Source: Altererythrobacter sp. C41 (GTDB lineage Bacteria > Pseudomonadota > Alphaproteobacteria > Sphingomonadales > Sphingomonadaceae). Taken from it: a stretch of 64,000 nucleotides of DNA. Location of the stretch: contig NZ_JAEVFE010000002.1 of NCBI RefSeq assembly GCF_016803135.1, forward strand, positions 1 to 64,000, in the 5' to 3' direction. The translations under genes were made by a program, and so were the position numbers. Positions 1 through 64,000 of this stretch are shown here, in pieces. The notes below the pieces were generated by a model. The model saw only the letters and a program-made list of their open reading frames with translations, searched no databases and was not told the origin of the DNA. Numbering within the stretch: position 1 is the first letter of the stretch; each line of letters opens with the position of its first letter.

Positions 1-1
1 C

Positions 2-469
2 TGGGCGGTCCATGTCGGGCTTGCCATCGACGGGGAAGCCAAAGTCGGCGCGGTCGCGCTGCCCGGCCTGAACGGCGGCGTGGTGCTGCGCAGCGACCGG
101 ATCGCCGCCCTGCCCGAACCCGCCGCCACCCCGCGCCTCGTGGTCAGCCGCACCCGGCCGGCAAAGGAAGCACTCGCCGTAGCCGAGGCGATCGGCGGCG
201 AGCTCATCGCGATGGGCTCCGCCGGCGCCAAGGCCATGGCCGTGGTCCGCGGACAGGCCGAGATCTACCTCCACTCGGGCGGACAATACCAGTGGGACAA
301 CTGCGCCCCCGTCGCCGTCGCCAAGGCACACGGCCTCCACTGCTCTCGCATCGACGGCTCACCACTCATCTACAACGCGCCCGATACCGAACTCCCAGAC
401 CTCCTCATCTGCAGAACACAATGGGCCGAACAGGTGCAGTCTGCTCTGCGGGCAATGGTACCCGGCTAA
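2..469 (+). CDS. cysQ: 3'(2'),5'-bisphosphate nucleotidase CysQ, 3' part
   Basis: The open frame runs in from the left edge, so the N-terminus with the first metal-binding motifs is missing; about 155 residues are visible, against roughly 250-270 for the family. The visible part starts WAVHVGLAIDG and carries the inositol-phosphatase-family C-terminal signature: GSAGAKAMAVVRGQAEIYLH, then QYQWDNCAPVAVAKAHG, where WD..AP is the conserved metal/substrate motif. CysQ-type enzymes remove the 3' phosphate of PAP/PAPS formed during sulfate assimilation. It ends one base before the next gene, a sulfite-exporter-type transporter, which supports a sulfur-metabolism role. Substrate choice within the inositol-monophosphatase superfamily is inferred. 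Confidence 0.85.
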   Translation, partial: WAVHVGLAIDGEAKVGAVALPGLNGGVVLRSDRIAALPEPAATPRLVVSRTRPAKEALAVAEAIGGELIAMGSAGAKAMAVVRGQAEIYLHSGGQYQWDNCAPVAVAKAHGLHCSRIDGSPLIYNAPDTELPDLLICRTQWAEQVQSALRAMVPG

Positions 470-470
470 C

Positions 471-1262
471 ATGGAATTCGGCTACTCGCTGGCGGGGGCC
501 TTCGTCGGGTTTCTCGTTGGGCTGACAGGGGTTGGGGGCGGATCTCTCATGGCTCCCCTGCTGATCATCCTGTTCGGTTTTTCGCCAGCAGTAGCCATCG
601 GCACCGATCTGTGGTTCGCCTGCATGACGAAAGCTGCAGGCGGCCTCGTTCACCATCGATTGGGGTCGGCCAACTGGAAGATTGTTGGTCGGCTCGCGCT
701 GGGAAGCCTGCCAGGGGCTGCGCTGACGCTAATATGGCTCGCCGTATTCCACGACGGAAGCCTCGAATCCGGCATGCTGCTAAAGTTGCTGGGCGCCGCA
801 CTGCTGCTCACTGCCACACTGATGCTGTTCAAGACCCAGATCACCCGCCCTCTGCAACGGATCCGTTCGAGGTTGGAGATGGCCGCAGGCCGCTTGCGCC
901 GATGGCAGCTGATACTGACGCTCTGCGGTGGAGCGGCCGTGGGAAGTCTGGTGACCCTCACGTCCGTCGGTGCGGGCGCACTGGTCGCGGTTATGCTCGC
1001 CCTGATCTATCCTTTGCGTCTCAGTGCGAAAACGATCGTCGGCACCGATATCATTCACGCCATTCCTCTCACTTTGGTTGCTGCCCTGGGTCATAGCTGG
1101 CTTGGCAATGTCGATGCCTGGCTCCTCGGCAGCCTGCTACTTGGCTCCATTCCCGGGATCATCATCGGCTCGCTGGCAACGGGAAAGATCAACGACAACA
1201 TCGTTCGCTATGCGCTTTGCGCCATGCTCTTTGTGTCCGGCATAAAGATGCTTCTCAGCTAG
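471..1262 (+). CDS. Sulfite exporter TauE/SafE family membrane protein
   Basis: A 263-residue, strongly hydrophobic protein with about eight predicted membrane segments in two homologous halves. The first half opens with AFVGFLVGLTGVGGGSLMAPLL and the second repeats the pattern as VGSLVTLTSVGAGALVAVML; the glycine-rich GVGGGSL/SVGAGAL loops are typical of the TauE/SafE (former DUF81) family. Members export sulfite, sulfoacetate or related anions. It begins one base after cysQ, so the two are very probably co-transcribed and sulfur handling is the likely role. The actual substrate cannot be read from sequence. Confidence 0.85.
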   Translation: MEFGYSLAGAFVGFLVGLTGVGGGSLMAPLLIILFGFSPAVAIGTDLWFACMTKAAGGLVHHRLGSANWKIVGRLALGSLPGAALTLIWLAVFHDGSLESGMLLKLLGAALLLTATLMLFKTQITRPLQRIRSRLEMAAGRLRRWQLILTLCGGAAVGSLVTLTSVGAGALVAVMLALIYPLRLSAKTIVGTDIIHAIPLTLVAALGHSWLGNVDAWLLGSLLLGSIPGIIIGSLATGKINDNIVRYALCAMLFVSGIKMLLS

Positions 1263-1407
1263 GCACTGCAGCCTTGATGCATGCGCTCGCCGCTACAGCG
1301 TAGGGTAGATCCAGCTTCAATCTCACACATTCTCCGCTCCGCCTCTTCAAGTCCTGACCGAACCCGAACCTCTGGAACCGCCCGGCGTTACGCGTCATTC
1401 TAAACGA

Positions 1408-2412
1408 ATGGCGCACGACTTCGCATGGATCCGGCCCGAGCCGCATGGCATCCATGTCGTTCCCGCCGATTGCTGGATCGATCCCTCGGAGCCGGTGGAT
1501 CATGCGCTGGTGACGCACGGGCATGCGGATCATGCGCGCGGCGGGCATGGGCGCACGGTCGCGACGCCCGAGACGCTGGCGATCATGAAGTTGCGCTACG
1601 CGACTTCCGGCGGTGCCGTGCCGGCAGGTTATAGCGAGACGATTCGCCTGCCGGGCGGTGTGGATGCGACGTTCGTTCCTGCGGGGCACGTGCTCGGGAG
1701 CGCGCAGATCCTGCTCGAGCATGCGGGCGAGCGCGTGGTCGTGACCGGCGATTACAAGCGCTGCCCCGATCCGACCTGCCCGCCGTTCGAAGTGACGCCG
1801 TGCGACGTGTTCATCACCGAGGCGACCTTCGGACTGCCGGTGTTCTGCCATCCCCCCATCGAGACCGAGATCGGCAAGCTGCTCGATCGCCTCGCCGCGT
1901 ATCCCGAGCGCTGCGTGCTGGTCGGCGCCTATGCGCTGGGCAAGGCGCAGCGGGTGATCGCCGAGCTGCGCCGTGCCGGACATGACCGGCCGATCTACCT
2001 CCACGGCGCGCTGGAGCGGATGTGCCGGCTTTACGAGGACTGGGGCGTGGACCTGGGCGAGCTGCGCCTGGTGAGCGACGCGAAGAAGGAAGACATGCGC
2101 GGGCACATCGTCGTCTGCCCGCCGTCCGCGCTGAACGACCGCTGGAGCCGCCGCCTGCCCGACCCGATCACCGCCATGGCGTCAGGCTGGATGCGCGTGC
2201 GGCAGCGCGCCCGCCAGCGCAATGTGGAGCTGCCGCTGGTCATCTCCGACCATGCCGACTGGGGCGAGCTCACCCGCACGGTCGAGGAGGTCGATCCGCA
2301 CGAGACCTGGATCACCCACGGACGCGAGGAGGCGCTGCTGCGCTGGCATCAGCTCCGCCAACGCCGCGCCCGCGCGCTGGCGCTGGTCGGGTACGAGGAC
2401 GAGGATGACTGA
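1408..2412 (+). CDS. Ligase-associated DNA exonuclease (metallo-beta-lactamase fold)
   Basis: A 334-residue protein of the metallo-beta-lactamase/beta-CASP type. The metal-binding motif THGHADH lies at residues 36-42, followed by GHVLGSAQILLEH, TGDYK and a late ISDHADWGEL and WITHGREE histidine motif. This combination matches the bacterial 'ligase-associated DNA exonuclease' family that is encoded beside an ATP-dependent DNA ligase; the ligase gene indeed follows at 2571. The pair is thought to process and seal damaged DNA ends. A companion DEXH helicase and PdeM-type endonuclease, frequent in this set, are not in the window. ATG start at 1408. Confidence 0.88.
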   Translation: MAHDFAWIRPEPHGIHVVPADCWIDPSEPVDHALVTHGHADHARGGHGRTVATPETLAIMKLRYATSGGAVPAGYSETIRLPGGVDATFVPAGHVLGSAQILLEHAGERVVVTGDYKRCPDPTCPPFEVTPCDVFITEATFGLPVFCHPPIETEIGKLLDRLAAYPERCVLVGAYALGKAQRVIAELRRAGHDRPIYLHGALERMCRLYEDWGVDLGELRLVSDAKKEDMRGHIVVCPPSALNDRWSRRLPDPITAMASGWMRVRQRARQRNVELPLVISDHADWGELTRTVEEVDPHETWITHGREEALLRWHQLRQRRARALALVGYEDEDD

Positions 2413-2426
2413 GCGATCGGCATCGG

Positions 2427-2564
2427 CCCCTCCTCTTCAGAGGAGGGGCGGCGGGACTTGGGGCTGCGCAGCAGGCCCTAGTCGCAGCGGGGTGGTGCCA
2501 AAGCACGGCGCGACGCTGCGCGACGCGACACCACCCCCAACCCCCTCCTCTGAAGAGGAGGGGG
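2427..2564. repeat. Composite palindromic intergenic repeat (BIME-like), copy 1
   Basis: The gap between the exonuclease and the ligase is filled by two perfect palindromes, at 2427-2448 (arms CCCCTCCTCT/AGAGGAGGGG, 2-base loop) and 2541-2564 (11-base arms), with about 90 bases between that contain GTCGCAGCGGGGTGGTG and CACCACCCCC. The reverse complement has the same layout as the element at 58309-58452, so this is one family of composite REP-type element inserted in opposite orientations. It ends seven bases before the ligase start and may form hairpins in the mRNA between the two genes. Confidence 0.85.
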
Positions 2565-2570
2565 CTTAGG

Positions 2571-4172
2571 TTGGAACGCTTTGCCGCCCTGATCGACGCG
2601 CTGGTCTATACGCGCAGCCGGAACGAGAAGCTGCAGTTGATCGCCGGCTATCTGCGGGCGACGCCCGACCCCGACCGCGGATGGGCGCTCGCGGCCCTGA
2701 CGGGCGGGCTCGACTTTCCTGCGGTCAAGGCGAGCACGATCCGCAACCTGATGCACGAACGGGTCGATCCGGTCCTCTGGACCCTGAGCCGCGATTTCGT
2801 GGGCGATACGGCCGAGACCGCGAGCCTGCTGTGGCCGGCCGGCGAATCGCCGCCCGATCCGCCGAGCGTGTCGGAAACGGTCGAGGCGCTCGCCGCGATG
2901 ACCCGCAGGAGCGTGTTCACCGAACTGCCGGCCCTGCTCGACCGCCTCGACGCCTCGGGCCGCTTCGCGCTGCTCAAGCTCGCCACCGGGGCGATGCGGA
3001 TCGGGATCTCGGCGCGGCTCGCCAAGATCGCCTTTGCCCAGGCGTTCGACGTCGGGGTGGAGGAAGTCGAGGAATACTGGCACGGCCTCGCCCCGCCCTA
3101 CCGCGCGCTCTTCGCCTGGGCCGCCGAGAGAGCGCCGCCGCCCGATACCGGCAGCCTGCCGCTGTTCCGCCCGTTCATGCTCGCCCACCCGCTCGACGAC
3201 ACGATCGTCGATCTCGAGGACTACGTGGCCGAGTGGAAGTGGGACGGCATCCGCGTCCAGCTCGTGCACGTCGGCGGCGAGCAGGGGGAGACGCGCCTCT
3301 ACTCGCGTTCGGGCGACGACATTTCCGGCACCTTCCCCGAATTCCTCGACGCCCTGCCGATGGACGCGGTGCTCGACGGCGAACTGCTCGTGCGCGGCGT
3401 CCACCAGGGCGGCGAGAAAGGGGGCGCGGCGAGCTTCAACGCGCTGCAGCAGCGCCTCGGCCGCAAGACCGTCTCCAAGGCGATGCTGGCGGACTTCCCC
3501 GCCTTCATCCGGCTCTATGACGTCATGATCCTCGAGGACGACGATCTGCGCGGCTTGCCGTGGACGCAGCGCCGCGCTCGCCTCGAGGCGCTGATGCCGC
3601 GGCTGCCCGCGGATCGCTTCGACCTCAGCCCCGTGGTCGATGCCGAACACTTCGACCATCTCGCCGAGATTCGCGCCGGCGCCCGCGACGATGCGATCGA
3701 GGGGCTGATGCTCAAGCGCAAGGACAGCCCCTATATCGCAGGACGCAAGACGGGGCTGTGGTATAAGTGGAAGCGCGATCCACTGCTGGTCGACTGCGTG
3801 CTGATGTATGCCCAGCGCGGCAGCGGCAAACGGTCGAGCTTCTATTCGGACTATACCTTCGGCTGCTGGGACGGCGATCCCGACGCGGGCGCCGATCTGC
3901 TGCCCGTGGGCAAGGCCTACTTCGGCTTCACCGACGAGGAACTGCGCAAGATCGACCGCTACGTCCGCACGCACACCGTCAACCGCTTCGGTCCCGTGCG
4001 CGAAACCGACAGGAGCCTGGTGTTCGAAGTCGCCTTCGACTCGGTCCACGCGAGCAAACGCCACAAGTCCGGCCTCGCCATGCGCTTCCCCCGTATCCAC
4101 CGCATCCGGTGGGACAAGCCCGCGCACGAAGCCGACCGCATCGACGCCCTGCGCGCGCTGGTGCGGGATTGA
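2571..4172 (+). CDS. ATP-dependent DNA ligase (exonuclease-linked, 'cisplatin damage response' type)
   Basis: A 533-residue ATP-dependent DNA ligase. The adenylation motif EWKWDGIRVQ places the nucleotidyl-lysine at about residue 223; further motifs are RLYSRSGDDI, LDGELL, the DAIEGLMLKRKDSPY motif and WYKWKRDPLLVDCVL. An N-terminal helical domain precedes the catalytic core and an OB domain follows. The length, the KWDG variant and the exonuclease gene upstream fit the bacterial ligase family named for a cisplatin damage response. The start is TTG at 2571 (MERFAALIDAL); no in-frame ATG appears until about residue 61. The palindromic repeat ends just upstream, so translation may depend on structure or coupling. 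Confidence 0.9.
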   Translation: MERFAALIDALVYTRSRNEKLQLIAGYLRATPDPDRGWALAALTGGLDFPAVKASTIRNLMHERVDPVLWTLSRDFVGDTAETASLLWPAGESPPDPPSVSETVEALAAMTRRSVFTELPALLDRLDASGRFALLKLATGAMRIGISARLAKIAFAQAFDVGVEEVEEYWHGLAPPYRALFAWAAERAPPPDTGSLPLFRPFMLAHPLDDTIVDLEDYVAEWKWDGIRVQLVHVGGEQGETRLYSRSGDDISGTFPEFLDALPMDAVLDGELLVRGVHQGGEKGGAASFNALQQRLGRKTVSKAMLADFPAFIRLYDVMILEDDDLRGLPWTQRRARLEALMPRLPADRFDLSPVVDAEHFDHLAEIRAGARDDAIEGLMLKRKDSPYIAGRKTGLWYKWKRDPLLVDCVLMYAQRGSGKRSSFYSDYTFGCWDGDPDAGADLLPVGKAYFGFTDEELRKIDRYVRTHTVNRFGPVRETDRSLVFEVAFDSVHASKRHKSGLAMRFPRIHRIRWDKPAHEADRIDALRALVRD

Positions 4173-4206
4173 AATCGCGCCGCTCCGGCGGCAAGGCCAG
4201 CAGGCC

Positions 4207-4845
4207 ATGCATCGCTACGACCTTCCGCGCCGCTCGCTCGCCTACGGCGTAGCGGGGCTGGCCGGGTTCGTGGACGCGGCGGGCTTTCTCGCAGCCGGCG
4301 GCTACTTCGTGTCGTTCATGTCGGGGAACACGACCCGGCTCGGCGTCGAAGCTGCGGCCCGGTCGCCGGCGGCATTGGTGCCGATCCTGCTGATCGTGTG
4401 CTTCGTGAGCGGAGTCGCGGCCGGCGCGGTGGTGGCGGAGCGCAGCGGGTCGCCGAAGCGATCGGTCCTCATGCTCTCGACCCTGCTGATCGCCGCGGGA
4501 GCGGTCAGCCATGCGTTGGGGCTGATCGCGCTGTTCGTGGGCGCCTCGGCGCTGGCCATGGGCTCGATCAACAACGCGTTTCGCCGGGAAGGCGAGGTCG
4601 CCGTCGGCGTGACTTACATGACGGGCGCGCTGGTGCGCTTCGGGCAGGGTCTGGCGGCGAGATTCATGGGCCGGCCGGCCCCCGGCGCCCTGGCGCATCT
4701 CCTGCTTTGGGCGAGCCTGGCCGCCGGCGCCGTGCTGGGTGCCTGGATTACGATCGCCTTGCCCGCTCTTGCGCCATGGATACCGCTCGCGTGGGCGGCA
4801 GGACTGTGCCTCGCGGCCAGCCGGATCGAGCGCGCCCGTACCTAA
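4207..4845 (+). CDS. YoaK family (DUF1275) membrane protein
   Basis: A 212-residue protein with about six hydrophobic segments. The N-terminal LAYGVAGLAGFVDAAGFLAAGGYFVSFMSGNTTRLGV is the diagnostic DUF1275/YoaK pattern (GFVDA...FVSFMSGN). The ATG at 4207 is chosen because the family starts shortly before this motif; an upstream extension in the same frame overlaps the ligase gene. Family members are inner-membrane proteins of unknown transport function. It follows the ligase by 34 bases but no functional link is evident. Confidence 0.85.
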   Translation: MHRYDLPRRSLAYGVAGLAGFVDAAGFLAAGGYFVSFMSGNTTRLGVEAAARSPAALVPILLIVCFVSGVAAGAVVAERSGSPKRSVLMLSTLLIAAGAVSHALGLIALFVGASALAMGSINNAFRREGEVAVGVTYMTGALVRFGQGLAARFMGRPAPGALAHLLLWASLAAGAVLGAWITIALPALAPWIPLAWAAGLCLAASRIERART

Positions 4846-5135
4846 AGTCGGTGCGCATCCGGCAGCTGGACCAGCTTTTCCCGCGAAGTTGCGCCGCGCA
4901 ACAGTTGCAGCCGCGAGGCGCCGATCCCCAAAGCCTTGCCGAGCAGCGCCAGAACCGCGGCGTTGGCCGCGCCGTCGGTGGGTTTCGCGCGCACTTTCAC
5001 CTGCACGCGGCCATTCTCGATCATCACGCTCTCGCTCCGCGCGCCCGGCGTGACCCGTAGGGCCAGCCGGCCTTCTGCATCCGCAAGCGCACGGATCGCG
5101 TGGGCCGGCGGAAAGTCAGCCTTGGGACGTGCCAT
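4842..5135 (-). CDS. DUF167 (YggU) family protein
   Basis: A 97-residue protein with the YggU/DUF167 core: LALRVTPGARSESV, KVRAKPTDGAANAAVLALLGKALG and a C-terminal LLRGATSREKLVQL. The family is small, of alpha/beta fold and has no settled function. The start at 5135 (MARPKADF) is chosen because an upstream extension would be a basic stretch without family likeness. It overlaps the 3' end of the carbonic-anhydrase-like gene by 20 bases on the same strand, suggesting co-transcription, and its 3' end overlaps the convergent DUF1275 gene by four bases. Confidence 0.85.
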   Translation of the reverse strand: MARPKADFPPAHAIRALADAEGRLALRVTPGARSESVMIENGRVQVKVRAKPTDGAANAAVLALLGKALGIGASRLQLLRGATSREKLVQLPDAHRL

Positions 5136-5688
5136 CGAGCGCCGCTGCGTGCGCCTTCGCGTTCTCGACATAGTGCGCGACGCCCGCGCGCATCCCGGCG
5201 ATCGCGGCATCGTCGAGATCACGCATCTTGCGCGCCGGCCGCCCGCCCCAGAGCTCGCGCGCGCCCATGACCTTGCCTTCGGTGAGCATGGCGCCCGCGG
5301 CGAGCATGGCGTCGGTGCCGATCACCGCCTTGTTCATCGCGATCGCGCCGAGGCCGACGAAGCCGCGGTCCTCGATTGTGCAGCCGTGGACCATCGCCAT
5401 GTGACCGATCAGCGCGTCGTCGCCGATGATCAGCGGCGAGCCTTCGGGATCGCCGGGACGCTCGGGGTCGCAGTGGAGCACGCTCCCGTCCTGCACGTTG
5501 GTGCGCTGCCCGATGACGATCCGGCTGACATCGGCGCGCAGCACGCAGTTGTACCAGACCGAACTGTCCGCGCCGATCTCGACCTCGCCGATCAGCACGC
5601 AGCCCGGCGCAACGAAGGCGCTGTCGTGGATCTTCGGCGTGCGGCCGTGGATCGGGATGATCCGGACTCCGGGGCGGTTTGCGCTCAT
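5116..5688 (-). CDS. Gamma-carbonic anhydrase family protein
   Basis: A 190-residue left-handed beta-helix (hexapeptide-repeat) protein. Repeats such as VLIGEVEIGADSSVW, NVQDGSVLH, DDALIGHMAMVHGCTIEDRGFVGLGAIAMN are visible, with metal-ligand-type histidines in SVLHCD, IGHMAMVHGC. This matches the YrdA/PaaY-like gamma-carbonic anhydrase family; catalytic activity is not proven for many members. The ATG at 5688 overlaps the stop of the upstream acetyltransferase as ATGA, which is preferred over a start six codons earlier. Confidence 0.88.
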   Translation of the reverse strand: MSANRPGVRIIPIHGRTPKIHDSAFVAPGCVLIGEVEIGADSSVWYNCVLRADVSRIVIGQRTNVQDGSVLHCDPERPGDPEGSPLIIGDDALIGHMAMVHGCTIEDRGFVGLGAIAMNKAVIGTDAMLAAGAMLTEGKVMGARELWGGRPARKMRDLDDAAIAGMRAGVAHYVENAKAHAAALDGTSQG

Positions 5689-6245
5689 GCCTTGTGCTCC
5701 TGCCATTGCTGGGCGGTGAGACTGTAGAGGATCGTCCGCCGATCCTCCGGCGGATAGGCGGGATCGTCGAAATCGAGATCGCGCCGGCGGACCATGCCGA
5801 GCTTTTCCATCAGCTTCCAGCTTCCGATGTTGGCTTCGCTGGTCAGCGCGACGACATGCGGCGCGCCGACCCGGCCGAAAGCCCAGTCGAGCACCGCGTG
5901 CATCGCCTCCTCCGCATAACCGCGCCGCCAGTGATCCTCGCGCACCAGCCAGCCCACCTCGTGATCGCCCTGATTTTTCGCCAGCGGGTTGTCGACCCGC
6001 TTGATGCCGCAGTGGCCGACCATCTCGCCGGTCGCCTTCTCGATCATGAACAGGAAGCTGAAGCCCTCCTGCGCATAGAGCGCCATGCCTTTGGCATGCT
6101 TCGCCTCGATCTCGTGCAGTTCCTTGACGCCGCCCAGCCGCGCCATGACCGCGGGCGTGTTGAGCAGGCGATGCTGGAGGGCGGCATCACCCTCCTCGAT
6201 CGTGCGCAGGACCAGCCGCTCGGTCTCGGCGACGATGTCAGCCAT
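5685..6245 (-). CDS. GNAT family N-acetyltransferase (RimJ-like), first of a tandem pair
   Basis: A 186-residue acetyltransferase of the RimJ/RimL-like GNAT class: TERLVLRTIEEGD near the N-terminus, a central EVGWLVREDHWRRGYAEEA (beta4 and the pyrophosphate-binding loop), then HVVALTSEANIGSWKLMEKLGM, the usual N/S..VMEKLG motif. These enzymes transfer acetyl groups from acetyl-CoA to amines or protein N-termini; the substrate is unknown. The next gene upstream encodes a related protein with the same motif order, pointing to a local duplication. Overlaps that gene by eight bases. Confidence 0.85.
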   Translation of the reverse strand: MADIVAETERLVLRTIEEGDAALQHRLLNTPAVMARLGGVKELHEIEAKHAKGMALYAQEGFSFLFMIEKATGEMVGHCGIKRVDNPLAKNQGDHEVGWLVREDHWRRGYAEEAMHAVLDWAFGRVGAPHVVALTSEANIGSWKLMEKLGMVRRRDLDFDDPAYPPEDRRTILYSLTAQQWQEHKA

Positions 6246-6798
6246 CGCGGCTTTCCCATGCGGCGCGGTCGATCGAATAGACGATCGTGTCGCGCCACGG
6301 CGGATCGTAGCGATCGTCGGGATAGTCGAGCTCCTCGCGCCGGCGCATGCCGAGGCGGCGCATCAGGCCCCAGCTTCCCGCGTTGCCTTCCACGGTGAGC
6401 GCAATGACCTCCTCGGCGCCGAAACGGTTGAACGCGAGCCCGAGCGCGGCAGTTGCCGCTTCCTTCGCGTAGCCCTGCCCCCAGGCGTCCTCGCGCAAGC
6501 GCCAGCCGATCTCGACCGCGCCTGCAACCGTCGATCCCGGCGCGTCGGCGCGCTTCAGGCCGCAGAAGCCGAGCAGCGCGCGGTCGGCCTTGCGCTCGAC
6601 CACCCAGAAGCAGAACCCGTTGCGCCGGGCGCTGCCTTCGACCCGTTCGCGCTGCGCCGCCATGCCCGCCTCGTCGAGCTCGCCGCCAAGCCAGCGCATG
6701 ACCGCGGGCGTATTGGTCTGGCGGAAGAATTCGGCCCAGTCCTCCTCGCGCCAGTCGCGCAGGATGAGCCGTTCGGTTTCGTGCCGGAATCCAGCCAT
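6238..6798 (-). CDS. GNAT family N-acetyltransferase, second of a tandem pair
   Basis: A 186-residue GNAT protein: TERLILRDWREEDW, EIGWRLREDAWGQGYAKEAA (acetyl-CoA loop) and VIALTVEGNAGSWGLMRRLGM. The same motif order and length as the neighbour downstream shows they are paralogues. ATG at 6798 (MAGFRHETERLIL) is preferred because the longer frame runs into the hemB stop region and lacks family likeness. It lies two bases after hemB on the same strand, so hemB and the two acetyltransferases may share a transcript. Substrate unknown. Confidence 0.85.
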   Translation of the reverse strand: MAGFRHETERLILRDWREEDWAEFFRQTNTPAVMRWLGGELDEAGMAAQRERVEGSARRNGFCFWVVERKADRALLGFCGLKRADAPGSTVAGAVEIGWRLREDAWGQGYAKEAATAALGLAFNRFGAEEVIALTVEGNAGSWGLMRRLGMRRREELDYPDDRYDPPWRDTIVYSIDRAAWESRDG

Positions 6799-6800
6799 GT

Positions 6801-7832
<1,032 letters not shown>

Positions 7833-7838
7833 CTACCC

Positions 7839-7917
7839 GAGTCCCCGCGCAGGCGGGGACCTCATACCGCCGGCGCGACGCAAATATCCTGAGATCCCCG
7901 CCTGCGCGGGGATTCAG
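7839..7917. repeat. Palindromic intergenic repeat (GTCCCCGC...GCGGGGAC type)
   Basis: Two palindromes, 7841-7860 (GTCCCCGCGCAGGCGGGGAC) and 7894-7913 (ATCCCCGCCTGCGCGGGGAT), separated by 33 bases, between hemB and the convergently placed end of the M23 gene. The same family occurs at 56556-56633 within sufS and, in a diverged form, at 42057-42125. Such pairs of inverted GC-rich hairpins are typical REP-type elements of Sphingomonadales. Confidence 0.85.
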
Positions 7918-7923
7918 TCTGCC

Positions 7924-9549
7924 TCAGCCCACGCGCTTGGGCGTCTCGAGCCTGTCGATCTCGCGCACCGGCTCGGCGGCGGCGGCTTCGGTCGCGGTAG
8001 GGGCGAGGTCCTCCAGCGCGGTGCCGGCCTCGACCGTCTTGAGCGTGGCCAGCGCGGCACGGAAGCGGCGCAGCTCGGCACCCGAAAGCTGCGCCCGGGT
8101 GACGAATTCGACCGAGGCCGGGTTCACCGCGCGGCCGCCGCGATACATCTCGTAATGCAGGTGCGGGCCGGTCGAGAGGCCGGTCGAACCGACGTAGCCG
8201 ATCACTTGCCCGCGGCGCACGCTCTGCCCGCTGCGCACGGCGACGCGGCTCATGTGGCAATAGCGCGTGGCGAGCCCGCCGCCGTGGCTGAGCTTGACCG
8301 CCTTGCCGCAGCCGCCCGCGCGCCCGGCGCTGGAAACGCGGCCGTCGGTCACCGCGACGATCGGCGTGCCGTAACTGGCGCGAAAATCCATGCCCGCATG
8401 CATGCGCTTGTAGCCGAGGATCGGGTGGCGGCGCATGCCGAAGTTGGACGAGATCCGGCCGGGCACCGGGGCAACGAGGCCGCTGCGCTGCTCGCCCACG
8501 CCGGATGCCTCGTAGAAGCGGCCCTCGTCGCCCCAGCGCATGAGCTGGGTCTTCGTCTCCCCGCCCCGCTCGATCCCGGCATAGAGCAATTGCCCCGCCT
8601 GGCGCTCCCCGGTGGCGGCGCGGCGGTACTGCACGATCATGTCGAACGTGTCGGTCGAGCGCACCGCGCGGTCGAGATCGACCTGCTCGCTGAGCGCCTT
8701 CAGGTACTGCTGCACCGCGCTCGCGGGAGCGCCCGCAGCGCGCATCGAGCGGTAGAGGCTGCTGCCCACGGTGCCGCGGATACGCAGCGGCGTCTCGTCG
8801 ACGCGGATCGGCTTGCGCGTGAGTGACAGGTGCCCGGCATCGTCGCGCGTCACGGCCAGCGCGAGATCGAAGCGGGCGCGGAATTCGAGCGCGTCGAGCG
8901 GACGCGCCGCCCCGGGCTGCGGGCGGCGGCCGAGCGTGATGTCGACCTGCGTTCCCGGCTCGATCGCGTCCAGCGCGACCGAAGCGGAGACGAGTTCGGC
9001 GACCCTCTCCGCGTCGCCCGTGCCGACCCCGGCGCGGCGCAGCATCCGCTCGAAGCTGTCGCCCCGCGCCAGCGTGGCGAGCAGCTCGATCCGGGGACGT
9101 TCGGGCGCCGACTTGAGCGGCACGACCAGCGCCGTGGCGCCCATGCGCCGCCCGCTGTCGGAACCGAGCGCGAGCGGCATGATCATCTGGCTGCGGAATT
9201 CGTCGCGCGCCGGATCGTCCAGCCGCATCACGGGCGCGGCCTCGACCGGCGCGAAATCGGGCCACATCGCCAGCGCGAGCGCCGAGAGGCCCATCAGGGT
9301 GCCGAGCCCGCGGAACCAGCGGCGGCTGCCGATCTTTTCCGCCAGGTCCGGCGCGAGATCCATTCTCTCGAAAGCTTCGGAGAGGCCCGCCCGCCGCGCG
9401 TCGAAGCGTTCGGAGAAGCGCCGGGCGCGCTGAATCACATGGGGCTGCGGATCGGCAACGATCTGGGAGTGCGAAAGCGCGGCCGGGCGCCAGAGGTCGC
9501 CGCCCGAATCGGCGGAGACCTGACCGTCGCCAAAACCCTGCTTGTACAC
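7924..9549 (-). CDS. M23 family metallopeptidase (LytM domain)
   Basis: A 541-residue peptidoglycan endopeptidase-like protein. One hydrophobic segment (FRGLGTLMGLSALALAM) near residue 70-90 anchors it; a long central domain resembles LysM/OapA-type regions; the C-terminal M23 domain contains RRHPILGYKRMHAGMDF (H...D zinc ligands) and STGLSTGPHLHYEMY (HxH). The GTG at 9549 is chosen because GGAGGAG lies about eight bases upstream; the frame stays open further upstream, but that extension would overlap the divergent helicase promoter region. Probably acts in the periplasm in cell-wall remodelling. Confidence 0.88.
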   Translation of the reverse strand: MYKQGFGDGQVSADSGGDLWRPAALSHSQIVADPQPHVIQRARRFSERFDARRAGLSEAFERMDLAPDLAEKIGSRRWFRGLGTLMGLSALALAMWPDFAPVEAAPVMRLDDPARDEFRSQMIMPLALGSDSGRRMGATALVVPLKSAPERPRIELLATLARGDSFERMLRRAGVGTGDAERVAELVSASVALDAIEPGTQVDITLGRRPQPGAARPLDALEFRARFDLALAVTRDDAGHLSLTRKPIRVDETPLRIRGTVGSSLYRSMRAAGAPASAVQQYLKALSEQVDLDRAVRSTDTFDMIVQYRRAATGERQAGQLLYAGIERGGETKTQLMRWGDEGRFYEASGVGEQRSGLVAPVPGRISSNFGMRRHPILGYKRMHAGMDFRASYGTPIVAVTDGRVSSAGRAGGCGKAVKLSHGGGLATRYCHMSRVAVRSGQSVRRGQVIGYVGSTGLSTGPHLHYEMYRGGRAVNPASVEFVTRAQLSGAELRRFRAALATLKTVEAGTALEDLAPTATEAAAAEPVREIDRLETPKRVG

Positions 9550-9748
9550 CGCGCCTCCTCCGCAGGTCGCGATGCATGGTCTCGCGACCCGACCCGAGCG
9601 TGCTCTATGCCGCAATCCCTGCCCGATTAAAGTAAAGACCGGCTTAAGCTGCGGCGGACCGAGTCGTTCGCGCGGCGGCCTGCGGGAACTCCGCCGCACG
9701 GCGCCGGCGCGGCTTGCCGCGCGCCCTCCCCGATGCCACATTCACCGA

Positions 9749-12238
9749 GTGACCGATGGCACCATCAAAGCGGTCCTCGGACCCACCAATACCGGGAAGA
9801 CCCATCTGGCGATCGAGCGGATGTGTGCCCATTCATCGGGTGCGATCGGTTTTCCGCTGCGCCTGCTCGCGCGCGAGGTCTACGACCGCGTGGTAGCGAT
9901 CAAGGGGGAGAGCCAGGTCGCCCTGATCACCGGCGAGGAACGGATCGAGCCGGCGAGCGCGCGCTATTTCTGCTGCACGGCCGAGGCCATGCCGCGAACC
10001 GGCGGCGGCCATGCCTTCGTCGCACTCGACGAGGCGCAGCTTTCCGCCGACCGCGAACGGGGGCACGTCTTCACCGATCGCCTGCTCCATGCCCGCGGGC
10101 GGGAGGAGACCATGCTGCTCGGCGCGGCGACGCTGGAGCCGGTCGTTGGGTCGCTGATCCCGCGCGCCGAGATCGTCGAGCGGCCGCGCTTCTCCACGCT
10201 GACGCATGCCGGCGCGCGCAAGCTCTCGCGCCTGCCGCCGCGGAGCGCGATCGTCGCCTTCTCCGTCGAGCAGGTCTACGCCGTCGCCGAAATGCTGCGC
10301 CGGTTTCGCGGCGGGGCGGCGGTGGTCATGGGCGCGCTGAGCCCCGAGACCCGCAACAAGCAGGTTGCGATGTTCCAGTCGGGCGAGGTCGACTACATCG
10401 TCGCGACCGACGCGATCGGCATGGGCCTGAACCTTGACGTCACCCACGTCGCCTTCGCCTCGCTGACCAAGTTCGACGGCGTGCGCCAGCGGCGGCTGAC
10501 CCCGGCGGAGATGGCGCAGATCGCCGGGCGCGCGGGGCGCCACCAGAAGGACGGCACCTTCGGCACGCTCGCCGCCGGCAAGGGCCCGGTCCCCGAGTTC
10601 ACCGACGAGGAAGTCTACGCGATCGAGGAGCATCGCTTCGCGCCCCTGACCAAGCTGTTCTGGCGCGAGGCCGAACCGCGCTTCGACAGCCTTCGCACGC
10701 TCATCGCCGATCTCGAGGCCCCCCCGGCCGAGCCCCAGCTCGTATCCGCGCCCGAGACGATCGATCTCGCGGTTCTCAAGCGGCTGGCGGACGAACCCAT
10801 CGCCGCTGACGTCAAGGGTGCAGGGCTGGTGCGGCGGTTCTGGGAAGCCTGCTCGCTGCCCGATTTCCGCCAGCTCGGCCCGGACGTCCACGCCCGCTTC
10901 GTCGCGCGGCTGTGGCAGGATCTGGCGCGCGGGCATCTCGGCGCGGACTACGTCGCGGCACGCATTGCGGAACTCGACCGCGTGCAGGGCGACATCGACA
11001 CACTGCAGGGCCGCATCGCGGCGATCCGCAGTTGGGCCTATATCTGCCAGCGGCCCGACTGGGTCCTGGCGCGCGACGAGATGGCCGCGCGTGCAAGAGC
11101 AGTGGAAGCGAGGCTGTCGGATGCGCTACACGCAAGGCTGACCGAACGTTTCGTCAACCGGAGGACCACGATCCTGATGAAGAGCCTGGGCACCGATCCT
11201 GCGCTGCTGCCCGTCACCCTGGCGGAAGACGGCGCGCTGCTGGTGGAGGACGAGCCGATCGGCCATGTCGAGGGTTTCCGCTTCAAGGTCGATCACACGG
11301 CCAGCCATGGCGACCGCAAGATGCTGCTTGCCGCGGGCGAGAAGGCCCTGCCCCGCATCCTGTCGGACCGCGCCGAGACGCTGATCGCCTCGCAGATGGA
11401 AGGCGCGGAGCTGACGGGCGGCGCGATCCGCTGGCAGGGACAGGATCTGGCGCGGCTGGAGCCGGGCCCCGACGCCGTTCACCCGCGCATCGTGCCCGCG
11501 CGCGAGCTCCACGCCCTTCCCGAAGCCGTGCGCGAGCGGCTGGTGCAGGCCATCGCGGACTGGCTCGCCGCGGCGCTGGCACCGCTCGAACCGCTCGCCC
11601 GGCTGGAGGAAGCGGCCAGGGACCCCGAGGCGGGCTCGCAGGCGCGCGCGCTGCTGCTGGGTCTGATCGGGGGACATGGGTTCGTCGCCCGCGAGAAAGC
11701 CGGGATCGAGCATCTGCCGAAGGACATGCGCCCGTTTCTGCGCCGGCTCGGCGTCACGTTCGGCGCGCTCGACGTCTTCGCTCCCGCCCTGCTGAAGCCC
11801 GCGCCGCGCGCGCTGCTCCATGCGCTCGGTTACGACCGGCGGCCGCTGCAGGAAGCCATGCAGCCGGTCATCGAAGGCGCGAAGGCCCTCCCCGCCGGCT
11901 ACCGCCCGGCTGGCCGCCAGGCGGTGCGTGTCGACATGGCCGAGAAGATCCTGCGCGCTGCCCATCAGACGCGCGGCGAGGCGAAGGCGCGCCGCTTCGT
12001 GCTCGATCCGGCGCTGGCCGTCTCCACCGGGCTGACGCCGGAGAACTGGCACCGCCTGCTCGGCGCGGCAGGCTTCCGCCGTCTTCCCGCGCGCAAGCTG
12101 GTCGAGGGTGCCTTCGGCCCGCCCGCACCGGACGTGTGGGAATGGCGCCCTTCGCGCCGGCGGCCGGCGGAACGTCAGCCCGACCGCAAGCCGCCCGCGA
12201 ACGGGGCCTTTGCGGCGCTGGCGGATCTCGTGCGGTGA
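9749..12238 (+). CDS. SUV3-like DEAD/DEXH RNA helicase
   Basis: An 829-residue helicase. Walker A LGPTNTGKTHLAIERM lies at residues 10-25, the Walker B variant is ALDEAQ, and the second RecA domain has FQSGEVDYIVATDAIGMGLNLD and QIAGRAGRHQKDGTFG. This is the pattern of mitochondrial SUV3 and its alphaproteobacterial homologues. A long C-terminal half of unknown detail ends in a basic, proline-rich tail. GTG at 9749 is chosen because the frame upstream lacks helicase likeness and SUV3 proteins begin just before GPTNTGKT. It overlaps the S4-protein gene by one base (TGATG), so the two are translationally coupled, consistent with a joint role in RNA metabolism. Confidence 0.88.
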   Translation: MTDGTIKAVLGPTNTGKTHLAIERMCAHSSGAIGFPLRLLAREVYDRVVAIKGESQVALITGEERIEPASARYFCCTAEAMPRTGGGHAFVALDEAQLSADRERGHVFTDRLLHARGREETMLLGAATLEPVVGSLIPRAEIVERPRFSTLTHAGARKLSRLPPRSAIVAFSVEQVYAVAEMLRRFRGGAAVVMGALSPETRNKQVAMFQSGEVDYIVATDAIGMGLNLDVTHVAFASLTKFDGVRQRRLTPAEMAQIAGRAGRHQKDGTFGTLAAGKGPVPEFTDEEVYAIEEHRFAPLTKLFWREAEPRFDSLRTLIADLEAPPAEPQLVSAPETIDLAVLKRLADEPIAADVKGAGLVRRFWEACSLPDFRQLGPDVHARFVARLWQDLARGHLGADYVAARIAELDRVQGDIDTLQGRIAAIRSWAYICQRPDWVLARDEMAARARAVEARLSDALHARLTERFVNRRTTILMKSLGTDPALLPVTLAEDGALLVEDEPIGHVEGFRFKVDHTASHGDRKMLLAAGEKALPRILSDRAETLIASQMEGAELTGGAIRWQGQDLARLEPGPDAVHPRIVPARELHALPEAVRERLVQAIADWLAAALAPLEPLARLEEAARDPEAGSQARALLLGLIGGHGFVAREKAGIEHLPKDMRPFLRRLGVTFGALDVFAPALLKPAPRALLHALGYDRRPLQEAMQPVIEGAKALPAGYRPAGRQAVRVDMAEKILRAAHQTRGEAKARRFVLDPALAVSTGLTPENWHRLLGAAGFRRLPARKLVEGAFGPPAPDVWEWRPSRRRPAERQPDRKPPANGAFAALADLVR

Positions 12239-12522
12239 TGCGGATCGACCGGCTGCTGTGCCACTTGCGCTTCGTGAAGACGCGCGCGCGGGCACAGACG
12301 CTGGTCGAGGCGGGACACGTGCGGCGCAACGGCCAGCGGGTCACCCGCGCGAGCCAGCCGGTCGCACCGGGCGACGTGCTCACCTTTCCCATCGGAAAGG
12401 CGGTGCGTGTGATCGAACTGCTGGAACTGCCCGCGCGCCGCGGCCCGGCGTCCGAAGCGCAGGCATGTTATCGCGCGCTTGACCCGGACGGGCAAACCGC
12501 CATAGCAGCGGCTAAACCGTGA
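12238..12522 (+). CDS. S4-domain RNA-binding protein (Hsp15-like)
   Basis: A 94-residue protein consisting of one S4 domain: [35 protein letters not shown] followed by PGDVLTF. It resembles the ribosome-associated heat-shock protein Hsp15, which binds stalled 50S subunits, but the C-terminal part is short. The ATG is in the TGATG overlap with the helicase stop; a GTG directly before it is also possible. Position between the helicase and fdxA is a conserved-looking arrangement for alphaproteobacteria (from memory, not searched). Confidence 0.85.
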
Positions 12523-12556
12523 ACCAGGGCCGAGCCCGCAAAGGAAGCGCTTCCCA

Positions 12557-12895
12557 ATGACCTATGTCGTCACCGACGCCTGCATCAAGTGCAAGTATAC
12601 CGACTGCGTCGAGGTCTGTCCGGTCGACTGTTTCTACGAGGGCGAGAACATGCTGGTGATCAACCCCAGCGAATGCATCGACTGTGGCGTGTGCGAGCCC
12701 GAGTGCCCGGCCGAAGCGATCCTGCCCGATACCGAGAGCGGCCTCGAACAGTGGCTCGAGCTCAACACCAAGTACTCCGCCGAATGGCCGAACATCACGA
12801 GCCAGAAGGAGCCGCCCGCCGACGCCGACGAGCACAAGGGCGAGGAAGGCAAGTTCGAGAAGTACTTCACGCCGGAGCCCGGCGAAGGCGACTAA
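12557..12895 (+). CDS. fdxA: Seven-iron ferredoxin FdxA
   Basis: A 112-residue ferredoxin. The first cysteine group [17 protein letters not shown] and the second [12 protein letters not shown] are those of the 3Fe-4S/4Fe-4S bacterial ferredoxin of the Azotobacter FdI type, followed by a C-terminal extension rich in acidic residues and ending FTPEPGEGD. The protein is a cytoplasmic electron carrier; its partners are not known. It lies 34 bases after the S4 gene, preceded by AAGGAAG as a plausible ribosome binding site. Confidence 0.93.
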
Positions 12896-12959
12896 CAAGC
12901 CGGTCCGAAAGCGGCGCCCGGCGGCCCGATTCGGACACCTGCACTGCGGACTCGCAATT

Positions 12960-12989
12960 TTGTTGCTGTTATGCTATATAATGCAACAA
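12960..12989 (+). promoter_or_regulatory. Candidate carD promoter with -10 inside an inverted repeat
   Basis: A perfect TATAAT at 12977-12982 lies within 7-base inverted repeat arms TTGTTGC (12960-12966) and GCAACAA (12983-12989). No good -35 box sits 16-18 bases upstream, so either a factor assists or the match is fortuitous. It would give carD a leader of about 150 bases. The local AT content is conspicuous in a GC-rich background. Confidence 0.4.
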
Positions 12990-13142
12990 CTGCACCGGTC
13001 GTGGCCGGTCGCAGGCGTGACAGCAGGAAGGTCCGGACCACTCGCGACAGGACAATCGACCGTTCGACCGCGCCCGATGCGGCGCGGTGCAAGGGCGATT
13101 TGACTCTGCCTCCCGGGGCCCGACCGCAGAAAGGACTTTTGC

Positions 13143-13676
13143 ATGGCTAGCAAGGCTCCCGCCTTCGATGTCGGCGACTACGTCGTCTATCCCAAGCACG
13201 GCGTCGGCCGTGTGATCGAGCTGCAGAACGAAGAAATCGCCGGGATGCAGCTCGAGCTCTACGTGCTTCGCTTCGAGAAGGAGCGGATGACGCTCCGCGT
13301 GCCCACCAACAAGGTCGAGGCGATCGGCATGCGCAAGCTGTCGAGCGACAAGACGCTGAAGGAAGCGATGGAGACGCTCAAGGGCAAGCCGAAGGTCAAG
13401 CGCACGATGTGGAGCCGCCGCGCGCAGGAATACGAAGCGAAGATCAACTCGGGCGACCTCGTCTCGATCGCCGAGGTGACCCGCGACCTGTTCCGCCCGG
13501 AGGATCAGCCAGAGCAGTCCTATTCCGAGCGGCAGATCTTCGAGGCCGCCTCGAGCCGCCTGGCCCGCGAGCTGGCGGCGATGGAGAAGACCGACGAGCC
13601 CGCCGCGCTCGAGAAGATCCTCAATGTCCTGCGCGAACATGCGCCGCAGTACTACGAGAACGCCGAAGAGGCCTGA
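13143..13676 (+). CDS. carD: CarD family transcription regulator
   Basis: A 177-residue protein with an N-terminal RNA-polymerase-interacting Tudor-like domain (FDVGDYVVYPKHGVGRV, close to TRCF-RID) and a helical C-terminal domain with ERMTLRVPTNKVEAIGMRKLS. CarD binds RNA polymerase beta subunit and stabilises open complexes, acting on many promoters including rRNA. ATG at 13143 has AGAAAGGA upstream. A strong intrinsic terminator follows, so carD ends its transcription unit. Confidence 0.92.
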   Translation: MASKAPAFDVGDYVVYPKHGVGRVIELQNEEIAGMQLELYVLRFEKERMTLRVPTNKVEAIGMRKLSSDKTLKEAMETLKGKPKVKRTMWSRRAQEYEAKINSGDLVSIAEVTRDLFRPEDQPEQSYSERQIFEAASSRLARELAAMEKTDEPAALEKILNVLREHAPQYYENAEEA

Positions 13677-13704
13677 TTTCGACTAAGCGTCGTATCCGAC
13701 CGAC

Positions 13705-13735
13705 GAAAGGCCGCCCCCCGGGGCGGCCTTTTTCG
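13705..13735 (+). terminator. Rho-independent terminator of carD
   Basis: The hairpin AAAGGCCGCCCC / GGGGCGGCCTTT with a three-base loop (13706-13731) runs into a T-run (CTTTTTC). It lies about 30 bases after the carD stop and is among the clearest intrinsic terminators in the window. Confidence 0.9.
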
Positions 13736-13816
13736 TATCGCGGTTGAACGCACGATGCCGCTGTATTATGTCGGCAACACGGGCTGGGTCCATTTCGGAC
13801 ACGAGGAAGGGTTCAC

Positions 13817-14602
13817 ATGCTGCAGAAGATTCTCAAGGGGGTTGCCCCGGTTGTCGCGCTGATGATGGCCAGTGGCTGTAACGGAAGCTTCAACATCAAC
13901 GGTTCCGACGGGGTTCCGCTTTCCGAGCTCGATCTCACCGGCAAGAGCCCGACGGAAGTGGTCGCGGCCGGGCCGGACAGCGTGATCGTGACCCGCGGCG
14001 AGACCCTCGCCATCGACGTCAGCGGCGACCAGGAAGCGGTCGACGCGCTGCGCTTCACACTCGACGAGGAAACGCTCGGCGTCATGCGCGAGAACGAGAA
14101 CTGGAGCAGCACCGACGGCCGCGCCACGGTGCGCGTCACCCTGCCCCGGCTCGAGAAGCTCGTCGTCGCCGGCTCCGGCACGGTCGAGGCGGACGTGATC
14201 GACGGGAATGCGGAAGTGACGATCGCCGGCAGCGGATCGGCGAATACCACCCGGGTCGACGCCGAGGTGCTCGAAGTGAACATCGCCGGATCGGGCACTT
14301 ACCGCGCAGCCGGCCGGGCGACCACGCTCGAGCTCAACATCGCCGGATCGGGCGAAGCCGAAATGGAACAGCTCAAGGTCGACAAGGCCGACATCACCAT
14401 CGCCGGGTCGGGCGATGCGGCGTTCGCTTCCGACGGAACGGTCGAAGCGTCGATCATGGGTTCGGGCGACGTGTCGGTGACCGGCTCCGCCACCTGCACG
14501 ATCAGCTCTATGGGTTCGGGCACGCTCAAGTGCACCCCGGCCGCCTCCGGCGCGAGCGCCGATGCCGCGCCGGAAGCGACGCCAACGCCCGAAGCGGAAT
14601 AA
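13817..14602 (+). CDS. Head GIN domain (DUF2807) putative lipoprotein
   Basis: A 261-residue exported protein. The N-terminus MLQKILKGVAPVVALMMASGCNGS is a signal peptide with a lipobox-like MASGC (cysteine about residue 21). The body is a repetitive beta-helix with repeated VAGSG/IAGSGS/IAGSGT/IAGSGE/IAGSGD/MGSGD steps at about 15-25 residue spacing, the hallmark of DUF2807 'head GIN' domains. The C-terminus is a low-complexity alanine/proline tail. No enzymatic residues are evident; a surface or adhesive structural role is possible but unproven. Confidence 0.85.
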   Translation: MLQKILKGVAPVVALMMASGCNGSFNINGSDGVPLSELDLTGKSPTEVVAAGPDSVIVTRGETLAIDVSGDQEAVDALRFTLDEETLGVMRENENWSSTDGRATVRVTLPRLEKLVVAGSGTVEADVIDGNAEVTIAGSGSANTTRVDAEVLEVNIAGSGTYRAAGRATTLELNIAGSGEAEMEQLKVDKADITIAGSGDAAFASDGTVEASIMGSGDVSVTGSATCTISSMGSGTLKCTPAASGASADAAPEATPTPEAE

Positions 14603-14665
14603 ATTCGTACACATTCATCGCCGCGACGCTTTCGACAGGCTATGCTGCGCTCAGGAGGAGTTCCC

Positions 14666-15001
14666 ATGCGCGGCATAGTCTTGGCTTCCATCGTTCTGCC
14701 CAGCGCGTTCATGCTCGGCGGCTGTCTCGCGAAAGCAGCGGTCGGCGCAGTGACGGCGCCGGTGAGAATCGCCAGCGGGGCGGTCGATCTCGCCACCACG
14801 AGCCAATCCGAAGCGGACGAGAAACGCGGGCGCGAACTGCGCCAGCGCGAGGCGCAGCTCGGCCGGCTCGAGCGCCGCTATGCGGACGAGATGCGCGACT
14901 GCAGCGACGGCGACCGCCGTGCTTGCGACAAGGCGCGGCAGACCTACGGCGAGATCCAGGTCCTGCTGCCCAGCGTTCCGGCCGCCCCCGAGCCGCGCTA
15001 G
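14666..15001 (+). CDS. Small putative lipoprotein, unknown function
   Basis: A 111-residue protein beginning MRGIVLASIVLPSAFMLGGCLAKAAVG, a signal peptide with lipobox MLGGC. The rest contains a charged, probably coiled-coil stretch (EADEKRGRELRQREAQLGRLERRY) and two cysteines in DCSDGDRRACDKARQTYGE. The ATG at 14666 is chosen because AGGAGGAG precedes it by about six bases; an ATG eight codons earlier lacks a site and would spoil the signal peptide. I do not recognise the family; similar short proteins with this start are widespread in Sphingomonadales by impression only. Confidence 0.75.
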   Translation: MRGIVLASIVLPSAFMLGGCLAKAAVGAVTAPVRIASGAVDLATTSQSEADEKRGRELRQREAQLGRLERRYADEMRDCSDGDRRACDKARQTYGEIQVLLPSVPAAPEPR

Positions 15002-15007
15002 CCCGCC

Positions 15008-15961
15008 TCAGGCCGCGGCGCGGCGTAGCCGGTCGTTGATCGCGACGCCGATCCCCGCTTCCGGGACCGCCGCGACCGCGACTCGCGGCAGATCGGACCG
15101 CGCCGCCTCGTGCAGACAGGCGTAGAGCCGCGCGGCAGCTTCGCCGAGATCGCCCCTGAGCGACAGGCTGCAGTGGCCCGTAACGTCGCCGAAACCGATC
15201 ATGAACTCGTCCGGCGCAGCGGCGGCGGCGTTCAGGCGAACCGGCTTTCCCGGCGCGTAGTGGCTGGCGAGCTGGCCCGGCGCCTCGATCGCATCGCCCG
15301 CGCCGCCGCTCTCGCGCGGTGCGCCTAACAGCCGCTGGTGGAGCGCGTCGAGATCCACCGGTCCGGGGCGCAGCTCGTCCCAGCGGCCATCCTCGCGGAT
15401 GGCGAGGATCGTCGATTCGACCCCCTCTTCGCAGGGCCCCGCATCGAGAATGAGGTCGATCCGGCCATCGAGCGAGGCGGAGACGTGTTCCGCCCGTGTC
15501 GGGCTGATGAAGCCGCTGCGGTTCGCCGAGGGCGCCGCGAGCGGAAAATCGCAGGCGGCAAGCAATGCCCGCATCGCCGGGTGCGCTGGCGCGCGCAGGG
15601 CCACGGTCGGCAGGCCGGCGGTAACCGCCGCCGCCAGGCCCGCGTCCTCGCGCCGGGACAGGACCAGCGTCAGCGGCCCGGGCCAGACGGACCGGGCGAG
15701 ACGGTCCGCGTCACGTTCCAGCCGGGCGTACCGGGCGGCCTGTTCCGCGTCGCGGACGTGCACGATCAGCGGATTGAAGCTCGGCCGGCCCTTGGCTTGA
15801 TAGATGCGCGCCACGGCGTGGTCGCTGTCGGCCCGTGCGGCTAGGCCGTAGACCGTCTCGGTAGGCACCGCGACCAGCCCGCCGCCGGCGAGAATATTCG
15901 CTGCGCGAGCAATTCCTTTCGCATCTGCAAAAACTGTTTCGGTCGCGTTCTTGCCGCTCAT
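15008..15961 (-). CDS. L-threonylcarbamoyladenylate synthase (Sua5 type)
   Basis: A 317-residue protein that makes threonylcarbamoyl-AMP from threonine, bicarbonate and ATP for the t6A modification of ANN-decoding tRNAs. The catalytic YrdC domain shows GGLVAVPTETVYGLAARAD, KGRPSFNPLIVHV, VWPGPLTLVL and PLAAPSANRSGFISPT. The additional C-terminal domain after a linker (PGQLASHYAPGKPVRL) marks the longer Sua5 form rather than short TsaC. It converges with the small lipoprotein gene, six bases apart. Confidence 0.92.
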   Translation of the reverse strand: MSGKNATETVFADAKGIARAANILAGGGLVAVPTETVYGLAARADSDHAVARIYQAKGRPSFNPLIVHVRDAEQAARYARLERDADRLARSVWPGPLTLVLSRREDAGLAAAVTAGLPTVALRAPAHPAMRALLAACDFPLAAPSANRSGFISPTRAEHVSASLDGRIDLILDAGPCEEGVESTILAIREDGRWDELRPGPVDLDALHQRLLGAPRESGGAGDAIEAPGQLASHYAPGKPVRLNAAAAAPDEFMIGFGDVTGHCSLSLRGDLGEAAARLYACLHEAARSDLPRVAVAAVPEAGIGVAINDRLRRAAA

Positions 15962-16011
15962 ACCCGCGCGCTATATGCGCATCGGCGCAAAGCCAAGGGG
16001 AACCGCACGAC

Positions 16012-17751
16012 GTGACCTATTCGCCCGCCACCCAGGACCAGTTGCTCGCCATCCGCGTCAATGCGGGAATCGCCGACCTCGCCGCCTCCGAACGCTTCGC
16101 CGCGGCCGAATCCGACATGGTCGAGGCGATCGTCGAAGGCATCGGCGCTTTCGCGGCAGGCGAATGGGCGCCGCTGAACCGCGCGGGCGACCTGGAAGGC
16201 GCGAAGCTGGAGAACGGCGTGGTCCGTCTGGCGGCCGGGTTCGCAGAGGCCTATGCCGACTATGTCGCGCAGGGCTGGAACGCGATCGCCGGCCCGGCGG
16301 AATTCGGTGGCCAGGGCCTGCCCTTTACGCTCGCCTGCAACGTGCTCGAGAACCTCGGCACCGCGAACATGGCTTTCAGCCTGCTGCCGATGCTCTCGGT
16401 CGGCGCGACCGAGGCGCTCGATCATCACGGGAGCGAGGCGCAGAAGGCGCTCTACCTGCCGAAGCTGGTCAGCGGCCAGTGGTCGGGTACGATGAACCTC
16501 ACCGAGCCGCAGGCGGGCAGCGACCTCGGCGCGCTGCGCACGACCGCGACGCCGATCGAGGGCGGAGAGCACGCCGGCAAGTACCGGATCGCCGGGCAGA
16601 AGATCTTCATCACCTTCGGCGAGCACGATCTGGCCGAGAACATCATTCATCTCGTCCTCGCACGCCTGCCCGGCGCGCCCGAGGGCAGCCGCGGTATATC
16701 GCTGTTCCTCGTGCCCAAGTACCATATCAACGACGACGGCTCGCCCGGTCCGCGGAACGACGTGCGGTGCGTCAGCCTCGAGCACAAGCTCGGCATCCAT
16801 GCCTCGCCGACCTGCGTGATGAGCTACGGCGACAACGGCGAATGCATCGGCGAGCTCGTCGGCGCCGAAAACCGCGGGCTCGCGGCGATGTTCACGATGA
16901 TGAACAACGCGCGGATCAACGTCGGCAACCAGGGCGTGCAGATCGGTGAGCGCGCCACGCAGGCCGCGCTAGCCTATGCGCGCGAGCGCGTGCAGTCGGC
17001 GCGTGCCGGGTCGCCCGACAAGACGCCGGTCGCGATCGCCGAGCATCCCGACGTGCGCCGCATGCTGCTGCGGATGAAAGCGCTGACCGAAGGCGCGCGC
17101 GCGCTCCTCTACTACACCGCGGGCCAGGTCGATCGCGGCACGCTGGGCGACGAGGCCGCCGATGGGCGCGGCGACGTGCTCGTGCCGCTGATCAAGGCCT
17201 GGGGGACCGATGTCGGCGTGGAAGTCGCCAGCCTCGGCGTGCAGGTCCATGGCGGCATGGGCTTCATCGAGGAGACCGGCGCGGCGCAGCATTACCGCGA
17301 CGCGCGCATCGCCCCGATCTACGAAGGCACCAACGGCATCCAGGCTGCCGACCTGGTCACGCGCAAGCTGGGGCTCGAGAACGGCGCGGTGTTCGCCGCA
17401 TTGATGGCGGATATCGCGCGCGACGCGGCGGGCGACGAACCGGCCCTCGCCGCGCTCGCGAACGACTGCGCCGCGATCGGCGAATGGATGGGCGATACTG
17501 CGACGCTGGATGATCGGCTCGCGGGCAGTGTGCCGTTCTGCACGATGTCCGCCGTTGCGGTCGCCGGGTGGCAGTTGCTCCGGCAGCTCCGCGCGGTCGA
17601 GGCCGGCGAGGCGCCGGGCCCCGCCGCCAAGCGCGCGAGCGTGCGCTTCTTTCTCGACCGGATCGTGCCCGAGGCCACCGGTCTCAAGGCCTCGGCCATG
17701 GCGGGCGCAGAGCCGCTCTACGCGCTCACAAGCGAGCAACTCGCGGGATGA
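16012..17751 (+). CDS. Acyl-CoA dehydrogenase (DmdC-like long form)
   Basis: A 579-residue flavoprotein, longer than classical 380-residue dehydrogenases. It has the N-terminal extension and the central motifs MNLTEPQAGSDLGALRT, ITFGEHD, CVSLEHKLGIHASPTCVM, MMNNARINVGNQGV, QVHGGMGFIEETGAAQHYRDARIAPIYEGTNGIQA, where YEGTNGIQ carries the probable catalytic glutamate. The layout resembles 3-methylmercaptopropionyl-CoA dehydrogenase and related enzymes, but such proteins are also used for general fatty acid oxidation; substrate is open. GTG start at 16012. It overlaps the DUF815 gene as ATGA. Confidence 0.88.
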   Translation: MTYSPATQDQLLAIRVNAGIADLAASERFAAAESDMVEAIVEGIGAFAAGEWAPLNRAGDLEGAKLENGVVRLAAGFAEAYADYVAQGWNAIAGPAEFGGQGLPFTLACNVLENLGTANMAFSLLPMLSVGATEALDHHGSEAQKALYLPKLVSGQWSGTMNLTEPQAGSDLGALRTTATPIEGGEHAGKYRIAGQKIFITFGEHDLAENIIHLVLARLPGAPEGSRGISLFLVPKYHINDDGSPGPRNDVRCVSLEHKLGIHASPTCVMSYGDNGECIGELVGAENRGLAAMFTMMNNARINVGNQGVQIGERATQAALAYARERVQSARAGSPDKTPVAIAEHPDVRRMLLRMKALTEGARALLYYTAGQVDRGTLGDEAADGRGDVLVPLIKAWGTDVGVEVASLGVQVHGGMGFIEETGAAQHYRDARIAPIYEGTNGIQAADLVTRKLGLENGAVFAALMADIARDAAGDEPALAALANDCAAIGEWMGDTATLDDRLAGSVPFCTMSAVAVAGWQLLRQLRAVEAGEAPGPAAKRASVRFFLDRIVPEATGLKASAMAGAEPLYALTSEQLAG

Positions 17752-18590
17752 CGCGGGGGACTTCGGCCGATCAGGGAGATCCCCTGGCGCGCATCGCCGA
17801 AGCGCTGGAAAGACTCGCGGGCGACGCCGCACCGGCGACCGACTGGCACGCAGCGCCCGCTTACGTGTGGGACGGGCGCTCGGCACGTCTGGTCGGCGCG
17901 ATCGATGCGCCGCCGCTCACGCTGCTTCAGGGTATCGACGCCCAGCGCGACATCGTCGCCGCCAACGTCGTGCGGATCGCCCAGGGCCACGCCGCGCACG
18001 ACATGCTGCTGTGGGGCGCGCGCGGCATGGGCAAATCGGCGCTGGTGCGTGCCTCGGTCGTCGCGGCGCAGGCCGCAGTGCCGCGCGGGCTGGCGCTTGT
18101 GCAGGTCGCGGCGGACGCCCTGCCCTCGCTCCCGCACCTGTTTGCGCAGCTCCGCGGGGCCGGGCGCAACTTCCTCGTCTACATCGACGACCTCGGCTTC
18201 GGCGAGGAGGATTCGGCCGGGCCGCGCCACTTGCGGAGCTGGCTGGAAGGCGGCGTCGAGGCGCGGCCGGCGAACGTGCGCCTCGCCGTCACGTCGAACC
18301 GCCGCGCGATCGTGCCGCGGCATTCGCGCGAGCAGGACGATCCGCTGAACCCGCGCGACGCGGTCGACGACACGCTTGCGCTCGCCGACCGGTTCGGCCT
18401 TTCGATCGGCTTCCACAACTGCACGCAGGACGACTACCTCGCCATCATCCGCGGCTATGCGGACGCCTACGGTCTCGACTGGAGCGAGGCCGACGCGCTC
18501 GAATGGGCGCGGCGGCGCGGTGCGCGTTCGGGGCGCACCGCATGGCATTACGTGAACGAGCTTGCCGGACGCGCCGGACGCGCGATCTGA
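17748..18590 (+). CDS. DUF815 AAA+ family ATP-binding protein
   Basis: A 280-residue ATPase. Before the Walker A GARGMGKSALVRA there is GIDAQRDIVAANVVRIAQGHAAHDMLLW, and Walker B is FLVYIDDLGF, followed by SNRRAIVPRH and DRFGLSIGFHNCTQDDYL. This is the DUF815 signature; the family is conserved but of unknown function. The ATG at 17748 overlaps the upstream stop (ATGA), indicating coupling to the acyl-CoA dehydrogenase. It converges with the following gene, four bases apart. Confidence 0.88.
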   Translation: MTRGTSADQGDPLARIAEALERLAGDAAPATDWHAAPAYVWDGRSARLVGAIDAPPLTLLQGIDAQRDIVAANVVRIAQGHAAHDMLLWGARGMGKSALVRASVVAAQAAVPRGLALVQVAADALPSLPHLFAQLRGAGRNFLVYIDDLGFGEEDSAGPRHLRSWLEGGVEARPANVRLAVTSNRRAIVPRHSREQDDPLNPRDAVDDTLALADRFGLSIGFHNCTQDDYLAIIRGYADAYGLDWSEADALEWARRRGARSGRTAWHYVNELAGRAGRAI

Positions 18591-18594
18591 GCCC

Positions 18595-20052
18595 TTACTG
18601 GATCACATCCTCGCGTGCATAGTCGTCGCCGAACGTCGCCGTGCTGCCACCCAGCTCGCGCTGCGGGGGCAGGGAATCACCCCGCATGCGCTCGATCGCC
18701 GGCAGGGGCTGGGCACCGGGAGCGGTCACGCGCCAGATAATGCCGGCGGTGTCGTCGCTGACCAGCAGCGCCCCGTCGCCGGCCCATTCGACCCAAGTCG
18801 GGCGGCCGCGCGTGGTGCCCTCGCCCGTCAGGAAGCCGGTCAGCACGGGAACCGGCTTGCCGAGCGGATTGCCGCGGTCGTCGAAAGCGACATAGACCAC
18901 GTCGTACCCGGCCGGCGGCTTGCGGTTCCATGAGCCGTGGCGCGCGATGAAGGCGCCCTGGCCGAAACGCGGCCCCATCCGCGCCCCTTCCTCGCTGAAT
19001 ACCAGGCCGAGCGCGGCGACGTGCGGGCCGAGCGCATATTCGGGACGCCGGGCATATTCGATGAGGAACGCCGGCATCGGCGCTTCGACCCGCCGGTCGA
19101 TGTTGTTCTTCCAGTAGACCCAGGGCCAGCCGTACTGCGCGCCGATCGGCACATTGGTGAGGTAGTCGGGCACGAGGTCCGAGCCGAGCATGTCGCGCTC
19201 GTTGACCGTGGTCCAGAGCTCGCCGCTCCAAGGATTCCAGTCGAGGCCGTTGGGATTGCGCAGGCCGGTTGCGAAGATCCGCTGCCGGTTATCCTCGAGA
19301 TCGTATTCCCAGATTGCCGCCCGGCCTTCCTCCAGCTCGATACCCTTCTCGGCGATATTGGAGGCCGATCCGACCGCCACGTAGACGTGGGCGCCTTCCG
19401 GATCGAGCGCGATGTTGCGCATCCAGTGGTTGCCCGCGGCAGGGAGGTCCATCAGCTTGCGCGGCTCGGCGGTGATCTGCGTCGCGCCGAGTTCGTAGGG
19501 AAAGGCGAGCAGCGCATTATGGTTCGCGACGTAGAGCGTGCCGTCGGCCCAGGCGATGCCCGAGGGGGATGCGAGATCGTCGGTCAGCACGAAACGCTGC
19601 TCGGCGCCGCCGTTGCCGTCGGCATCGCGCAGCAGCACGAGCGTATCGGGCGATTCGCCCGTCGCCCCGGCGCGCGACATCAGCAAGCCGGCGACCCAGT
19701 CGGTAAACCCGCCACTGTCGTCATCGCTCTTGGGGGCGCGGGTCAGGGTCGCCAGGACGTCGCCGTTGGGCAGCGTGTAGATGACGCGCGGATGATCGAG
19801 CCCTTCGGCAAAGCGGGTGACGGCAAGCCCCTCGGCAGCTTGCGGTGCCTCGTCCGGCGCCCAGCCGACCGGCTTGGCGATGCGAACGGTCGGGATCGTC
19901 TGGGAATCGGGTTCCACCAGCGTGGGATCCGCGCCGGTGACCTCGGCCACGGCAAGCTCGGCCTCGTCGCCCCTGACCAGCCAGGCGGCCGCGAAGATGA
20001 GAACGAGGATCAGGACGAGGACCCAGATCAGGATCTTGCGCTTGGTGCTCAT
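18595..20052 (-). CDS. Sorbosone dehydrogenase-like PQQ/beta-propeller protein
   Basis: A 485-residue exported protein: MSTKRKILIWVLVLILVLIFAAAWLV is an uncleaved-looking membrane anchor. The body is a six-bladed beta-propeller of the glucose/sorbosone dehydrogenase family (GLAVTRFAEGLDHPRVIYTLPNGDVLAT, PSGIAWADGTLYVANHN, RNPNGLDWNPWSGELWTTVNERD, GQGAFIARHGSWNRKPPAGYDV). Family enzymes oxidise sugars with PQQ, but many homologues are uncharacterised. The ATG at 20052 is chosen because the longer frame reads into the inverted-repeat element. Faces that element with its 5' end. Confidence 0.85.
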   Translation of the reverse strand: MSTKRKILIWVLVLILVLIFAAAWLVRGDEAELAVAEVTGADPTLVEPDSQTIPTVRIAKPVGWAPDEAPQAAEGLAVTRFAEGLDHPRVIYTLPNGDVLATLTRAPKSDDDSGGFTDWVAGLLMSRAGATGESPDTLVLLRDADGNGGAEQRFVLTDDLASPSGIAWADGTLYVANHNALLAFPYELGATQITAEPRKLMDLPAAGNHWMRNIALDPEGAHVYVAVGSASNIAEKGIELEEGRAAIWEYDLEDNRQRIFATGLRNPNGLDWNPWSGELWTTVNERDMLGSDLVPDYLTNVPIGAQYGWPWVYWKNNIDRRVEAPMPAFLIEYARRPEYALGPHVAALGLVFSEEGARMGPRFGQGAFIARHGSWNRKPPAGYDVVYVAFDDRGNPLGKPVPVLTGFLTGEGTTRGRPTWVEWAGDGALLVSDDTAGIIWRVTAPGAQPLPAIERMRGDSLPPQRELGGSTATFGDDYAREDVIQ

Positions 20053-20103
20053 GAGCGGGAGGATTACGCGCTGCGGGCCTTTGCGGCAATGGCGCAGCGG
20101 TCC

Positions 20104-20371
20104 AGGGTCCGTACTTAACTGGAGCAAGGATCGTGATTGCCCATGGAGGTCCGCCGACAAGGAGCGTAGCGCAGACGCGTAGCGGCGCTACGCGCAAGCA
20201 AGCGACGCTGCTCGGCGGACCTCCATGGGCAACCGCTGCGCAGCGGGCGGATTTTGGCGCCAAGCGGCGTTGCGCGTCGGTCACGATGAATCATCATCGC
20301 TCCCTCCTTGCTTCTGGCCGGGCGCCAAAATCCGCTCCGTCACGGTCTTGCTCCAGTTAAGTACGGACCCT
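20104..20371. repeat. Nested inverted-repeat element between divergent genes
   Basis: The 332-base gap 20053-20384 is largely occupied by this element. Its ends are a perfect 25-base inverted repeat (20104-20128 and 20347-20371, containing GTACTTAACTGGAGC). Nested inside are a perfect 21-base inverted repeat (20137-20157 and 20212-20232), an 8-base-arm hairpin at 20176-20194 with GGC loop, and a 15-base pair GCGGATTTTGGCGCC (20247-20261 and 20321-20335). No protein is encoded. It is either a small non-autonomous mobile element or a compound REP cluster; the perfect ends suggest a recent origin. Confidence 0.85.
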
Positions 20372-20384
20372 AGAGGTCGGTGCC

Positions 20385-20867
20385 ATGTACGATTTCGCTG
20401 CCGATCCCGCGCTCCCCAAGCCCGAGCTTTACCGCCAGCTTTGCGCGGCCGCCGACGCGCTGACCGCCGGCGAGCGCGACGGTATCGCCAATATGGCCAA
20501 CGTCGCGGCCCTGATCTGGGAACTCGTGCCGCGCCTCAACTGGTCGGGCTTCTACCGGATGGTCGAGGACGAACTCGTCCTCGGGCCCTTTGCCGGCCGG
20601 CCGGCCTGTATCCGCATTCCGCTCGGCCAGGGCGTGTGCGGCGCGGCGGCGCGAACGGGCGAGACGCAGCTCGTCGAGGACGTGCACGCCTTTCCGGGCC
20701 ATATCGCCTGCGATGCCGCCAGCCGCTCCGAACTGGTCGTGCCCGTGTTCCGCGGCGGCGCGGTGATCGCAGTGATCGATCTCGACAGCCCCGAGCCGGC
20801 GCGCTTCGATCGGGAGGACGCTAACGGTCTGGAAGCGCTGGCGGCGATCCTCTCCGACCGGATCTGA
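20385..20867 (+). CDS. Free methionine-(R)-sulfoxide reductase, GAF domain
   Basis: A 160-residue single GAF-domain protein that reduces free methionine-R-sulfoxide. The three cysteines typical of the family are at residues 75, 85 and 109 (PACIRIPLGQGVCG and HIACDAASRSELVVP), with the same 10- and 24-residue spacing as Cys84, Cys94 and Cys118 of the E. coli enzyme. The remainder, NWSGFYRM and GAVIAVIDLDSP, is also characteristic. Soluble cytoplasmic enzyme. It starts 14 bases after the inverted-repeat element, whose structure could affect its expression. Confidence 0.92.
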   Translation: MYDFAADPALPKPELYRQLCAAADALTAGERDGIANMANVAALIWELVPRLNWSGFYRMVEDELVLGPFAGRPACIRIPLGQGVCGAAARTGETQLVEDVHAFPGHIACDAASRSELVVPVFRGGAVIAVIDLDSPEPARFDREDANGLEALAAILSDRI

Positions 20868-20983
20868 CCCCGCGGCGCCCCGTTTCGGGACATCGTGCGC
20901 GGCCGCGTGTGCCTCTGCGGGTTGCAATGGTAGCTTTTTCGTTAACGCCGGGAATCGACTCGGCCTAACGAAGGGGATCGACC

Positions 20984-21874
20984 ATGACCGCCCGTCACTT
21001 GACCCTGCTCGGCGCCGCAGTGGGCGCGATCGGGGCCGCATCTCCTGCGATGGCGCAGCCGGAGATGCCGTACGAGTATGCCTATCCGCTGCCGCCCGGC
21101 GAAGTCGTCTACGAGCAGGCGCCCGTGGTCCAGCCGCTTCCGGCGCCCGCGCAGCCATCCCCGCCCCCGGCGGAAGTCTATCACGAGCCGGACTATTCCG
21201 ACGATCCTGCGTATGACGAGTACGCCGACCGTTACGAATACGAGCGCAGCGAGCCGGTCTATCACGACGCCCCGCCGCCGCCCGCGGCCTATTACCCTGC
21301 GCCGCCTGCGCCGCCGCCCCATTTCGACGCCGAAGCATGGCTGGCGGACTGCCGGGCGCGCTATCGCGCCGGCGAGGGCCGCGAAGAAGGCGGTGTCGCC
21401 GGAGGACTGCTCGGCGCGGCCGCGGGCGGGCTGATCGGCAACCGCGTCGCCGATGGCGAGCGGCTTGCTGGCACGCTGATCGGGGCGGGAGTCGGCGGCC
21501 TCGCCGGCCTTGCCATCGGAACCGCGATCGGCGCGGCCGTGGATCGCGACCGGGCGGAGGATTACTGCGAAGCCATGCTCGAGCGCTATCCGCCCGGCTA
21601 TGCCCATGCACCGGCACCGGCCTATCCGCCCCCCGCTCCTTACGGCTACGGCTATCCGGGCTACTACGGCCAGGGCTGCGCGTGCGCCCCGGCGGTGACC
21701 TACATGCCGGTCCTGATGGCCGTGCCGCAGCGCGCCGTCGTGCGCGAGTACGTGACCGAGGAATGGGTCGAGGTCGAACCGCGCGCCGAACGGCCCGTGT
21801 CGACCAAGCGCCGCGTGATCCGCACGCCCGCGCCCGCGCCCGACAAGCGGATCAAGTACACCAAGACGAGATGA
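20984..21874 (+). CDS. Glycine-zipper protein with tyrosine/proline-rich region
   Basis: A 296-residue exported protein: signal peptide MTARHLTLLGAAVGAIGAASPAMA, then a low-complexity region rich in P, Y and E (residues about 25-110), a glycine zipper EGGVAGGLLGAAAGGLIGNRV ... GTLIGAGVGGLAGLAIGTAIGAAVD (about 135-180), a second tyrosine/proline/glycine stretch, and a basic C-terminus. This composition recalls the envelope or surface 'glycine zipper 2TM' proteins common in Sphingomonadales. No catalytic motif is seen. Likely an outer-membrane or periplasmic structural protein. Confidence 0.75.
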   Translation: MTARHLTLLGAAVGAIGAASPAMAQPEMPYEYAYPLPPGEVVYEQAPVVQPLPAPAQPSPPPAEVYHEPDYSDDPAYDEYADRYEYERSEPVYHDAPPPPAAYYPAPPAPPPHFDAEAWLADCRARYRAGEGREEGGVAGGLLGAAAGGLIGNRVADGERLAGTLIGAGVGGLAGLAIGTAIGAAVDRDRAEDYCEAMLERYPPGYAHAPAPAYPPPAPYGYGYPGYYGQGCACAPAVTYMPVLMAVPQRAVVREYVTEEWVEVEPRAERPVSTKRRVIRTPAPAPDKRIKYTKTR

Positions 21875-21881
21875 CTTGGGG

Positions 21882-21949
21882 CGAAGCCGCATTCTTGCGG
21901 CTTCGTAGGGGGAGGCGGCGGCCGCGGAGCCACCCGGTCGCCGCCTTTA
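21882..21949. terminator. Two hairpins in the convergent gap between the zipper gene and parB
   Basis: A perfect 10-base stem CGAAGCCGCA/TGCGGCTTCG with TTCT loop lies at 21882-21905, without a T-run. A second GC-rich hairpin AGGCGGCG...CGCCGCCT follows at about 21913-21946 and runs into TTTACG on the plus strand. Together they probably terminate transcription arriving from the plus-strand gene and perhaps from parB. Confidence 0.5.
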
Positions 21950-21977
21950 CGTGATACAACAGGCGTTTAGATGATAT

Positions 21978-22955
21978 CTAGATATCGCCGCCGGTCAGGC
22001 GCTGGCAGATCAGATCGAGCTGATCGAGCGTGCGATAGCGGATCGTCACTGCACCCGACCGCGGATCGGCATCGGTCTTGATCCGCACGCCCAGCCCCAG
22101 AAACTCCTCCAGATGAGTCTGAACCGCGGCAATGTCCGCATCCTTCGCCGGATCGCGCGAACTGCGCGCCTTGCGCCGCGGTTCGCCCGCGGCGGGCTGC
22201 GCGGCCAGCTTTTCGACCTGCCGGACCGAGAGCTTCTGGGAGACCGCACGCTTCGCCAGTTCGACCGCGGCATCGTTTCCTATCAGCGCCCGCGCATGGC
22301 CCATGGACAGCGCGCCCTCGTCGACCAGGTCGAGCACCTCGTCCGGCAGATTGAGCAGGCGCTGCAGATTCGCGACGTGGCTGCGCGACTTGTCGACCAG
22401 TTGCGCGATCTCGCCCTGCGTCATGCCCTGCCGGTCCGCCAGCGCCTGATAGGCGCGCGCCTCCTCCACCGGATTGAGATCCTCGCGCTGGATGTTCTCG
22501 ATCAGCGCGAGCGCCATGACCTCGGTTTCGTCGAGCTCGCGCACGATCGCGGGGATCTCGTGCAGCCGCGCCTTCTGCGCAGCGCGCCAGCGCCGCTCGC
22601 CGGCCACGAGCTGATAGCGCCCGCCCGCGAGCGGCCGAACGATCACCGGCTGGATCACGCCGCGCTGGGCGATCGACGCGGCGAGCTCCTCCAGCGCCGC
22701 CTCGTCGAAGCGGCGGCGCGGCTGACCGGGCAGCGGCTCGATCGCCGAGGTCGCGATAGAGGCCAAGCCCGATCGCGGTGAAGAGCTTGATTTTCCAGAG
22801 TTTTCTGCCGATCCACCGGCATCGCTGCGGACCAGCGGCTCTTCACGCTGGGTTTCGCCCAAGAGCGCGCCCAGCCCTCTGCCAAGCTTCCGCTTGCGGT
22901 CGGTCGCGCTGCGAACGGGGGCCGAGGCGGGGGTCGGTTCCGGGGAGTTGCTCAT
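21978..22955 (-). CDS. parB: Chromosome partitioning protein ParB
   Basis: A 325-residue parS-binding CTPase clamp. Visible are the N-terminal ParA-interacting basic patch KRKLGRGLGALLG, the CTP-binding ParB domain (GVIQPVIVRPL, YQLVAGERRWRAAQKA, ALIENIQREDLNPVEEARAY), the helix-turn-helix MTQGEIAQLVDKSRSHVANLQRLLNLP, and a C-terminal dimerisation domain ending LDLICQRLTGGDI. The ATG at 22955 overlaps the parA stop (ATGA). Three matching parS sites lie upstream at 23.8-26.3 kb. Confidence 0.97.
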   Translation of the reverse strand: MSNSPEPTPASAPVRSATDRKRKLGRGLGALLGETQREEPLVRSDAGGSAENSGKSSSSPRSGLASIATSAIEPLPGQPRRRFDEAALEELAASIAQRGVIQPVIVRPLAGGRYQLVAGERRWRAAQKARLHEIPAIVRELDETEVMALALIENIQREDLNPVEEARAYQALADRQGMTQGEIAQLVDKSRSHVANLQRLLNLPDEVLDLVDEGALSMGHARALIGNDAAVELAKRAVSQKLSVRQVEKLAAQPAAGEPRRKARSSRDPAKDADIAAVQTHLEEFLGLGVRIKTDADPRSGAVTIRYRTLDQLDLICQRLTGGDI

Positions 22956-23728
22956 GCGGCTTTCCTCTTCTCGGGAATGCGCCCGATCAGTTCGCGTGCA
23001 AGCGCGATATAGGCCCGGCTGCCGGCGCAGGCGTGGTCGTAGACGAGCGCGGGGAGCCCGTGGCTCGGCGCCTCGGACAGGCGGACGTTGCGCGGGATGA
23101 CCGCTTCGAACACCAGCTTGCCCAGGCAATCGCGCACGTCGTCCGCGACCTGGTCCGTCAGCCGATTGCGGCGATCGAACATGGTCAGGACGATGCCGAT
23201 GATGCCCAGGTCGGGGTTGAAGCGCTGCTGCACCCGCTCGACCGTCTGCAAGAGCTGGCTCAAGCCCTCGAGCGCGAAGAACTCGCACTGAAGCGGAACC
23301 AGCAGGGTATCGGCCGCGCCCAGCGCGTTGAGCGTGAGCAGGCCGAGCGACGGCGGGCAGTCGATGAAGCAGATGTCGTGCGCATGGTGATGCGCGAGCG
23401 CCCGGCGGAGCCGCGCGGTGCGGTCCTCGACCGAGACGAGCTCTACCTCGGCACCGCTGAGATCGACTGTCGCGGGAACGATATCGAGCCCGGGAATGGC
23501 CGTCGGATGGACACATTCGGCGAGCGGTGCCTCGTCGACCAGAATGTCGTAGCTGGAACCCTCGCGGTCGGCACTGGCAATTCCCAGCCCGGTCGAGGCA
23601 TTGCCCTGGGGATCAAGGTCGACCAGCAGCGTCTTCCAGCCGATGGCCGCCATCGCGGTCGCGATGTTGATGGCGGTCGTCGTCTTGCCGACCCCGCCCT
23701 TCTGATTCGCGATGGCGATCGTGATCAT
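22952..23728 (-). CDS. parA: Chromosome partitioning ATPase ParA
   Basis: A 258-residue Walker-type partition ATPase. The deviant Walker A KGGVGKTTTAIN lies at residues 10-21, with LLVDLDPQGNASTGLG and the Walker B CFIDCPPSLGLLT. ParA-ATP binds nucleoid DNA and moves ParB-parS complexes. It overlaps rsmG and parB by four bases each, so mnmG-rsmG-parA-parB form one translationally coupled operon on the minus strand, which here is the leading strand for a fork leaving the proposed oriC. Confidence 0.97.
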   Translation of the reverse strand: MITIAIANQKGGVGKTTTAINIATAMAAIGWKTLLVDLDPQGNASTGLGIASADREGSSYDILVDEAPLAECVHPTAIPGLDIVPATVDLSGAEVELVSVEDRTARLRRALAHHHAHDICFIDCPPSLGLLTLNALGAADTLLVPLQCEFFALEGLSQLLQTVERVQQRFNPDLGIIGIVLTMFDRRNRLTDQVADDVRDCLGKLVFEAVIPRNVRLSEAPSHGLPALVYDHACAGSRAYIALARELIGRIPEKRKAA

Positions 23729-24354
23729 GCTTTTGTTCTCCCGGCCAGCTTACCGACGATAATGCCCGATGCGGGGTCCGTGCGTGATTGTTCCACGTGA
23801 AACAACGCGCGCTGCCGCTTTGGCAGCTCCTGCAATTCTTGCGCTGCCGAACGGCCCTTGGGCAACAGCCACAGGGTTTCGCTTGTGGAAAATCGTGCGG
23901 ATAGCGCGAGGATACGTTCGAGCGGCGCGAAGGCTCGCGCCGAGATCACGCTCACCGGGGCACTGTCGACATTCTCAAGTCGTGCGCCCTCGATCCGACA
24001 GTGTTCGAGCCCAAGCTCGTCTCGCATGCGCTCCAGCCACTCGATCCGCTTCCTACGCGATTCCACGAGAACGACGGGCCATTCGGGCCGCATCGCAGCG
24101 ACGACCAGACCGGGCAGCCCTGCCCCCGAACCCAAGTCCAGCCAAGGTCCTGTTTCACGTGGAACATATTCGAGAAGCTGCGCCGAATCTGCGATATGCC
24201 GCTGCCACACTGACGGCAGCGTTGCGCGTGCCACGAGATTCTGCCGTTCGTTCTCGTCGACGAGTGCGCAGATCAGTCGGTCGAGCCGATCCATGGCTAC
24301 CGCATCGCACAGACCGGCCACATACGCGCGCGCCTGATCTTCGGTCGCGATCAC
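23725..24354 (-). CDS. rsmG: 16S rRNA (guanine527-N7)-methyltransferase RsmG
   Basis: A 209-residue SAM-dependent methyltransferase of 16S rRNA. Motifs: [28 protein letters not shown] (SAM-binding), [17 protein letters not shown] and [17 protein letters not shown] at 24354 overlaps the mnmG stop (GTGA). Two parS sites are inside the coding sequence: the C-terminal one is read as FHVEQ and the central one as VPRETG, so the partition sites are accommodated in different reading phases. Confidence 0.95.
23789..23804 (+). promoter_or_regulatory. parS partition site 1 (within rsmG)
   Basis: TGTTCCACGTGAAACA, an exact match to the known bacterial ParB-binding consensus TGTTNCACGTGAAACA. It is inside the 3' part of rsmG, just before parA. 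Confidence 0.95.
24151..24166 (+). promoter_or_regulatory. parS partition site 2 (within rsmG)
   Basis: TGTTTCACGTGGAACA, the reverse complement of site 1 and again a consensus parS. It is inside rsmG in a different reading phase from site 1, 347 bases away. Confidence 0.95.
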
Positions 24355-26213
24355 GCCGCTTCTTGCCGCGCATCGCGCCGGCGCGCGTGGACGAGCACGG
24401 CCGATAGCGCCGCCGGAGTGATTCCCGGAACTCGCCCGGCCGCGGAGAGCGTCTCCGGCTGCGCCATCGTCAGTCGCTCCACCATTTCGTTGGAGAGCCC
24501 CGGCACATCCCCATAGGGGAACCCCGCCCCAAGCCGCACCGTCTCGCTGGCGCGCAGATCGCGCAGCTCGGCCTCCTGTCGTTCGAGATAGGGCGCGTAG
24601 ATCGCATCCTCGGCAAGCTCCACCGCGATCTCTTCGGCCGGATCGAAACCCGGGTCGAGCCACGGCGCCAGTGCCGCAAGATCGACCCCATTATAGCGCA
24701 GCCACGCATCCAGCCTATGAACGCCTGAATCGCGCCGGATCGGCAGCCCCGCCTGCTCCAGTTCCGACGCGGGCACGTCCTTCGCCAACTGCTCGCCCCA
24801 TTCCGTCCGCCGCTGCTCGCGCGAGTCGAACCATTGGCGGCGCGCGTCGCCGATGCAACCGGCCGCGATCGCCAGCGGCGTCAGGCGTGACGAGGCATTG
24901 TTGGCGCGTAGCCGCAAGCGATACTCGGCGCGCGCGGTCAGCATGCGGTAGGGTTCGCTGACACCCTGCAGCGTGAGATCGTCGACCATGACTGCGATGT
25001 AGGAATTGGCGCGGTCGAGCGCAGCCGGCTCCCGGCTTAGCACCGCGGCCGCCGCATGCATTCCGGCGACGAGCCCCTGCGCCGCGGCCTCCTCGTAGCC
25101 CGTCGTGCCGTTGATCTGCCCCGCGCAATAGAGCCCGCCGATGGCGCGCAGCTCGAGCGCCGGCGTGAGTGCGCGCGGATCGATATGGTCGTATTCGACG
25201 GCATAGCCCGGCACGACCATGTCGACGGCCTCAAGCCCTTCCATACTTCTGAGCATGGCGAGCTGGACGTCGACCGGAAGCGAGGTGCTGACGCCGTTGG
25301 GATAGACGAGGTGCGTGTCGAGCCCCTCGGGTTCGAGGAACACCTGGTGCCCCTCGCGGTCGCCGAAGCGGTGGATCTTGTCCTCGATCGACGGGCAGTA
25401 GCGCGGCCCCTGCGCACCGATCGCTCCGGTGAACAGCGGCGACCGGTCGAGCCCCGCGCGGATGATGTCGTGGCTGCGCACATTGGTGCGGGTAATGGCG
25501 CAGAAGACCTGCGGATTGGCGCGTTCCGGAGTGACGGCGGACATGGTCCATGTCCCGTCGTCGGACGGTTGCTCGGCCAGTCTCGCCCAGTCGATCGTCC
25601 GTCCGTCGAGGCGCGGCGGCGTGCCGGTCTTGAGCCGCGCCATCGGCAAATTCGCTTCGCGGAGCTGCGCCGCGAGGACGTGTGCAGCGTTCTCGTCGAT
25701 CCGGCCCCCTTCGAACCGTTCCTCCCCGCGGAACAGGCGCCCGCCGAGGAAAGTGCCCGTGCAGAGGATCACCGTCGGCGCTTCGATGCGCGCGCCATCG
25801 GCGAGCGTGAGGCCTTTCGTCCGGCCGCCCTCCAGAATCAGGGCAGCCGCCTCCCCCGCGATCACGTCGAGATTCGCCTGCTGACCCAGCGCATGCTGGA
25901 CGGCGGCCTTGAACAGCTTGCGGTCGGCCTGGATTCGCGGGCCCCACACAGCGCTGCCTTTCGACATGTTGAGCATGCGGTAATGGATCGCCGCTGCATC
26001 GGCCGCGCGGCCGATCACGCCGTCGAAAGCGTCGACCTCGCGCACGAGGTGGCCCTTCCCCAATCCGCCGATCGCCGGGTTGCAGCTCATCGCCCCGACC
26101 GTATCGGGATCAAAGGTCACCAGTCCGACGCGCGCGCCCATCCGCGCGGCGACTGCGGCCGCTTCGACCCCGGCGTGCCCGCCGCCGATGACGAGAATAT
26201 CGTAGGAGCGCAT
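24351..26213 (-). CDS. mnmG: tRNA uridine-5-carboxymethylaminomethyl enzyme MnmG (GidA)
   Basis: A 620-residue FAD-dependent enzyme that, with MnmE, modifies the wobble uridine of several tRNAs. The N-terminal dinucleotide fold is [23 protein letters not shown], followed by [44 protein letters not shown] and the C-terminal helical domain with [17 protein letters not shown]. The ATG at 26213 (MRSYDILV) is preferred over a GTG two codons upstream. It heads the operon with rsmG and parAB; mnmE lies just upstream. Confidence 0.96.
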
Positions 26214-26294
26214 GGGCACGCGCGATAGGCGATCTCGCGCAGACGGTCAAAGTGCTCGCGCTAGAGCGGATGCCGGATCGGGCCGAAGCGGGAA

Positions 26295-26310
26295 TGTTCC
26301 ACGTGAAACA
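26295..26310 (+). promoter_or_regulatory. parS partition site 3 (between mnmE and mnmG)
   Basis: TGTTCCACGTGAAACA, identical to site 1, in the 97-base gap upstream of mnmG and directly abutting the mnmE stop codon at 26311. Confidence 0.95.
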
Positions 26311-27630
26311 TTACTTGCCGATGCAGAAGCGCCCGAACAGTGCGTCGAGCATGTGCTCGGTCGATGCCTGGCCGGTCAGGCGGTCGAAAGCACTGCGGGC
26401 GAGACGCAGATGCTCGGCAGCGATCAACGGATCGCCAACCACGCCGATCCCGGAGAGCGCTTGCCGCGCCTCCTCGATCAGAGCGGACTGCCGCTCGGTC
26501 AGCGCGACTTCTCCCGGTGCAGGCATCGCGCCGAGCGCGCGGGCCATCAGGCGCTCGCGCAGACGATCGAGATTGAACCCGGTCCTGGCCGAAAGCGCGA
26601 GCGCGCTCTCGCCTTTCACCCGGCGAGCTTCGTCGTCCGCCTTGGCGTCGATCTCCCACGCGCCCACCGGCCCCTGCCCTTCCTCGCCGAGCCAGAGCAC
26701 GAGATCGGCGCGCGCGAGCTGCTCCTGCGCCCGGGCGATGCCGATCTTCTCGATATCGTCACCACTCTCGTCCTCGCGCAGACCCGCCGTGTCGACGAAG
26801 GTGAAGGGAATCCCCGCGATCGCGACCGATCGTTCGAGAACATCACGCGTGGTTCCTGCGATGGGCGAGGTTATGGCCGCTTCGTTCTCTAGCAACGCAT
26901 TGAAAAGAGTCGATTTTCCGGCGTTTGGCGGGCCAGCGAGGACGACCCGGTACCCCTCGCGCAGCACGGTCGCGCGCGGGCGGGCGAGCCACTGGTCGAG
27001 TTCCTCGGCAAGCCGCGCCCCATCTTCCGTGAACGATGCCGGCAAATCCGCCGCGTCCTCCTCGTCCGAGAAGTCGAGCACCGCCTCCACTTGCGCCGAA
27101 AGTGCGAGCACCCGGTCGCGCCATTCGCCGACCTGCTGCGACAGCGCGCCGCCTGCCAGCGCCATCGCCGAGCGCCGCTGCAATTCGGTCTCCGCCTCGA
27201 GCAGGCCGGCGAGCCCCTCGGCTTCGGCGAGGTCGATCCGGCCATTGGCGAAGGCGCGGCGGGTGAACTCGCCGGGCGTCGCGGCACGCAGGCCGGGCAG
27301 CTCCGCCAGCGCGCTCTCGACCGCGCTCACCACGGCCCGCCCGCCGTGCAGGTGAAGCTCGGCCACGTCCTCGCCCGTCGCGGTTCCCGGCCCCGGCAAC
27401 CAGAGCACCAGCGCCTGATCGAGCATCTCGCCCCGGGCATCGCGCAGCGTCCGCGCCGCAGCCCGCCGCGCCGGCGGAAGCGCACCGCCCAGCACCTGCA
27501 GCGCGTCTCCCGCGCGCGGGCCGCTGACGCGCACGACCGCGATGCCGGCGGGCAACGCACCGCTCGACAGCGCGAAGATCGTTTCGGCCAGCGCCTTGCC
27601 GCTATCGTGAGGAATCGACGTAGGTTTCAT
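26311..27630 (-). CDS. mnmE: tRNA modification GTPase MnmE (TrmE)
   Basis: A 439-residue protein, partner of MnmG. The N-terminal domain has IFALSSGALPAGIAVVRVSGPRAG and ATPGEFTRRAFANGRIDLAEAEGLAGLL; the inserted G domain has VVLAGPPNAGKSTLFNAL (P-loop about residue 230), SPIAGTTRDVLE and VDTAGLRE; the C-terminus ends FCIGK with the conserved redox-type cysteine. The ATG at 27630 (MKPTSIPHDSG) is chosen over a start ten codons upstream. Slightly short of the usual 450 residues but complete. Confidence 0.95.
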   Translation of the reverse strand: MKPTSIPHDSGKALAETIFALSSGALPAGIAVVRVSGPRAGDALQVLGGALPPARRAAARTLRDARGEMLDQALVLWLPGPGTATGEDVAELHLHGGRAVVSAVESALAELPGLRAATPGEFTRRAFANGRIDLAEAEGLAGLLEAETELQRRSAMALAGGALSQQVGEWRDRVLALSAQVEAVLDFSDEEDAADLPASFTEDGARLAEELDQWLARPRATVLREGYRVVLAGPPNAGKSTLFNALLENEAAITSPIAGTTRDVLERSVAIAGIPFTFVDTAGLREDESGDDIEKIGIARAQEQLARADLVLWLGEEGQGPVGAWEIDAKADDEARRVKGESALALSARTGFNLDRLRERLMARALGAMPAPGEVALTERQSALIEEARQALSGIGVVGDPLIAAEHLRLARSAFDRLTGQASTEHMLDALFGRFCIGK

Positions 27631-27731
27631 AACCGGATCGCGCCCTGCGGCCGCTCCCAAACTCCCGTCATCCCGGCGAACGCTCGGACGACGGATCGAT
27701 CGATGACGTCCTTCTCGAAGTCAGGGACAGC

Positions 27732-27992
27732 CTAGGACTTCCCCTCGTCCGTCGGCTTCTTCTCCGCATTGCGCGCGGCGCCTTCCATGAAGCTCTGGAA
27801 CAGCTTCAGGCCCGCCTGCCCCATCGGGGCGAGCTGCCGCGCGTAGTCCTGCAACTGGTCGGGATTGCTGACCCCCTTCATCGCCTTGGCCATCATGTCG
27901 ACGTAGACGTCGTTGGCCTTGCCGACGTCCGGAAGACCCATGAAGGTCCGGGCCTCCTCGGGCGTGCAGTCGATCTCGATATGGACCTTCAT
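27732..27992 (-). CDS. DUF6489-type small protein
   Basis: An 86-residue soluble protein, MKVHIEIDCTPEEARTFMGLPDVGKANDVYVDMMAKAMKG followed by a helical part ending AEKKPTDEGKS. The N-terminal pattern HIEIDCTPEEAR.FMGLPDV matches a short, uncharacterised alphaproteobacterial family (DUF6489 as I recall it). ATG at 27992 is supported by GGAGG eight bases upstream. It is divergent from the dienelactone hydrolase gene. Confidence 0.75.
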   Translation of the reverse strand: MKVHIEIDCTPEEARTFMGLPDVGKANDVYVDMMAKAMKGVSNPDQLQDYARQLAPMGQAGLKLFQSFMEGAARNAEKKPTDEGKS

Positions 27993-28098
27993 CGCGGTTC
28001 CTCCGTTGGTCGGGAAACAAACTGGGTTTGGCATTCGCCGCGCGCAAGCGTTAAGCCCGGCCTACGCAGGTGCAACCGCGAAAGGAAGGGACGACGAA

Positions 28099-28797
28099 AT
28101 GAGCGAGACGGCGACCATCGAGACACTGTCGGCCGACCGGACCTTCGGCGCCTACGTCGCTCGGCCGGAGGGAACCCCGCGCGGGGCGATCGTCGTGATC
28201 CAGGAAATCTTCGGCGTGAACCCCGGCATCCGCCGCAAGTGCGACCGCCTGGCCAAGGACGGCTATCTCGCGGTCGCGCCAGACCTGTTCTGGCGGCTCG
28301 AACCGGACGTCGAGCTCGATCCCGACGTGGAGGCCGAATTCCAGCGTGCGCTCGGCCTGATGGGCAAGTTCGACCAGGACCAGGGCATCCGCGACATCGA
28401 GGCGACGATCCACTGGATCCGCCGCAGCGAAGGCGTCGCGAAAGTCGGCGCGGTCGGTTACTGCCTCGGCGGCCGGCTCGCCTACATGACCGCGGCGCGC
28501 ACCGACGTGGATGCCTCGGTCGGCTACTACGCGGTCGGGATCGACAATCTGCTGCGCGAGAAGCACGCCATCGCCAACCCCCTCATGCTGCACATTGCCG
28601 GCGACGACGGGTTCGTCGACGAGGCCACGCAGCGGGCGATGCACGAGGGGCTGGACGACCATCCCAAGGTCACGCTCCACGACTATCCCGGCCTCGACCA
28701 CGGCTTCGCCACCGAATTCGGCAAGCGCCGCGACGAGCAGGGGGCAGCGCTTGCCGACGAGCGCACCGCGGAGTTCTTCGCCCGGCACCTCGGCTGA
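28099..28797 (+). CDS. Dienelactone hydrolase family protein
   Basis: A 232-residue alpha/beta hydrolase. The family signature is VVIQEIFGVNPGIRRKCDRLAKDGYLAVAPDLFWR; the nucleophile is cysteine in VGYCLGGRLAY (about residue 121), with aspartate in IAGDDGFV and histidine in GLDHGFA completing the triad. Members hydrolyse dienelactone in aromatic degradation, but many have other ester substrates; none is indicated here. ATG at 28099 with GGAAGG upstream. Confidence 0.9.
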   Translation: MSETATIETLSADRTFGAYVARPEGTPRGAIVVIQEIFGVNPGIRRKCDRLAKDGYLAVAPDLFWRLEPDVELDPDVEAEFQRALGLMGKFDQDQGIRDIEATIHWIRRSEGVAKVGAVGYCLGGRLAYMTAARTDVDASVGYYAVGIDNLLREKHAIANPLMLHIAGDDGFVDEATQRAMHEGLDDHPKVTLHDYPGLDHGFATEFGKRRDEQGAALADERTAEFFARHLG

Positions 28798-28810
28798 AAG
28801 GCGGCAGGCG

Positions 28811-30427
28811 ATGATCAACCGCGCGTCCTGGCGCTTCTCCGGGCATGTCGCCTCGCGCTTCGTCGTCCCGGCGCTGCTGATCGTCCTGACGGCGCTGTTC
28901 GCCTGGTGGGAGCCGCTGCGCTGGGGCCTCGTGCTCACCGTGCCCCTGCTGGCGATCGCCGTGTGGGACTTCTTCCAGAAGAAGCACACCCTGCGGCGCA
29001 ACTACCCGCTGCTGGCGCGGGTGCGGTGGATCATGGAGGATCTGCGCCCCTACGCCCGCGCCTACGTGATCGAGGGCGATCTCGAAGGCCGCCCGTTCAA
29101 CCATGACGAGCGCGCGCTGGTCTACGCCCGCTCGAAAGGCGAGCTCGACTCGCATCCCTTCGGCACCGAGCTCGACGTCTATTCGGACGAATACGAGTGG
29201 CTCGCCCATTCGATCGTGCCCAACGAGGCGGCGGCTTCGGACTGGCGGGTCGACGTCGGCGGGCCGCAGTGCGCGCGGCCCTACTCCGCCTCGCTGCTCA
29301 ACATCTCGGCGATGAGCTTCGGGTCGCTCTCGGCCAACGCGATCCTCGCGCTCAACAAGGGCGCGGCGGCCGGGGGATTCTACCACGACACCGGCGAAGG
29401 CGGCATCTCGCGCTATCACCGCGAGCACGGCGGGGACCTCGTGTGGGAGATCGGCAGCGGCTATTTCGGCTGCCGCGACGGCGAGGGACGGTTCGATCCC
29501 GCGCGCTTTGCCGATGCGGCGCAGGACGATCAGGTCAAGATGATCGAGATCAAGCTCAGCCAGGGCGCAAAGCCGGGCCACGGCGGCGTCCTGCCCGCCG
29601 CGAAAGTGAGCGAGGAGATCGCCGCCGCACGCGGAATCCTGCCGCACAAGGACTGCATCTCCCCCGCCGCCCATTCGACCTTCTCGACCCCGGTCGGCCT
29701 GCTCGAATGGGCGGCGCAACTGCGCGACCTCTCGGGAGGAAAACCGATCGGGATCAAGCTCTGCGTCGGCAAGCCGCACGAGGTCTTCGCGGTGATGAAG
29801 GCCATGCGCGAGACGGGCATCCGGCTCGACTATATCGTGGTCGACGGCGCAGAGGGCGGCACCGGCGCGGCGCCGGTCGAGATGTCGAACCGGATCGGCA
29901 TGCCCCTGCGCGAAGGCCTGATCCTGCTGCGCAACGCGCTGGTCGGCTGCGAGCTGAGGGACGACATCCGCCTCTCGGCCGCCGGCAAGGTCCATTCGGG
30001 CGCCGGCATGGCGATGAAATTCGCGCTCGGCGCCGACTGGTGCAACGCCGGACGCGCCTTCATGTTCGCGCTCGGCTGCGTCCAGTCGATGCGCTGCCAC
30101 GACGACACCTGCCCCACCGGCGTCGCCACGCAGGATGCGACGCGCCAGCGCGGGCTGGTGGTGATGGACAAGTCCGAGCGGGTCGCGCGCTTCCACCGCC
30201 ATACGCTCCATGCCCTGCGCGAGATGGTCGTTGCCATGGGGCTGGAGAATCCGTGGCAGATCGAACCGTGCGACTTGTCCGAACGGCAGAACAGCGCCCG
30301 CTCCGACGCGATCGACCACATCTACAACTTCCTCGAACCCGGGGAGCTGCTGGCGGAACCCGAAGGCACGCAATATGCGCGCGACTGGCGTCTCGCCCGC
30401 GCGGACAGCTTCGTGAAGGCGCTATGA
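28811..30427 (+). CDS. FMN-binding glutamate-synthase-family protein with membrane anchor
   Basis: A 538-residue protein consisting of one or two N-terminal membrane segments (VPALLIVLTALFAWWEPL, VLTVPLLAIAVW; residues about 18-55) and a glutamate-synthase central/FMN domain: LNISAMSFGSLSANAILALN, YHDTGEGGISRYH, KPGHGGVLPAAKV, YIVVDGAEGGTGAAPVEM. The 3Fe-4S cysteines C-x5-C-x4-C appear as CVQSMRCHDDTCPTGVATQ. The amidotransferase domain and the NADPH subunit are absent, so this is not a complete GOGAT; the membrane anchor and stand-alone FMN/Fe-S unit suggest another redox role. Start at 28811; it overlaps the NTF2-like gene by four bases. Confidence 0.85.
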   Translation: MINRASWRFSGHVASRFVVPALLIVLTALFAWWEPLRWGLVLTVPLLAIAVWDFFQKKHTLRRNYPLLARVRWIMEDLRPYARAYVIEGDLEGRPFNHDERALVYARSKGELDSHPFGTELDVYSDEYEWLAHSIVPNEAAASDWRVDVGGPQCARPYSASLLNISAMSFGSLSANAILALNKGAAAGGFYHDTGEGGISRYHREHGGDLVWEIGSGYFGCRDGEGRFDPARFADAAQDDQVKMIEIKLSQGAKPGHGGVLPAAKVSEEIAAARGILPHKDCISPAAHSTFSTPVGLLEWAAQLRDLSGGKPIGIKLCVGKPHEVFAVMKAMRETGIRLDYIVVDGAEGGTGAAPVEMSNRIGMPLREGLILLRNALVGCELRDDIRLSAAGKVHSGAGMAMKFALGADWCNAGRAFMFALGCVQSMRCHDDTCPTGVATQDATRQRGLVVMDKSERVARFHRHTLHALREMVVAMGLENPWQIEPCDLSERQNSARSDAIDHIYNFLEPGELLAEPEGTQYARDWRLARADSFVKAL

Positions 30428-30837
30428 CGCGCGCCACGGGGAGCACGCCCGCGGGCCTCGCAGCATGGTACCGGGTGCTGGCGAACGGCAACCGGCCGGA
30501 GGAGCTGGCCGGGACCCTCGCGGACAATGCCGTGTTCCACTCGCCCGTCGTCCACACCCCGCAGGCCGGCAAGGCCACGGTCATCGCCTATCTCGCCGCG
30601 GCCGGCCAGGTGCTCGGCGGCGAGCAGTTCCGCTACGTGCGCGAGCTGGTGGAGGGGCACGACGTGCTGCTCGAATTCGAGACGCAGATCGACGGCATCC
30701 ACATCAACGGCGTGGACCTCATCCGCTTCGACGAGAGCGGAAAGATCAGCGATTTCAAGGTGATGATCCGCCCGCTCAAGGCCATCAACAAAGTCTGGGA
30801 AGCGATGGCGGCCCAGCTCGGGCGCGCGTCAGGCTAG
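30424..30837 (+). CDS. NTF2-like (SnoaL-type) fold protein
   Basis: A 137-residue protein with the cone-shaped NTF2 fold: LAAWYRVLANGNRPEELAGTLADNAVFHSPVVHTPQAGKATVIAYLAAA and a C-terminal LEFETQIDGIHINGVDLIRFDESGKISDFKVMIRPLKA. Such proteins are isomerases, hydrolases or ligand binders, often of unknown substrate. ATGA overlap with the preceding gene suggests that it is translated with the FMN protein. Confidence 0.8.
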   Translation: MTRATGSTPAGLAAWYRVLANGNRPEELAGTLADNAVFHSPVVHTPQAGKATVIAYLAAAGQVLGGEQFRYVRELVEGHDVLLEFETQIDGIHINGVDLIRFDESGKISDFKVMIRPLKAINKVWEAMAAQLGRASG

Positions 30838-31374
30838 CCGTTCGAGGACGAAGTCCACGCGCTCCTCAGCGCTGACGAGCGGCAGGTCGACCGGCTCGTA
30901 GCCGTAGTCGCGCCACGCGCCCGTCACTGCCGCATCGCTTGCCAGCGCGGCCTCCCAGTCCTGGATGCGCTCCTCGTCGGGCCGGTAGATCGCCTGCCAC
31001 GGCGGCGCGCGGAACACCGGGCCGTCGTAGCGCAGCTCGCGGCAGGCACGGTCGATGTCATCCGGCACCGGCAGCCCTTCGAGCCGCAGGAAGCCGGCGA
31101 TGTCGGGAAAGCCGCGGTCGAACACGGTCGGGCCCGGCCGCCCCTCGGCTACGCGCCAGGCGGCGAGCTCCGCATCGAACATGGCGCGCGCGAAGCCCGA
31201 AGGGTCATCCGCCCGCAGCGCCATGCCGCCCGCTTCGCGCAGGATCGCGCGCGCCACCTCCGGTTCGGTCGCGATCCCGCGCCGGGCCAGCGCCTCGAGC
31301 AGCGTCGACTTGCCCGTGCCGGGACCGCCGGTGATAACTGCCCGCCTGGGCGTCGAAGCGGCAAGACCATTCAC
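30829..31374 (-). CDS. Small AAA-type ATP-binding protein
   Basis: A 181-residue protein with P-loop RRAVITGGPGTGKSTLLEALARRG near the N-terminus and a conserved VFDRGFPDIAGFLRLEGLPVP segment. The architecture resembles AAA_28 type kinases/ATPases of unknown function. GTG at 31374 is chosen because the longer frame overlaps the aspartic-protease gene. It overlaps the NTF2-like gene by nine bases in convergent orientation. Confidence 0.75.
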   Translation of the reverse strand: MNGLAASTPRRAVITGGPGTGKSTLLEALARRGIATEPEVARAILREAGGMALRADDPSGFARAMFDAELAAWRVAEGRPGPTVFDRGFPDIAGFLRLEGLPVPDDIDRACRELRYDGPVFRAPPWQAIYRPDEERIQDWEAALASDAAVTGAWRDYGYEPVDLPLVSAEERVDFVLERLA

Positions 31375-31384
31375 CGGTGGAGAG

Positions 31385-31798
31385 CTAACCGAACGCCAAA
31401 GTCCATCGGCCGTCGCGATACATCGAGAAATCGGTTTCTGAGAGAACATCCATGCCCAGAAGCACGTCAAAACCGCTCGCTTGGGAGATTTCGAAACCAA
31501 GCGTTTCGGCGAAAACGATGGGTAATGCTGTTGGCGGTTGATCGTCGCCCATCAAGCCCAAACGAAAGACATAAGCTGGCCGTTGTCTAATCTCGGTGGC
31601 AACTACGACCGGCTTCTTTCCGATCGAACGAAAGCCCAGCCGATTAACGACTTTGCTGCTGATCCAGCTTGCCGTCGCTCCCGTGTCTAGCAATCCGTCG
31701 AACGTCTCGTGGGTCAGGTCCGTCGGATGAGCCGAGGAGAATACTGATACCGGGAGGAGAATTCGTCGATGTTCGCGCCGACCGCTAATCGACCGCAA
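31385..31798 (-). CDS. Retropepsin-like aspartic protease
   Basis: A 137-residue protein with the retroviral-type active-site motif FDGLLDTGATASWISSKVVNRLG (DTGA, about residues 38-41) and a C-terminal GFDVLLGMDVLSETDF, the DxLLGxDxL motif of clan AA proteases. It probably works as a homodimer. Sequence composition is visibly less GC-rich than the neighbours, with many A/T third positions, suggesting acquisition by transfer. Its start overlaps the end of the small gene upstream by 14 bases. Confidence 0.8.
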   Translation of the reverse strand: MRSISGRREHRRILLPVSVFSSAHPTDLTHETFDGLLDTGATASWISSKVVNRLGFRSIGKKPVVVATEIRQRPAYVFRLGLMGDDQPPTALPIVFAETLGFEISQASGFDVLLGMDVLSETDFSMYRDGRWTLAFG

Positions 31799-32033
31799 GA
31801 CTGCTCAAACCCATCTCAGCCGGTCGGTCTTCCACCTCCTGAATCGAGAATATCTCATCCGGAAATCGATCCAAGCCGGCCCGATAAGCGTCACCTGGTC
31901 CATCGAAAAAGCCGACAATCTTCTTCGATCGGATGAGCGCGAATTCACCTCGATGCGACGGCAAAAGCGTGCTTAAGGCCCGCCGGAAGAAATCGTAATT
32001 CTGATCGATCTCGTGTTTCTGCATATGCGACAT
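31785..32033 (-). CDS. Small protein paired with the aspartic protease
   Basis: An 82-residue protein, MSHMQKHEIDQNYDFFRRALSTLL, then SHRGEFALIRSKKIVGFFDGPGDAYRAGLDRFPDEIFSIQEVED. The pattern HRGEFALIR.KKIVGFFD..GDAYRAG...F.D..FSIQEV looks like a conserved short domain; I cannot name it with certainty. ATG at 32033 has GGGGGGAAT upstream. Same low-GC composition and overlapping arrangement as the protease gene, so they form a two-gene module of unknown function. Confidence 0.7.
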   Translation of the reverse strand: MSHMQKHEIDQNYDFFRRALSTLLPSHRGEFALIRSKKIVGFFDGPGDAYRAGLDRFPDEIFSIQEVEDRPAEMGLSSLAVD

Positions 32034-32132
32034 CGGACATTCCCCCCAGAGGAGAGTGACACAGCACACAACGAATCCAAAGAATCATGCGATGAAACGA
32101 ATCTTGCGATCGTCGAATCGAGTCTGATTCCC

Positions 32133-33398
<1,266 letters not shown>

Positions 33399-33601
33399 CG
33401 TGTGTTCCGTGGTGGGAATGGCCGGCAGGTCGTATGGGTCCTTCGCCTTCAATGGAGATCGGGGCTCAGGACATGCTTGGAGAAAGCGGACCCGGCACCG
33501 CTTGACCGCGGGGCCTCAGCCGGAAGAGAGGTTCGAAATAATCCTGCGCCGCCGCGCCGTCAATTCGCTTTGCGCAGATTCGCCGCCGGCCGGTCCGGCA
33601 A

Positions 33602-34045
33602 TCAGAACGGGCGGACGATCACCAGCACGACGATCAGCGCCGCGGCGATCCCCGGCACTTCGTTGAGCAGCCGCAGCTTGCGCCCTTCGAGCGGGCGTTC
33701 GCCGCGCGCGAGCGTCTTCGCATAGGCCGCCATCCATCCGTGATAGCCCGACAGCGCGAGCACGAGCAGCAGCTTGGCGTGGAACCAGCCCTGGCTCCAG
33801 GCATCGACGGTCATGGCGAGCAGCAGGCCGAGCACCCAGACGACCACGATCGACGGCAGAAGGATGATCTTCAGCAGGCGCCGCTCCCGCTCCACCCAGG
33901 CGGCGTCCTCGGCCGATCCCGGCGCGGATTCCTGGTGGTAGACGAAGAAGCGCGGCAGCATGAACAGGCCGGCCATCCAGAAGATCACGAAGATCAGGTG
34001 ACCAGCCTTGAGCCAGTAGTAGGTCATGCCGAGGATGTCCTGCAT
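33602..34045 (-). CDS. hemJ: Protoporphyrinogen IX oxidase HemJ (CopD family)
   Basis: A 147-residue integral membrane protein with four hydrophobic segments. The N-terminal YYWLKAGHLIFVIFWMAGLFMLPRFFVYH holds the conserved histidine and the FMAGLFMLPRFFVYH motif of HemJ; the second half contains WFHAKLLLVLALSGYHGWMAAY. HemJ oxidises protoporphyrinogen to protoporphyrin in bacteria without HemY/HemG. It sits next to hemE, another heme gene. A start six codons further down is possible. Confidence 0.9.
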   Translation of the reverse strand: MQDILGMTYYWLKAGHLIFVIFWMAGLFMLPRFFVYHQESAPGSAEDAAWVERERRLLKIILLPSIVVVWVLGLLLAMTVDAWSQGWFHAKLLLVLALSGYHGWMAAYAKTLARGERPLEGRKLRLLNEVPGIAAALIVVLVIVRPF

Positions 34046-34208
34046 ATGGGCGATGTAAGATCAGAGCTTGAACCTGGCAACGGCCCGAATCGCCGAAGGA
34101 GAGAAGCGCAAGCATAGCTTGCTCCCTCACCCTCTCTCCCGTTCTCTCCGTCAGGGTGACGAGTGTTCGGGCTGCGGGGACGGTGCAGCAAATATCGGGG
34201 GGTGCGCG

Positions 34209-35234
34209 TCACCTCCTCCATGCGCGAACGGTTTCGATCAGCGTCTCGACGTGGGCGATCGGCGTGTGCTGGCCGATCCCGTGACCAAGATTGAACACAT
34301 GCGGGCGGTCCGCAAAGGCCTCGAGAATCGCCCGCGCGCCACTCGCCAACCGCTCCCCGCCCGCGAGCAGCAGCAGGGGGTCGAGATTGCCCTGGACCGG
34401 CACGCCAGCCGGCAGTTCGCGCGCAACCCAGGCGGGATCGAGCGTCTCGTCCGCCCCGACCGCGGCGATGCCGGTTTCCCGCGCATAGGCCGGCAGCTTC
34501 TCGCCCGATCCCTTGGGAAAGCCGATCACCGGCAAGCCGGGAAACCGCTCGGCCATGGCAGCGGTGATGGCAGCATTGGGGGCGATCACCCAGCGCTCGA
34601 ATTCGCGCGGCGCGAGGCTGCCGGCCCAGCTGTCGAAAAGCTGCACCGCCTCCGCCCCGGCTTCGATCTGTCCGGCGAGATATTCGACGGTGACCGCGGC
34701 GATCGCGTCGATCAGCGCCTGGAACGCCGCCGGATCGCGGTAAGCCATCTCGCGCGCCGCATGCTGGTCGCGGCTGCCCTCGCCCGCCACCATGTAGGTC
34801 GCGACGGTCCACGGGCTGCCGGCGAAACCGAGCAGCGTCGTCTCGGGCGAAAGCCGCGCGCGGACCTGCCGCACCGTCTGGTAGATCGGCGCGAGGCGGC
34901 CCGGAACGGCCTCCAGGCTCGCCAGCGCGCTATCGACCAGCGGCGGCGAGAGCTTCGGCCCCTCGCCTGCCAGGAATGCGAGATCCTGCCCCATCGCATA
35001 GGGCACGATAAGGATATCGGAGAACAGGATCGCGCCATCGAAGCCGAACCGGTCGATCGGCTGCATGGTGATCTCGGCCGCGGCCTCGCTGTCATAAACC
35101 AGCTCGAGGAAACCGCCCTTCTCCGCCCGCAGCGCGCGGTATTCGGGCAGGTAGCGGCCCGCCTGACGCATGAGCCAAAGCGGCACGCGCTCGCCGCGTT
35201 TTCCGCGCAGGGTGTCGAGAAGAAGACCGGGCAT
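34209..35234 (-). CDS. hemE: Uroporphyrinogen decarboxylase
   Basis: A 341-residue enzyme decarboxylating uroporphyrinogen III to coproporphyrinogen III. Signatures: PLWLMRQAGRYLPEYR near the start, ILFSDILIVPYAMG, GFAGSPWTVATYM, VQLFDSWAG and FNLGHGIGQHTP. ATG at 35234 is the first codon giving the family N-terminus; the longer frame would cross the origin-like gap. It is transcribed away from the proposed oriC, the same gene/origin relation known for Caulobacter. Confidence 0.96.
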   Translation of the reverse strand: MPGLLLDTLRGKRGERVPLWLMRQAGRYLPEYRALRAEKGGFLELVYDSEAAAEITMQPIDRFGFDGAILFSDILIVPYAMGQDLAFLAGEGPKLSPPLVDSALASLEAVPGRLAPIYQTVRQVRARLSPETTLLGFAGSPWTVATYMVAGEGSRDQHAAREMAYRDPAAFQALIDAIAAVTVEYLAGQIEAGAEAVQLFDSWAGSLAPREFERWVIAPNAAITAAMAERFPGLPVIGFPKGSGEKLPAYARETGIAAVGADETLDPAWVARELPAGVPVQGNLDPLLLLAGGERLASGARAILEAFADRPHVFNLGHGIGQHTPIAHVETLIETVRAWRR

Positions 35235-35555
35235 TCGGGAAGGTCCAATCCAAATAATAAAGTATTTAAATAGGATGCTGGAGTCTGTTGGCCCTGTGGA
35301 TATCGGGGACAGGCGCGCCCTGCCCGATTTCTCCCGGATTGAACAGGCCCAGAGGGTTCGCGACTCATCGGTCTGCCGCGTCAACCGATGCTTTTCCCCA
35401 CTGTCCCCAGCCTGTCGAAAAGCCGCGCGCCATGTCCACAAGCGCGGGTGCGGAATGGCTGACAGCGGGAATGAAAACGGCCCCCGAACTTGTCGCCAGC
35501 TTTCTCCCGTGGTTTATGCCGGGCATTCTCCACAGCCGATCGCACACCCTTACGG
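35235..35555. other. Probable replication origin (oriC) between hemE and the PPDK regulator
   Basis: A 321-base gap between divergent genes. An AT-rich patch (35247-35273, CAAATAATAAAGTATTTAAA) lies at the hemE side. Sequences resembling the DnaA box TTATCCACA: ATATCCACA read on the minus strand at 35295-35303 and TTCTCCACA at 35526-35534 (one mismatch each), ATGTCCACA at 35432-35440 and TTTTCCCCA at 35392-35400 (two mismatches each). The neighbourhood hemE/rho on one side and maf-aroE-coaE-dnaQ on the other, plus the switch of gene orientation and nearby parS, strongly fit an alphaproteobacterial origin. The AT patch could also serve as hemE promoter. Confidence 0.7.
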
Positions 35556-36401
35556 ATGAGCCGCCTCCACCTCCATCTCGTGTCGGATTCCACCGGTGAA
35601 ACGCTGGAAATGGTGGCCAAGGCCGCGCTTGCCCAGTTCGACGCGGCGGAGATCGTGCGCCATTTCTGGCCGATGGTCCGCTCGCGCCAGCATCTCTCGC
35701 GCATTCTGCCCGATCTCGCCGACAATCCGGGGCTCGTGCTGTTCACGCTGGTCAATCCCGAGACGCGCGCGACGCTGGAGGAGCATTGCCGCCAGCTCGG
35801 CCTGCCGGCGGTGCCCGCGCTCGACGCGGTGACCGAAGCGCTCGAGGCGCAGCTCGGGCAGGAGGCGCACGGGCGGCCGGGCCGGCAGCATGCGATGGAC
35901 GAGGCCTATTTCCGCCGGGTCGACGCGATCCACTTCACGATCGCGCACGACGACGGGCTCGGGTGGGAGGACTGGGAGGAAGCCGACATCGTGCTCGCCG
36001 GAGTCTCGCGCTCGTCGAAGACACCGACCAGCATCTATCTCGCCAACCGCGGATACAAGGTCGCCAACATCCCGCTGGTCATCGAAAGTCCGCCCCCGGC
36101 CGCCTTGTTCGAGTTGCGCCACCCGCTGGTCGTCGGCCTGACCACAGCGCCCGAGCGGCTGGTGCAGATCCGCCGCAACCGCCTGCTCACGCTCAACGAG
36201 ACGGCCGAGACCTCCTATGTCGATGCCGAGCGGGTGCGCAGCGAAGTCCAGTTCGCCCGCCGCATGTTCGCCGACAACGGCTGGCCGGTGATCGACGTCA
36301 CGCGCCGCTCGATCGAGGAGACCGCGGCGGCGATCATCCGCCTGCTGGGCGAACGGCCGAGCGATGGCGACGACATGCTCACCGGATCGAAGCCCATATG
36401 A
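35556..36401 (+). CDS. Pyruvate, phosphate dikinase regulatory protein (DUF299 family)
   Basis: A 281-residue bifunctional kinase/pyrophosphorylase type protein. [28 protein letters not shown] is the family N-terminus and [26 protein letters not shown] contains the nucleotide-binding loop. Members phosphorylate and dephosphorylate a threonine of PPDK or PEP synthase, controlling the pyruvate-PEP step. ATG at 35556 is chosen by this N-terminus. It starts the rightward operon with maf, aroE, coaE by ATGA overlaps. Confidence 0.92.
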
Positions 36402-36979
36402 CGCTGGTGCTCGCATCGAAGAGCGCCTCGCGCGCGGCCATGCTCGAAGCGGCGGGCGTCGCGTTCGAGGCGCGGCCGGCGCGCGTGGACGAGCGCGCGC
36501 TCGAAGCGCGGCTCGGCGCCGCCCCGCCCGATCAGGTCGCCCTGGCGCTGGCCGAGGCCAAGGCGCTTGCCGTCGCGGAGCCCGAGCGGCCCGTGCTCGG
36601 CAGCGATTCGCTGGTCGTCGTCGGCGAGCGGCGCTTCGACAAGCCCGCCAGCCGCGAGGAAGCGGCCGAGCACCTGCGGGCGTTCTCGGGCCGGGTCATG
36701 CACCTCCACTCCGCCGCGGCCATCGCCCGGAGCGGCTCGGTCGTCTGGCGCGAAACCTCACTCGCCATGCTTCACACGCGCGAATTTAGCGAAGATTTCA
36801 TCCACACCTACCTCGACACCGAATGGCCCGCAGTAAGCCACTGCGTCGGGGTGTTCCGGATCGAAGGCCCCGGCGTGCAACTGTTCGAGCGGATCGAGGG
36901 CGACCAGTTCACCGTGCTCGGAATGCCGCTGCTCGCCGTGCTCGGCGCCTTGCGCGACATGGGGGAACTGCCGCGATGA
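36398..36979 (+). CDS. Maf-like nucleotide pyrophosphatase
   Basis: A 193-residue Maf/HAM1-fold protein: [64 protein letters not shown] and [30 protein letters not shown]. Maf proteins hydrolyse non-canonical or modified nucleoside triphosphates to limit misincorporation. ATGA overlap with the regulator gene upstream and overlap with aroE downstream. Confidence 0.92.
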
Positions 36980-37830
36980 GCATGGCCTATGCCGAAGTGA
37001 TCGGCGATCCGATCGCGCAGTCGAAGTCGCCGCTCATCCACCGCTTCTGGATAGAGCGCGCCGGGCTCGACGCCGACTACCGCGCGCATCGCGTGGCTGA
37101 AGGAGCGCTCGCCGACTACCTCGCCGAGCGCCGGACAGACCCCGCCTGGCGCGGGTGCAACGTGACGATGCCGCACAAGCAGGCGATCATTCCCCTGCTC
37201 GACCGGATCGACCCGTTCGCGGCGCGAGTCGGCGCGGTCAACACCGTCGTGCGCGAGGGAGAAGCGCTGGCCGGCTACAATACCGACGTGGCGGGCTTTC
37301 TCGAACCGCTGGAAGGCCTGCTCGGCAAGCAGCACCTGTTTCGCATGGCGCGGGTGTTCGGCACCGGTGGGGCGACGCGTGCGGTGATCACCGCGCTCGC
37401 AGGCCACGGGTTCACGCTCGTCGTTGCCGGGCGCGATCCGGAGAAGGCGCGCGCGCTGCTCGAGGAGCTCGACCCGGGCGGCGAGCATCATGCGGTGGCG
37501 CTCGACCACTTCGCGCAGGCGACCGATTTCGCGTTCGACGACCGCGAGGGGTGCTGCGACCTGCTGGTCAACACCACGCCGCTGGGCATGCGCGGCCAGG
37601 CGCCGCTCGCGTTCGACTTCAGCCACGCACCGCCGGGATCGATCGCCTACGACATCGTGACCGATCCGGTGGAGACCGATTTCCTGCAGCGCGCGCAAGC
37701 CGCGGGCTTCGACACGATCGACGGTCTCTCGATGCTGATCGGGCAGGCAGCCGCCGCCTTCGTGCGCTTCTTCGGCGTCGCCGCGCCGCGCGAGCGCGAT
37801 GACGAACTGCGCGAAAGGCTCGCGCAATGA
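36976..37830 (+). CDS. aroE: Shikimate dehydrogenase
   Basis: A 284-residue NADP-dependent enzyme that reduces 3-dehydroshikimate in aromatic amino acid synthesis. Characteristic segments: [31 protein letters not shown] with catalytic lysine, [29 protein letters not shown] (nucleotide loop) and LVNTTPLGM. Start ATG at 36976 overlaps the Maf stop by four bases. Confidence 0.95.
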
Positions 37831-38417
37831 CCCGCCAGAAGATTGTCGGCCTGACCGGTTCGATCGGCATGGGCAAGTCGACCGTCGCCGCGATGTTCGA
37901 GCGCGCGGGCGTGCCGGTGTTCGACGCCGATGCCGAAGTGCGGCGCATGCAGGAGCCGGACGGTACGCTGATCCCGGCGATCGAGGCGGCCTTTCCCGGC
38001 TCCACCGGTCCCGAAGGCGTTCGGCGCGAGGCGCTCGGCGCGCAGGTTTTCGGCGACCCGGAGGCCTTGGCCCGGCTGGAGAGGATCGTCCATCCGGCAG
38101 TCGCGGTTCGGCGCAAGGAATTCCTGGCCGAGCATGCGGACGCGCCGCTGGTGGTGTTCGATATCCCGCTCCTGTTCGAAAAGGGCGGCTACGCGCAAGT
38201 CGACGCCATCGTCGTCGTCTCGGCGCCGGCCGACGTGCAGCGCGAGCGGGTGCTTCGGCGGCCCGGGATGACGGCAGAGAAGTTCGCGCAGATCCTCGCC
38301 CTGCAGGTGCCGGATGAGGAGAAGCGCGCGCGGGCCGATCACGTGATCGACACCGGCCGCCCGCTCGCCGAGACCGAGGCCGCGGTGCGCGCGCTTGCGG
38401 CCGAGCTGGCCCGTTAG
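37827..38417 (+). CDS. coaE: Dephospho-CoA kinase
   Basis: A 196-residue kinase for the last step of coenzyme A synthesis. P-loop GLTGSIGMGKSTVAAMF, then VFDADAEVRRM, VFDIPLLFEKGGYAQVDAIVVVSA and a C-terminal DEEKRARADHVIDTG typical of CoaE. ATGA overlap with aroE. Full length. Confidence 0.96.
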   Translation: MTRQKIVGLTGSIGMGKSTVAAMFERAGVPVFDADAEVRRMQEPDGTLIPAIEAAFPGSTGPEGVRREALGAQVFGDPEALARLERIVHPAVAVRRKEFLAEHADAPLVVFDIPLLFEKGGYAQVDAIVVVSAPADVQRERVLRRPGMTAEKFAQILALQVPDEEKRARADHVIDTGRPLAETEAAVRALAAELAR

Positions 38418-38493
38418 GTTTACGCCCCGACCGGGTTAAAAAAGCGGCAGCCGCCCCTTGTCACTTGGCTGTCCGAGGCCGATAGATAAAGGG

Positions 38494-39180
38494 ATGCGCG
38501 AGATCGTATTCGATACCGAAACCACCGGCCTTGACCCCCGCAGCGGGGACCGCCTGGTGGAAATCGGATGCGTCGAACTGATCAACCGCGTGCCCACCGG
38601 GCAGACCTTCCACGCCTACTTCAATCCGGAGCGGGACATGCCCGCTGGCGCCGAGGCCGTGCACGGGCTGTCGAGCGCCTTCCTGTCGGACAAGCCGCTG
38701 TTTCGCGACACGGTAGCCGCGGTGCTCGACTTCATCGCCGATTCGCCGCTCGTCGCACATAACGCTTCGTTCGATTTCGGCTTCCTCAACGCCGAGCTCG
38801 CGCTGTGCGAGCGCGAGGCGGTGTGCATGACCCGGATGATCGACACCGTGGCGCTCGCGCGCAAGCGGCATCCGGGCGCCAAGCTTTCGCTCGACGCGCT
38901 GTGCACGCGCTACGGCATCGATCGCAGCCACCGCGTGAAGCACGGCGCTCTGCTCGATGCGGAGTTGCTCGCGCAAGTCTATGTCGAGCTGACAGGCGGC
39001 CGGCAGATCGGGCTCGCGCTCACTGCGGAAACCGCCAGCGTCGGCATTGTCGCGATGCCGCGGCACATCCCCGCGGCGCGCGTGCGCCGCGAACCACGAC
39101 CGCATGCTGCGAGCCAGGAGGAACTCGCACGTCACCAGGCGTTTATCGCCAGGATGACTTCGCCCCTCTGGGGTAGCTGA
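38494..39180 (+). CDS. dnaQ: DNA polymerase III subunit epsilon (proofreading exonuclease)
   Basis: A 228-residue 3'-5' exonuclease of the DEDDh class. Exo I REIVFDTETTGLD (D7, E9), exo II VAHNASFDFGFLNAEL and exo III HGALLDAELLAQVY are all present. It proofreads for the replicative polymerase. ATG at 38494 has AAAGGG upstream; the longer frame has no family likeness. Its place just after coaE is the usual one in this origin-proximal block. Confidence 0.95.
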   Translation: MREIVFDTETTGLDPRSGDRLVEIGCVELINRVPTGQTFHAYFNPERDMPAGAEAVHGLSSAFLSDKPLFRDTVAAVLDFIADSPLVAHNASFDFGFLNAELALCEREAVCMTRMIDTVALARKRHPGAKLSLDALCTRYGIDRSHRVKHGALLDAELLAQVYVELTGGRQIGLALTAETASVGIVAMPRHIPAARVRREPRPHAASQEELARHQAFIARMTSPLWGS

Positions 39181-39224
39181 TCGGGGCCGGGGGGTCTCGC
39201 CCAAGCAATGGAGAATGATCGCCG

Positions 39225-39794
39225 ATGGATATCCGCATTTCTGGCCACCAGATGGAGACGGGCACTGCCCTGCAGGATCACGCCGCCGAGCGGCTGAACG
39301 CGATCGTCGAGAAGTATTTCAACCGAGCGCTCACCTCGCAGGTGACGTTCGGCAAGGCGCCTGCCGGCGCCTTCAGTTGCGATATCGTGACTCACGTGAT
39401 GCAGGGCATGATCGTCAAGAGCCATGCCGAGGCGCAGGACGCGCACCAGGCGCTCGACCGCGCGGCGGAGAAGATCGACAAGCAGCTCCGCCGCTACAAG
39501 CGCCGCCTGCAGGACCGCCATTCCCAGGCCGTGCACGCGCTGCAGGAGGAAGAGGCTGCGTACACGATCTTCGCGCCCATCGGCGAGGACGTGGAGGAGA
39601 TCGAGGGCGACGAACCGCCGATGATCGTTGCCGAGACCACTGCCGACATCCCCGAGACGAGCGTGGCCGACGCGGTCATGATGCTGGACTTGCGCGATAC
39701 CAACGCGATGTTCTTCAAAAACGCTGGCACCGGCCGACATAATATGGTCTATCGCCGCCGAGATGGCTCGATCGGCTGGGTCGAGCCCCGTTGA
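39225..39794 (+). CDS. hpf: Ribosome hibernation-promoting factor, long form (HPF/YfiA)
   Basis: A 189-residue protein with an N-terminal YfiA-like domain (MDIRISGHQMETGTALQDHAAERLNAIVEKYFNRALTSQVTFGKAP) and the C-terminal dimerisation domain of long HPF (MMLDLRDTNAMFFKNAGTGRHNMVYRRRDGSIGWVEP). It binds and pairs 70S ribosomes into inactive 100S dimers in stationary phase. GGAGA ten bases upstream supports the start. A nitrogen-PTS EIIA gene follows, as often in proteobacteria. Confidence 0.95.
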   Translation: MDIRISGHQMETGTALQDHAAERLNAIVEKYFNRALTSQVTFGKAPAGAFSCDIVTHVMQGMIVKSHAEAQDAHQALDRAAEKIDKQLRRYKRRLQDRHSQAVHALQEEEAAYTIFAPIGEDVEEIEGDEPPMIVAETTADIPETSVADAVMMLDLRDTNAMFFKNAGTGRHNMVYRRRDGSIGWVEPR

Positions 39795-39926
39795 CACCGC
39801 GGCGCGCGGACAGGCGCTTGCCACGGAAATCCGCCGGATCGCAAAGGCTTGCTACGGTCGATCGCGCCTCCGGCGCGCGACCCGCTCGCCGGATCGCGGC
39901 ATACTGAGCCGATTCGCAACCGAACG

Positions 39927-40388
39927 ATGAACGCACATTTCAAGCTGATTCCCGAAGCATTCGTGCTGAGCGATGCCGGCACCAAGGCCGCGGTCCTGGG
40001 CGATCTCGCGCAGTGCTTCGCGCGCGCCTACGGCTTCGCGGCGCCCGATGTGCTGGAGGCGCTCGAGGAGCGCGAGAAGCTCGGCAGCACTGGCTTCGGC
40101 CGGGGCGTCGCCATCCCGCATGCGCGCCTCGCCGGGATCAACCGGCCGGTCGCGGCCGTGCTCAAGCTGTCCGCCCCGGTCGATTTCGAGGCGGCCGACG
40201 GCATGCCGGTGGAGCTCGCCTTCGGTCTGATCTCGCCCGAGAACGCAGGCGTCGCGCACCTTCACGCGCTCGCGGCCGTCTCGCGGCTGGTGCGCGACGA
40301 GGTGACCAACCGGATGCTGATCGAGGCGACCGACACCGAGGCGCTGATCGCATCGCTCACCAACGCCAGCGACCGTGACGTCGCCTGA
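39927..40388 (+). CDS. ptsN: Nitrogen PTS EIIA component (PtsN-like)
   Basis: A 153-residue EIIA-Ntr domain protein. The phosphorylatable histidine is His65 in GRGVAIPHARLAGI, after EALEEREKLGSTGFGRG; the second part has VELAFGLISPENAGVAHLHALAAVSRLV. It transmits phosphate from PtsO-type HPr and regulates nitrogen, potassium and stress responses. ATG at 39927 is preferred over a longer frame reading into the intergenic region. Overlaps the next gene by 14 bases. Confidence 0.93.
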   Translation: MNAHFKLIPEAFVLSDAGTKAAVLGDLAQCFARAYGFAAPDVLEALEEREKLGSTGFGRGVAIPHARLAGINRPVAAVLKLSAPVDFEAADGMPVELAFGLISPENAGVAHLHALAAVSRLVRDEVTNRMLIEATDTEALIASLTNASDRDVA

Positions 40389-40845
40389 GTCTCCGTCTGG
40401 CGCCGGTCCGCACTATCGAGCGCTGGAGGCGCTCTACCGCTCCGCGCCGGTCAATGCGCTGTTCGAATCGACGCTGGAAATCATCGCCGAAGGGCGCTCG
40501 CGCATCGAGTTCCTCGTGACCCCGGCCGCCTATCACGCAGCGGGCGCGGCGCACGGGACAATCTACTTCAAGATGCTGGACGACGCCGCCTTCTACGCCG
40601 CGAACACGCTGATCACCGACCGCTTCCTGCTGACGACCTCTTTCAACCTCCATTTCACCAAGCCCGTGCGTGAAGGCAAAGTGACGGCCGAAGGGCGCTG
40701 GATCAGCGGTCGGCGGCGGGTGCTGGTCGCCGAAGCGCGGCTGGTCGATGCCGAAGGCGAGGAGATCGGCCGCGGCACCGGCACGTTCATGCGCTCGCAC
40801 ATCGCGCTGTCGAGCCTGGCGGGCTACCGCCCCGACGCCGCCTGA
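40375..40845 (+). CDS. PaaI-type hotdog thioesterase
   Basis: A 156-residue hotdog-fold protein: ALEALYRSAPVNALFESTLEIIAEGRSRIEFLV, a catalytic-region AGAAHGTIYFKMLDDAAFYAAN and TTSFNLHFTKPVREGKVTAEGR. This pattern fits PaaI/YigI-like thioesterases acting on acyl-CoA; substrate unknown. GTG start at 40375, overlapping ptsN. It precedes a DUF1491 gene by two bases. Confidence 0.85.
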   Translation: MTSPESPSGAGPHYRALEALYRSAPVNALFESTLEIIAEGRSRIEFLVTPAAYHAAGAAHGTIYFKMLDDAAFYAANTLITDRFLLTTSFNLHFTKPVREGKVTAEGRWISGRRRVLVAEARLVDAEGEEIGRGTGTFMRSHIALSSLAGYRPDAA

Positions 40846-40847
40846 GC

Positions 40848-41183
40848 GTGGACGGCCGACTGCCCGCGCACCTCGAAGTGGCGGCGATCCTGCGGCTGGC
40901 CGAATCGCTGGGCGGGTTCGCTGCGGTTATCGAAAAGGGTGAACGCGACTCGGGCACCATCCTTCTGGTAACGATGTTTCGCGGCCAGGCGGCGCGCCTT
41001 TACGAAAGAATGCCGCAGCTCGACGGAACCCGCCCTTTCGTGCTTTCGCGCGAACAATCAACTGATAACAAAGAGGAATTTTTTGCATATTTGACGCGGC
41101 GCAAGCGTCAGGACGACGATATCTGGATTCTGGAGGCAGATATCGCGGACCATGAACGGTTCGTCGCATCCCTGCCGCGTTAA
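40848..41183 (+). CDS. DUF1491 family protein
   Basis: A 111-residue protein, HLEVAAILRLAESLGGFAAVIEKGERDSGTILLVTMFRGQAARLYERM ... ILEADIADHERFVASLPR, the pattern of the alphaproteobacterial DUF1491 family (function unknown). GTG start at 40848, two bases after the thioesterase stop. Soluble and acidic. The 3' half is less GC-rich than usual, without further sign of transfer. Confidence 0.85.
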   Translation: MDGRLPAHLEVAAILRLAESLGGFAAVIEKGERDSGTILLVTMFRGQAARLYERMPQLDGTRPFVLSREQSTDNKEEFFAYLTRRKRQDDDIWILEADIADHERFVASLPR

Positions 41184-41184
41184 G

Positions 41185-41212
41185 TTGACACCGAAACGCG
41201 GCAATCTATCTG
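41185..41212 (+). promoter_or_regulatory. Possible promoter of the cell-wall hydrolase gene
   Basis: TTGACA at 41185-41190 is followed after 16 bases by TATCTG (41207-41212), a fair sigma-70-type -10 with three of six consensus bases. It lies in the 202-base gap before the hydrolase gene. Nothing else recognisable was seen in this gap. Confidence 0.35.
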
Positions 41213-41385
41213 GCCGCGCAACTACCGATGCGCAGGCGGCATGGGCGGCATTCGGCCGCGCGGCAGGCACGCAGACGGGGAACGGCCGGCAGGCCCACTC
41301 ATCCGGACCCATCCTTTAACGCTTCAACGCGATTCAGGTCCCAGCCTGCGACTGCGCTCGTTCACCGCCGAGATATGACGGATTG

Positions 41386-42027
41386 ATGAGTCGAAAGACC
41401 CGCCTCGCGGCATTCGCGGCCATTGCCGCAATGACCAGCTTTACGATTGCCAGAGCCGAAGGTTCCGGTGCCAATGCCCAAGTGGGCGAGAACCCCACGA
41501 TTTCCGAACCGGTGCTGACCGAGGAGATCGTTCCGGTCTTCGTCGAGAAGGAAGTGGTCCAGCCGCTTCCCGCGCATGACGCGGCGGCGGCGCAGGATCT
41601 CACCAGTGCCGGCTCACTGCGCGAGCTCGTCGCGCGGATCCCCGATCGCGGGCAGCTTTCGCGCGAGATGGAATGCCTCGCCGGGGCGATCTACTTCGAA
41701 TCGCGCGGCGAACCGCTCGCAGGCCAGCTTGCCGTGGCGCAAGTGGTGATCAATCGCGCCAATTCGGGCGTCTTCCCCTCGAGCTACTGCGGCGTGGTGT
41801 TCCAGCGCGCGCAGTTCTCCTTCGTGCGGGGCGGCGAGATGCCGCATATCCCGCGCGGATCGGCCGCATGGGAACGCGCCAAGGCCGTGGCGCACATCGC
41901 GCACGAAGGGCTGTGGGAAAGCGAAGCTGCCGACTCGCTCTATTTCCACGCGACGTATGTGAGTCCCTCGTGGAGCCGCAGCAAGCAGGCGCGGGCCACG
42001 ATCGACACCCACGTCTTCTACCGCTGA
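41386..42027 (+). CDS. Cell wall hydrolase (SleB family, Hydrolase_2)
   Basis: A 213-residue exported enzyme. Signal peptide MSRKTRLAAFAAIAAMTSFTIARA; after a linker the C-terminal domain reads LSREMECLAGAIYFESRGEPLAGQLAVAQVVINRANSGVFPSSYCGVVFQ, the SleB-type lytic transglycosylase/hydrolase core with the glutamate in YFESRGE, and later YFHATYVSPSW. Acts on peptidoglycan in the periplasm. ATG at 41386 is preferred to the TTG directly before it. Confidence 0.88.
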   Translation: MSRKTRLAAFAAIAAMTSFTIARAEGSGANAQVGENPTISEPVLTEEIVPVFVEKEVVQPLPAHDAAAAQDLTSAGSLRELVARIPDRGQLSREMECLAGAIYFESRGEPLAGQLAVAQVVINRANSGVFPSSYCGVVFQRAQFSFVRGGEMPHIPRGSAAWERAKAVAHIAHEGLWESEAADSLYFHATYVSPSWSRSKQARATIDTHVFYR

Positions 42028-42056
42028 TCCGGCGTGCGCCGCTGAGGGCGTGCTTT

Positions 42057-42125
42057 GTCATCCCCGCGAAAGCGGGGTTTCAGGCGCGACCTTCCTCCAT
42101 GGATTCCCGCGTGCGCGGGAATGAC
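42057..42125. repeat. Palindromic intergenic repeat with GTCAT/ATGAC ends
   Basis: Begins GTCATCCCCGCGAAAGCGGGG and ends TTCCCGCGTGCGCGGGAATGAC, with 23 bases between the two hairpins. The outer ends are inverted repeats. It belongs to the same broad group of GC-rich REP-type elements as 7839-7917. It fills part of the 172-base gap between the convergent cell-wall hydrolase and exonuclease III genes. Confidence 0.85.
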
Positions 42126-42199
42126 GAGGTGGCGAGAGTCCCCTCTTTTGAGATCGGGCAGCGCTGAAACCCGGCGTCAGGGCCGAACGTCGATGCGTC

Positions 42200-42973
42200 C
42201 TAGTCGGCGATGTCGACCCATACCGGGGTGTGGTCGCTGGCCTTCTCGCGGCCCCGGTATTCCTTGTCGACCCCCGCGGCGACCATGCGGTCGGCGAGTT
42301 CGGGGCTGAGCAGCAGGTGATCGATGCGAAAGCCGTGGTCGCGCTGCCAGGCGCCCGCCTGATAGTCCCAGAAAGTCCAGACCCCGCCGCGCGGGTTCAG
42401 CGTGTCCAGCGCGTCGGTCCACCCGGCCGCGAGCAGCCGGCGGTAGGCGGCGCGCGATTCGGGCTGCATCAGAGCGTCGTTCGCCATCGCGGCGGGCGAC
42501 CAGACATCCTTGTCCTCGGGGATGACGTTGAAGTCGCCCACGACTGCGCAGGGGATCTCCAGCGCCCATAGCTCGGCCATGCGCGCGCGCAGCCGCTCCA
42601 TCCAGGCGAGCTTGTAATCGAACTTGGGCCCCGGCTGCGGATTGCCGTTGGGCAGGTAGATGCAGGCGATCCGAACGCCGTTCACGTCGGCTTCGATGTA
42701 GCGGGCGTGCAGATCGTCCGGATCGCCGGGCAGCGTGCGCTGCGCTTCGATCGGCTGCACCCCGTCGGCGAGGATGGCGACGCCATTGAAACCCTTCTGG
42801 CCATGCCAGATCGCTTTGTAGCCGATCTTCTCGAACGCGTCGGCGGGGAAGCCCTCGTCCTGGCTCTTGATCTCCTGCAGGCAGGCCACGGTGGGGCGGG
42901 TTTCCTCGAGCCATTCGATCAGCCGCGGCAGGCGCGCCTTGATGCCGTTGATATTGAAGCTGGCGATTCTCAG
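42200..42973 (-). CDS. xth: Exodeoxyribonuclease III
   Basis: A 257-residue AP endonuclease/exonuclease of the EEP fold: RIASFNINGIKARLPRLIEWLEE, CLQEIKSQDEGFP, CIYLPNGNPQPG, VVGDFNVIPEDKDVW and SDHTPVWVDI give the catalytic set. The start is uncertain: the usual N-terminus M-RIASFNING corresponds to a CTG codon at 42973, with GGGAGG five bases upstream. A TTG at 42988 in the same frame would add five residues and would place the GGGAGG inside the gene. No ATG is available. I chose the CTG from the ribosome-binding-site spacing and the family alignment. Confidence 0.9.
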   Translation of the reverse strand: MRIASFNINGIKARLPRLIEWLEETRPTVACLQEIKSQDEGFPADAFEKIGYKAIWHGQKGFNGVAILADGVQPIEAQRTLPGDPDDLHARYIEADVNGVRIACIYLPNGNPQPGPKFDYKLAWMERLRARMAELWALEIPCAVVGDFNVIPEDKDVWSPAAMANDALMQPESRAAYRRLLAAGWTDALDTLNPRGGVWTFWDYQAGAWQRDHGFRIDHLLLSPELADRMVAAGVDKEYRGREKASDHTPVWVDIAD

Positions 42974-43088
42974 AGCAACCTCCCGCAAACCGTTGGGGCG
43001 GAGCCTGCCCCGCCCCGCCCTTCAACGCTTCGCTAGAAGAAAATGCCGTGCTTCGAAAGCGCGGCGCGTGCCCGTGCGGGCCGCGGCG

Positions 43089-43418
43089 CTAGATTCCGAA
43101 GCTGGAGCCGCAGCCGCAACCGGCCGCGGCGTTGGGATTCTCGACCCGGAAGGCCGCGCCGCCCAGCGATTCCACGAAATCGACCGTGCTGCCCGCGACG
43201 AGATCGAGGCTGACGGGATCGACCACCAGACGCACGCCGTCGGTCTCGCTCACGCTGTCGTCCGTGTCGGGCGCATCGGCCAGGTCGAACTTGTACTGGA
43301 AGCCCGAGCAGCCGCCCCCTTCCACCGAAAGCCGCAGAACGGCGGGTTTCGCCTGACGTTCGGCGATCCATGCAATGCGCTTCGCGGCGGCGGGTGTGAG
43401 AGTCAGCGTGTCGGCCAT
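43089..43418 (-). CDS. erpA: Iron-sulfur cluster insertion protein (ErpA type)
   Basis: A 109-residue A-type carrier: LTPAAAKRIAWIAE, VEGGGCSGFQYKFDLAD and the C-terminal AAAGCGCGSSFGI provide the three cluster-binding cysteines (C...CGC). The GGCSGFQY and SSFGI ending favour ErpA over the SufA-like protein at 58466. Delivers Fe-S clusters to apoproteins. ATG at 43418. Confidence 0.9.
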   Translation of the reverse strand: MADTLTLTPAAAKRIAWIAERQAKPAVLRLSVEGGGCSGFQYKFDLADAPDTDDSVSETDGVRLVVDPVSLDLVAGSTVDFVESLGGAAFRVENPNAAAGCGCGSSFGI

Positions 43419-43449
43419 GGCGGCGATATGGGGATGCGGCGGCGCCCGC

Positions 43450-43881
43450 TCAAGCGGTGCGAATATAGTCGCGCATCGCGGCTGCATCGCGCTCGACTTC
43501 GTCGATCCGCGACTTGACCAGATCCCCGATCGAAATGAAGCCGCACATGATCTCGCCGTCGAGCACGGGCAGGTGACGGACGCGCCGCCTGGTCATCAGC
43601 GCCATCGCCTCGTCGACCTTGGCCGAGGGGGAAACGGTGATCGCAGGCGCGGTCATCACCTCGCCCACCGTGCGGTCGAACGCCGCGGCCCCTTCCTTCG
43701 CCACGCAGTAGAGGACGTCGCGCTCGGAGAAGATGCCCGCGACCCTGCCGCCTTCCATGACCGGCATGGCACCGATCCGGCGTTCCGCGAGCAAGGCGAC
43801 GGCATCGCCCATCCGGGTCGCTGCTTCGCATTGGACGATGTCGGCACGTGCCCGGCCGACGATCAGGCTGGCAATATCCAT
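43450..43881 (-). CDS. CBS-pair domain protein
   Basis: A 143-residue protein with two CBS motifs: VALLAERRIGAMPVMEGGRVAGIFSERDVLYCV and AMALMTRRRVRHLPVLDGEIMCGFISIGDLVKSRIDE, forming one Bateman module. These bind adenine nucleotides and sense energy state; no effector domain is attached. ATG at 43881 is divergent from the small membrane protein gene by 36 bases. Confidence 0.9.
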   Translation of the reverse strand: MDIASLIVGRARADIVQCEAATRMGDAVALLAERRIGAMPVMEGGRVAGIFSERDVLYCVAKEGAAAFDRTVGEVMTAPAITVSPSAKVDEAMALMTRRRVRHLPVLDGEIMCGFISIGDLVKSRIDEVERDAAAMRDYIRTA

Positions 43882-43917
43882 GGTATCCGGCCTCCTTCGC
43901 TGGGATGGGAGAATGCC

Positions 43918-44262
43918 ATGAAACGCGCGCCATTGCCAATCGGGAGGGGAATGGCCAGTTGGGACGCGATGACATCCCGGTCGCCCCTCGACGATCCCGA
44001 CAAGGCCGCTTTCGCGTGGGGTCGTTACAAGCGGCTGATGCGGGCGATGGTGCTTGTCACGCTGGTCGTGGTCGCGCTGGTCCTCGGCTATATCTACGTC
44101 ACCGACAGTGCGCTCTCGATCCACTTCTACATCGCCACCGGGCTCGGCGTGGGCGTCACGATGATGCTGACCGCGGCGCTCATGGGGCTGGTGTTCCTGT
44201 CCAGCGGGACCGGCCACGACGAAAGCATCGGCGATCCGACGGACGACGCGTGGCGCGACTAG
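43918..44262 (+). CDS. Small two-helix membrane protein
   Basis: A 114-residue protein with two hydrophobic segments (MRAMVLVTLVVVALVLGYIYV and FYIATGLGVGVTMMLTAALMGLVFL) joined by a short loop and an acidic C-terminus GDPTDDAWRD. An N-terminal AWGRYKRLMRAM motif recurs in similar small Sphingomonadales proteins by impression. Function unknown. Internal ATG codons at 43951 and 43969 are alternative starts; the segment before the latter looks non-conserved. Confidence 0.65.
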   Translation: MKRAPLPIGRGMASWDAMTSRSPLDDPDKAAFAWGRYKRLMRAMVLVTLVVVALVLGYIYVTDSALSIHFYIATGLGVGVTMMLTAALMGLVFLSSGTGHDESIGDPTDDAWRD

Positions 44263-44368
44263 CCGCGCCGATCCCGCGCTCGCAGGCCGCGGGCCTCGGG
44301 CCGCGAATCCCGCTGCCGGGAAAAATCGCGAATTGGCGCGCGGCGCCCGACACGCTAGCGAGGAAGTG

Positions 44369-45481
44369 ATGACAGCGCCCGCAGCCCAGACCGCCCCTCT
44401 CTCTTCGCGCTTCTTTGGCCTTTCGCCATGGTCGGTCTTCGCTCCGCTCGTCGCATTTGCGGCCGTCCTGCTGGGCAAACCCGAAGGTCTCGGCATCGCG
44501 GTCGTGGTCGGCATGCTGCTCTGCGCCGCCATCCTGGCTGCGGTCTACCATGCGGAGATACTCGCGCATTATCTGGGGGAGCCGTTCGGTACTCTCGTGC
44601 TCGCGCTGGCCGTCACGATCATCGAAAGCTCGCTGATCGTCTCGATCATGCTGAGCGAGGGCGCGCAGGCCCAGGCGCTGGCGCGCGACACGCTGATGGC
44701 GGCGATCATGATCACGATCAACGGCATCATCGGGATCTGCCTGCTTGCGGGCGGCCGTCGGCACCACGAGCAGCGCTATACCCAGTCGGGGGTGAGCGCG
44801 GGCCTCGCCATGCTGGCGACGCTATCGGTGCTGACGCTGATCCTGCCGAACTACACGATCAGCGCGAGCGGCGCGTTCTACAATTCGCAGCAGCTCGTGT
44901 TCGTGGCGATCATCTCGCTGCTGATCTACGCGACGTTCGTCGTCGCGCAGACGATCCGCCATCGCGACCACTTCCTGCACCACATTCCCGATGCCGACGA
45001 CTATGCGCACGAAGCGCCCGTGCCGCGCCCGAAGGCGATAGCGGCAGGGGTCGTGATGCTGGTCGCGCTGGGAGCGGTCGTGCTCCTGGCGAAGAATCTC
45101 TCGCCCGTGATCGAAGTCGGCGTCGCCGCGATCGGTGCGCCGCGTGCGCTGGTCGGGATCATCATCGCCGCGCTGGTGCTCGCGCCAGAGGGCTTCGCCG
45201 CGCTGCGTGCCGCGCGCGCCAACCGCGTGCAGACCAGCCTCAACCTTGCGATCGGCTCCGCCCTCGCGTCGATCGGGCTGACGATCCCGGCGGTCGCGAC
45301 GGTCGCGCTGGTCCTGGGTCTCGATCTCGAACTCGGCTTGTCGATGCCCTCGATCGTGATCCTCGCCCTCACCCTGCTGGTCGCAACGATGACGCTGAAC
45401 CGCGGGCGTACCACCGTCGTCCAGGGCGTGATTCACCTGACGATCTTCGCCACCTTCCTGTTCATCACGATCGTGCCCTAG
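44369..45481 (+). CDS. Calcium/proton antiporter (ChaA/CaxA type)
   Basis: A 370-residue membrane protein with about eleven hydrophobic segments. The two alpha-repeat regions of the Ca2+/cation antiporter superfamily are LGEPFGTLVLALAVTIIESSLIV and GIIIAALVLAPEGFAALRAARANRVQTSLNLAIGSALASIGLTIP, with the acidic residues for ion exchange (E in TIIESS, LAPEG). Exports Ca2+ (and possibly Na+ or K+) in exchange for H+. ATG at 44369 with GAGGAAG upstream. Converges with the acyl-CoA ligase gene. Confidence 0.9.
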   Translation: MTAPAAQTAPLSSRFFGLSPWSVFAPLVAFAAVLLGKPEGLGIAVVVGMLLCAAILAAVYHAEILAHYLGEPFGTLVLALAVTIIESSLIVSIMLSEGAQAQALARDTLMAAIMITINGIIGICLLAGGRRHHEQRYTQSGVSAGLAMLATLSVLTLILPNYTISASGAFYNSQQLVFVAIISLLIYATFVVAQTIRHRDHFLHHIPDADDYAHEAPVPRPKAIAAGVVMLVALGAVVLLAKNLSPVIEVGVAAIGAPRALVGIIIAALVLAPEGFAALRAARANRVQTSLNLAIGSALASIGLTIPAVATVALVLGLDLELGLSMPSIVILALTLLVATMTLNRGRTTVVQGVIHLTIFATFLFITIVP

Positions 45482-45487
45482 GCGGCG

Positions 45488-47293
45488 TCAGCCCCGATAG
45501 AGTGCGTCGAGCCGCGGCTGGTAGCGTTCGCGGATCTTGTGGCGGCGGATCTTCATCGAGGGGGTCATCTCCTCGTTCTCGATCGTGAACGGCTCGTCGG
45601 CGAAGGCGAACTGGCGGACCTTCTCGATCACCGAGAGATCCCTGTTCACTTCGTCGATCGCGGCGCGCACCGCGCTGCGGAAGGCGGGCAGGTCCTGCAG
45701 TGCCTTCATGTCGAACTTCACGTCGTTCGCACTGGCCCATTCGAGCGCCCATTCGGCATCGGGGACGATCAGGCCCACGACGTAGGGGCGCCGGTCGCCG
45801 CTGACCATCGCCTGGGCGATCTCCTGCCGCAGGGTCAGCATGCCCTCGATCTTCTGCGGGGCGACGTTGTCGCCCTTGTCGTTGACGATCATGTCCTTCT
45901 TGCGGTCGGTGATGACGATCCGGCCCTTCTCGTCGAGATGGCCGATGTCGCCCGTGTGCAGCCAGCCATCCTTGAGCGTGCGCCGTGTCTCGGCCTCGTT
46001 GCGCCAGTAGCCGTGCATCACGAGCTCGCCGCGGCAGAGGATTTCGCCATCCTCGGCGATCTCGATCTCGACCCCGCGCAGCGGCGGGCCGACGGTGTGC
46101 ATGGCGATGCCAGCGCTTGGTCGATTGCAGCTTATCACCGGGCCCGCCTCGGTCTGGCCATAGCCCTGGAGCATCGTCAGCCCCATCGCCTGGAAGAATA
46201 CCCCGACGTCGGGATTGAGCGGCGCGCCGCCGCTGACCATGGCCTTGATCCGGCCGCCGAAGCGCTGGCGGATCTTCGGCCGCAGCAACCGCTCGAGGAC
46301 GAAATTCAGCGTCTTGTCGCCGAAGCGGTAGCGCCCTTCCGCCTGCCGTTCGCCGAGCGCGAGGGCGCGGTCCATCAGCGCCTTGGCCGCCCCGCCCTGC
46401 TTCTCCACCTGCTTCATGATCCGCTGGCGCAGGACCTCGAACAGGCGCGGGACGACGACCATGATCGTCGGCCGCGTTTCCTCGATATTGCTGGCGAGCT
46501 TCTCCAGCCCCTCGGCGTAATAGATCTCCGCGCCCGCCGCGATCGGCAGGAACTGGCCGCCGGTGTGCTCGTAGGCGTGGCTCAGCGGCAGGAACGAGAG
46601 GAAGCGCTCGTCGGCGTCGAGCCCGAAATCGTTCGCCAGGATGTCCGCCGCGCCGGCGACGTTGCACAGGATCGCACCGTGGTGCTGCAGCACGCCGCGC
46701 GGCGCGCCGCCGGTGCCGCTGGTGTAGATGATGCAGGCCGTGTCGCCCCGGCCGATCGCGGCGATCCGTTCCTCGACCGCCCTGCGCGCGGCGGCGGCGT
46801 CGCCTTCGACCATCTCCGACCAGTCGTGGCAGGCGAGATTGCCCTGCTGGTATTTGCGGATGCCGTCGATCGGGATGACGTGCTCGGCGATGCCGGTGCG
46901 CATGATCGCGGGGAGGAGCGGCTGCGAGAGCTTCTCGGTGGAGACGATCACCGCGCGGGCGCCGGAATTGTCGAGGATATGGACGTGGTCGCGCTCGGTA
47001 TTGGTGGTGTAGGCGGGCACCGTCACGCAGCCCGCGGCCATGATCGCGAGATCCGCCAGGCACCATTCCGGACGGTTTTCGGAGACCAGCATCACCCGGT
47101 CGCCCTGCTCCAGACCCAGGGCGCGCAGATTCTCGGCCAGCAGGCAGACCGTTTCGGCCGCCGCGCGCCAGCTCGTCGTCTGCCAGGTGCCGCCGCGCTT
47201 CACGCCCAGCATCGGCGCATCGCCCTTGGCATCGGCACGCTTCAGGAAGAGTGCGACGAGGTTGTTCGCCGAATCGATATCGGAAAGCTGCAA
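45488..47293 (-). CDS. AMP-dependent long-chain acyl-CoA synthetase
   Basis: A 601-residue ANL-superfamily ligase. The AMP-binding loop is CIIYTSGTGGAPRGV, with LPLSHAYEHTGGQFLP, GYGQTEAGPVISCNRP, GWLHTGDIGHLDEKGRIVITDRKKDMIVNDKGDNVAP as later motifs. The overall length and motifs match long-chain fatty acyl-CoA synthetases of the FAA/FadD15 type, which activate fatty acids through acyl-AMP. Chain-length preference cannot be told. Cytoplasmic or membrane associated. Confidence 0.92.
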   Translation of the reverse strand: MQLSDIDSANNLVALFLKRADAKGDAPMLGVKRGGTWQTTSWRAAAETVCLLAENLRALGLEQGDRVMLVSENRPEWCLADLAIMAAGCVTVPAYTTNTERDHVHILDNSGARAVIVSTEKLSQPLLPAIMRTGIAEHVIPIDGIRKYQQGNLACHDWSEMVEGDAAAARRAVEERIAAIGRGDTACIIYTSGTGGAPRGVLQHHGAILCNVAGAADILANDFGLDADERFLSFLPLSHAYEHTGGQFLPIAAGAEIYYAEGLEKLASNIEETRPTIMVVVPRLFEVLRQRIMKQVEKQGGAAKALMDRALALGERQAEGRYRFGDKTLNFVLERLLRPKIRQRFGGRIKAMVSGGAPLNPDVGVFFQAMGLTMLQGYGQTEAGPVISCNRPSAGIAMHTVGPPLRGVEIEIAEDGEILCRGELVMHGYWRNEAETRRTLKDGWLHTGDIGHLDEKGRIVITDRKKDMIVNDKGDNVAPQKIEGMLTLRQEIAQAMVSGDRRPYVVGLIVPDAEWALEWASANDVKFDMKALQDLPAFRSAVRAAIDEVNRDLSVIEKVRQFAFADEPFTIENEEMTPSMKIRRHKIRERYQPRLDALYRG

Positions 47294-47385
47294 GTCTCTG
47301 GGCTCCTGCTCCCACGTCCGGCTTCATCGCGGCCGGTCGCCCGGATTACGCCGCCGCCGCGGTAGCGGCAAGCGTGCGATCGCCG

Positions 47386-49089
47386 TCAGGGCAGGATCAG
47401 CTTGGCCTCCACCCGCGGATCGCGCGCGGGAACCCAGCGGTCGCCCCGGCGCAATACGGCGTTCGCCTTGACCCCTGCCTCGCGCACCGCAATCTCGTCG
47501 TGGCCGAGCGCCTTCAATTGCGGGATCGCGCCTTCGAGCCAGGTGCCGTCCTCCACCGTCACGTTGTCGCCGTACGCCATGACGAAGGGCATGCCGAGCG
47601 CGGCTTCCGCACCCAGCCCGAAGTCGATCACGCCGATGATGCTGCGGGCGGTCTGCACCGGGATCGTGCTCCCGCCGGCGGCGCCGATCGCGAGCACGGG
47701 GCGGCCCTGCGGGTCCCAGACGACCATCGGCGACATCGAGCTGCGCGGACGCTTGCCCGCCTCGACCCGATTGACGACCGGGCGGCCGTCGATGTCCGGC
47801 GAACGGCTGAAGTCGGTCAGCTCGTTGTTGAGGAAGAAGCCGCCGGTCATCAGGCCCGAGCCGAAGGCGCTCTCGATGGTCGAGGTATAGCTGATCATCG
47901 TGCCGTCGGCGTCGACGACGGCGAAGTGGGAGGTGCCCCTTTCCTCGGGCTCGTCACCATCCGCCAGTGCGGTCGACGCGCCTGCGGGGACGCCGGCGAC
48001 GACCGCCTCGATCGTCGAATCGGGATCGATCAGCGCGCTGCGCCGCGCGAGGTAATCGGGCTCGAGCAAGCCCTGCACCGGGACCGACACGAAATCGCTG
48101 TCGGCGATGTAGAGCTCGCGGTCGGCGTAGGCGAGCCGCTGCGATTCGAGGAACAGATGCCAGGTGACGGGGTTCTCGGCTCCGAGCGCAGACAGGTCGA
48201 AACGTTCGAGCTGGCCGAGGATCTGCAGCACTGCGATCCCGCCCGAGCTCGGCGGGCCCATGCCGCAGATGCGGTAGGCGCGGTAGGTGCCGCAGACCGC
48301 CTCGCGTTCCTTGGCCTCGTAAGCGGCGAGATCGGCCGCGGTCATCGCACCCTTGCGCGGCGTTTCGGCAGCGACGGTCGCCGCGAGCGCCTCGGCTCGC
48401 GGCCCTTCGTAGAACGCCGCGGGCCCGGCGGCCGCGATCGCCTCGAACGTGCGGGCGAGCTCTTCGTTGACGACCAGATGCCCGGCGGGCTGAGGCCGGC
48501 CCGCGTCATCGAAGAACAGCGCCCGTCCCGTCTCGGTCCATCCGGCGCGCTCGGCGGTCGATGTCAGAGAGCCGTTGAGCCGCGGATTGATGCGGAAGCC
48601 CTTGCGCGCCAGCTCGATCGCCGGTTCGAACAGCGTGGCCCAGGGCAGCCGCCCGTGCTGGTCGTGCGCCAGCGCGGCGAGCGCGATATTGCCCGGAACG
48701 CCGACGCTAAGCCCACTCTTCACCGACTCGCCGAAAGGCGGCACGGTGCCGTCCGGGCTCAGAAACCAGTCGGGCATGGCGCCGGCCGGCGCCGTCTCGC
48801 GTCCGTCGAAGGTCTCGACCGTTCCGTCCGCGGCGCCGCGCACCATGAAGCCGCCGCCGCCGATGCCCGAGCTCTGCGGCTCGACCACCGTCAGCGCCAG
48901 CATCGTCGCGATCGCCGCGTCGGTGGCGCTGCCGCCCCGGCGCAACATGGCCATGCCCGCCTCCTGCGCCCGCGGATCGGCGGCGCTGACGGCGCCAACG
49001 GAATCGGTACCGGTCTCTGCTGGCGGGACGGTCGCGCATCCGGCGAGCGCGAGCAGGGCGGCGATGGGGGCGAGAACGTTGCGGAGCAT
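47386..49089 (-). CDS. ggt: Gamma-glutamyltransferase (glutathione hydrolase)
   Basis: A 567-residue Ntn-hydrolase precursor. MLRNVLAPIAALLALAGCATVPP is a lipoprotein signal (lipobox ALAGC). The self-cleavage and nucleophile site is the threonine of RGTSHFAVVDADG (about residue 388); upstream GIGGGGFMVRG and downstream GSPM-like RPRSSMSPMVV and AAGGSTIP are conserved. Acts in the periplasm on glutathione and other gamma-glutamyl compounds. Transcribed with or after pyrD (gap of nine bases). Confidence 0.92.
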   Translation of the reverse strand: MLRNVLAPIAALLALAGCATVPPAETGTDSVGAVSAADPRAQEAGMAMLRRGGSATDAAIATMLALTVVEPQSSGIGGGGFMVRGAADGTVETFDGRETAPAGAMPDWFLSPDGTVPPFGESVKSGLSVGVPGNIALAALAHDQHGRLPWATLFEPAIELARKGFRINPRLNGSLTSTAERAGWTETGRALFFDDAGRPQPAGHLVVNEELARTFEAIAAAGPAAFYEGPRAEALAATVAAETPRKGAMTAADLAAYEAKEREAVCGTYRAYRICGMGPPSSGGIAVLQILGQLERFDLSALGAENPVTWHLFLESQRLAYADRELYIADSDFVSVPVQGLLEPDYLARRSALIDPDSTIEAVVAGVPAGASTALADGDEPEERGTSHFAVVDADGTMISYTSTIESAFGSGLMTGGFFLNNELTDFSRSPDIDGRPVVNRVEAGKRPRSSMSPMVVWDPQGRPVLAIGAAGGSTIPVQTARSIIGVIDFGLGAEAALGMPFVMAYGDNVTVEDGTWLEGAIPQLKALGHDEIAVREAGVKANAVLRRGDRWVPARDPRVEAKLILP

Positions 49090-49098
49090 GCCCTGTGG

Positions 49099-50127
49099 CT
49101 ATTCGCTCCCGACCGCCTCGGCAAGCGTAGCGAAGCCGTCGCGCCGCATCAGCGCCGCCATGCCGCGCACGATTTGCCGCGCGAGGCCCGGCCCCTCGTA
49201 GACCAGCGCGCTGTAGAGCTGGACGAGGCTGGCGCCTGCGCGGATGCGCGCCCAGGCGTCCTCCGCGCTGCCGATTCCGCCCACGCCGATTAGCGGGATT
49301 GCCCCGCCGGTCGCAGCCCGGAAGTCGCGCAGTCGCTGCTGGGCCAGATCGCGCAAGGGCGCGCCCGATAGCCCGCCGGTCTCCCCGGAATGGGGCGAGA
49401 TGAGCGGCGGGCGCGAAATGGTCGTGTTCGAGACTATCAGCGCGCCGAGCCGCTTGTCGAGCGCGATCCGGGCGATCGCGTCGATGTCGGCAGGCTCGAG
49501 ATCGGGTGCGACCTTGAGGAATACCGGCGGTCCCTCCGCCGGGCGCGCATCGAGCACCGCGTCCAGCAGAGCGACCAGCGCGCCCTCGTCCTGCAGTGCC
49601 CGCAGGCCCGGAGTGTTGGGGCTCGAGATATTGACGGTCAGATAGCTCGCCAGCGGCGCGAAGCGGCGCGTGAGCAGCGCGTAGTCGGCGATCCTGTCGG
49701 CCGAATCCTTGTTCGCACCGATATTGACCCCGACGAGCCCGGCCCGGCCGGCGCGCCGGCGCAGCCGCGCCTCCGCCTCTGCCGCGCCCCCGTTGTTGAA
49801 GCCCATGCGGTTGATCACCGCGCGGTCCTCCGTCAGCCGGAACAGGCGCGGCCTGGGATTGCCGGGCTGCGGCAGCGGAGTGATCGAGCCGATCTCGACG
49901 AACCCGAAGCCGAGCCCGAGCACTGCGTCGGGGACTTCGCCGTCCTTGTCGAACCCGGCGGCCATGCCGAGCGGATTGGGGAAGCGCAGCCCTGCCACCT
50001 CGGTCGCGAGCGGGCCCGGCGCCGGTGGAGTCCGTGCGGGCGAGAGCTTGAGCGCCGCGATCGTCGTGCGATGGGCGGTTTCGGGGGCGAGCGCGAAAAG
50101 CGCAGGGCGGGCAAGGCGGAACAGCAT
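49099..50127 (-). CDS. pyrD: Quinone-dependent dihydroorotate dehydrogenase (class 2)
   Basis: A 342-residue FMN enzyme oxidising dihydroorotate to orotate in pyrimidine synthesis, coupled to quinone. Class 2 features: N-terminal amphipathic region, NPLGMAAGFDKDGE, VEIGSITPLPQPGNPRPRLFRL, NRMGFNNGG, YLTVNISSPNTPGLRALQ (catalytic serine), VSNTTISRP and IPLIGVGGIGSAEDA. Peripheral on the inner membrane. Confidence 0.95.
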   Translation of the reverse strand: MLFRLARPALFALAPETAHRTTIAALKLSPARTPPAPGPLATEVAGLRFPNPLGMAAGFDKDGEVPDAVLGLGFGFVEIGSITPLPQPGNPRPRLFRLTEDRAVINRMGFNNGGAAEAEARLRRRAGRAGLVGVNIGANKDSADRIADYALLTRRFAPLASYLTVNISSPNTPGLRALQDEGALVALLDAVLDARPAEGPPVFLKVAPDLEPADIDAIARIALDKRLGALIVSNTTISRPPLISPHSGETGGLSGAPLRDLAQQRLRDFRAATGGAIPLIGVGGIGSAEDAWARIRAGASLVQLYSALVYEGPGLARQIVRGMAALMRRDGFATLAEAVGSE

Positions 50128-50230
50128 CGCCGGCGCCTATGGCAAGCGCGCCGCGCCCTGTCGACTGTGGCGATCGGACCCGTTTCGAGCTCTACTCGCA
50201 AGGAAATTTCGCGAGCCGTTGTCGCATCCA

Positions 50231-50355
50231 TACAATCGTGCACCGACGACTCGTCCTAGAGGGGCGCTGCGACCCGAAGGCGCTCGGTGCAATGGTGCGC
50301 CGGGTTCCTTGCCTTTGCAGGGCGGCGCTCCACCGGGAGCGCCGCCCTCTTTTTT
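50231..50355 (+). ncRNA. Candidate small RNA or leader with intrinsic terminator
   Basis: The 300-base gap 50128-50427 between pyrD and the DUF885 gene holds a TACAAT box (50231-50236; no convincing -35), then a structured stretch with GAGGGGCGCTGCGAC (50259-50273) and pairing GACCCG...CGGGTT, and a strong terminator: stem AGGGCGGCGCTC/GAGCGCCGCCCT (50319-50348), 6-base loop, followed by CTTTTTTC-type T-run to 50355. No plus-strand gene lies upstream, so the terminator must end a short transcript. GAGGGGCGCTGC resembles the core of SAH riboswitches, but the rest of that motif is not evident. Confidence 0.4.
50319..50355 (+). terminator. Intrinsic terminator upstream of the DUF885 gene
   Basis: Twelve-base GC-rich stem with six-base loop followed by six T residues within seven bases; one of the best terminators in the window, located 73 bases before the DUF885 start. 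It either ends a small RNA or acts as an attenuator for the downstream gene. Confidence 0.8.
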
Positions 50356-50427
50356 CGCTGGTCTGGCCATGGCGGGCAAATCGCGCCACAAGCCGGCCGG
50401 TCATCGAAGAAAAGAGGGAGGTCGCTC

Positions 50428-52242
50428 ATGGCGAAGAGGATTCTGGGAGTTTCGCTGCTGGCACTGGCGTTGGCGGGATGCGCTGCCACCGGAGAGGAGC
50501 CGCGCACGACGCAGGCGGCTGGCTCCGAGGCCGCGGCGACGCGGCCCGCGTCCGACATCGGGGCGCTGTTCGAGCGCTATGACGAGGCGCAACTGGCGCT
50601 TTCGCCGCTCGGCAAGGCCTACCGTGGCATTCGCGATGCGGACTATGACGACTGGGGCGACTTCACCGATGCGGCCGAAGTGCGCGAGCAGGAACTGCTC
50701 CAGCAGACCGCTGCGACGATGCGCGAGAGCTTCGATCCTGCCGCGCTGCCGGAACAGGATGCACTGAGTTACCGCCTGTTCGATGCCATGGCGAAGCGCA
50801 GCGCCTCGCTGTTCCCCTATCGCGAGTACGGCTACGTCTTCGACCAGATGAACGGCGCGCAGAGCGGGCTGCCTGCCTTCCTCATCAACATCCACTCGGT
50901 CGCCGACGAGGAGCAGGCGCGCGCCTACGTCAGCCGCATCGAAGGGCTCGGGCCCGTGCTCGATACCCTGATCGCCGAATCGCGCGAGCGGGCGGCGAAC
51001 GGGGTGATGCCTCCCGACTGGGTCTATCCCTATGTCATCTCCGACATCGAGAACCTGCTGAATGCGGGTGAGGAGAATGCGATCCTGGTCGACTTCGCCG
51101 GCAAGGCGAAAGCGCTGGAACTCGATGCGGCGAAAGAGGCCGAGCTGATTTCGGCCGCGCAGCGCGCGTGGGAGAATTCGGCTGCGCCCGCCTATCAGCG
51201 GCTGCTCGACGAGATGAAGCGCCAGCAGGCCAACGCGCCGACCGACGACGGCATCTGGCGTTTCCCGGAAGGCGCGGCCTATTACGAAGCGCTGCTCAAG
51301 AGCTACACCACGACCGATCTCACCGCCGACCAGATCCACCAGATCGGCCTCGACAACGTCGCGCGCATCCATGGCGAGATGCGCGCGATCATGCAGCAGG
51401 TCGGGTTCGACGGCACACTGCAGGAATTCTTCGCGCACGTCCGCACCGATCTGCGGTTCTACTACGACACGCGCGAGGAATATCTCGCCGACGTGGAGAA
51501 GCACCGCGTGGCGATGGAAGCGGTGCTGCCGCAGTATTTCTCGACCCTGCCCGAAGATCCCTTGACGGTGAAGCCGGTCGAGGCGTTCCGCGAGAAGAGC
51601 GCGGGCAAGGCCTTCTACTCGCGCCCGGCGCCGGACGGCTCGCGCCCGGGCACCTACTACGTCAATCTCTACAACCTGAAGGACATGTCGAAGAACGAAC
51701 TCGAGGCTCTGTTCTACCACGAGGGGCTGCCAGGCCATCACCTGCAGCTTTCGATCCAGACGCAGCTCGGTGACGTACCGCCGTTCCGCCGCTTCGGCGG
51801 GGTCACCGCCTATACCGAAGGCTGGGGCCTCTATGCCGAGGAACTGGGCAAGGACATGGGCTTCTACACCGATCCTTATTCGGACTTCGGCCGGCTGGGG
51901 ATGGAGTTGTGGAGAGCCTGTCGACTGGTTGTGGATACAGGCATCCACCACAAGCGCTGGAGCCGCGAGCAGGCGATCCAGTACCTGACCGACAACACGC
52001 CCAACCCCGAGGGCGACATCCGCAAGGCGATCGAGCGCTATGTGGTCTATCCCGGCCAGGCGACCGCCTACATGATCGGCAAGCTCAAGATCATGGAATT
52101 GCGCGAGCGGGCGAAAACGGAACTGGGCGCGGAGTTCGACATTCGCGGCTTCCACGATGCGATCCTTCGCACCGGCCCCGTGCCGCTCTCGATCATGGAG
52201 GAGAACGTCGCGGCCTGGATTGCGGCGGAGAAGGCGAGCTAG
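50428..52242 (+). CDS. DUF885 family putative metallopeptidase, lipoprotein
   Basis: A 604-residue exported protein. MAKRILGVSLLALALAGCAATGEEP is a lipoprotein signal with lipobox ALAGC. The DUF885 domain includes the zinc-protease-like motif ALFYHEGLPGHHLQLSIQ (HEG.PGHH, about residue 428) and later GWGLYAEELGKDMGFY and PGQATAYMIGKLKIMELR. These features recall the M3/M32-like gluzincin fold; peptidase activity is inferred. ATG at 50428 preceded by GAGGGAGG. May be controlled by the upstream terminator. Confidence 0.88.
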   Translation: MAKRILGVSLLALALAGCAATGEEPRTTQAAGSEAAATRPASDIGALFERYDEAQLALSPLGKAYRGIRDADYDDWGDFTDAAEVREQELLQQTAATMRESFDPAALPEQDALSYRLFDAMAKRSASLFPYREYGYVFDQMNGAQSGLPAFLINIHSVADEEQARAYVSRIEGLGPVLDTLIAESRERAANGVMPPDWVYPYVISDIENLLNAGEENAILVDFAGKAKALELDAAKEAELISAAQRAWENSAAPAYQRLLDEMKRQQANAPTDDGIWRFPEGAAYYEALLKSYTTTDLTADQIHQIGLDNVARIHGEMRAIMQQVGFDGTLQEFFAHVRTDLRFYYDTREEYLADVEKHRVAMEAVLPQYFSTLPEDPLTVKPVEAFREKSAGKAFYSRPAPDGSRPGTYYVNLYNLKDMSKNELEALFYHEGLPGHHLQLSIQTQLGDVPPFRRFGGVTAYTEGWGLYAEELGKDMGFYTDPYSDFGRLGMELWRACRLVVDTGIHHKRWSREQAIQYLTDNTPNPEGDIRKAIERYVVYPGQATAYMIGKLKIMELRERAKTELGAEFDIRGFHDAILRTGPVPLSIMEENVAAWIAAEKAS

Positions 52243-52324
52243 CGAGCCTCCCCGCTCCGGGGAATGCTAACGACTCGCAACTGGCGGTTTTCGGTTGAAA
52301 GCCGGCGGTGCGGTGCATAGGTGC

Positions 52325-52349
52325 AAATCGGAACGAAATGGTCCGATTT
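52325..52349. promoter_or_regulatory. Candidate operator of the suf regulator
   Basis: Inverted repeat AAATCGGA-N9-TCCGATTT (52325-52332 and 52342-52349), only four bases before the start of the Rrf2-type regulator gene. Its position over the translation start region and dyad form suggest autoregulation by the Fe-S-sensing regulator; the binding sequence of this regulator is not known to me. Confidence 0.5.
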
Positions 52350-52353
52350 GACG

Positions 52354-52784
52354 ATGCGCCTCTCCAACCTTGCCGACTACGCGGTCGTGACGATGAGTGC
52401 CGCCGCACGCCATTGCGGCGGCGGGCGCACGAGCGCGGCCGAACTGGCGGCGGAGACGGGGCTGCCAGTCCCGACGGTGCAGAAGGTGGTCAGCAAGCTC
52501 TCCGCCGCGGGCCTGCTGCGCTCGGTGCGCGGCGCGGGCGGCGGGCTGCAGCTCGCGCGTCCGGCCGCGGCGATCACGCTGGCGGACATCGTCGAGGCCG
52601 TCGAAGGCCCGATCGCCCTGACCGCCTGCATCGAGGGGGGCGAATGTGCGATCGATCACACCTGCAGCGTCAAGCCGCACTGGCCGATCGTCAACGCCGC
52701 CCTGCGCGGCGCCCTCGCAGATATCCCCCTGACCCAGCTTTCGAAGGGCGCGCCGCGTGAATCGAATCCCACTGGAATTTCCGC

Positions 52785-52788
<4 letters not shown>
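52354..52788 (+). CDS. Rrf2 family Fe-S-sensing regulator of the suf operon
   Basis: A 144-residue winged-helix regulator: [62 protein letters not shown]. Three cysteines at residues 92, 98 and 104 ([14 protein letters not shown]) have exactly the C-x5-C-x5-C arrangement and numbering of E. coli IscR, with a histidine at 109; they probably hold a [2Fe-2S] cluster. ATG at 52354; an upstream GTG extension would cover the operator. Overlaps sufB as ATGA, so it heads and probably represses the operon. Confidence 0.92.
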
Positions 52789-54266
<1,478 letters not shown>

Positions 54267-54290
54267 ATCATCTCGGCTATCCCCTTGGCC

Positions 54291-54379
54291 GTCATGCTGA
54301 ACTCGTTTCAGCATCCATCGTGCCTTCGGAACCGGCAGCGCGAGCGGAGAAATGGACCCTGAAACAAGTTCAGGATGAC
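54291..54379. repeat. 89-base GTCATGCTGAAC repeat, copy 1 (sufB/DUF559 gap)
   Basis: Starts GTCATGCTGAACTCGTTTCA and ends GAAACAAGTTCAGGATGAC, so the ends are near-perfect inverted repeats. A second 89-base copy in the same orientation is at 54933-55021; internal sequences differ. A typical REP-type element of this bacterial group. Confidence 0.88.
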
Positions 54380-54398
54380 GAAATTGTTGGGGCGGAGA

Positions 54399-54905
54399 AT
54401 GACTGACAAGAAGACCCTCAAACTCCGCTCCCCGTCCGAGATAGACGCACCGCTTGCGCTCCAAAAGAAGGGCCGCGGGTGGAAGATTTCGGAGAAGCGG
54501 CTCGACGCACTGCATGAGCGGGCGCGCGAGCTGCGGCGGCATTCGAGCGAGGCGCACAAGGCACTGGCCGAGCGGTTCGCGAAGGCCGATCTCGGGCGTT
54601 ACAAGTTCACCCGCCATGCGGTGGTCGGCAGCGCGATCGTCGACTTCAACTGCCACAATCTCGGCATGGCGATCATGATCGACGAATCGGGCGACGAAGG
54701 CGAACGGACCGCGCTCGACACACGTCGCGACAAGAGCCTGGAATCGGTCGGCATTCGTGTGATGCGGATCAAGGCGGCCGACATTCTGGAGAATATGGAC
54801 GATGTGCTCGCGCGCATCACCGCCGGCATGCGCCTGCGCATCGCCGACAAGCAGCAGGCGCGACGCGAGCATCACCGCGCCAGCACGCCAAGGGATCGCC
54901 GCTGA
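54399..54905 (+). CDS. DUF559 endonuclease-like protein inserted in the suf operon
   Basis: A 168-residue protein: after a basic N-terminus, ERARELRRHSSEAHKALAERFAKADLGRYKFTRHAVVGSAIVDFNCHNLGMAIMIDESGDEG, then RDKSLESVGIRVMRIKAADILENMDDVLARI. This is the DUF559/Vsr-like PD-(D/E)XK pattern (E...D-F...I-x-D/E). The role is unknown; similar proteins are often found near Fe-S or recombination genes. ATG at 54399 with CGGAG upstream. It is bracketed by two direct copies of an 89-base repeat, so it looks like an insertion into the operon between sufB and sufC. Confidence 0.8.
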   Translation: MTDKKTLKLRSPSEIDAPLALQKKGRGWKISEKRLDALHERARELRRHSSEAHKALAERFAKADLGRYKFTRHAVVGSAIVDFNCHNLGMAIMIDESGDEGERTALDTRRDKSLESVGIRVMRIKAADILENMDDVLARITAGMRLRIADKQQARREHHRASTPRDRR

Positions 54906-54932
54906 TGCCGGAGCCAGACCATCACTTTAGCC

Positions 54933-55021
54933 GTCATGCTGAACTCGTTTCAGCATCCATCGCTCCTTCCGCAACGGCGGAGCAACCGGCGCGACGGGCT
55001 CTGAAACAAGTTCAGGGTGAC
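54933..55021. repeat. 89-base GTCATGCTGAAC repeat, copy 2 (DUF559/sufC gap)
   Basis: Starts GTCATGCTGAACTCGTTTCA and ends GAAACAAGTTCAGGGTGAC, same orientation and length as copy 1. The two copies flank the DUF559 gene. It ends 28 bases before the sufC start. Confidence 0.88.
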
Positions 55022-55049
55022 GTTCAAGAATTGAATGAGATCGAATGAA

Positions 55050-55793
55050 ATGCTGAAAATCGACAATCTCCAGGCCGAAATCGGCGGCACGCGGATACTC
55101 AACGGCCTCTCGCTCGAAGTGAATGCGGGTGAGGTCCACGCGATCATGGGCCCGAACGGCGCGGGCAAGTCGACGCTCGCCTACGTGCTGGGTGGACGGC
55201 CCGGATACGAAGTGACCGGCGGCTCGGTGGAATTCATAGGCCGCGACCTGCTCGATATGGAGCCGCACGAGCGCGCGGCCGCGGGCATGTTCCTCGGCTT
55301 CCAGTATCCGGTCGAGATCCCGGGCGTATCGAACGTGCAGTTCCTGCGCGAGGCGCTCAATGCGCAGCGGCAGGTGCGGGGGGAAGAGCCGCTGTCGGGC
55401 GGCGATTTCCTCAGGCTGGCGAAGGAGAAGGCCGGGCTGCTGAAGCTCGACATGGACATGCTCAAGCGCCACGTGAACGTCGGCTTCTCGGGCGGCGAGA
55501 AGAAGCGCGCCGAGATGGTCCAGATGGGCATTCTCGATCCGCAGTTCGCCGTGCTCGACGAGACCGATTCCGGCCTCGACATCGATGCGCTGCGGATCGT
55601 CGGCGAAGGCATCAACGCGATCATGCGCGCGCCGGAGAAGGGCGTGCTGCTGATCACGCACTATCAACGGCTGCTCGACTACGTGAAGCCGGACTACGTC
55701 CACATTCTCAGCAAGGGCCGCATCGTGAAGACCGGCGGGCCCGATCTCGCGCTGCGGCTCGAGGAGGAAGGCTACGAGGCGGTCGCGGCATGA
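55050..55793 (+). CDS. sufC: Fe-S assembly ATPase SufC
   Basis: A 247-residue ABC-type ATPase of the SufBCD complex. Walker A IMGPNGAGKSTLAYVL, signature FSGGEKKRAEMVQM, Walker B AVLDETDSGLDIDALRIV and the switch histidine in LLITHYQRLLD. ATG at 55050 (MLKIDNLQAEIGG) is preferred over one five codons earlier because it matches the family N-terminus. Overlaps sufD by ATGA. Confidence 0.97.
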   Translation: MLKIDNLQAEIGGTRILNGLSLEVNAGEVHAIMGPNGAGKSTLAYVLGGRPGYEVTGGSVEFIGRDLLDMEPHERAAAGMFLGFQYPVEIPGVSNVQFLREALNAQRQVRGEEPLSGGDFLRLAKEKAGLLKLDMDMLKRHVNVGFSGGEKKRAEMVQMGILDPQFAVLDETDSGLDIDALRIVGEGINAIMRAPEKGVLLITHYQRLLDYVKPDYVHILSKGRIVKTGGPDLALRLEEEGYEAVAA

Positions 55794-56539
55794 ACGCACT
55801 GACCGCCCTCCCCACCCGCAAGGACGAGGCCTGGCGCTATTCAGCGGTCGAGGCGCTCGTGGGTGCGGATCTCGACGCCTGGCGCGCGATCGACGTGCCG
55901 GCGGGCGAGAGCTACCGCGAGTGCCTGACGATCGAGGATAGCGAGAGCACCGAGCTGCGCCGCCTGCGCGTCTCGATCGGCGAAAGTGCACGGTGCGAGC
56001 TGTTTGCGGTGATCGCTGCGGGACGTCTGGGGCGGATCGAGGTCGAAGTGCGGCTCGCCAAGGGCGCGCATTTCGAGCTGGGCGGCGTCACCCTCGGCGG
56101 GCGCGACACGGTGCGCGAGTTCGTCACCCGCGTGGTGCATGCCGAGCCCGAAGCTACGAGCAACCAGGTGATCCGCTCGGTCCACTGGGGCAAGGGCACT
56201 GGCAATTTCCTCGGCCAGATCGACGTGGTGCGCGACGCGCAGAAAACCGACGCGGCGCAGAGCTTCAAGGGCCTGCTGCTGGAGAAGGGCGCGAGCGTGA
56301 ACGCGGTGCCGCAGCTCGAGATCTTCGCCGACGACGTGAAGTGCGCCCACGGCGCCAGCGTCGGCCAGCTCGACGAGACGGCGCGCTTCTACATGGCGGC
56401 GCGCGGGCTTTCGCCGGAGCTTGCGCGGCGGCTGCTGGTGCAGGCGTTCATCGGCGATGCGTTCGTGGCGCTCGACGACGAAGCCGAGCGCGAGCGGCTG
56501 ATGGGCGTCGCCCTCGCCAAGCTGGATCTGCACCTGTGA
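55790..56539 (+). CDS. sufD: Fe-S assembly protein SufD
   Basis: A 249-residue SufD, shorter than the 420-residue E. coli protein but of the size seen in alphaproteobacteria. N-terminal ALPTRKDEAWRYSAVEALV; the beta-helix core contains FELGGVTLGGRDTVREFVTRVVH, AQSFKGLLLEKGASVNAVPQLEIFADDVKCAHGASVGQLDETARFYMAARGLSPELARRLLVQAFIGD, the conserved SufD/SufB C-terminal region. Coupled to sufC and sufS. Confidence 0.93.
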   Translation: MNALTALPTRKDEAWRYSAVEALVGADLDAWRAIDVPAGESYRECLTIEDSESTELRRLRVSIGESARCELFAVIAAGRLGRIEVEVRLAKGAHFELGGVTLGGRDTVREFVTRVVHAEPEATSNQVIRSVHWGKGTGNFLGQIDVVRDAQKTDAAQSFKGLLLEKGASVNAVPQLEIFADDVKCAHGASVGQLDETARFYMAARGLSPELARRLLVQAFIGDAFVALDDEAERERLMGVALAKLDLHL

Positions 56540-57801
56540 GCGGCCGCGTCTCCCCGAGTCCCCGCGAAGGCGGGGACCTCAGGCCACCCGCCGGGCGCCA
56601 GCGGCCCGAGGCCCCGGCCTTCGCCGGGGCTCGCGATGTTCGCAGCGACTTCCCCGGCCTGGTGACCGCAGAGGGCAAGCCGTGGCACTATCTCGACACG
56701 GCCGCCACGGCGCAGAAGCCCAATCAGGTGATCGACGCCGTCTCCCGCGCGATCGGAGCCGACTACGCCACGGTCCATCGCGGGGTTTACACGCGCTCGG
56801 CCGAGATGACGCTCGGCTACGAAGCGGCGCGGCGGCGCGTCGCGGGCTTTATCGGCGGGCGCGAGGAGGAACTGGTCTTCACTCGCGGCGCGACCGAGGC
56901 GATCAACCTCGTCGCCTACAGCTACCCGCATAAGGGCCGCGTGCTGCTGTCCACGCTGGAGCATCACTCGAACATCGTTCCCTGGCAACTCGCGGGCTGG
57001 CAGGTCGACGTCTGCCCGCTGACCGAGGACGGCAGGATAGATCTCGACGCGGCCGAGCGCATGCTGACGAAGGACCACACGATGGTCGCCTTCGCGCATA
57101 TCTCGAACGTGCTCGGCTCGGTGCTGGACGCGAAGCGCGCGGCGGAGCTGGCGCACGCGGTGGGCGCGAAGCTGCTGCTCGACGGGTGCCAGGCCGTTCC
57201 GCGCCTTCCGGTCGACGTGGCCGAGATCGGCTGCGACTTCTACGCTTTCAGCGCGCACAAGCTCTACGGCCCGACCGGCGTCGGCGCGCTCTGGGGCCGC
57301 GCCGAGCTGCTCGATGCCATGCCACCGTGGCAGGGCGGCGGCTCGATGATCGAGAAGGTGACTTTCGAGCGCACGACTTACGCGCCCCCGCCGCAGCGGT
57401 TCGAAGCCGGCACGCCCGCGATCGTCGAGGCGATCGGCTTCGCCGCAGCCTGCGACTATGTCGACAGCGTCGGGATCGAGCGCATCCATGCGCACGAGTG
57501 CGCGCTGGTCGGGCATCTGCGCGAGGCGCTTTACGGTATGAACGACGTGACGCTGTTCGGCCCTGCCGACAGCGCCGGAATCGTCAGTTTCGCGATGCGC
57601 GGGGTTCACCCGCACGATCTCGGCACCATATTGGACGAGGAACATGTGGCGATCCGCGCCGGACACCACTGCGCGCAGCCGTTGATGGCCCATCTCGGCG
57701 TCCCCGCCACCGCGCGGGCGAGCTTCGGGCTCTATTCGGACGAAAGCGATGTCGAGGCGCTGCTGCGCGGGATCGATCGCACCAGGAGGATCTTCGGATG
57801 A
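56536..57801 (+). CDS. sufS: Cysteine desulfurase SufS with repeat-encoded N-terminal insert
   Basis: A 421-residue group II cysteine desulfurase that supplies sulfur to SufB. PLP lysine in YAFSAHKLYGPTGVGALWG (about residue 241) and active cysteine in IRAGHHCAQPLM (about 379). The GTG at 56536 overlaps the sufD stop. Residues about 8-33 (SPREGGDLRPPAGRQRPEAP...) are translated from the palindromic repeat at 56556-56633, after which the normal start region DVRSDFPGLVTAEGKPWHYLDTAATAQKP begins. If the insert is not translated, no ATG/GTG/TTG earlier than the family core is evident, so the fusion seems genuine. Confidence 0.93.
   Translation: MSGRVSPSPREGGDLRPPAGRQRPEAPAFAGARDVRSDFPGLVTAEGKPWHYLDTAATAQKPNQVIDAVSRAIGADYATVHRGVYTRSAEMTLGYEAARRRVAGFIGGREEELVFTRGATEAINLVAYSYPHKGRVLLSTLEHHSNIVPWQLAGWQVDVCPLTEDGRIDLDAAERMLTKDHTMVAFAHISNVLGSVLDAKRAAELAHAVGAKLLLDGCQAVPRLPVDVAEIGCDFYAFSAHKLYGPTGVGALWGRAELLDAMPPWQGGGSMIEKVTFERTTYAPPPQRFEAGTPAIVEAIGFAAACDYVDSVGIERIHAHECALVGHLREALYGMNDVTLFGPADSAGIVSFAMRGVHPHDLGTILDEEHVAIRAGHHCAQPLMAHLGVPATARASFGLYSDESDVEALLRGIDRTRRIFG
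56556..56633. repeat. Palindromic repeat inside the 5' end of sufS
   Basis: Hairpin-forming GTCCCCGCGAAGGCGGGGAC (56558-56577) and GCCCCGGCCTTCGCCGGGGC (56611-56630), the same arrangement as 7839-7917 between hemB and the M23 gene. It lies in frame within sufS. This is the only copy of the family found within a gene here. Confidence 0.88.
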
Positions 57802-58304
57802 CCGAAGCGAGCGAGAAGAAGAAGAAGGAATACGTGGCCGCGCCCGCGCCGAACGAGGGATTCGCGAAACCGCCGCGCGCGCGTGTGTCGGACGCGGTCG
57901 ATCCCGAGGAAACGATGGGCGCGAAGCTGGAGCGCAAGCGCGACTATCTCGAAGGCTTTCTGCAGAAGAAGCCGGAGGGTGTGTCCGCCGGCGCGCCGGG
58001 CGGTGAGCTCTACGAGGCGGTGATCGCCGCGCTGAAGGAAATCTACGACCCCGAGATTCCGGTCAATATCTACGATCTCGGCCTGATCTACGGCGTCGAC
58101 GTCGACGACGAGGGCGGCGTGACGATCACGATGACGCTGACCACGCCGCATTGCCCGGTCGCCGAATCGATGCCGGGCGAAGTGGAACTGCGCGCGGCCT
58201 CGGTGCCCGGCGTGCGCGATGCGGAGGTGAACCTGGTGTGGGACCCGCCGTGGGGTCCGGACAAGATGACCGACGAGGCGCGCCTCGAACTGGGCATGCT
58301 GTGA
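57798..58304 (+). CDS. SUF-system DUF59 (SufT-type) protein
   Basis: A 168-residue protein with a charged N-terminal extension (KKKKEYVAAPAPNEGF...) and a MIP18/DUF59 domain: LKEIYDPEIPVNIYDLGLIYGVDVDDEGGVTITMTLTTPHCPVAESMPGEV ... VWDPPWGPDKMTDEARLELGML. The conserved DPEIPVNIYDLGLIY and CP motifs are those of Fe-S assembly factors SufT/PaaD. Coupled to sufS by ATGA. Probably assists cluster maturation. Confidence 0.92.
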   Translation: MTEASEKKKKEYVAAPAPNEGFAKPPRARVSDAVDPEETMGAKLERKRDYLEGFLQKKPEGVSAGAPGGELYEAVIAALKEIYDPEIPVNIYDLGLIYGVDVDDEGGVTITMTLTTPHCPVAESMPGEVELRAASVPGVRDAEVNLVWDPPWGPDKMTDEARLELGML

Positions 58305-58308
58305 TTTT

Positions 58309-58452
58309 CCCCCTCCTCTTCAGAGGAGGGGGTCAGGGGGTGGTGGCGACCCCGGCCCTGAGCCGGGGGGAGCGCCCGCACCATCCCGCTGCGACTTGGT
58401 TTTGGCTGGCGCCAAAACCAAGTCTCGCTCCCCTCCTCTAAAAAGGAGGGGG
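58309..58452. repeat. Composite palindromic intergenic repeat (BIME-like), copy 2
   Basis: Starts with perfect palindrome CCCCCTCCTCTTCAGAGGAG... at 58309-58332 and ends with the CCCCTCC/GGAGGGG hairpin at 58430-58452. In between are GCACCATCCCGCTGCGAC and a 14-base-arm hairpin GACTTGGTTTTGGC/GCCAAAACCAAGTC (58393-58424) with TGGC loop. It has the reverse-complement layout of the element at 2427-2564. It separates sufA from the rest of the suf operon. Confidence 0.85.
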
Positions 58453-58465
58453 TTAGGAGAAGACG

Positions 58466-58822
58466 ATGACCGAGACCAAAACCCGCCAACGCCCCGCCGC
58501 CGTCGCGCTGACGCCGGCCGCCGAGCAGCGTGTTGCCGAACTGATGGCCAAGGCGCCCGAAGGCGCGATCGGCGTCAAGCTCTCGACCCCGCGCCGGGGC
58601 TGCTCGGGCCTCGCCTATTCGGTCGACTACGTGACCGAGGAACAGGCGTTCGACGAGAAGATCGAAACGCCGGGCGGCACGTTCTACATCGACGGCGCGA
58701 GCGTGCTCTACCTCGTCGGCAGCGTGATGGACTGGCGCGAGGACGATTTCACCGCCGGCTTCGTGTTCGAAAACCCCAACGCCAAGGGCGCGTGCGGCTG
58801 CGGCGAGAGCTTCATGGTTTAA
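58466..58822 (+). CDS. sufA: A-type Fe-S carrier (SufA-like)
   Basis: A 118-residue HesB/IscA family protein: VALTPAAEQRVAELM, TPRRGCSGLAYSVDYV and GACGCGESFMV give the three cysteines. Compared with ErpA at 43089, the GCSGLAY and ESFMV motifs fit the SufA/IscA branch. Last gene of the suf cluster, 161 bases after the DUF59 gene behind the composite repeat. Its 3' end overlaps the convergent gene by four bases. Confidence 0.92.
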   Translation: MTETKTRQRPAAVALTPAAEQRVAELMAKAPEGAIGVKLSTPRRGCSGLAYSVDYVTEEQAFDEKIETPGGTFYIDGASVLYLVGSVMDWREDDFTAGFVFENPNAKGACGCGESFMV

Positions 58823-59712
58823 CCTCGCCGGCGGGCGCGCCAGACCCGGAAGAGCACACCGGGCGCGGCGAGCACCGGGTGTCGTTCGCGCCAGGGGGTG
58901 ATCGCCACGGGAACGCCCGTGTGCCGTTCGATCTTCCATGCCGCGTAGCGCGCGGCCCCGTCGAAGGTCGTGCTCGCCTTGACCAGCCGCGCGAGATTGA
59001 GAGGCTTGCCGAAACGCCGCCGGCGCGCCCACCAGCTCAGGATGCGCCGCCGCGCGGTGGTCGAGAGGCGCGGGGCGAGCCGCTCCCCGTCGCGCGCGAA
59101 GGGGATGCCCTGCGCCTCCCAGGCGAGTGGCAGCAGGCCCTCGAAATGGGCGGCGTTGACCGAGAGGATCGAATCCTCCCGCCCAGGCTTCTCGACCCGG
59201 AACTCGGCCTGATAGGTCGCGCGGAACAGCGCGCGCCAGTAATCCCCCGCGGTGCCGCTCTCCGGGCCGAGCGCCGCAGCAAGCCGTGCCGCGGTCTGCG
59301 CCGCGCCGGCGATTGCGGAAACGACGCGCGGGCGCCATTCCTCGGTCGCCAGCCAGACCAGCGCGCTCGGCTGCACGAAGCGGGCCCAGATCGTCGTATC
59401 CCGGCTCTCACCCTCGGCCGCCCGAACGAACGTCGCGAAGGCCATCCGCGCGACTTTCGCGCGCAGCACATGCCCTTCGTGCTCCCATTCGTGATAGCTC
59501 ACGCGCGGCCAGATGCGCTCCGCCTGGCTGCCGGGTAGCAGGAGATAGAAGTCGAGCACGCCCTCGAGCTCGCCCGTACGCAGGTTCGATCCGTAGAACA
59601 GGGCCGCCGCAGCGTCGGCCTCCTCCGCCAAGCGGGCGGCGAAAGCAGCGACCGCGGGGTGAACTGCCGCCTCGAGCCCTTCCCCGATCCGCTGCTCCAG
59701 CGCTTCGATCAC
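58819..59712 (-). CDS. Tam41-like nucleotidyltransferase, putative CDP-diacylglycerol synthase
   Basis: A 297-residue soluble protein. LFYGSNLRTGELEGVLDFYLLLPG matches the nucleotidyltransferase core of mitochondrial Tam41 (YGSG...DF), followed by the same order of segments: VLRAKVARMAFATFV (Tam41 IKYGV region), TTIWARFVQPSALVW (AGR.QKP region), and RATYQAEFRVEKPGREDSILSVNAAHFEGLLPLAW (SY.GD.R...E...K...IV...F..LY region). Tam41 makes CDP-diacylglycerol from phosphatidate and CTP. The similarity is read by eye and is distant. GTG start overlaps the stop of the DAG-kinase-like gene (GTGA), which supports a lipid role. Confidence 0.6.
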   Translation of the reverse strand: MIEALEQRIGEGLEAAVHPAVAAFAARLAEEADAAAALFYGSNLRTGELEGVLDFYLLLPGSQAERIWPRVSYHEWEHEGHVLRAKVARMAFATFVRAAEGESRDTTIWARFVQPSALVWLATEEWRPRVVSAIAGAAQTAARLAAALGPESGTAGDYWRALFRATYQAEFRVEKPGREDSILSVNAAHFEGLLPLAWEAQGIPFARDGERLAPRLSTTARRRILSWWARRRRFGKPLNLARLVKASTTFDGAARYAAWKIERHTGVPVAITPWRERHPVLAAPGVLFRVWRARRRG

Positions 59713-60701
59713 GGGACGACGAAGCGCAGCTCGGGGCCGCTCGTCAGCCGGTAGCGTCCGGCGGGGAAGGCCTCGCCGTCGAGGATGATCTCGTCGCCCA
59801 CCGCGATCTCGATCGGATCGGCTGCGACGCGGTGGAAGCCCTGCTCGCGCAGCCGCTCCGATCCGTGCCCGCGGATGATCGCCGGCATCTGCAGCAGGAG
59901 CGCGCGCGCGGGGTGGTCGAGGACTGCGAGCTTGAGCCCTTCGCGCGGCTCGCCGAACGGGTTGAGACCGGCGGGAAACCGCTCGAGCGTGGAGGCGAGC
60001 ACGAAATGGCGCCGTGCCGGGTCGCCGGCCGGAACATGCGGCAGCGCGCGGCCTTCAGGACCGATTGTCAGCTCCATCGGGACGCCGCGGCGCCAGCGGT
60101 TGTTGTCGCTGCCGAGCAGGGCCTGGAGAATGCCCCAGCCTGCGGTCACGCCCACAGCGAGGCTGTCGAACGCCCCCAACCGGTGCGCGTCCTGCCCCGC
60201 GCGGATGCCGAGTGTGTAGGCACCGGCGCCGAAGATGAAGCCGAGCATCGGCGGTGCGGCGCGGTCGAGCGCATCGACGCGGACCGGCCGGCGGGCCACG
60301 CGGCGCCCGGCGGCGAAGGCGGCGATCGCGGCCCCGATCGTCCACCGGGGCGGCGCGCCGAGGTCGACGTTGAGGGCATTCGTCTTGCCCTTGGGCAGAA
60401 CGGCCACGTCCGGCCAGTTCTCCCCGAACACGTCCAGTCCGGCGGTAAGCACGTCGCGCACCGTGCCGTCACCGCCGTTGATCACGAGGTAATCGATCCC
60501 GCGTGCGGCGAAGCGGGCCAGCTCATCCTTCAGGCGGGCGGTGTCCGGCGGCTGGGCGACGAAGATGTTGGCCTTCACCCCGAGGTTCAGGTCCTGCCCC
60601 TTGTTGCGATGGCTGCGCGGGTTGTAGATCACGCCGACCGACGGCCCGGCCGCGGCAATGCGCACGTCGGGCGCGGGCAGTTTTGCGTCGACGGGAGTCA
60701 T
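59709..60701 (-). CDS. Diacylglycerol kinase family lipid kinase
   Basis: A 330-residue protein. The nucleotide-binding signature YLVINGGDGTVRDVLTAGLDVFG and VAVLPKGKTNALNVDLG is that of DAGK_cat enzymes (GGDGT; here PKGKTN in place of the usual PGGTGN). The N-terminus has VGVIYNPRSHRNKG. Such enzymes phosphorylate diacylglycerol or other lipids (YegS/BmrU-like). The altered PGGT loop suggests a different lipid substrate or specificity. Translationally coupled to the Tam41-like gene downstream. Confidence 0.85.
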   Translation of the reverse strand: MTPVDAKLPAPDVRIAAAGPSVGVIYNPRSHRNKGQDLNLGVKANIFVAQPPDTARLKDELARFAARGIDYLVINGGDGTVRDVLTAGLDVFGENWPDVAVLPKGKTNALNVDLGAPPRWTIGAAIAAFAAGRRVARRPVRVDALDRAAPPMLGFIFGAGAYTLGIRAGQDAHRLGAFDSLAVGVTAGWGILQALLGSDNNRWRRGVPMELTIGPEGRALPHVPAGDPARRHFVLASTLERFPAGLNPFGEPREGLKLAVLDHPARALLLQMPAIIRGHGSERLREQGFHRVAADPIEIAVGDEIILDGEAFPAGRYRLTSGPELRFVVP

Positions 60702-60783
60702 GGGGGCGCCTTAGCCGGATAGTGGGGCGCGGACCTAGACATTTTCGCTTCGTCGGGCCGATCCGCTCCTGTATCCTCGGCCC

Positions 60784-61995
60784 ATGCTCCATCCCGACCT
60801 GCTCGACTCCGCCCGCGCGCTGTCCGACCGCATCGTCACCCTGCGCCGCGCGATCCATGCCGAGCCCGAGCTCGGGCTGCACACTCCGATGACGATGGCG
60901 AAAGTGCGCGCCGCGCTTGCCCATCTGCCGCTCGAATGGCGCGAGGGTTCGTCTACGACAGGGCAGGTCGCGGTGCTGAAGGGTGCGCAGGCCGGGCGGC
61001 GGGTGCTGCTGCGCGGCGACATGGACGCCCTGCCGATGCGCGAGGAGACCGGGCTCGACTTCGCTTCCGCCATCGACGGGCGGATGCACGCCTGCGGACA
61101 CGACACGCACACCGCGATGCTCGCCGGCGCGGCCGAGTTGCTCGCGGCCCGGCAGGGCGAGCTGGCCGGCGAAGTGCTGTTCATGTTCCAGCCGGGCGAG
61201 GAAGGCTTCCACGGCGCGCGCTTCATGCTGGAGGACGGGCTGCTGGGCGGCAATGCGCACGGTCCGCTGCCCGAGGCGGCCTTCGCGCTCCATATCATGC
61301 CCAACGCGCCGCACGGGGTGCTCGCCGGCCGCGCGGGGCCGCTGATGGCCGCGGCGGACCAGTTCGACGTCGTGGTGACCGGCCAGGGCGGCCATGCCTC
61401 GATGCCGCACGACGCGCGCGATCCCGTGCCTGCCGCCTGCGAGATCGTCGGCGCGCTGCAGGCGATGGTTACGCGCCGCTTCAACGCCGCCGACGCGGTG
61501 GTCGTCACCGTGACCCAGCTCCAGGCCGGCACCGCGCACAACGTCATCCCCGACCACGCGAGTCTGCGGGGCACCATCCGCACGCTGTCGCCCCGCCATC
61601 GCGCGGCCGTGCGCGAGGCGATGGAAGCGGTCGTGCGCGGCGTGGCCCAGGCGCACGGGGTGGAGGCCGAGTTGACCGTGACCGAGGGCTTCCCCGTTAC
61701 CGTCTGCGACGAACGTGCAGTCGCGCTCGGCCGCGAGCTCGTTCACGGAGCGCTGGGCGAGAGCTCGTGGCGCGAACTGCCGGCGCCGATCATGGGTGCG
61801 GAGGACTTCGCCTACGTGCTGGAGAAAGTGCCGGGCGCCATGTTCTTCCTCGGCGTCGCGCCCGAAGGGGAGGACTGGCGCCAGTGCTGCGGCATCCACT
61901 CACCGCGCATGATCGTCGACGAGAGCGCGCTGCCGCGCGGGACCGCGATGCTCGCCGGCTGTGCCCTGCGCTTCTTGGAACGCGGGTTCGCCTGA
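60784..61995 (+). CDS. M20 family amidohydrolase (hippurate hydrolase-like)
   Basis: A 403-residue metal-dependent hydrolase: VLLRGDMDALPM, GRMHACGHDTHTAMLAGAA, MFQPGEEGFHGARFML, the dimerisation domain VVTGQGGHASMPHDARDPVPAACEIV and EDFAYVLEKVPGAMFFLG. The HDTH and GEEG motifs give the zinc ligands. Members cleave N-acyl amino acids such as hippurate or acylated peptides. Cytoplasmic. ATG at 60784; ends ten bases before the convergent MarR gene. Confidence 0.92.
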   Translation: MLHPDLLDSARALSDRIVTLRRAIHAEPELGLHTPMTMAKVRAALAHLPLEWREGSSTTGQVAVLKGAQAGRRVLLRGDMDALPMREETGLDFASAIDGRMHACGHDTHTAMLAGAAELLAARQGELAGEVLFMFQPGEEGFHGARFMLEDGLLGGNAHGPLPEAAFALHIMPNAPHGVLAGRAGPLMAAADQFDVVVTGQGGHASMPHDARDPVPAACEIVGALQAMVTRRFNAADAVVVTVTQLQAGTAHNVIPDHASLRGTIRTLSPRHRAAVREAMEAVVRGVAQAHGVEAELTVTEGFPVTVCDERAVALGRELVHGALGESSWRELPAPIMGAEDFAYVLEKVPGAMFFLGVAPEGEDWRQCCGIHSPRMIVDESALPRGTAMLAGCALRFLERGFA

Positions 61996-62004
61996 GCCAG
62001 ACGG

Positions 62005-62502
62005 CTACCGGCCGCGAGGAACGTACGGCTTGGGCTGTGCCGGGGCATCGCTTTCGTTCGGCTGTTCCAGAACTTTTCGAAGTAGAGTGACCATCGCGGT
62101 TCGTCCGCGCTCGGACAGGCTCACGATGACGCGCCGATGATCGAGCGGATCGGGAAGCCGTTCGATCAGCGCTTCGTCTTCCAGCCGGTCGATCAGCCGC
62201 ATCGCCGAGGTCGCCGTCGTACCGGAGACCAGCATGAGCTGCTTGACGTAGACGATGCCGCCCTCCTCGCCGTTGACGAACAGCTCGAGCAGTATGTCCC
62301 AGGCGTAGTCCTTCACCAGGCCGGGCGGAATGTGCTTGTCCACTTCCTTGCGGAGACGGATCATGTGACGGGCGCAATCGACGAGCTCTCGTTCGAAAAT
62401 CGTCCGGCCCTGACCTGCCTGCGCAAGGGATTCGACCGTCCGCCGCGAGGTGGGTGTCGGGCCGGCATGAAGGGGGATGATCCTGCTCTTCGAACTTTTC
62501 AT
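62005..62502 (-). CDS. MarR-like winged-helix regulator
   Basis: A 165-residue regulator with a winged helix: FERELVDCARHMIRLRKEVDKHIPPGLVKDYAWDILLELFVNGEEGGIVYVKQLMLVSGTTATSAMRLIDRLEDEALIERLPDPLDHRRVIVSLSERGR. The DHRRVIVSLSERG wing is typical of MarR-type proteins. The N-terminal arm is longer than usual. ATG at 62502. Transcribed after the MurF-like gene (48-base gap), so it may be co-expressed with it. Ligand unknown. Confidence 0.85.
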   Translation of the reverse strand: MKSSKSRIIPLHAGPTPTSRRTVESLAQAGQGRTIFERELVDCARHMIRLRKEVDKHIPPGLVKDYAWDILLELFVNGEEGGIVYVKQLMLVSGTTATSAMRLIDRLEDEALIERLPDPLDHRRVIVSLSERGRTAMVTLLRKVLEQPNESDAPAQPKPYVPRGR

Positions 62503-62549
62503 GATGATTTGTGTCAAATGCCCCGAAACAGTATTTAACAATTCGACTT

Positions 62550-64000
62550 CTAAGTGATCGATCCTTCTTTTGCCGATGCTATATCGGAAACCAACTTGTG
62601 CATAGCAGTGCTATGTGAACCTTTGAAAAGAACTGCGTCCCCATTTTTCAGATCATCTAGTAAAGAACTTCTTAAGCTTTGAAGATCCGAGGGGCGACTC
62701 GCGCGGATTTCTTCAGGGAGCTCCAACCAGAATTCGTCATACAGCGGACCGAGTGCATAGACCCGGTCGATGGGCTGCCGTGCCACGGCGGCGGCGAGCC
62801 GCGTGTGATACAAGCCGGCATCGGGGCCCAGTTCGGCCATTTCGCCCAGCACGGCGATGCGGCGTGCCGCGCCGGTCTTGGTGCCGAGCAGTGCCAGTGC
62901 GGCTTCCATTGAGCCGGGATTGGCGTTGTAGGCCTCGTCGAGGACGAGCACTCGCCGCCCCTCGATCTCGGCTTCGAATTCCCGGCCGCGGCCCTCCAGC
63001 GGGGCGAAGGTCGCCAGCCGCGACAGCGCCGGTTCGAGATCGCGGCCGAGCGCCCACAGCGCCGCGAGAACCGCCAGTGCGTTCAGCGCCATGTGTTCCC
63101 CCGCCGCGCTCAGCGCAAAGGCGACGTTGCGACGGCCGATGCGTGCCTCTGCGATGCGGGACGACGGGTCGTAGCCGATCAGCCTGACCTCGCATTCCGG
63201 CGTTCGGCCATAGTTGATCGCGCGCAGGCCGCGGCTTCGGGCGGCCATGTGGACCCGGGCCCATTCGGCCATCTCCCGGTTGAGAACCGCCACGCCGCCG
63301 GGGCGCATGCCTTCGAAGATCGCGCTCTTTCGCCGGGCGATCGTCGCGAGATCGCGGTGGTATTCGAGGTGCGCTGGCAGGATGTTGGTGAAGATCGCCA
63401 CGTCCGGCCGGGTCAGCCGAGAATTCTGCGCCATCCGCCCGATCGCCAGCTCCAGCGCGACATGCGGCACATCCCAGGGGATCGACGCGAGGTTCCAGGC
63501 GATCCCGTGCGGCAGGTTGGCGTTGTGGCGCGTCGTCCCGACCGCGCCGTAGCCTTCCATGGCATGCGCCAGCATCGCGACCGTGCTCGTCTTCCCGGCA
63601 CTGCCGGTGACGCCGACCACCTTCCCGCGCATCCGCTGGCGCGCGTACGCACCGAGATCCAGAATGGCCGTGCCGACATCATCCACCAGGAGCGAGGGGG
63701 CAGCAGTATGGCCGAGTTGCGCCGCATCGCTGCCGATGAACGCCGCGGCGCGGCTTTCGAGAGCAGGAACCTGTCTCTCCGGAACGCCGCGCTGCGCCCC
63801 CTCCGGCGGGCGAAGCGTGACCATGTCGCCTTCCCTGAACGTCGGCAGGAAGACGCACAGCCCGCCGGTCGACCAGTTTTCGGGCGGGCGCTTCAGCCAT
63901 TTTCCGCCCGTGGCCTTCTCGACATCCGGCGCCGTCCAGTGACGCCGCCCTTTCTCCGCGGGAGGGCGATGGACGGCGCCGTCTTTCCCGTCGCGCGCCA
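62550..64000 (-). CDS. MurF-like Mur ligase, 5' end beyond window
   Basis: At least 483 residues visible; the frame is open to the window edge and an N-terminal-domain-like HWTAPDVEKATGGKWL follows the edge, so the start lies outside. ATP loop VVGVTGSAGKTSTVAMLAHAM, then IFTNILPAHLEYHRDLATIARRKSAIF, LDEAYNANPGSMEAALALL and RIAVLGEMAELGPDAGLYHTRLA are those of MurF, and VLFKGSHSTAMHKLV closes the C-terminal domain. MurF adds D-Ala-D-Ala in peptidoglycan synthesis, but the location beside a MarR regulator and outside any dcw cluster, and divergent motifs, suggest a paralogue with another substrate. The 3' 150 bases are AT-richer than the surroundings. Confidence 0.85.
   Translation of the reverse strand, partial: ARDGKDGAVHRPPAEKGRRHWTAPDVEKATGGKWLKRPPENWSTGGLCVFLPTFREGDMVTLRPPEGAQRGVPERQVPALESRAAAFIGSDAAQLGHTAAPSLLVDDVGTAILDLGAYARQRMRGKVVGVTGSAGKTSTVAMLAHAMEGYGAVGTTRHNANLPHGIAWNLASIPWDVPHVALELAIGRMAQNSRLTRPDVAIFTNILPAHLEYHRDLATIARRKSAIFEGMRPGGVAVLNREMAEWARVHMAARSRGLRAINYGRTPECEVRLIGYDPSSRIAEARIGRRNVAFALSAAGEHMALNALAVLAALWALGRDLEPALSRLATFAPLEGRGREFEAEIEGRRVLVLDEAYNANPGSMEAALALLGTKTGAARRIAVLGEMAELGPDAGLYHTRLAAAVARQPIDRVYALGPLYDEFWLELPEEIRASRPSDLQSLRSSLLDDLKNGDAVLFKGSHSTAMHKLVSDIASAKEGSIT

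Follow-up and report, generated by a model that had tools for sequence, protein, structure and literature searches.

The chromosomal origin of Caulobacter has been identified experimentally between hemE and COG1806 and contains five DnaA boxes, one IHF site and five CtrA sites, and the origin of Rickettsia prowazekii has the same flanking genes (PMC1914354). An oriC near hemE has been predicted for most Sphingomonadaceae (PMC4741004) and likewise for Novosphingobium (PMC4059872). The Caulobacter origin is also transcribed, giving rise to the 182-nt RNA CcnA (PMC8959179). In the parts of the literature on origins in sphingomonads and Erythrobacter that were available to us, we found no mapped origin for the genus studied here, PMC4741004 and PMC4059872 being predictions. 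Here, we describe a gap at positions 35235-35555 that is very probably the chromosomal oriC of a member of the Erythrobacteraceae closely related to Pelagerythrobacter; this oriC would be of the hemE-COG1806 type known from Alphaproteobacteria. The computed basis of this reading is the position of the gap, its conservation, the skew in relatives, the enrichment of DnaA boxes and the proximity of parS.

Gene context and conservation of the gap

The stretch of DNA that we analysed (64,000 nucleotides, hereafter the window) is the beginning of contig 2 (C2) of a genome assembly in 30 contigs. By its PSRP protein, the nearest named genomes are Pelagerythrobacter rhizovicinus and P. aerophilus (98-99% identity). 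A first-pass annotation, made from the sequence, had proposed that a 321-base divergent gap beside hemE is the origin. The gap is real and non-coding: it measures 321 bp, fills exactly the space between hemE on the minus strand and PSRP on the plus strand, and has a G+C content of 59%, where 1-kb blocks across the window have 60-73%. The gap and the genes around it are as follows.

32133..33452, minus strand: rho (PF07497/PF00006/PF07498)
34209..35234, minus strand: hemE, uroporphyrinogen decarboxylase (PF01208, URO-D, E=4.1e-111)
35235..35555, unstranded: candidate oriC gap between divergent hemE and PSRP (sequence and gene calls)
35556..36401, plus strand: PSRP, kinase/pyrophosphorylase (Kinase-PPPase, DUF299/COG1806; PF03618, E=1.8e-95)

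To the left of the gap lie UPF0093 (hemJ), rho, mnmE, mnmG, rsmG, parA and parB, and to its right maf, aroE, coaE and a dnaQ-like exonuclease gene. The switch in gene orientation that had been reported at the gap holds for the nearest genes, with hemE, UPF0093/hemJ and rho on the minus strand and PSRP, maf, aroE, coaE and the dnaQ-like gene on the plus strand, but fails farther out, where 28511-30427 on the left is on the plus strand and 42200-42988 on the right is on the minus strand. The hemJ-hemE gap was measured at 58 loci: it is 163 bp long in the window (34046-34208), 229 bp in P. rhizovicinus and 21-64 bp in the remaining 56. With its inverted TTCAGGGT-like arms, the insert of P. rhizovicinus resembles a small repeat element.

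Conservation of the gap among relatives, a check named in the first-pass annotation, came out in favor of the proposal. At the first-round loci (30 of the 40 matches found in 39 of 40 genomes, our own locus counted), hemE and PSRP were divergent in 30 of 30 cases, with a gap of 295-457 bp. A class-level gene-order search covered 144 alphaproteobacterial genomes. Our own was among them but left out of the counts; of the rest, 96 have both genes. In 85 of these 96 the two genes diverge and lie within 6 kb of each other, in 77 cases with 700 bp or less between them, and in the remaining 11 they lie on different contigs (10 genomes) or 577 kb apart (one genome). Among the named loci, the best 80 of 576 relatives found, the gap is present at 79; the contig of the 80th (L115) ends before hemE, and this locus was left out of the footprint. 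In the resulting alignment of 80 gaps, the window included, 91 of 321 columns were conserved at 90% or more; in the rho-hemJ gap, compared over 78 sequences, 14 of 149 columns reached this level. The single-contig record of one relative from the same order (G036) begins ~60 bp before its PSRP match (C1:60), as if base 1 had been set at the origin.

Sequence elements within the gap

The elements that we recognised in the gap are listed here from the hemE side to the PSRP side.

35247..35273, unstranded: AT-rich patch, probable DNA-unwinding element, the AT-richest 27-mer of the gap (85% A+T)
35281..35285, unstranded: GAGTC, a GANTC (CcrM-type) site (sequence)
35295..35303, minus strand: left DnaA box ATATCCACA, one mismatch, within the conserved block CTGTTGGCCCTGTGGA (pattern scan)
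35320..35336, unstranded: conserved block CTGCCCGATTTCTCCCG (footprint of 80 gaps)
35362..35366, unstranded: GACTC, a second GANTC site (conserved GCGA[AC]TC block)
35392-35400 and 35401-35409, plus strand: two tandem TCCCCA-type weak DnaA boxes (sequence; footprint)
35432..35440, plus strand: two-mismatch DnaA box ATGTCCACA (sequence; partly conserved)
35490..35518, plus strand: promoter-like element TTGTCG-N17-TTTATG, containing GTGGTTTAT and directed into PSRP (spacing conservation)
35526..35534, plus strand: right DnaA box TTCTCCACA, one mismatch, at the expected start site of the promoter-like element (pattern scan)

Both the AT-rich patch and the DnaA-box-like sequences, two with one mismatch plus weaker ones, had been noted in the first-pass annotation and were recovered at these positions. 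The AT-richest 27-mer starts in the first 70 bp in all 80 gaps, window included. The TCCACA core of the left box is found in its block context in 76 of 80 gaps. Since the left box lies on the minus strand and the right box on the plus strand, each near an end of the gap, their TCCACA ends point outward. The sequence TTTCTCCCG occurs twice in the gap, at 35328-35336 and 35501-35509, within two conserved blocks.

One-mismatch boxes are enriched in the gap. Our own gap holds two, compared to a mean of 0.05 in shuffled sequence, and none of 300 shuffles reached two. Over 30 gaps, their density was 5.3-6.6 per kb against a background of 0.07-0.09 per kb, an enrichment of at least 55-fold. Of 79 relatives' gaps, 58 contain at least one such box (86 boxes in 26.3 kb) and 21 none, while the rho-hemJ control gaps contained them in 0 of 77 cases (11.6 kb). 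TCCCCA has a density of 6.2 per kb in our own gap and 0.19 per kb in the window (shuffle p 0.047). By contrast, the exact consensus box TTATCCACA is absent from the whole window, and hence from the gap, and an exact E. coli-type box was found in just 2 of 79 relatives' gaps. Because exact boxes are this rare, programs that count E. coli-type boxes could miss or misplace such origins.

Box counts alone are not proof of an origin, since the 3.2 Mb of our own genome contain 150 one-mismatch boxes compared to 148 for a reversed-pattern control, no genome-wide excess, and at least three other close pairs were found among the matches listed (C1:726294/726306, C2:225529/225784 and C1:473728/473740). 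Genome-wide box clusters were accordingly rejected as sole evidence. Within the window, two one-mismatch boxes less than 1 kb apart occur in the hemE/PSRP gap only. At G000 C1:726294-726314, two one-mismatch boxes 12 bp apart and an adjoining TCCACA lie inside a long ORF, a putative HrpB-type helicase (assigned by eye).

GANTC sites number 8.3 per kb in 7 gaps of the genus, 16.3 in 16 of the family and 10.8 in 7 of the order, compared to a background of 1.6-2.0; the two sites in our own gap are not above shuffles. A CcrM-type RAMA domain gene was found in our own genome. One of the genome's six exact DnaA boxes (G000 C1:602924-602932) precedes the gene for the CcrM-type methyltransferase by ~60 bp, counted from its apparent start codon, which was chosen by eye. 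Conserved CtrA-like boxes upstream of hemE, which the first-pass annotation had envisaged, did not materialise: CtrA patterns (TTAA-N7-TTAA or TTAACCAT) were found in 0 of 79 relatives' gaps and are missing from the window's gap. An IHF pattern is likewise missing from the window's gap; in relatives' gaps, a loose pattern matched 16 of 79 and a stricter one 0 of 79.

The promoter-like element is widely shared. CTTGTC was present in 74 of 79 relatives' gaps and GTGGTTTAT in 72 of 79, TTGTCN and TTTATN are spaced by 17 bp in 68 of 80 gaps, and among the 77 gaps having GGTTTAT, 63 carry TCCACA 15-16 bp past TTTAT. The exact sequence CCGTGGTTTATGCC occurs a single time in our own genome. In the same-genus relative G006, GTGGTTTAT was not found in the 0.8 Mb read, and the gap has ATGGTTTAT instead. 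From this pattern of spacing, we infer that TTGTCG-N17-TTTATG may be a promoter whose expected start falls at the right-hand DnaA box.

Conserved blocks within the gap, and the precedent of CcnA at the Caulobacter origin (PMC8959179), are also what one would see if the gap encoded a small RNA, besides or instead of serving as an origin. We regard this as improbable. An Rfam search of the window at gathering thresholds gave no match, and the sole promoter-like element noticed is directed into PSRP. Moreover, when the window was folded together with 15 loci chosen from the 79, each taken as a fixed slice of ~321 bases before PSRP, the consensus had 15 pairs, none with changes on both sides, and a conserved RNA was rejected on this absence of covariation.

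Skew, partition sites and the origin reading

An oriC at the gap predicts a minimum of cumulative GC skew there, as the first-pass annotation had anticipated. This was borne out in same-genus relatives, with a minimum in G006 and a sign flip in G002, and not in our own draft genome. In G006 (a single contig of 2.885 Mb, of which 40 stretches totalling 0.8 Mb were read), the minimum over the contiguous interval 2,240,001-2,460,000 lies at 2,392,199, ~640 bp from the orthologous gap at 2,391,228-2,391,557. The curve is flat over ~25 kb, about 2,385-2,410 kb, and therefore supports the neighbourhood and not the exact base. The opposite switch lies near 0.85 Mb (interpolated). In G002 (same genus, two contigs), the sign changes between the 661-681 and 681-701 kb stretches, with the gap at 679.5 kb: the four stretches from 550 to 681 kb are negative and the four from 681 to 870 kb positive, and over all 20 stretches 6 of 8 to the left of the gap are negative and 12 of 12 to the right positive. 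The interpolated minimum in this genome is at 686 kb raw and 817 kb mean-subtracted, and the maximum at 2.78-2.88 Mb makes its arms unequal. In a third member of the genus, G004, skew is below zero in 11 of the 15 stretches to the left of the gap and above zero in 4 of the 5 to its right.

The switch at the gap was found in all three of these same-genus relatives. In G020, from the same family, the gap is at 507 kb and the interpolated minimum varies with the treatment, at 797 kb mean-subtracted (290 kb off) or 2,712 kb raw. On our own contig, the skew to the left of the gap is -0.015; to the right it is +0.005 as far as the window reaches, and farther out it averages +0.004 (11 of 16 stretches positive). 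The draft-genome curve is noisy, with minima at 123,580 within positions 1-144,000 of C2 and near 48-49 kb within the window; as C2 has its minimum away from the gap, own-genome skew was set aside as an origin pointer.

Partition functions are encoded to the left of the gap, at the following positions.

21978-22949, minus strand: parB (Pfam)
22952-23728, minus strand: parA (Pfam)
23789-23804, 24151-24166 and 26295-26310, unstranded: three parS-like 16-mers, each with one mismatch (100 shuffles gave none)

The three parS-like sites are the only ones genome-wide at two mismatches or fewer. They lie beside parAB, 8.9-11.4 kb left of the gap, in agreement with the earlier statement that the window holds origin and parS in about 12 kb. 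The sole Bac_DnaA match in the genome is at C2:382 kb, ~347 kb from the gap, and dnaA is therefore no origin marker here.

Could the gap be merely a conserved divergent promoter or regulatory region through which DnaA controls hemE and PSRP, with the origin elsewhere? DnaA boxes can act as promoter elements, the promoter-like element keeps its fixed spacing, and the skew minimum of our own genome lies away from the gap. Nevertheless, we consider this very improbable: skew changes sign at the gap in G006, G002 and G004, and gene order is retained in 85 of 96 class genomes. Furthermore, among the three other box pairs listed, one lies inside the long ORF of the putative HrpB-like helicase and a second has one box just beyond the 3' end of a putative ribonucleotide reductase ORF (both by eye). 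Least probable of all is a true origin outside the gap but within ~25 kb of it, such as one closer to parABS or to the right of PSRP. In its favor, the flat G006 curve means that skew alone cannot resolve the gap, and skew within the window is lowest near 48-49 kb. Against it, the hemE/PSRP gap has the window's only pair of one-mismatch boxes less than 1 kb apart, and in Caulobacter the homologous gap has been identified by experiment as the origin (PMC1914354).

Accordingly, we favor the chromosomal origin first proposed, which relatives' skew, gap conservation, box enrichment and parS proximity all support. The locus has features expected of a hemE-COG1806 oriC: an intergenic gap, a cluster of DnaA boxes above background, an AT-rich region and, in same-genus relatives, a skew switch. 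For its working, we infer a scheme in which DnaA would bind the weak boxes, with two outward TCCACA boxes marking the ends of the gap and the TCCCCA-type boxes in between. A DnaA oligomer would then unwind the AT-rich patch next to hemE, and replication forks would depart in both directions. CcrM methylation at GANTC, together with transcription from the promoter-like element at the right-hand box, might tune initiation. The analysis thereby locates the probable origin of a genus with no mapped one in the literature available to us, and the 80-sequence footprint identifies conserved elements as targets for mutation.

Comparison with described origins

The gap is similar to BUS, which comprises DnaA boxes, a spacer and DnaA-trios (PMC8287927), in having a left box, an outward G/C run and the AT-rich patch ~20 bases on. 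Unlike BUS, the gaps have on average no run of three DnaA-trios, the mean longest run being 1.9 compared to 1.6 in shuffled sequence (77 gaps). A BUS/DnaA-trio unwinding system, taken as at least three trios near a box, was rejected on this mean. The position near hemE is shared with the predicted oriC of Sphingopyxis granuli TFA and of Novosphingobium PP1Y (PMC4741004, PMC4059872). For Sphingopyxis, the resemblance extends to conserved gene order, the presence of several DnaA boxes and a putative element for unwinding (PMC4741004). These sphingomonad predictions used Ori-Finder, with an E. coli box template for Sphingopyxis, whereas exact E. coli-type boxes occur in only 2 of 79 relatives' gaps here; the comparison with them covers features other than box sequence.

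Weak boxes and missing CtrA sites are not new in themselves. The near-absence of consensus boxes and the promoter-like element of conserved 17-bp spacing at the right-hand box are possibly clade-specific. A broader idea, possible but doubtful, is that the Erythrobacteraceae have a CtrA-free oriC, nearly devoid of consensus boxes, at which RNA polymerase and DnaA might compete for the right box, and that this competition, with GANTC methylation, would take the place of the CtrA gate found in Caulobacter. In Caulobacter, W-boxes carry TCCCCA and parS is ~10 kb from the origin; the weak TCCCCA-type boxes and the parS distance found here are alike, as is the presence of a CcrM-type gene. Unlike Cori, with its five CtrA sites and one IHF site, the 321-bp gap of the window has no CtrA or IHF pattern, and relatives' gaps have no CtrA pattern (0/79), which led us to reject a Caulobacter-style, CtrA-gated Cori. 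Like the Cori of Caulobacter crescentus, the gap has hemE/COG1806 flanks, an AT-rich patch and weak DnaA boxes (PMC1914354, PMC4468827). Origins beside hemE have already been reported in Caulobacter, in Rickettsia and, by prediction, in most Sphingomonadaceae, and the present gap is very probably a further case of this known type.
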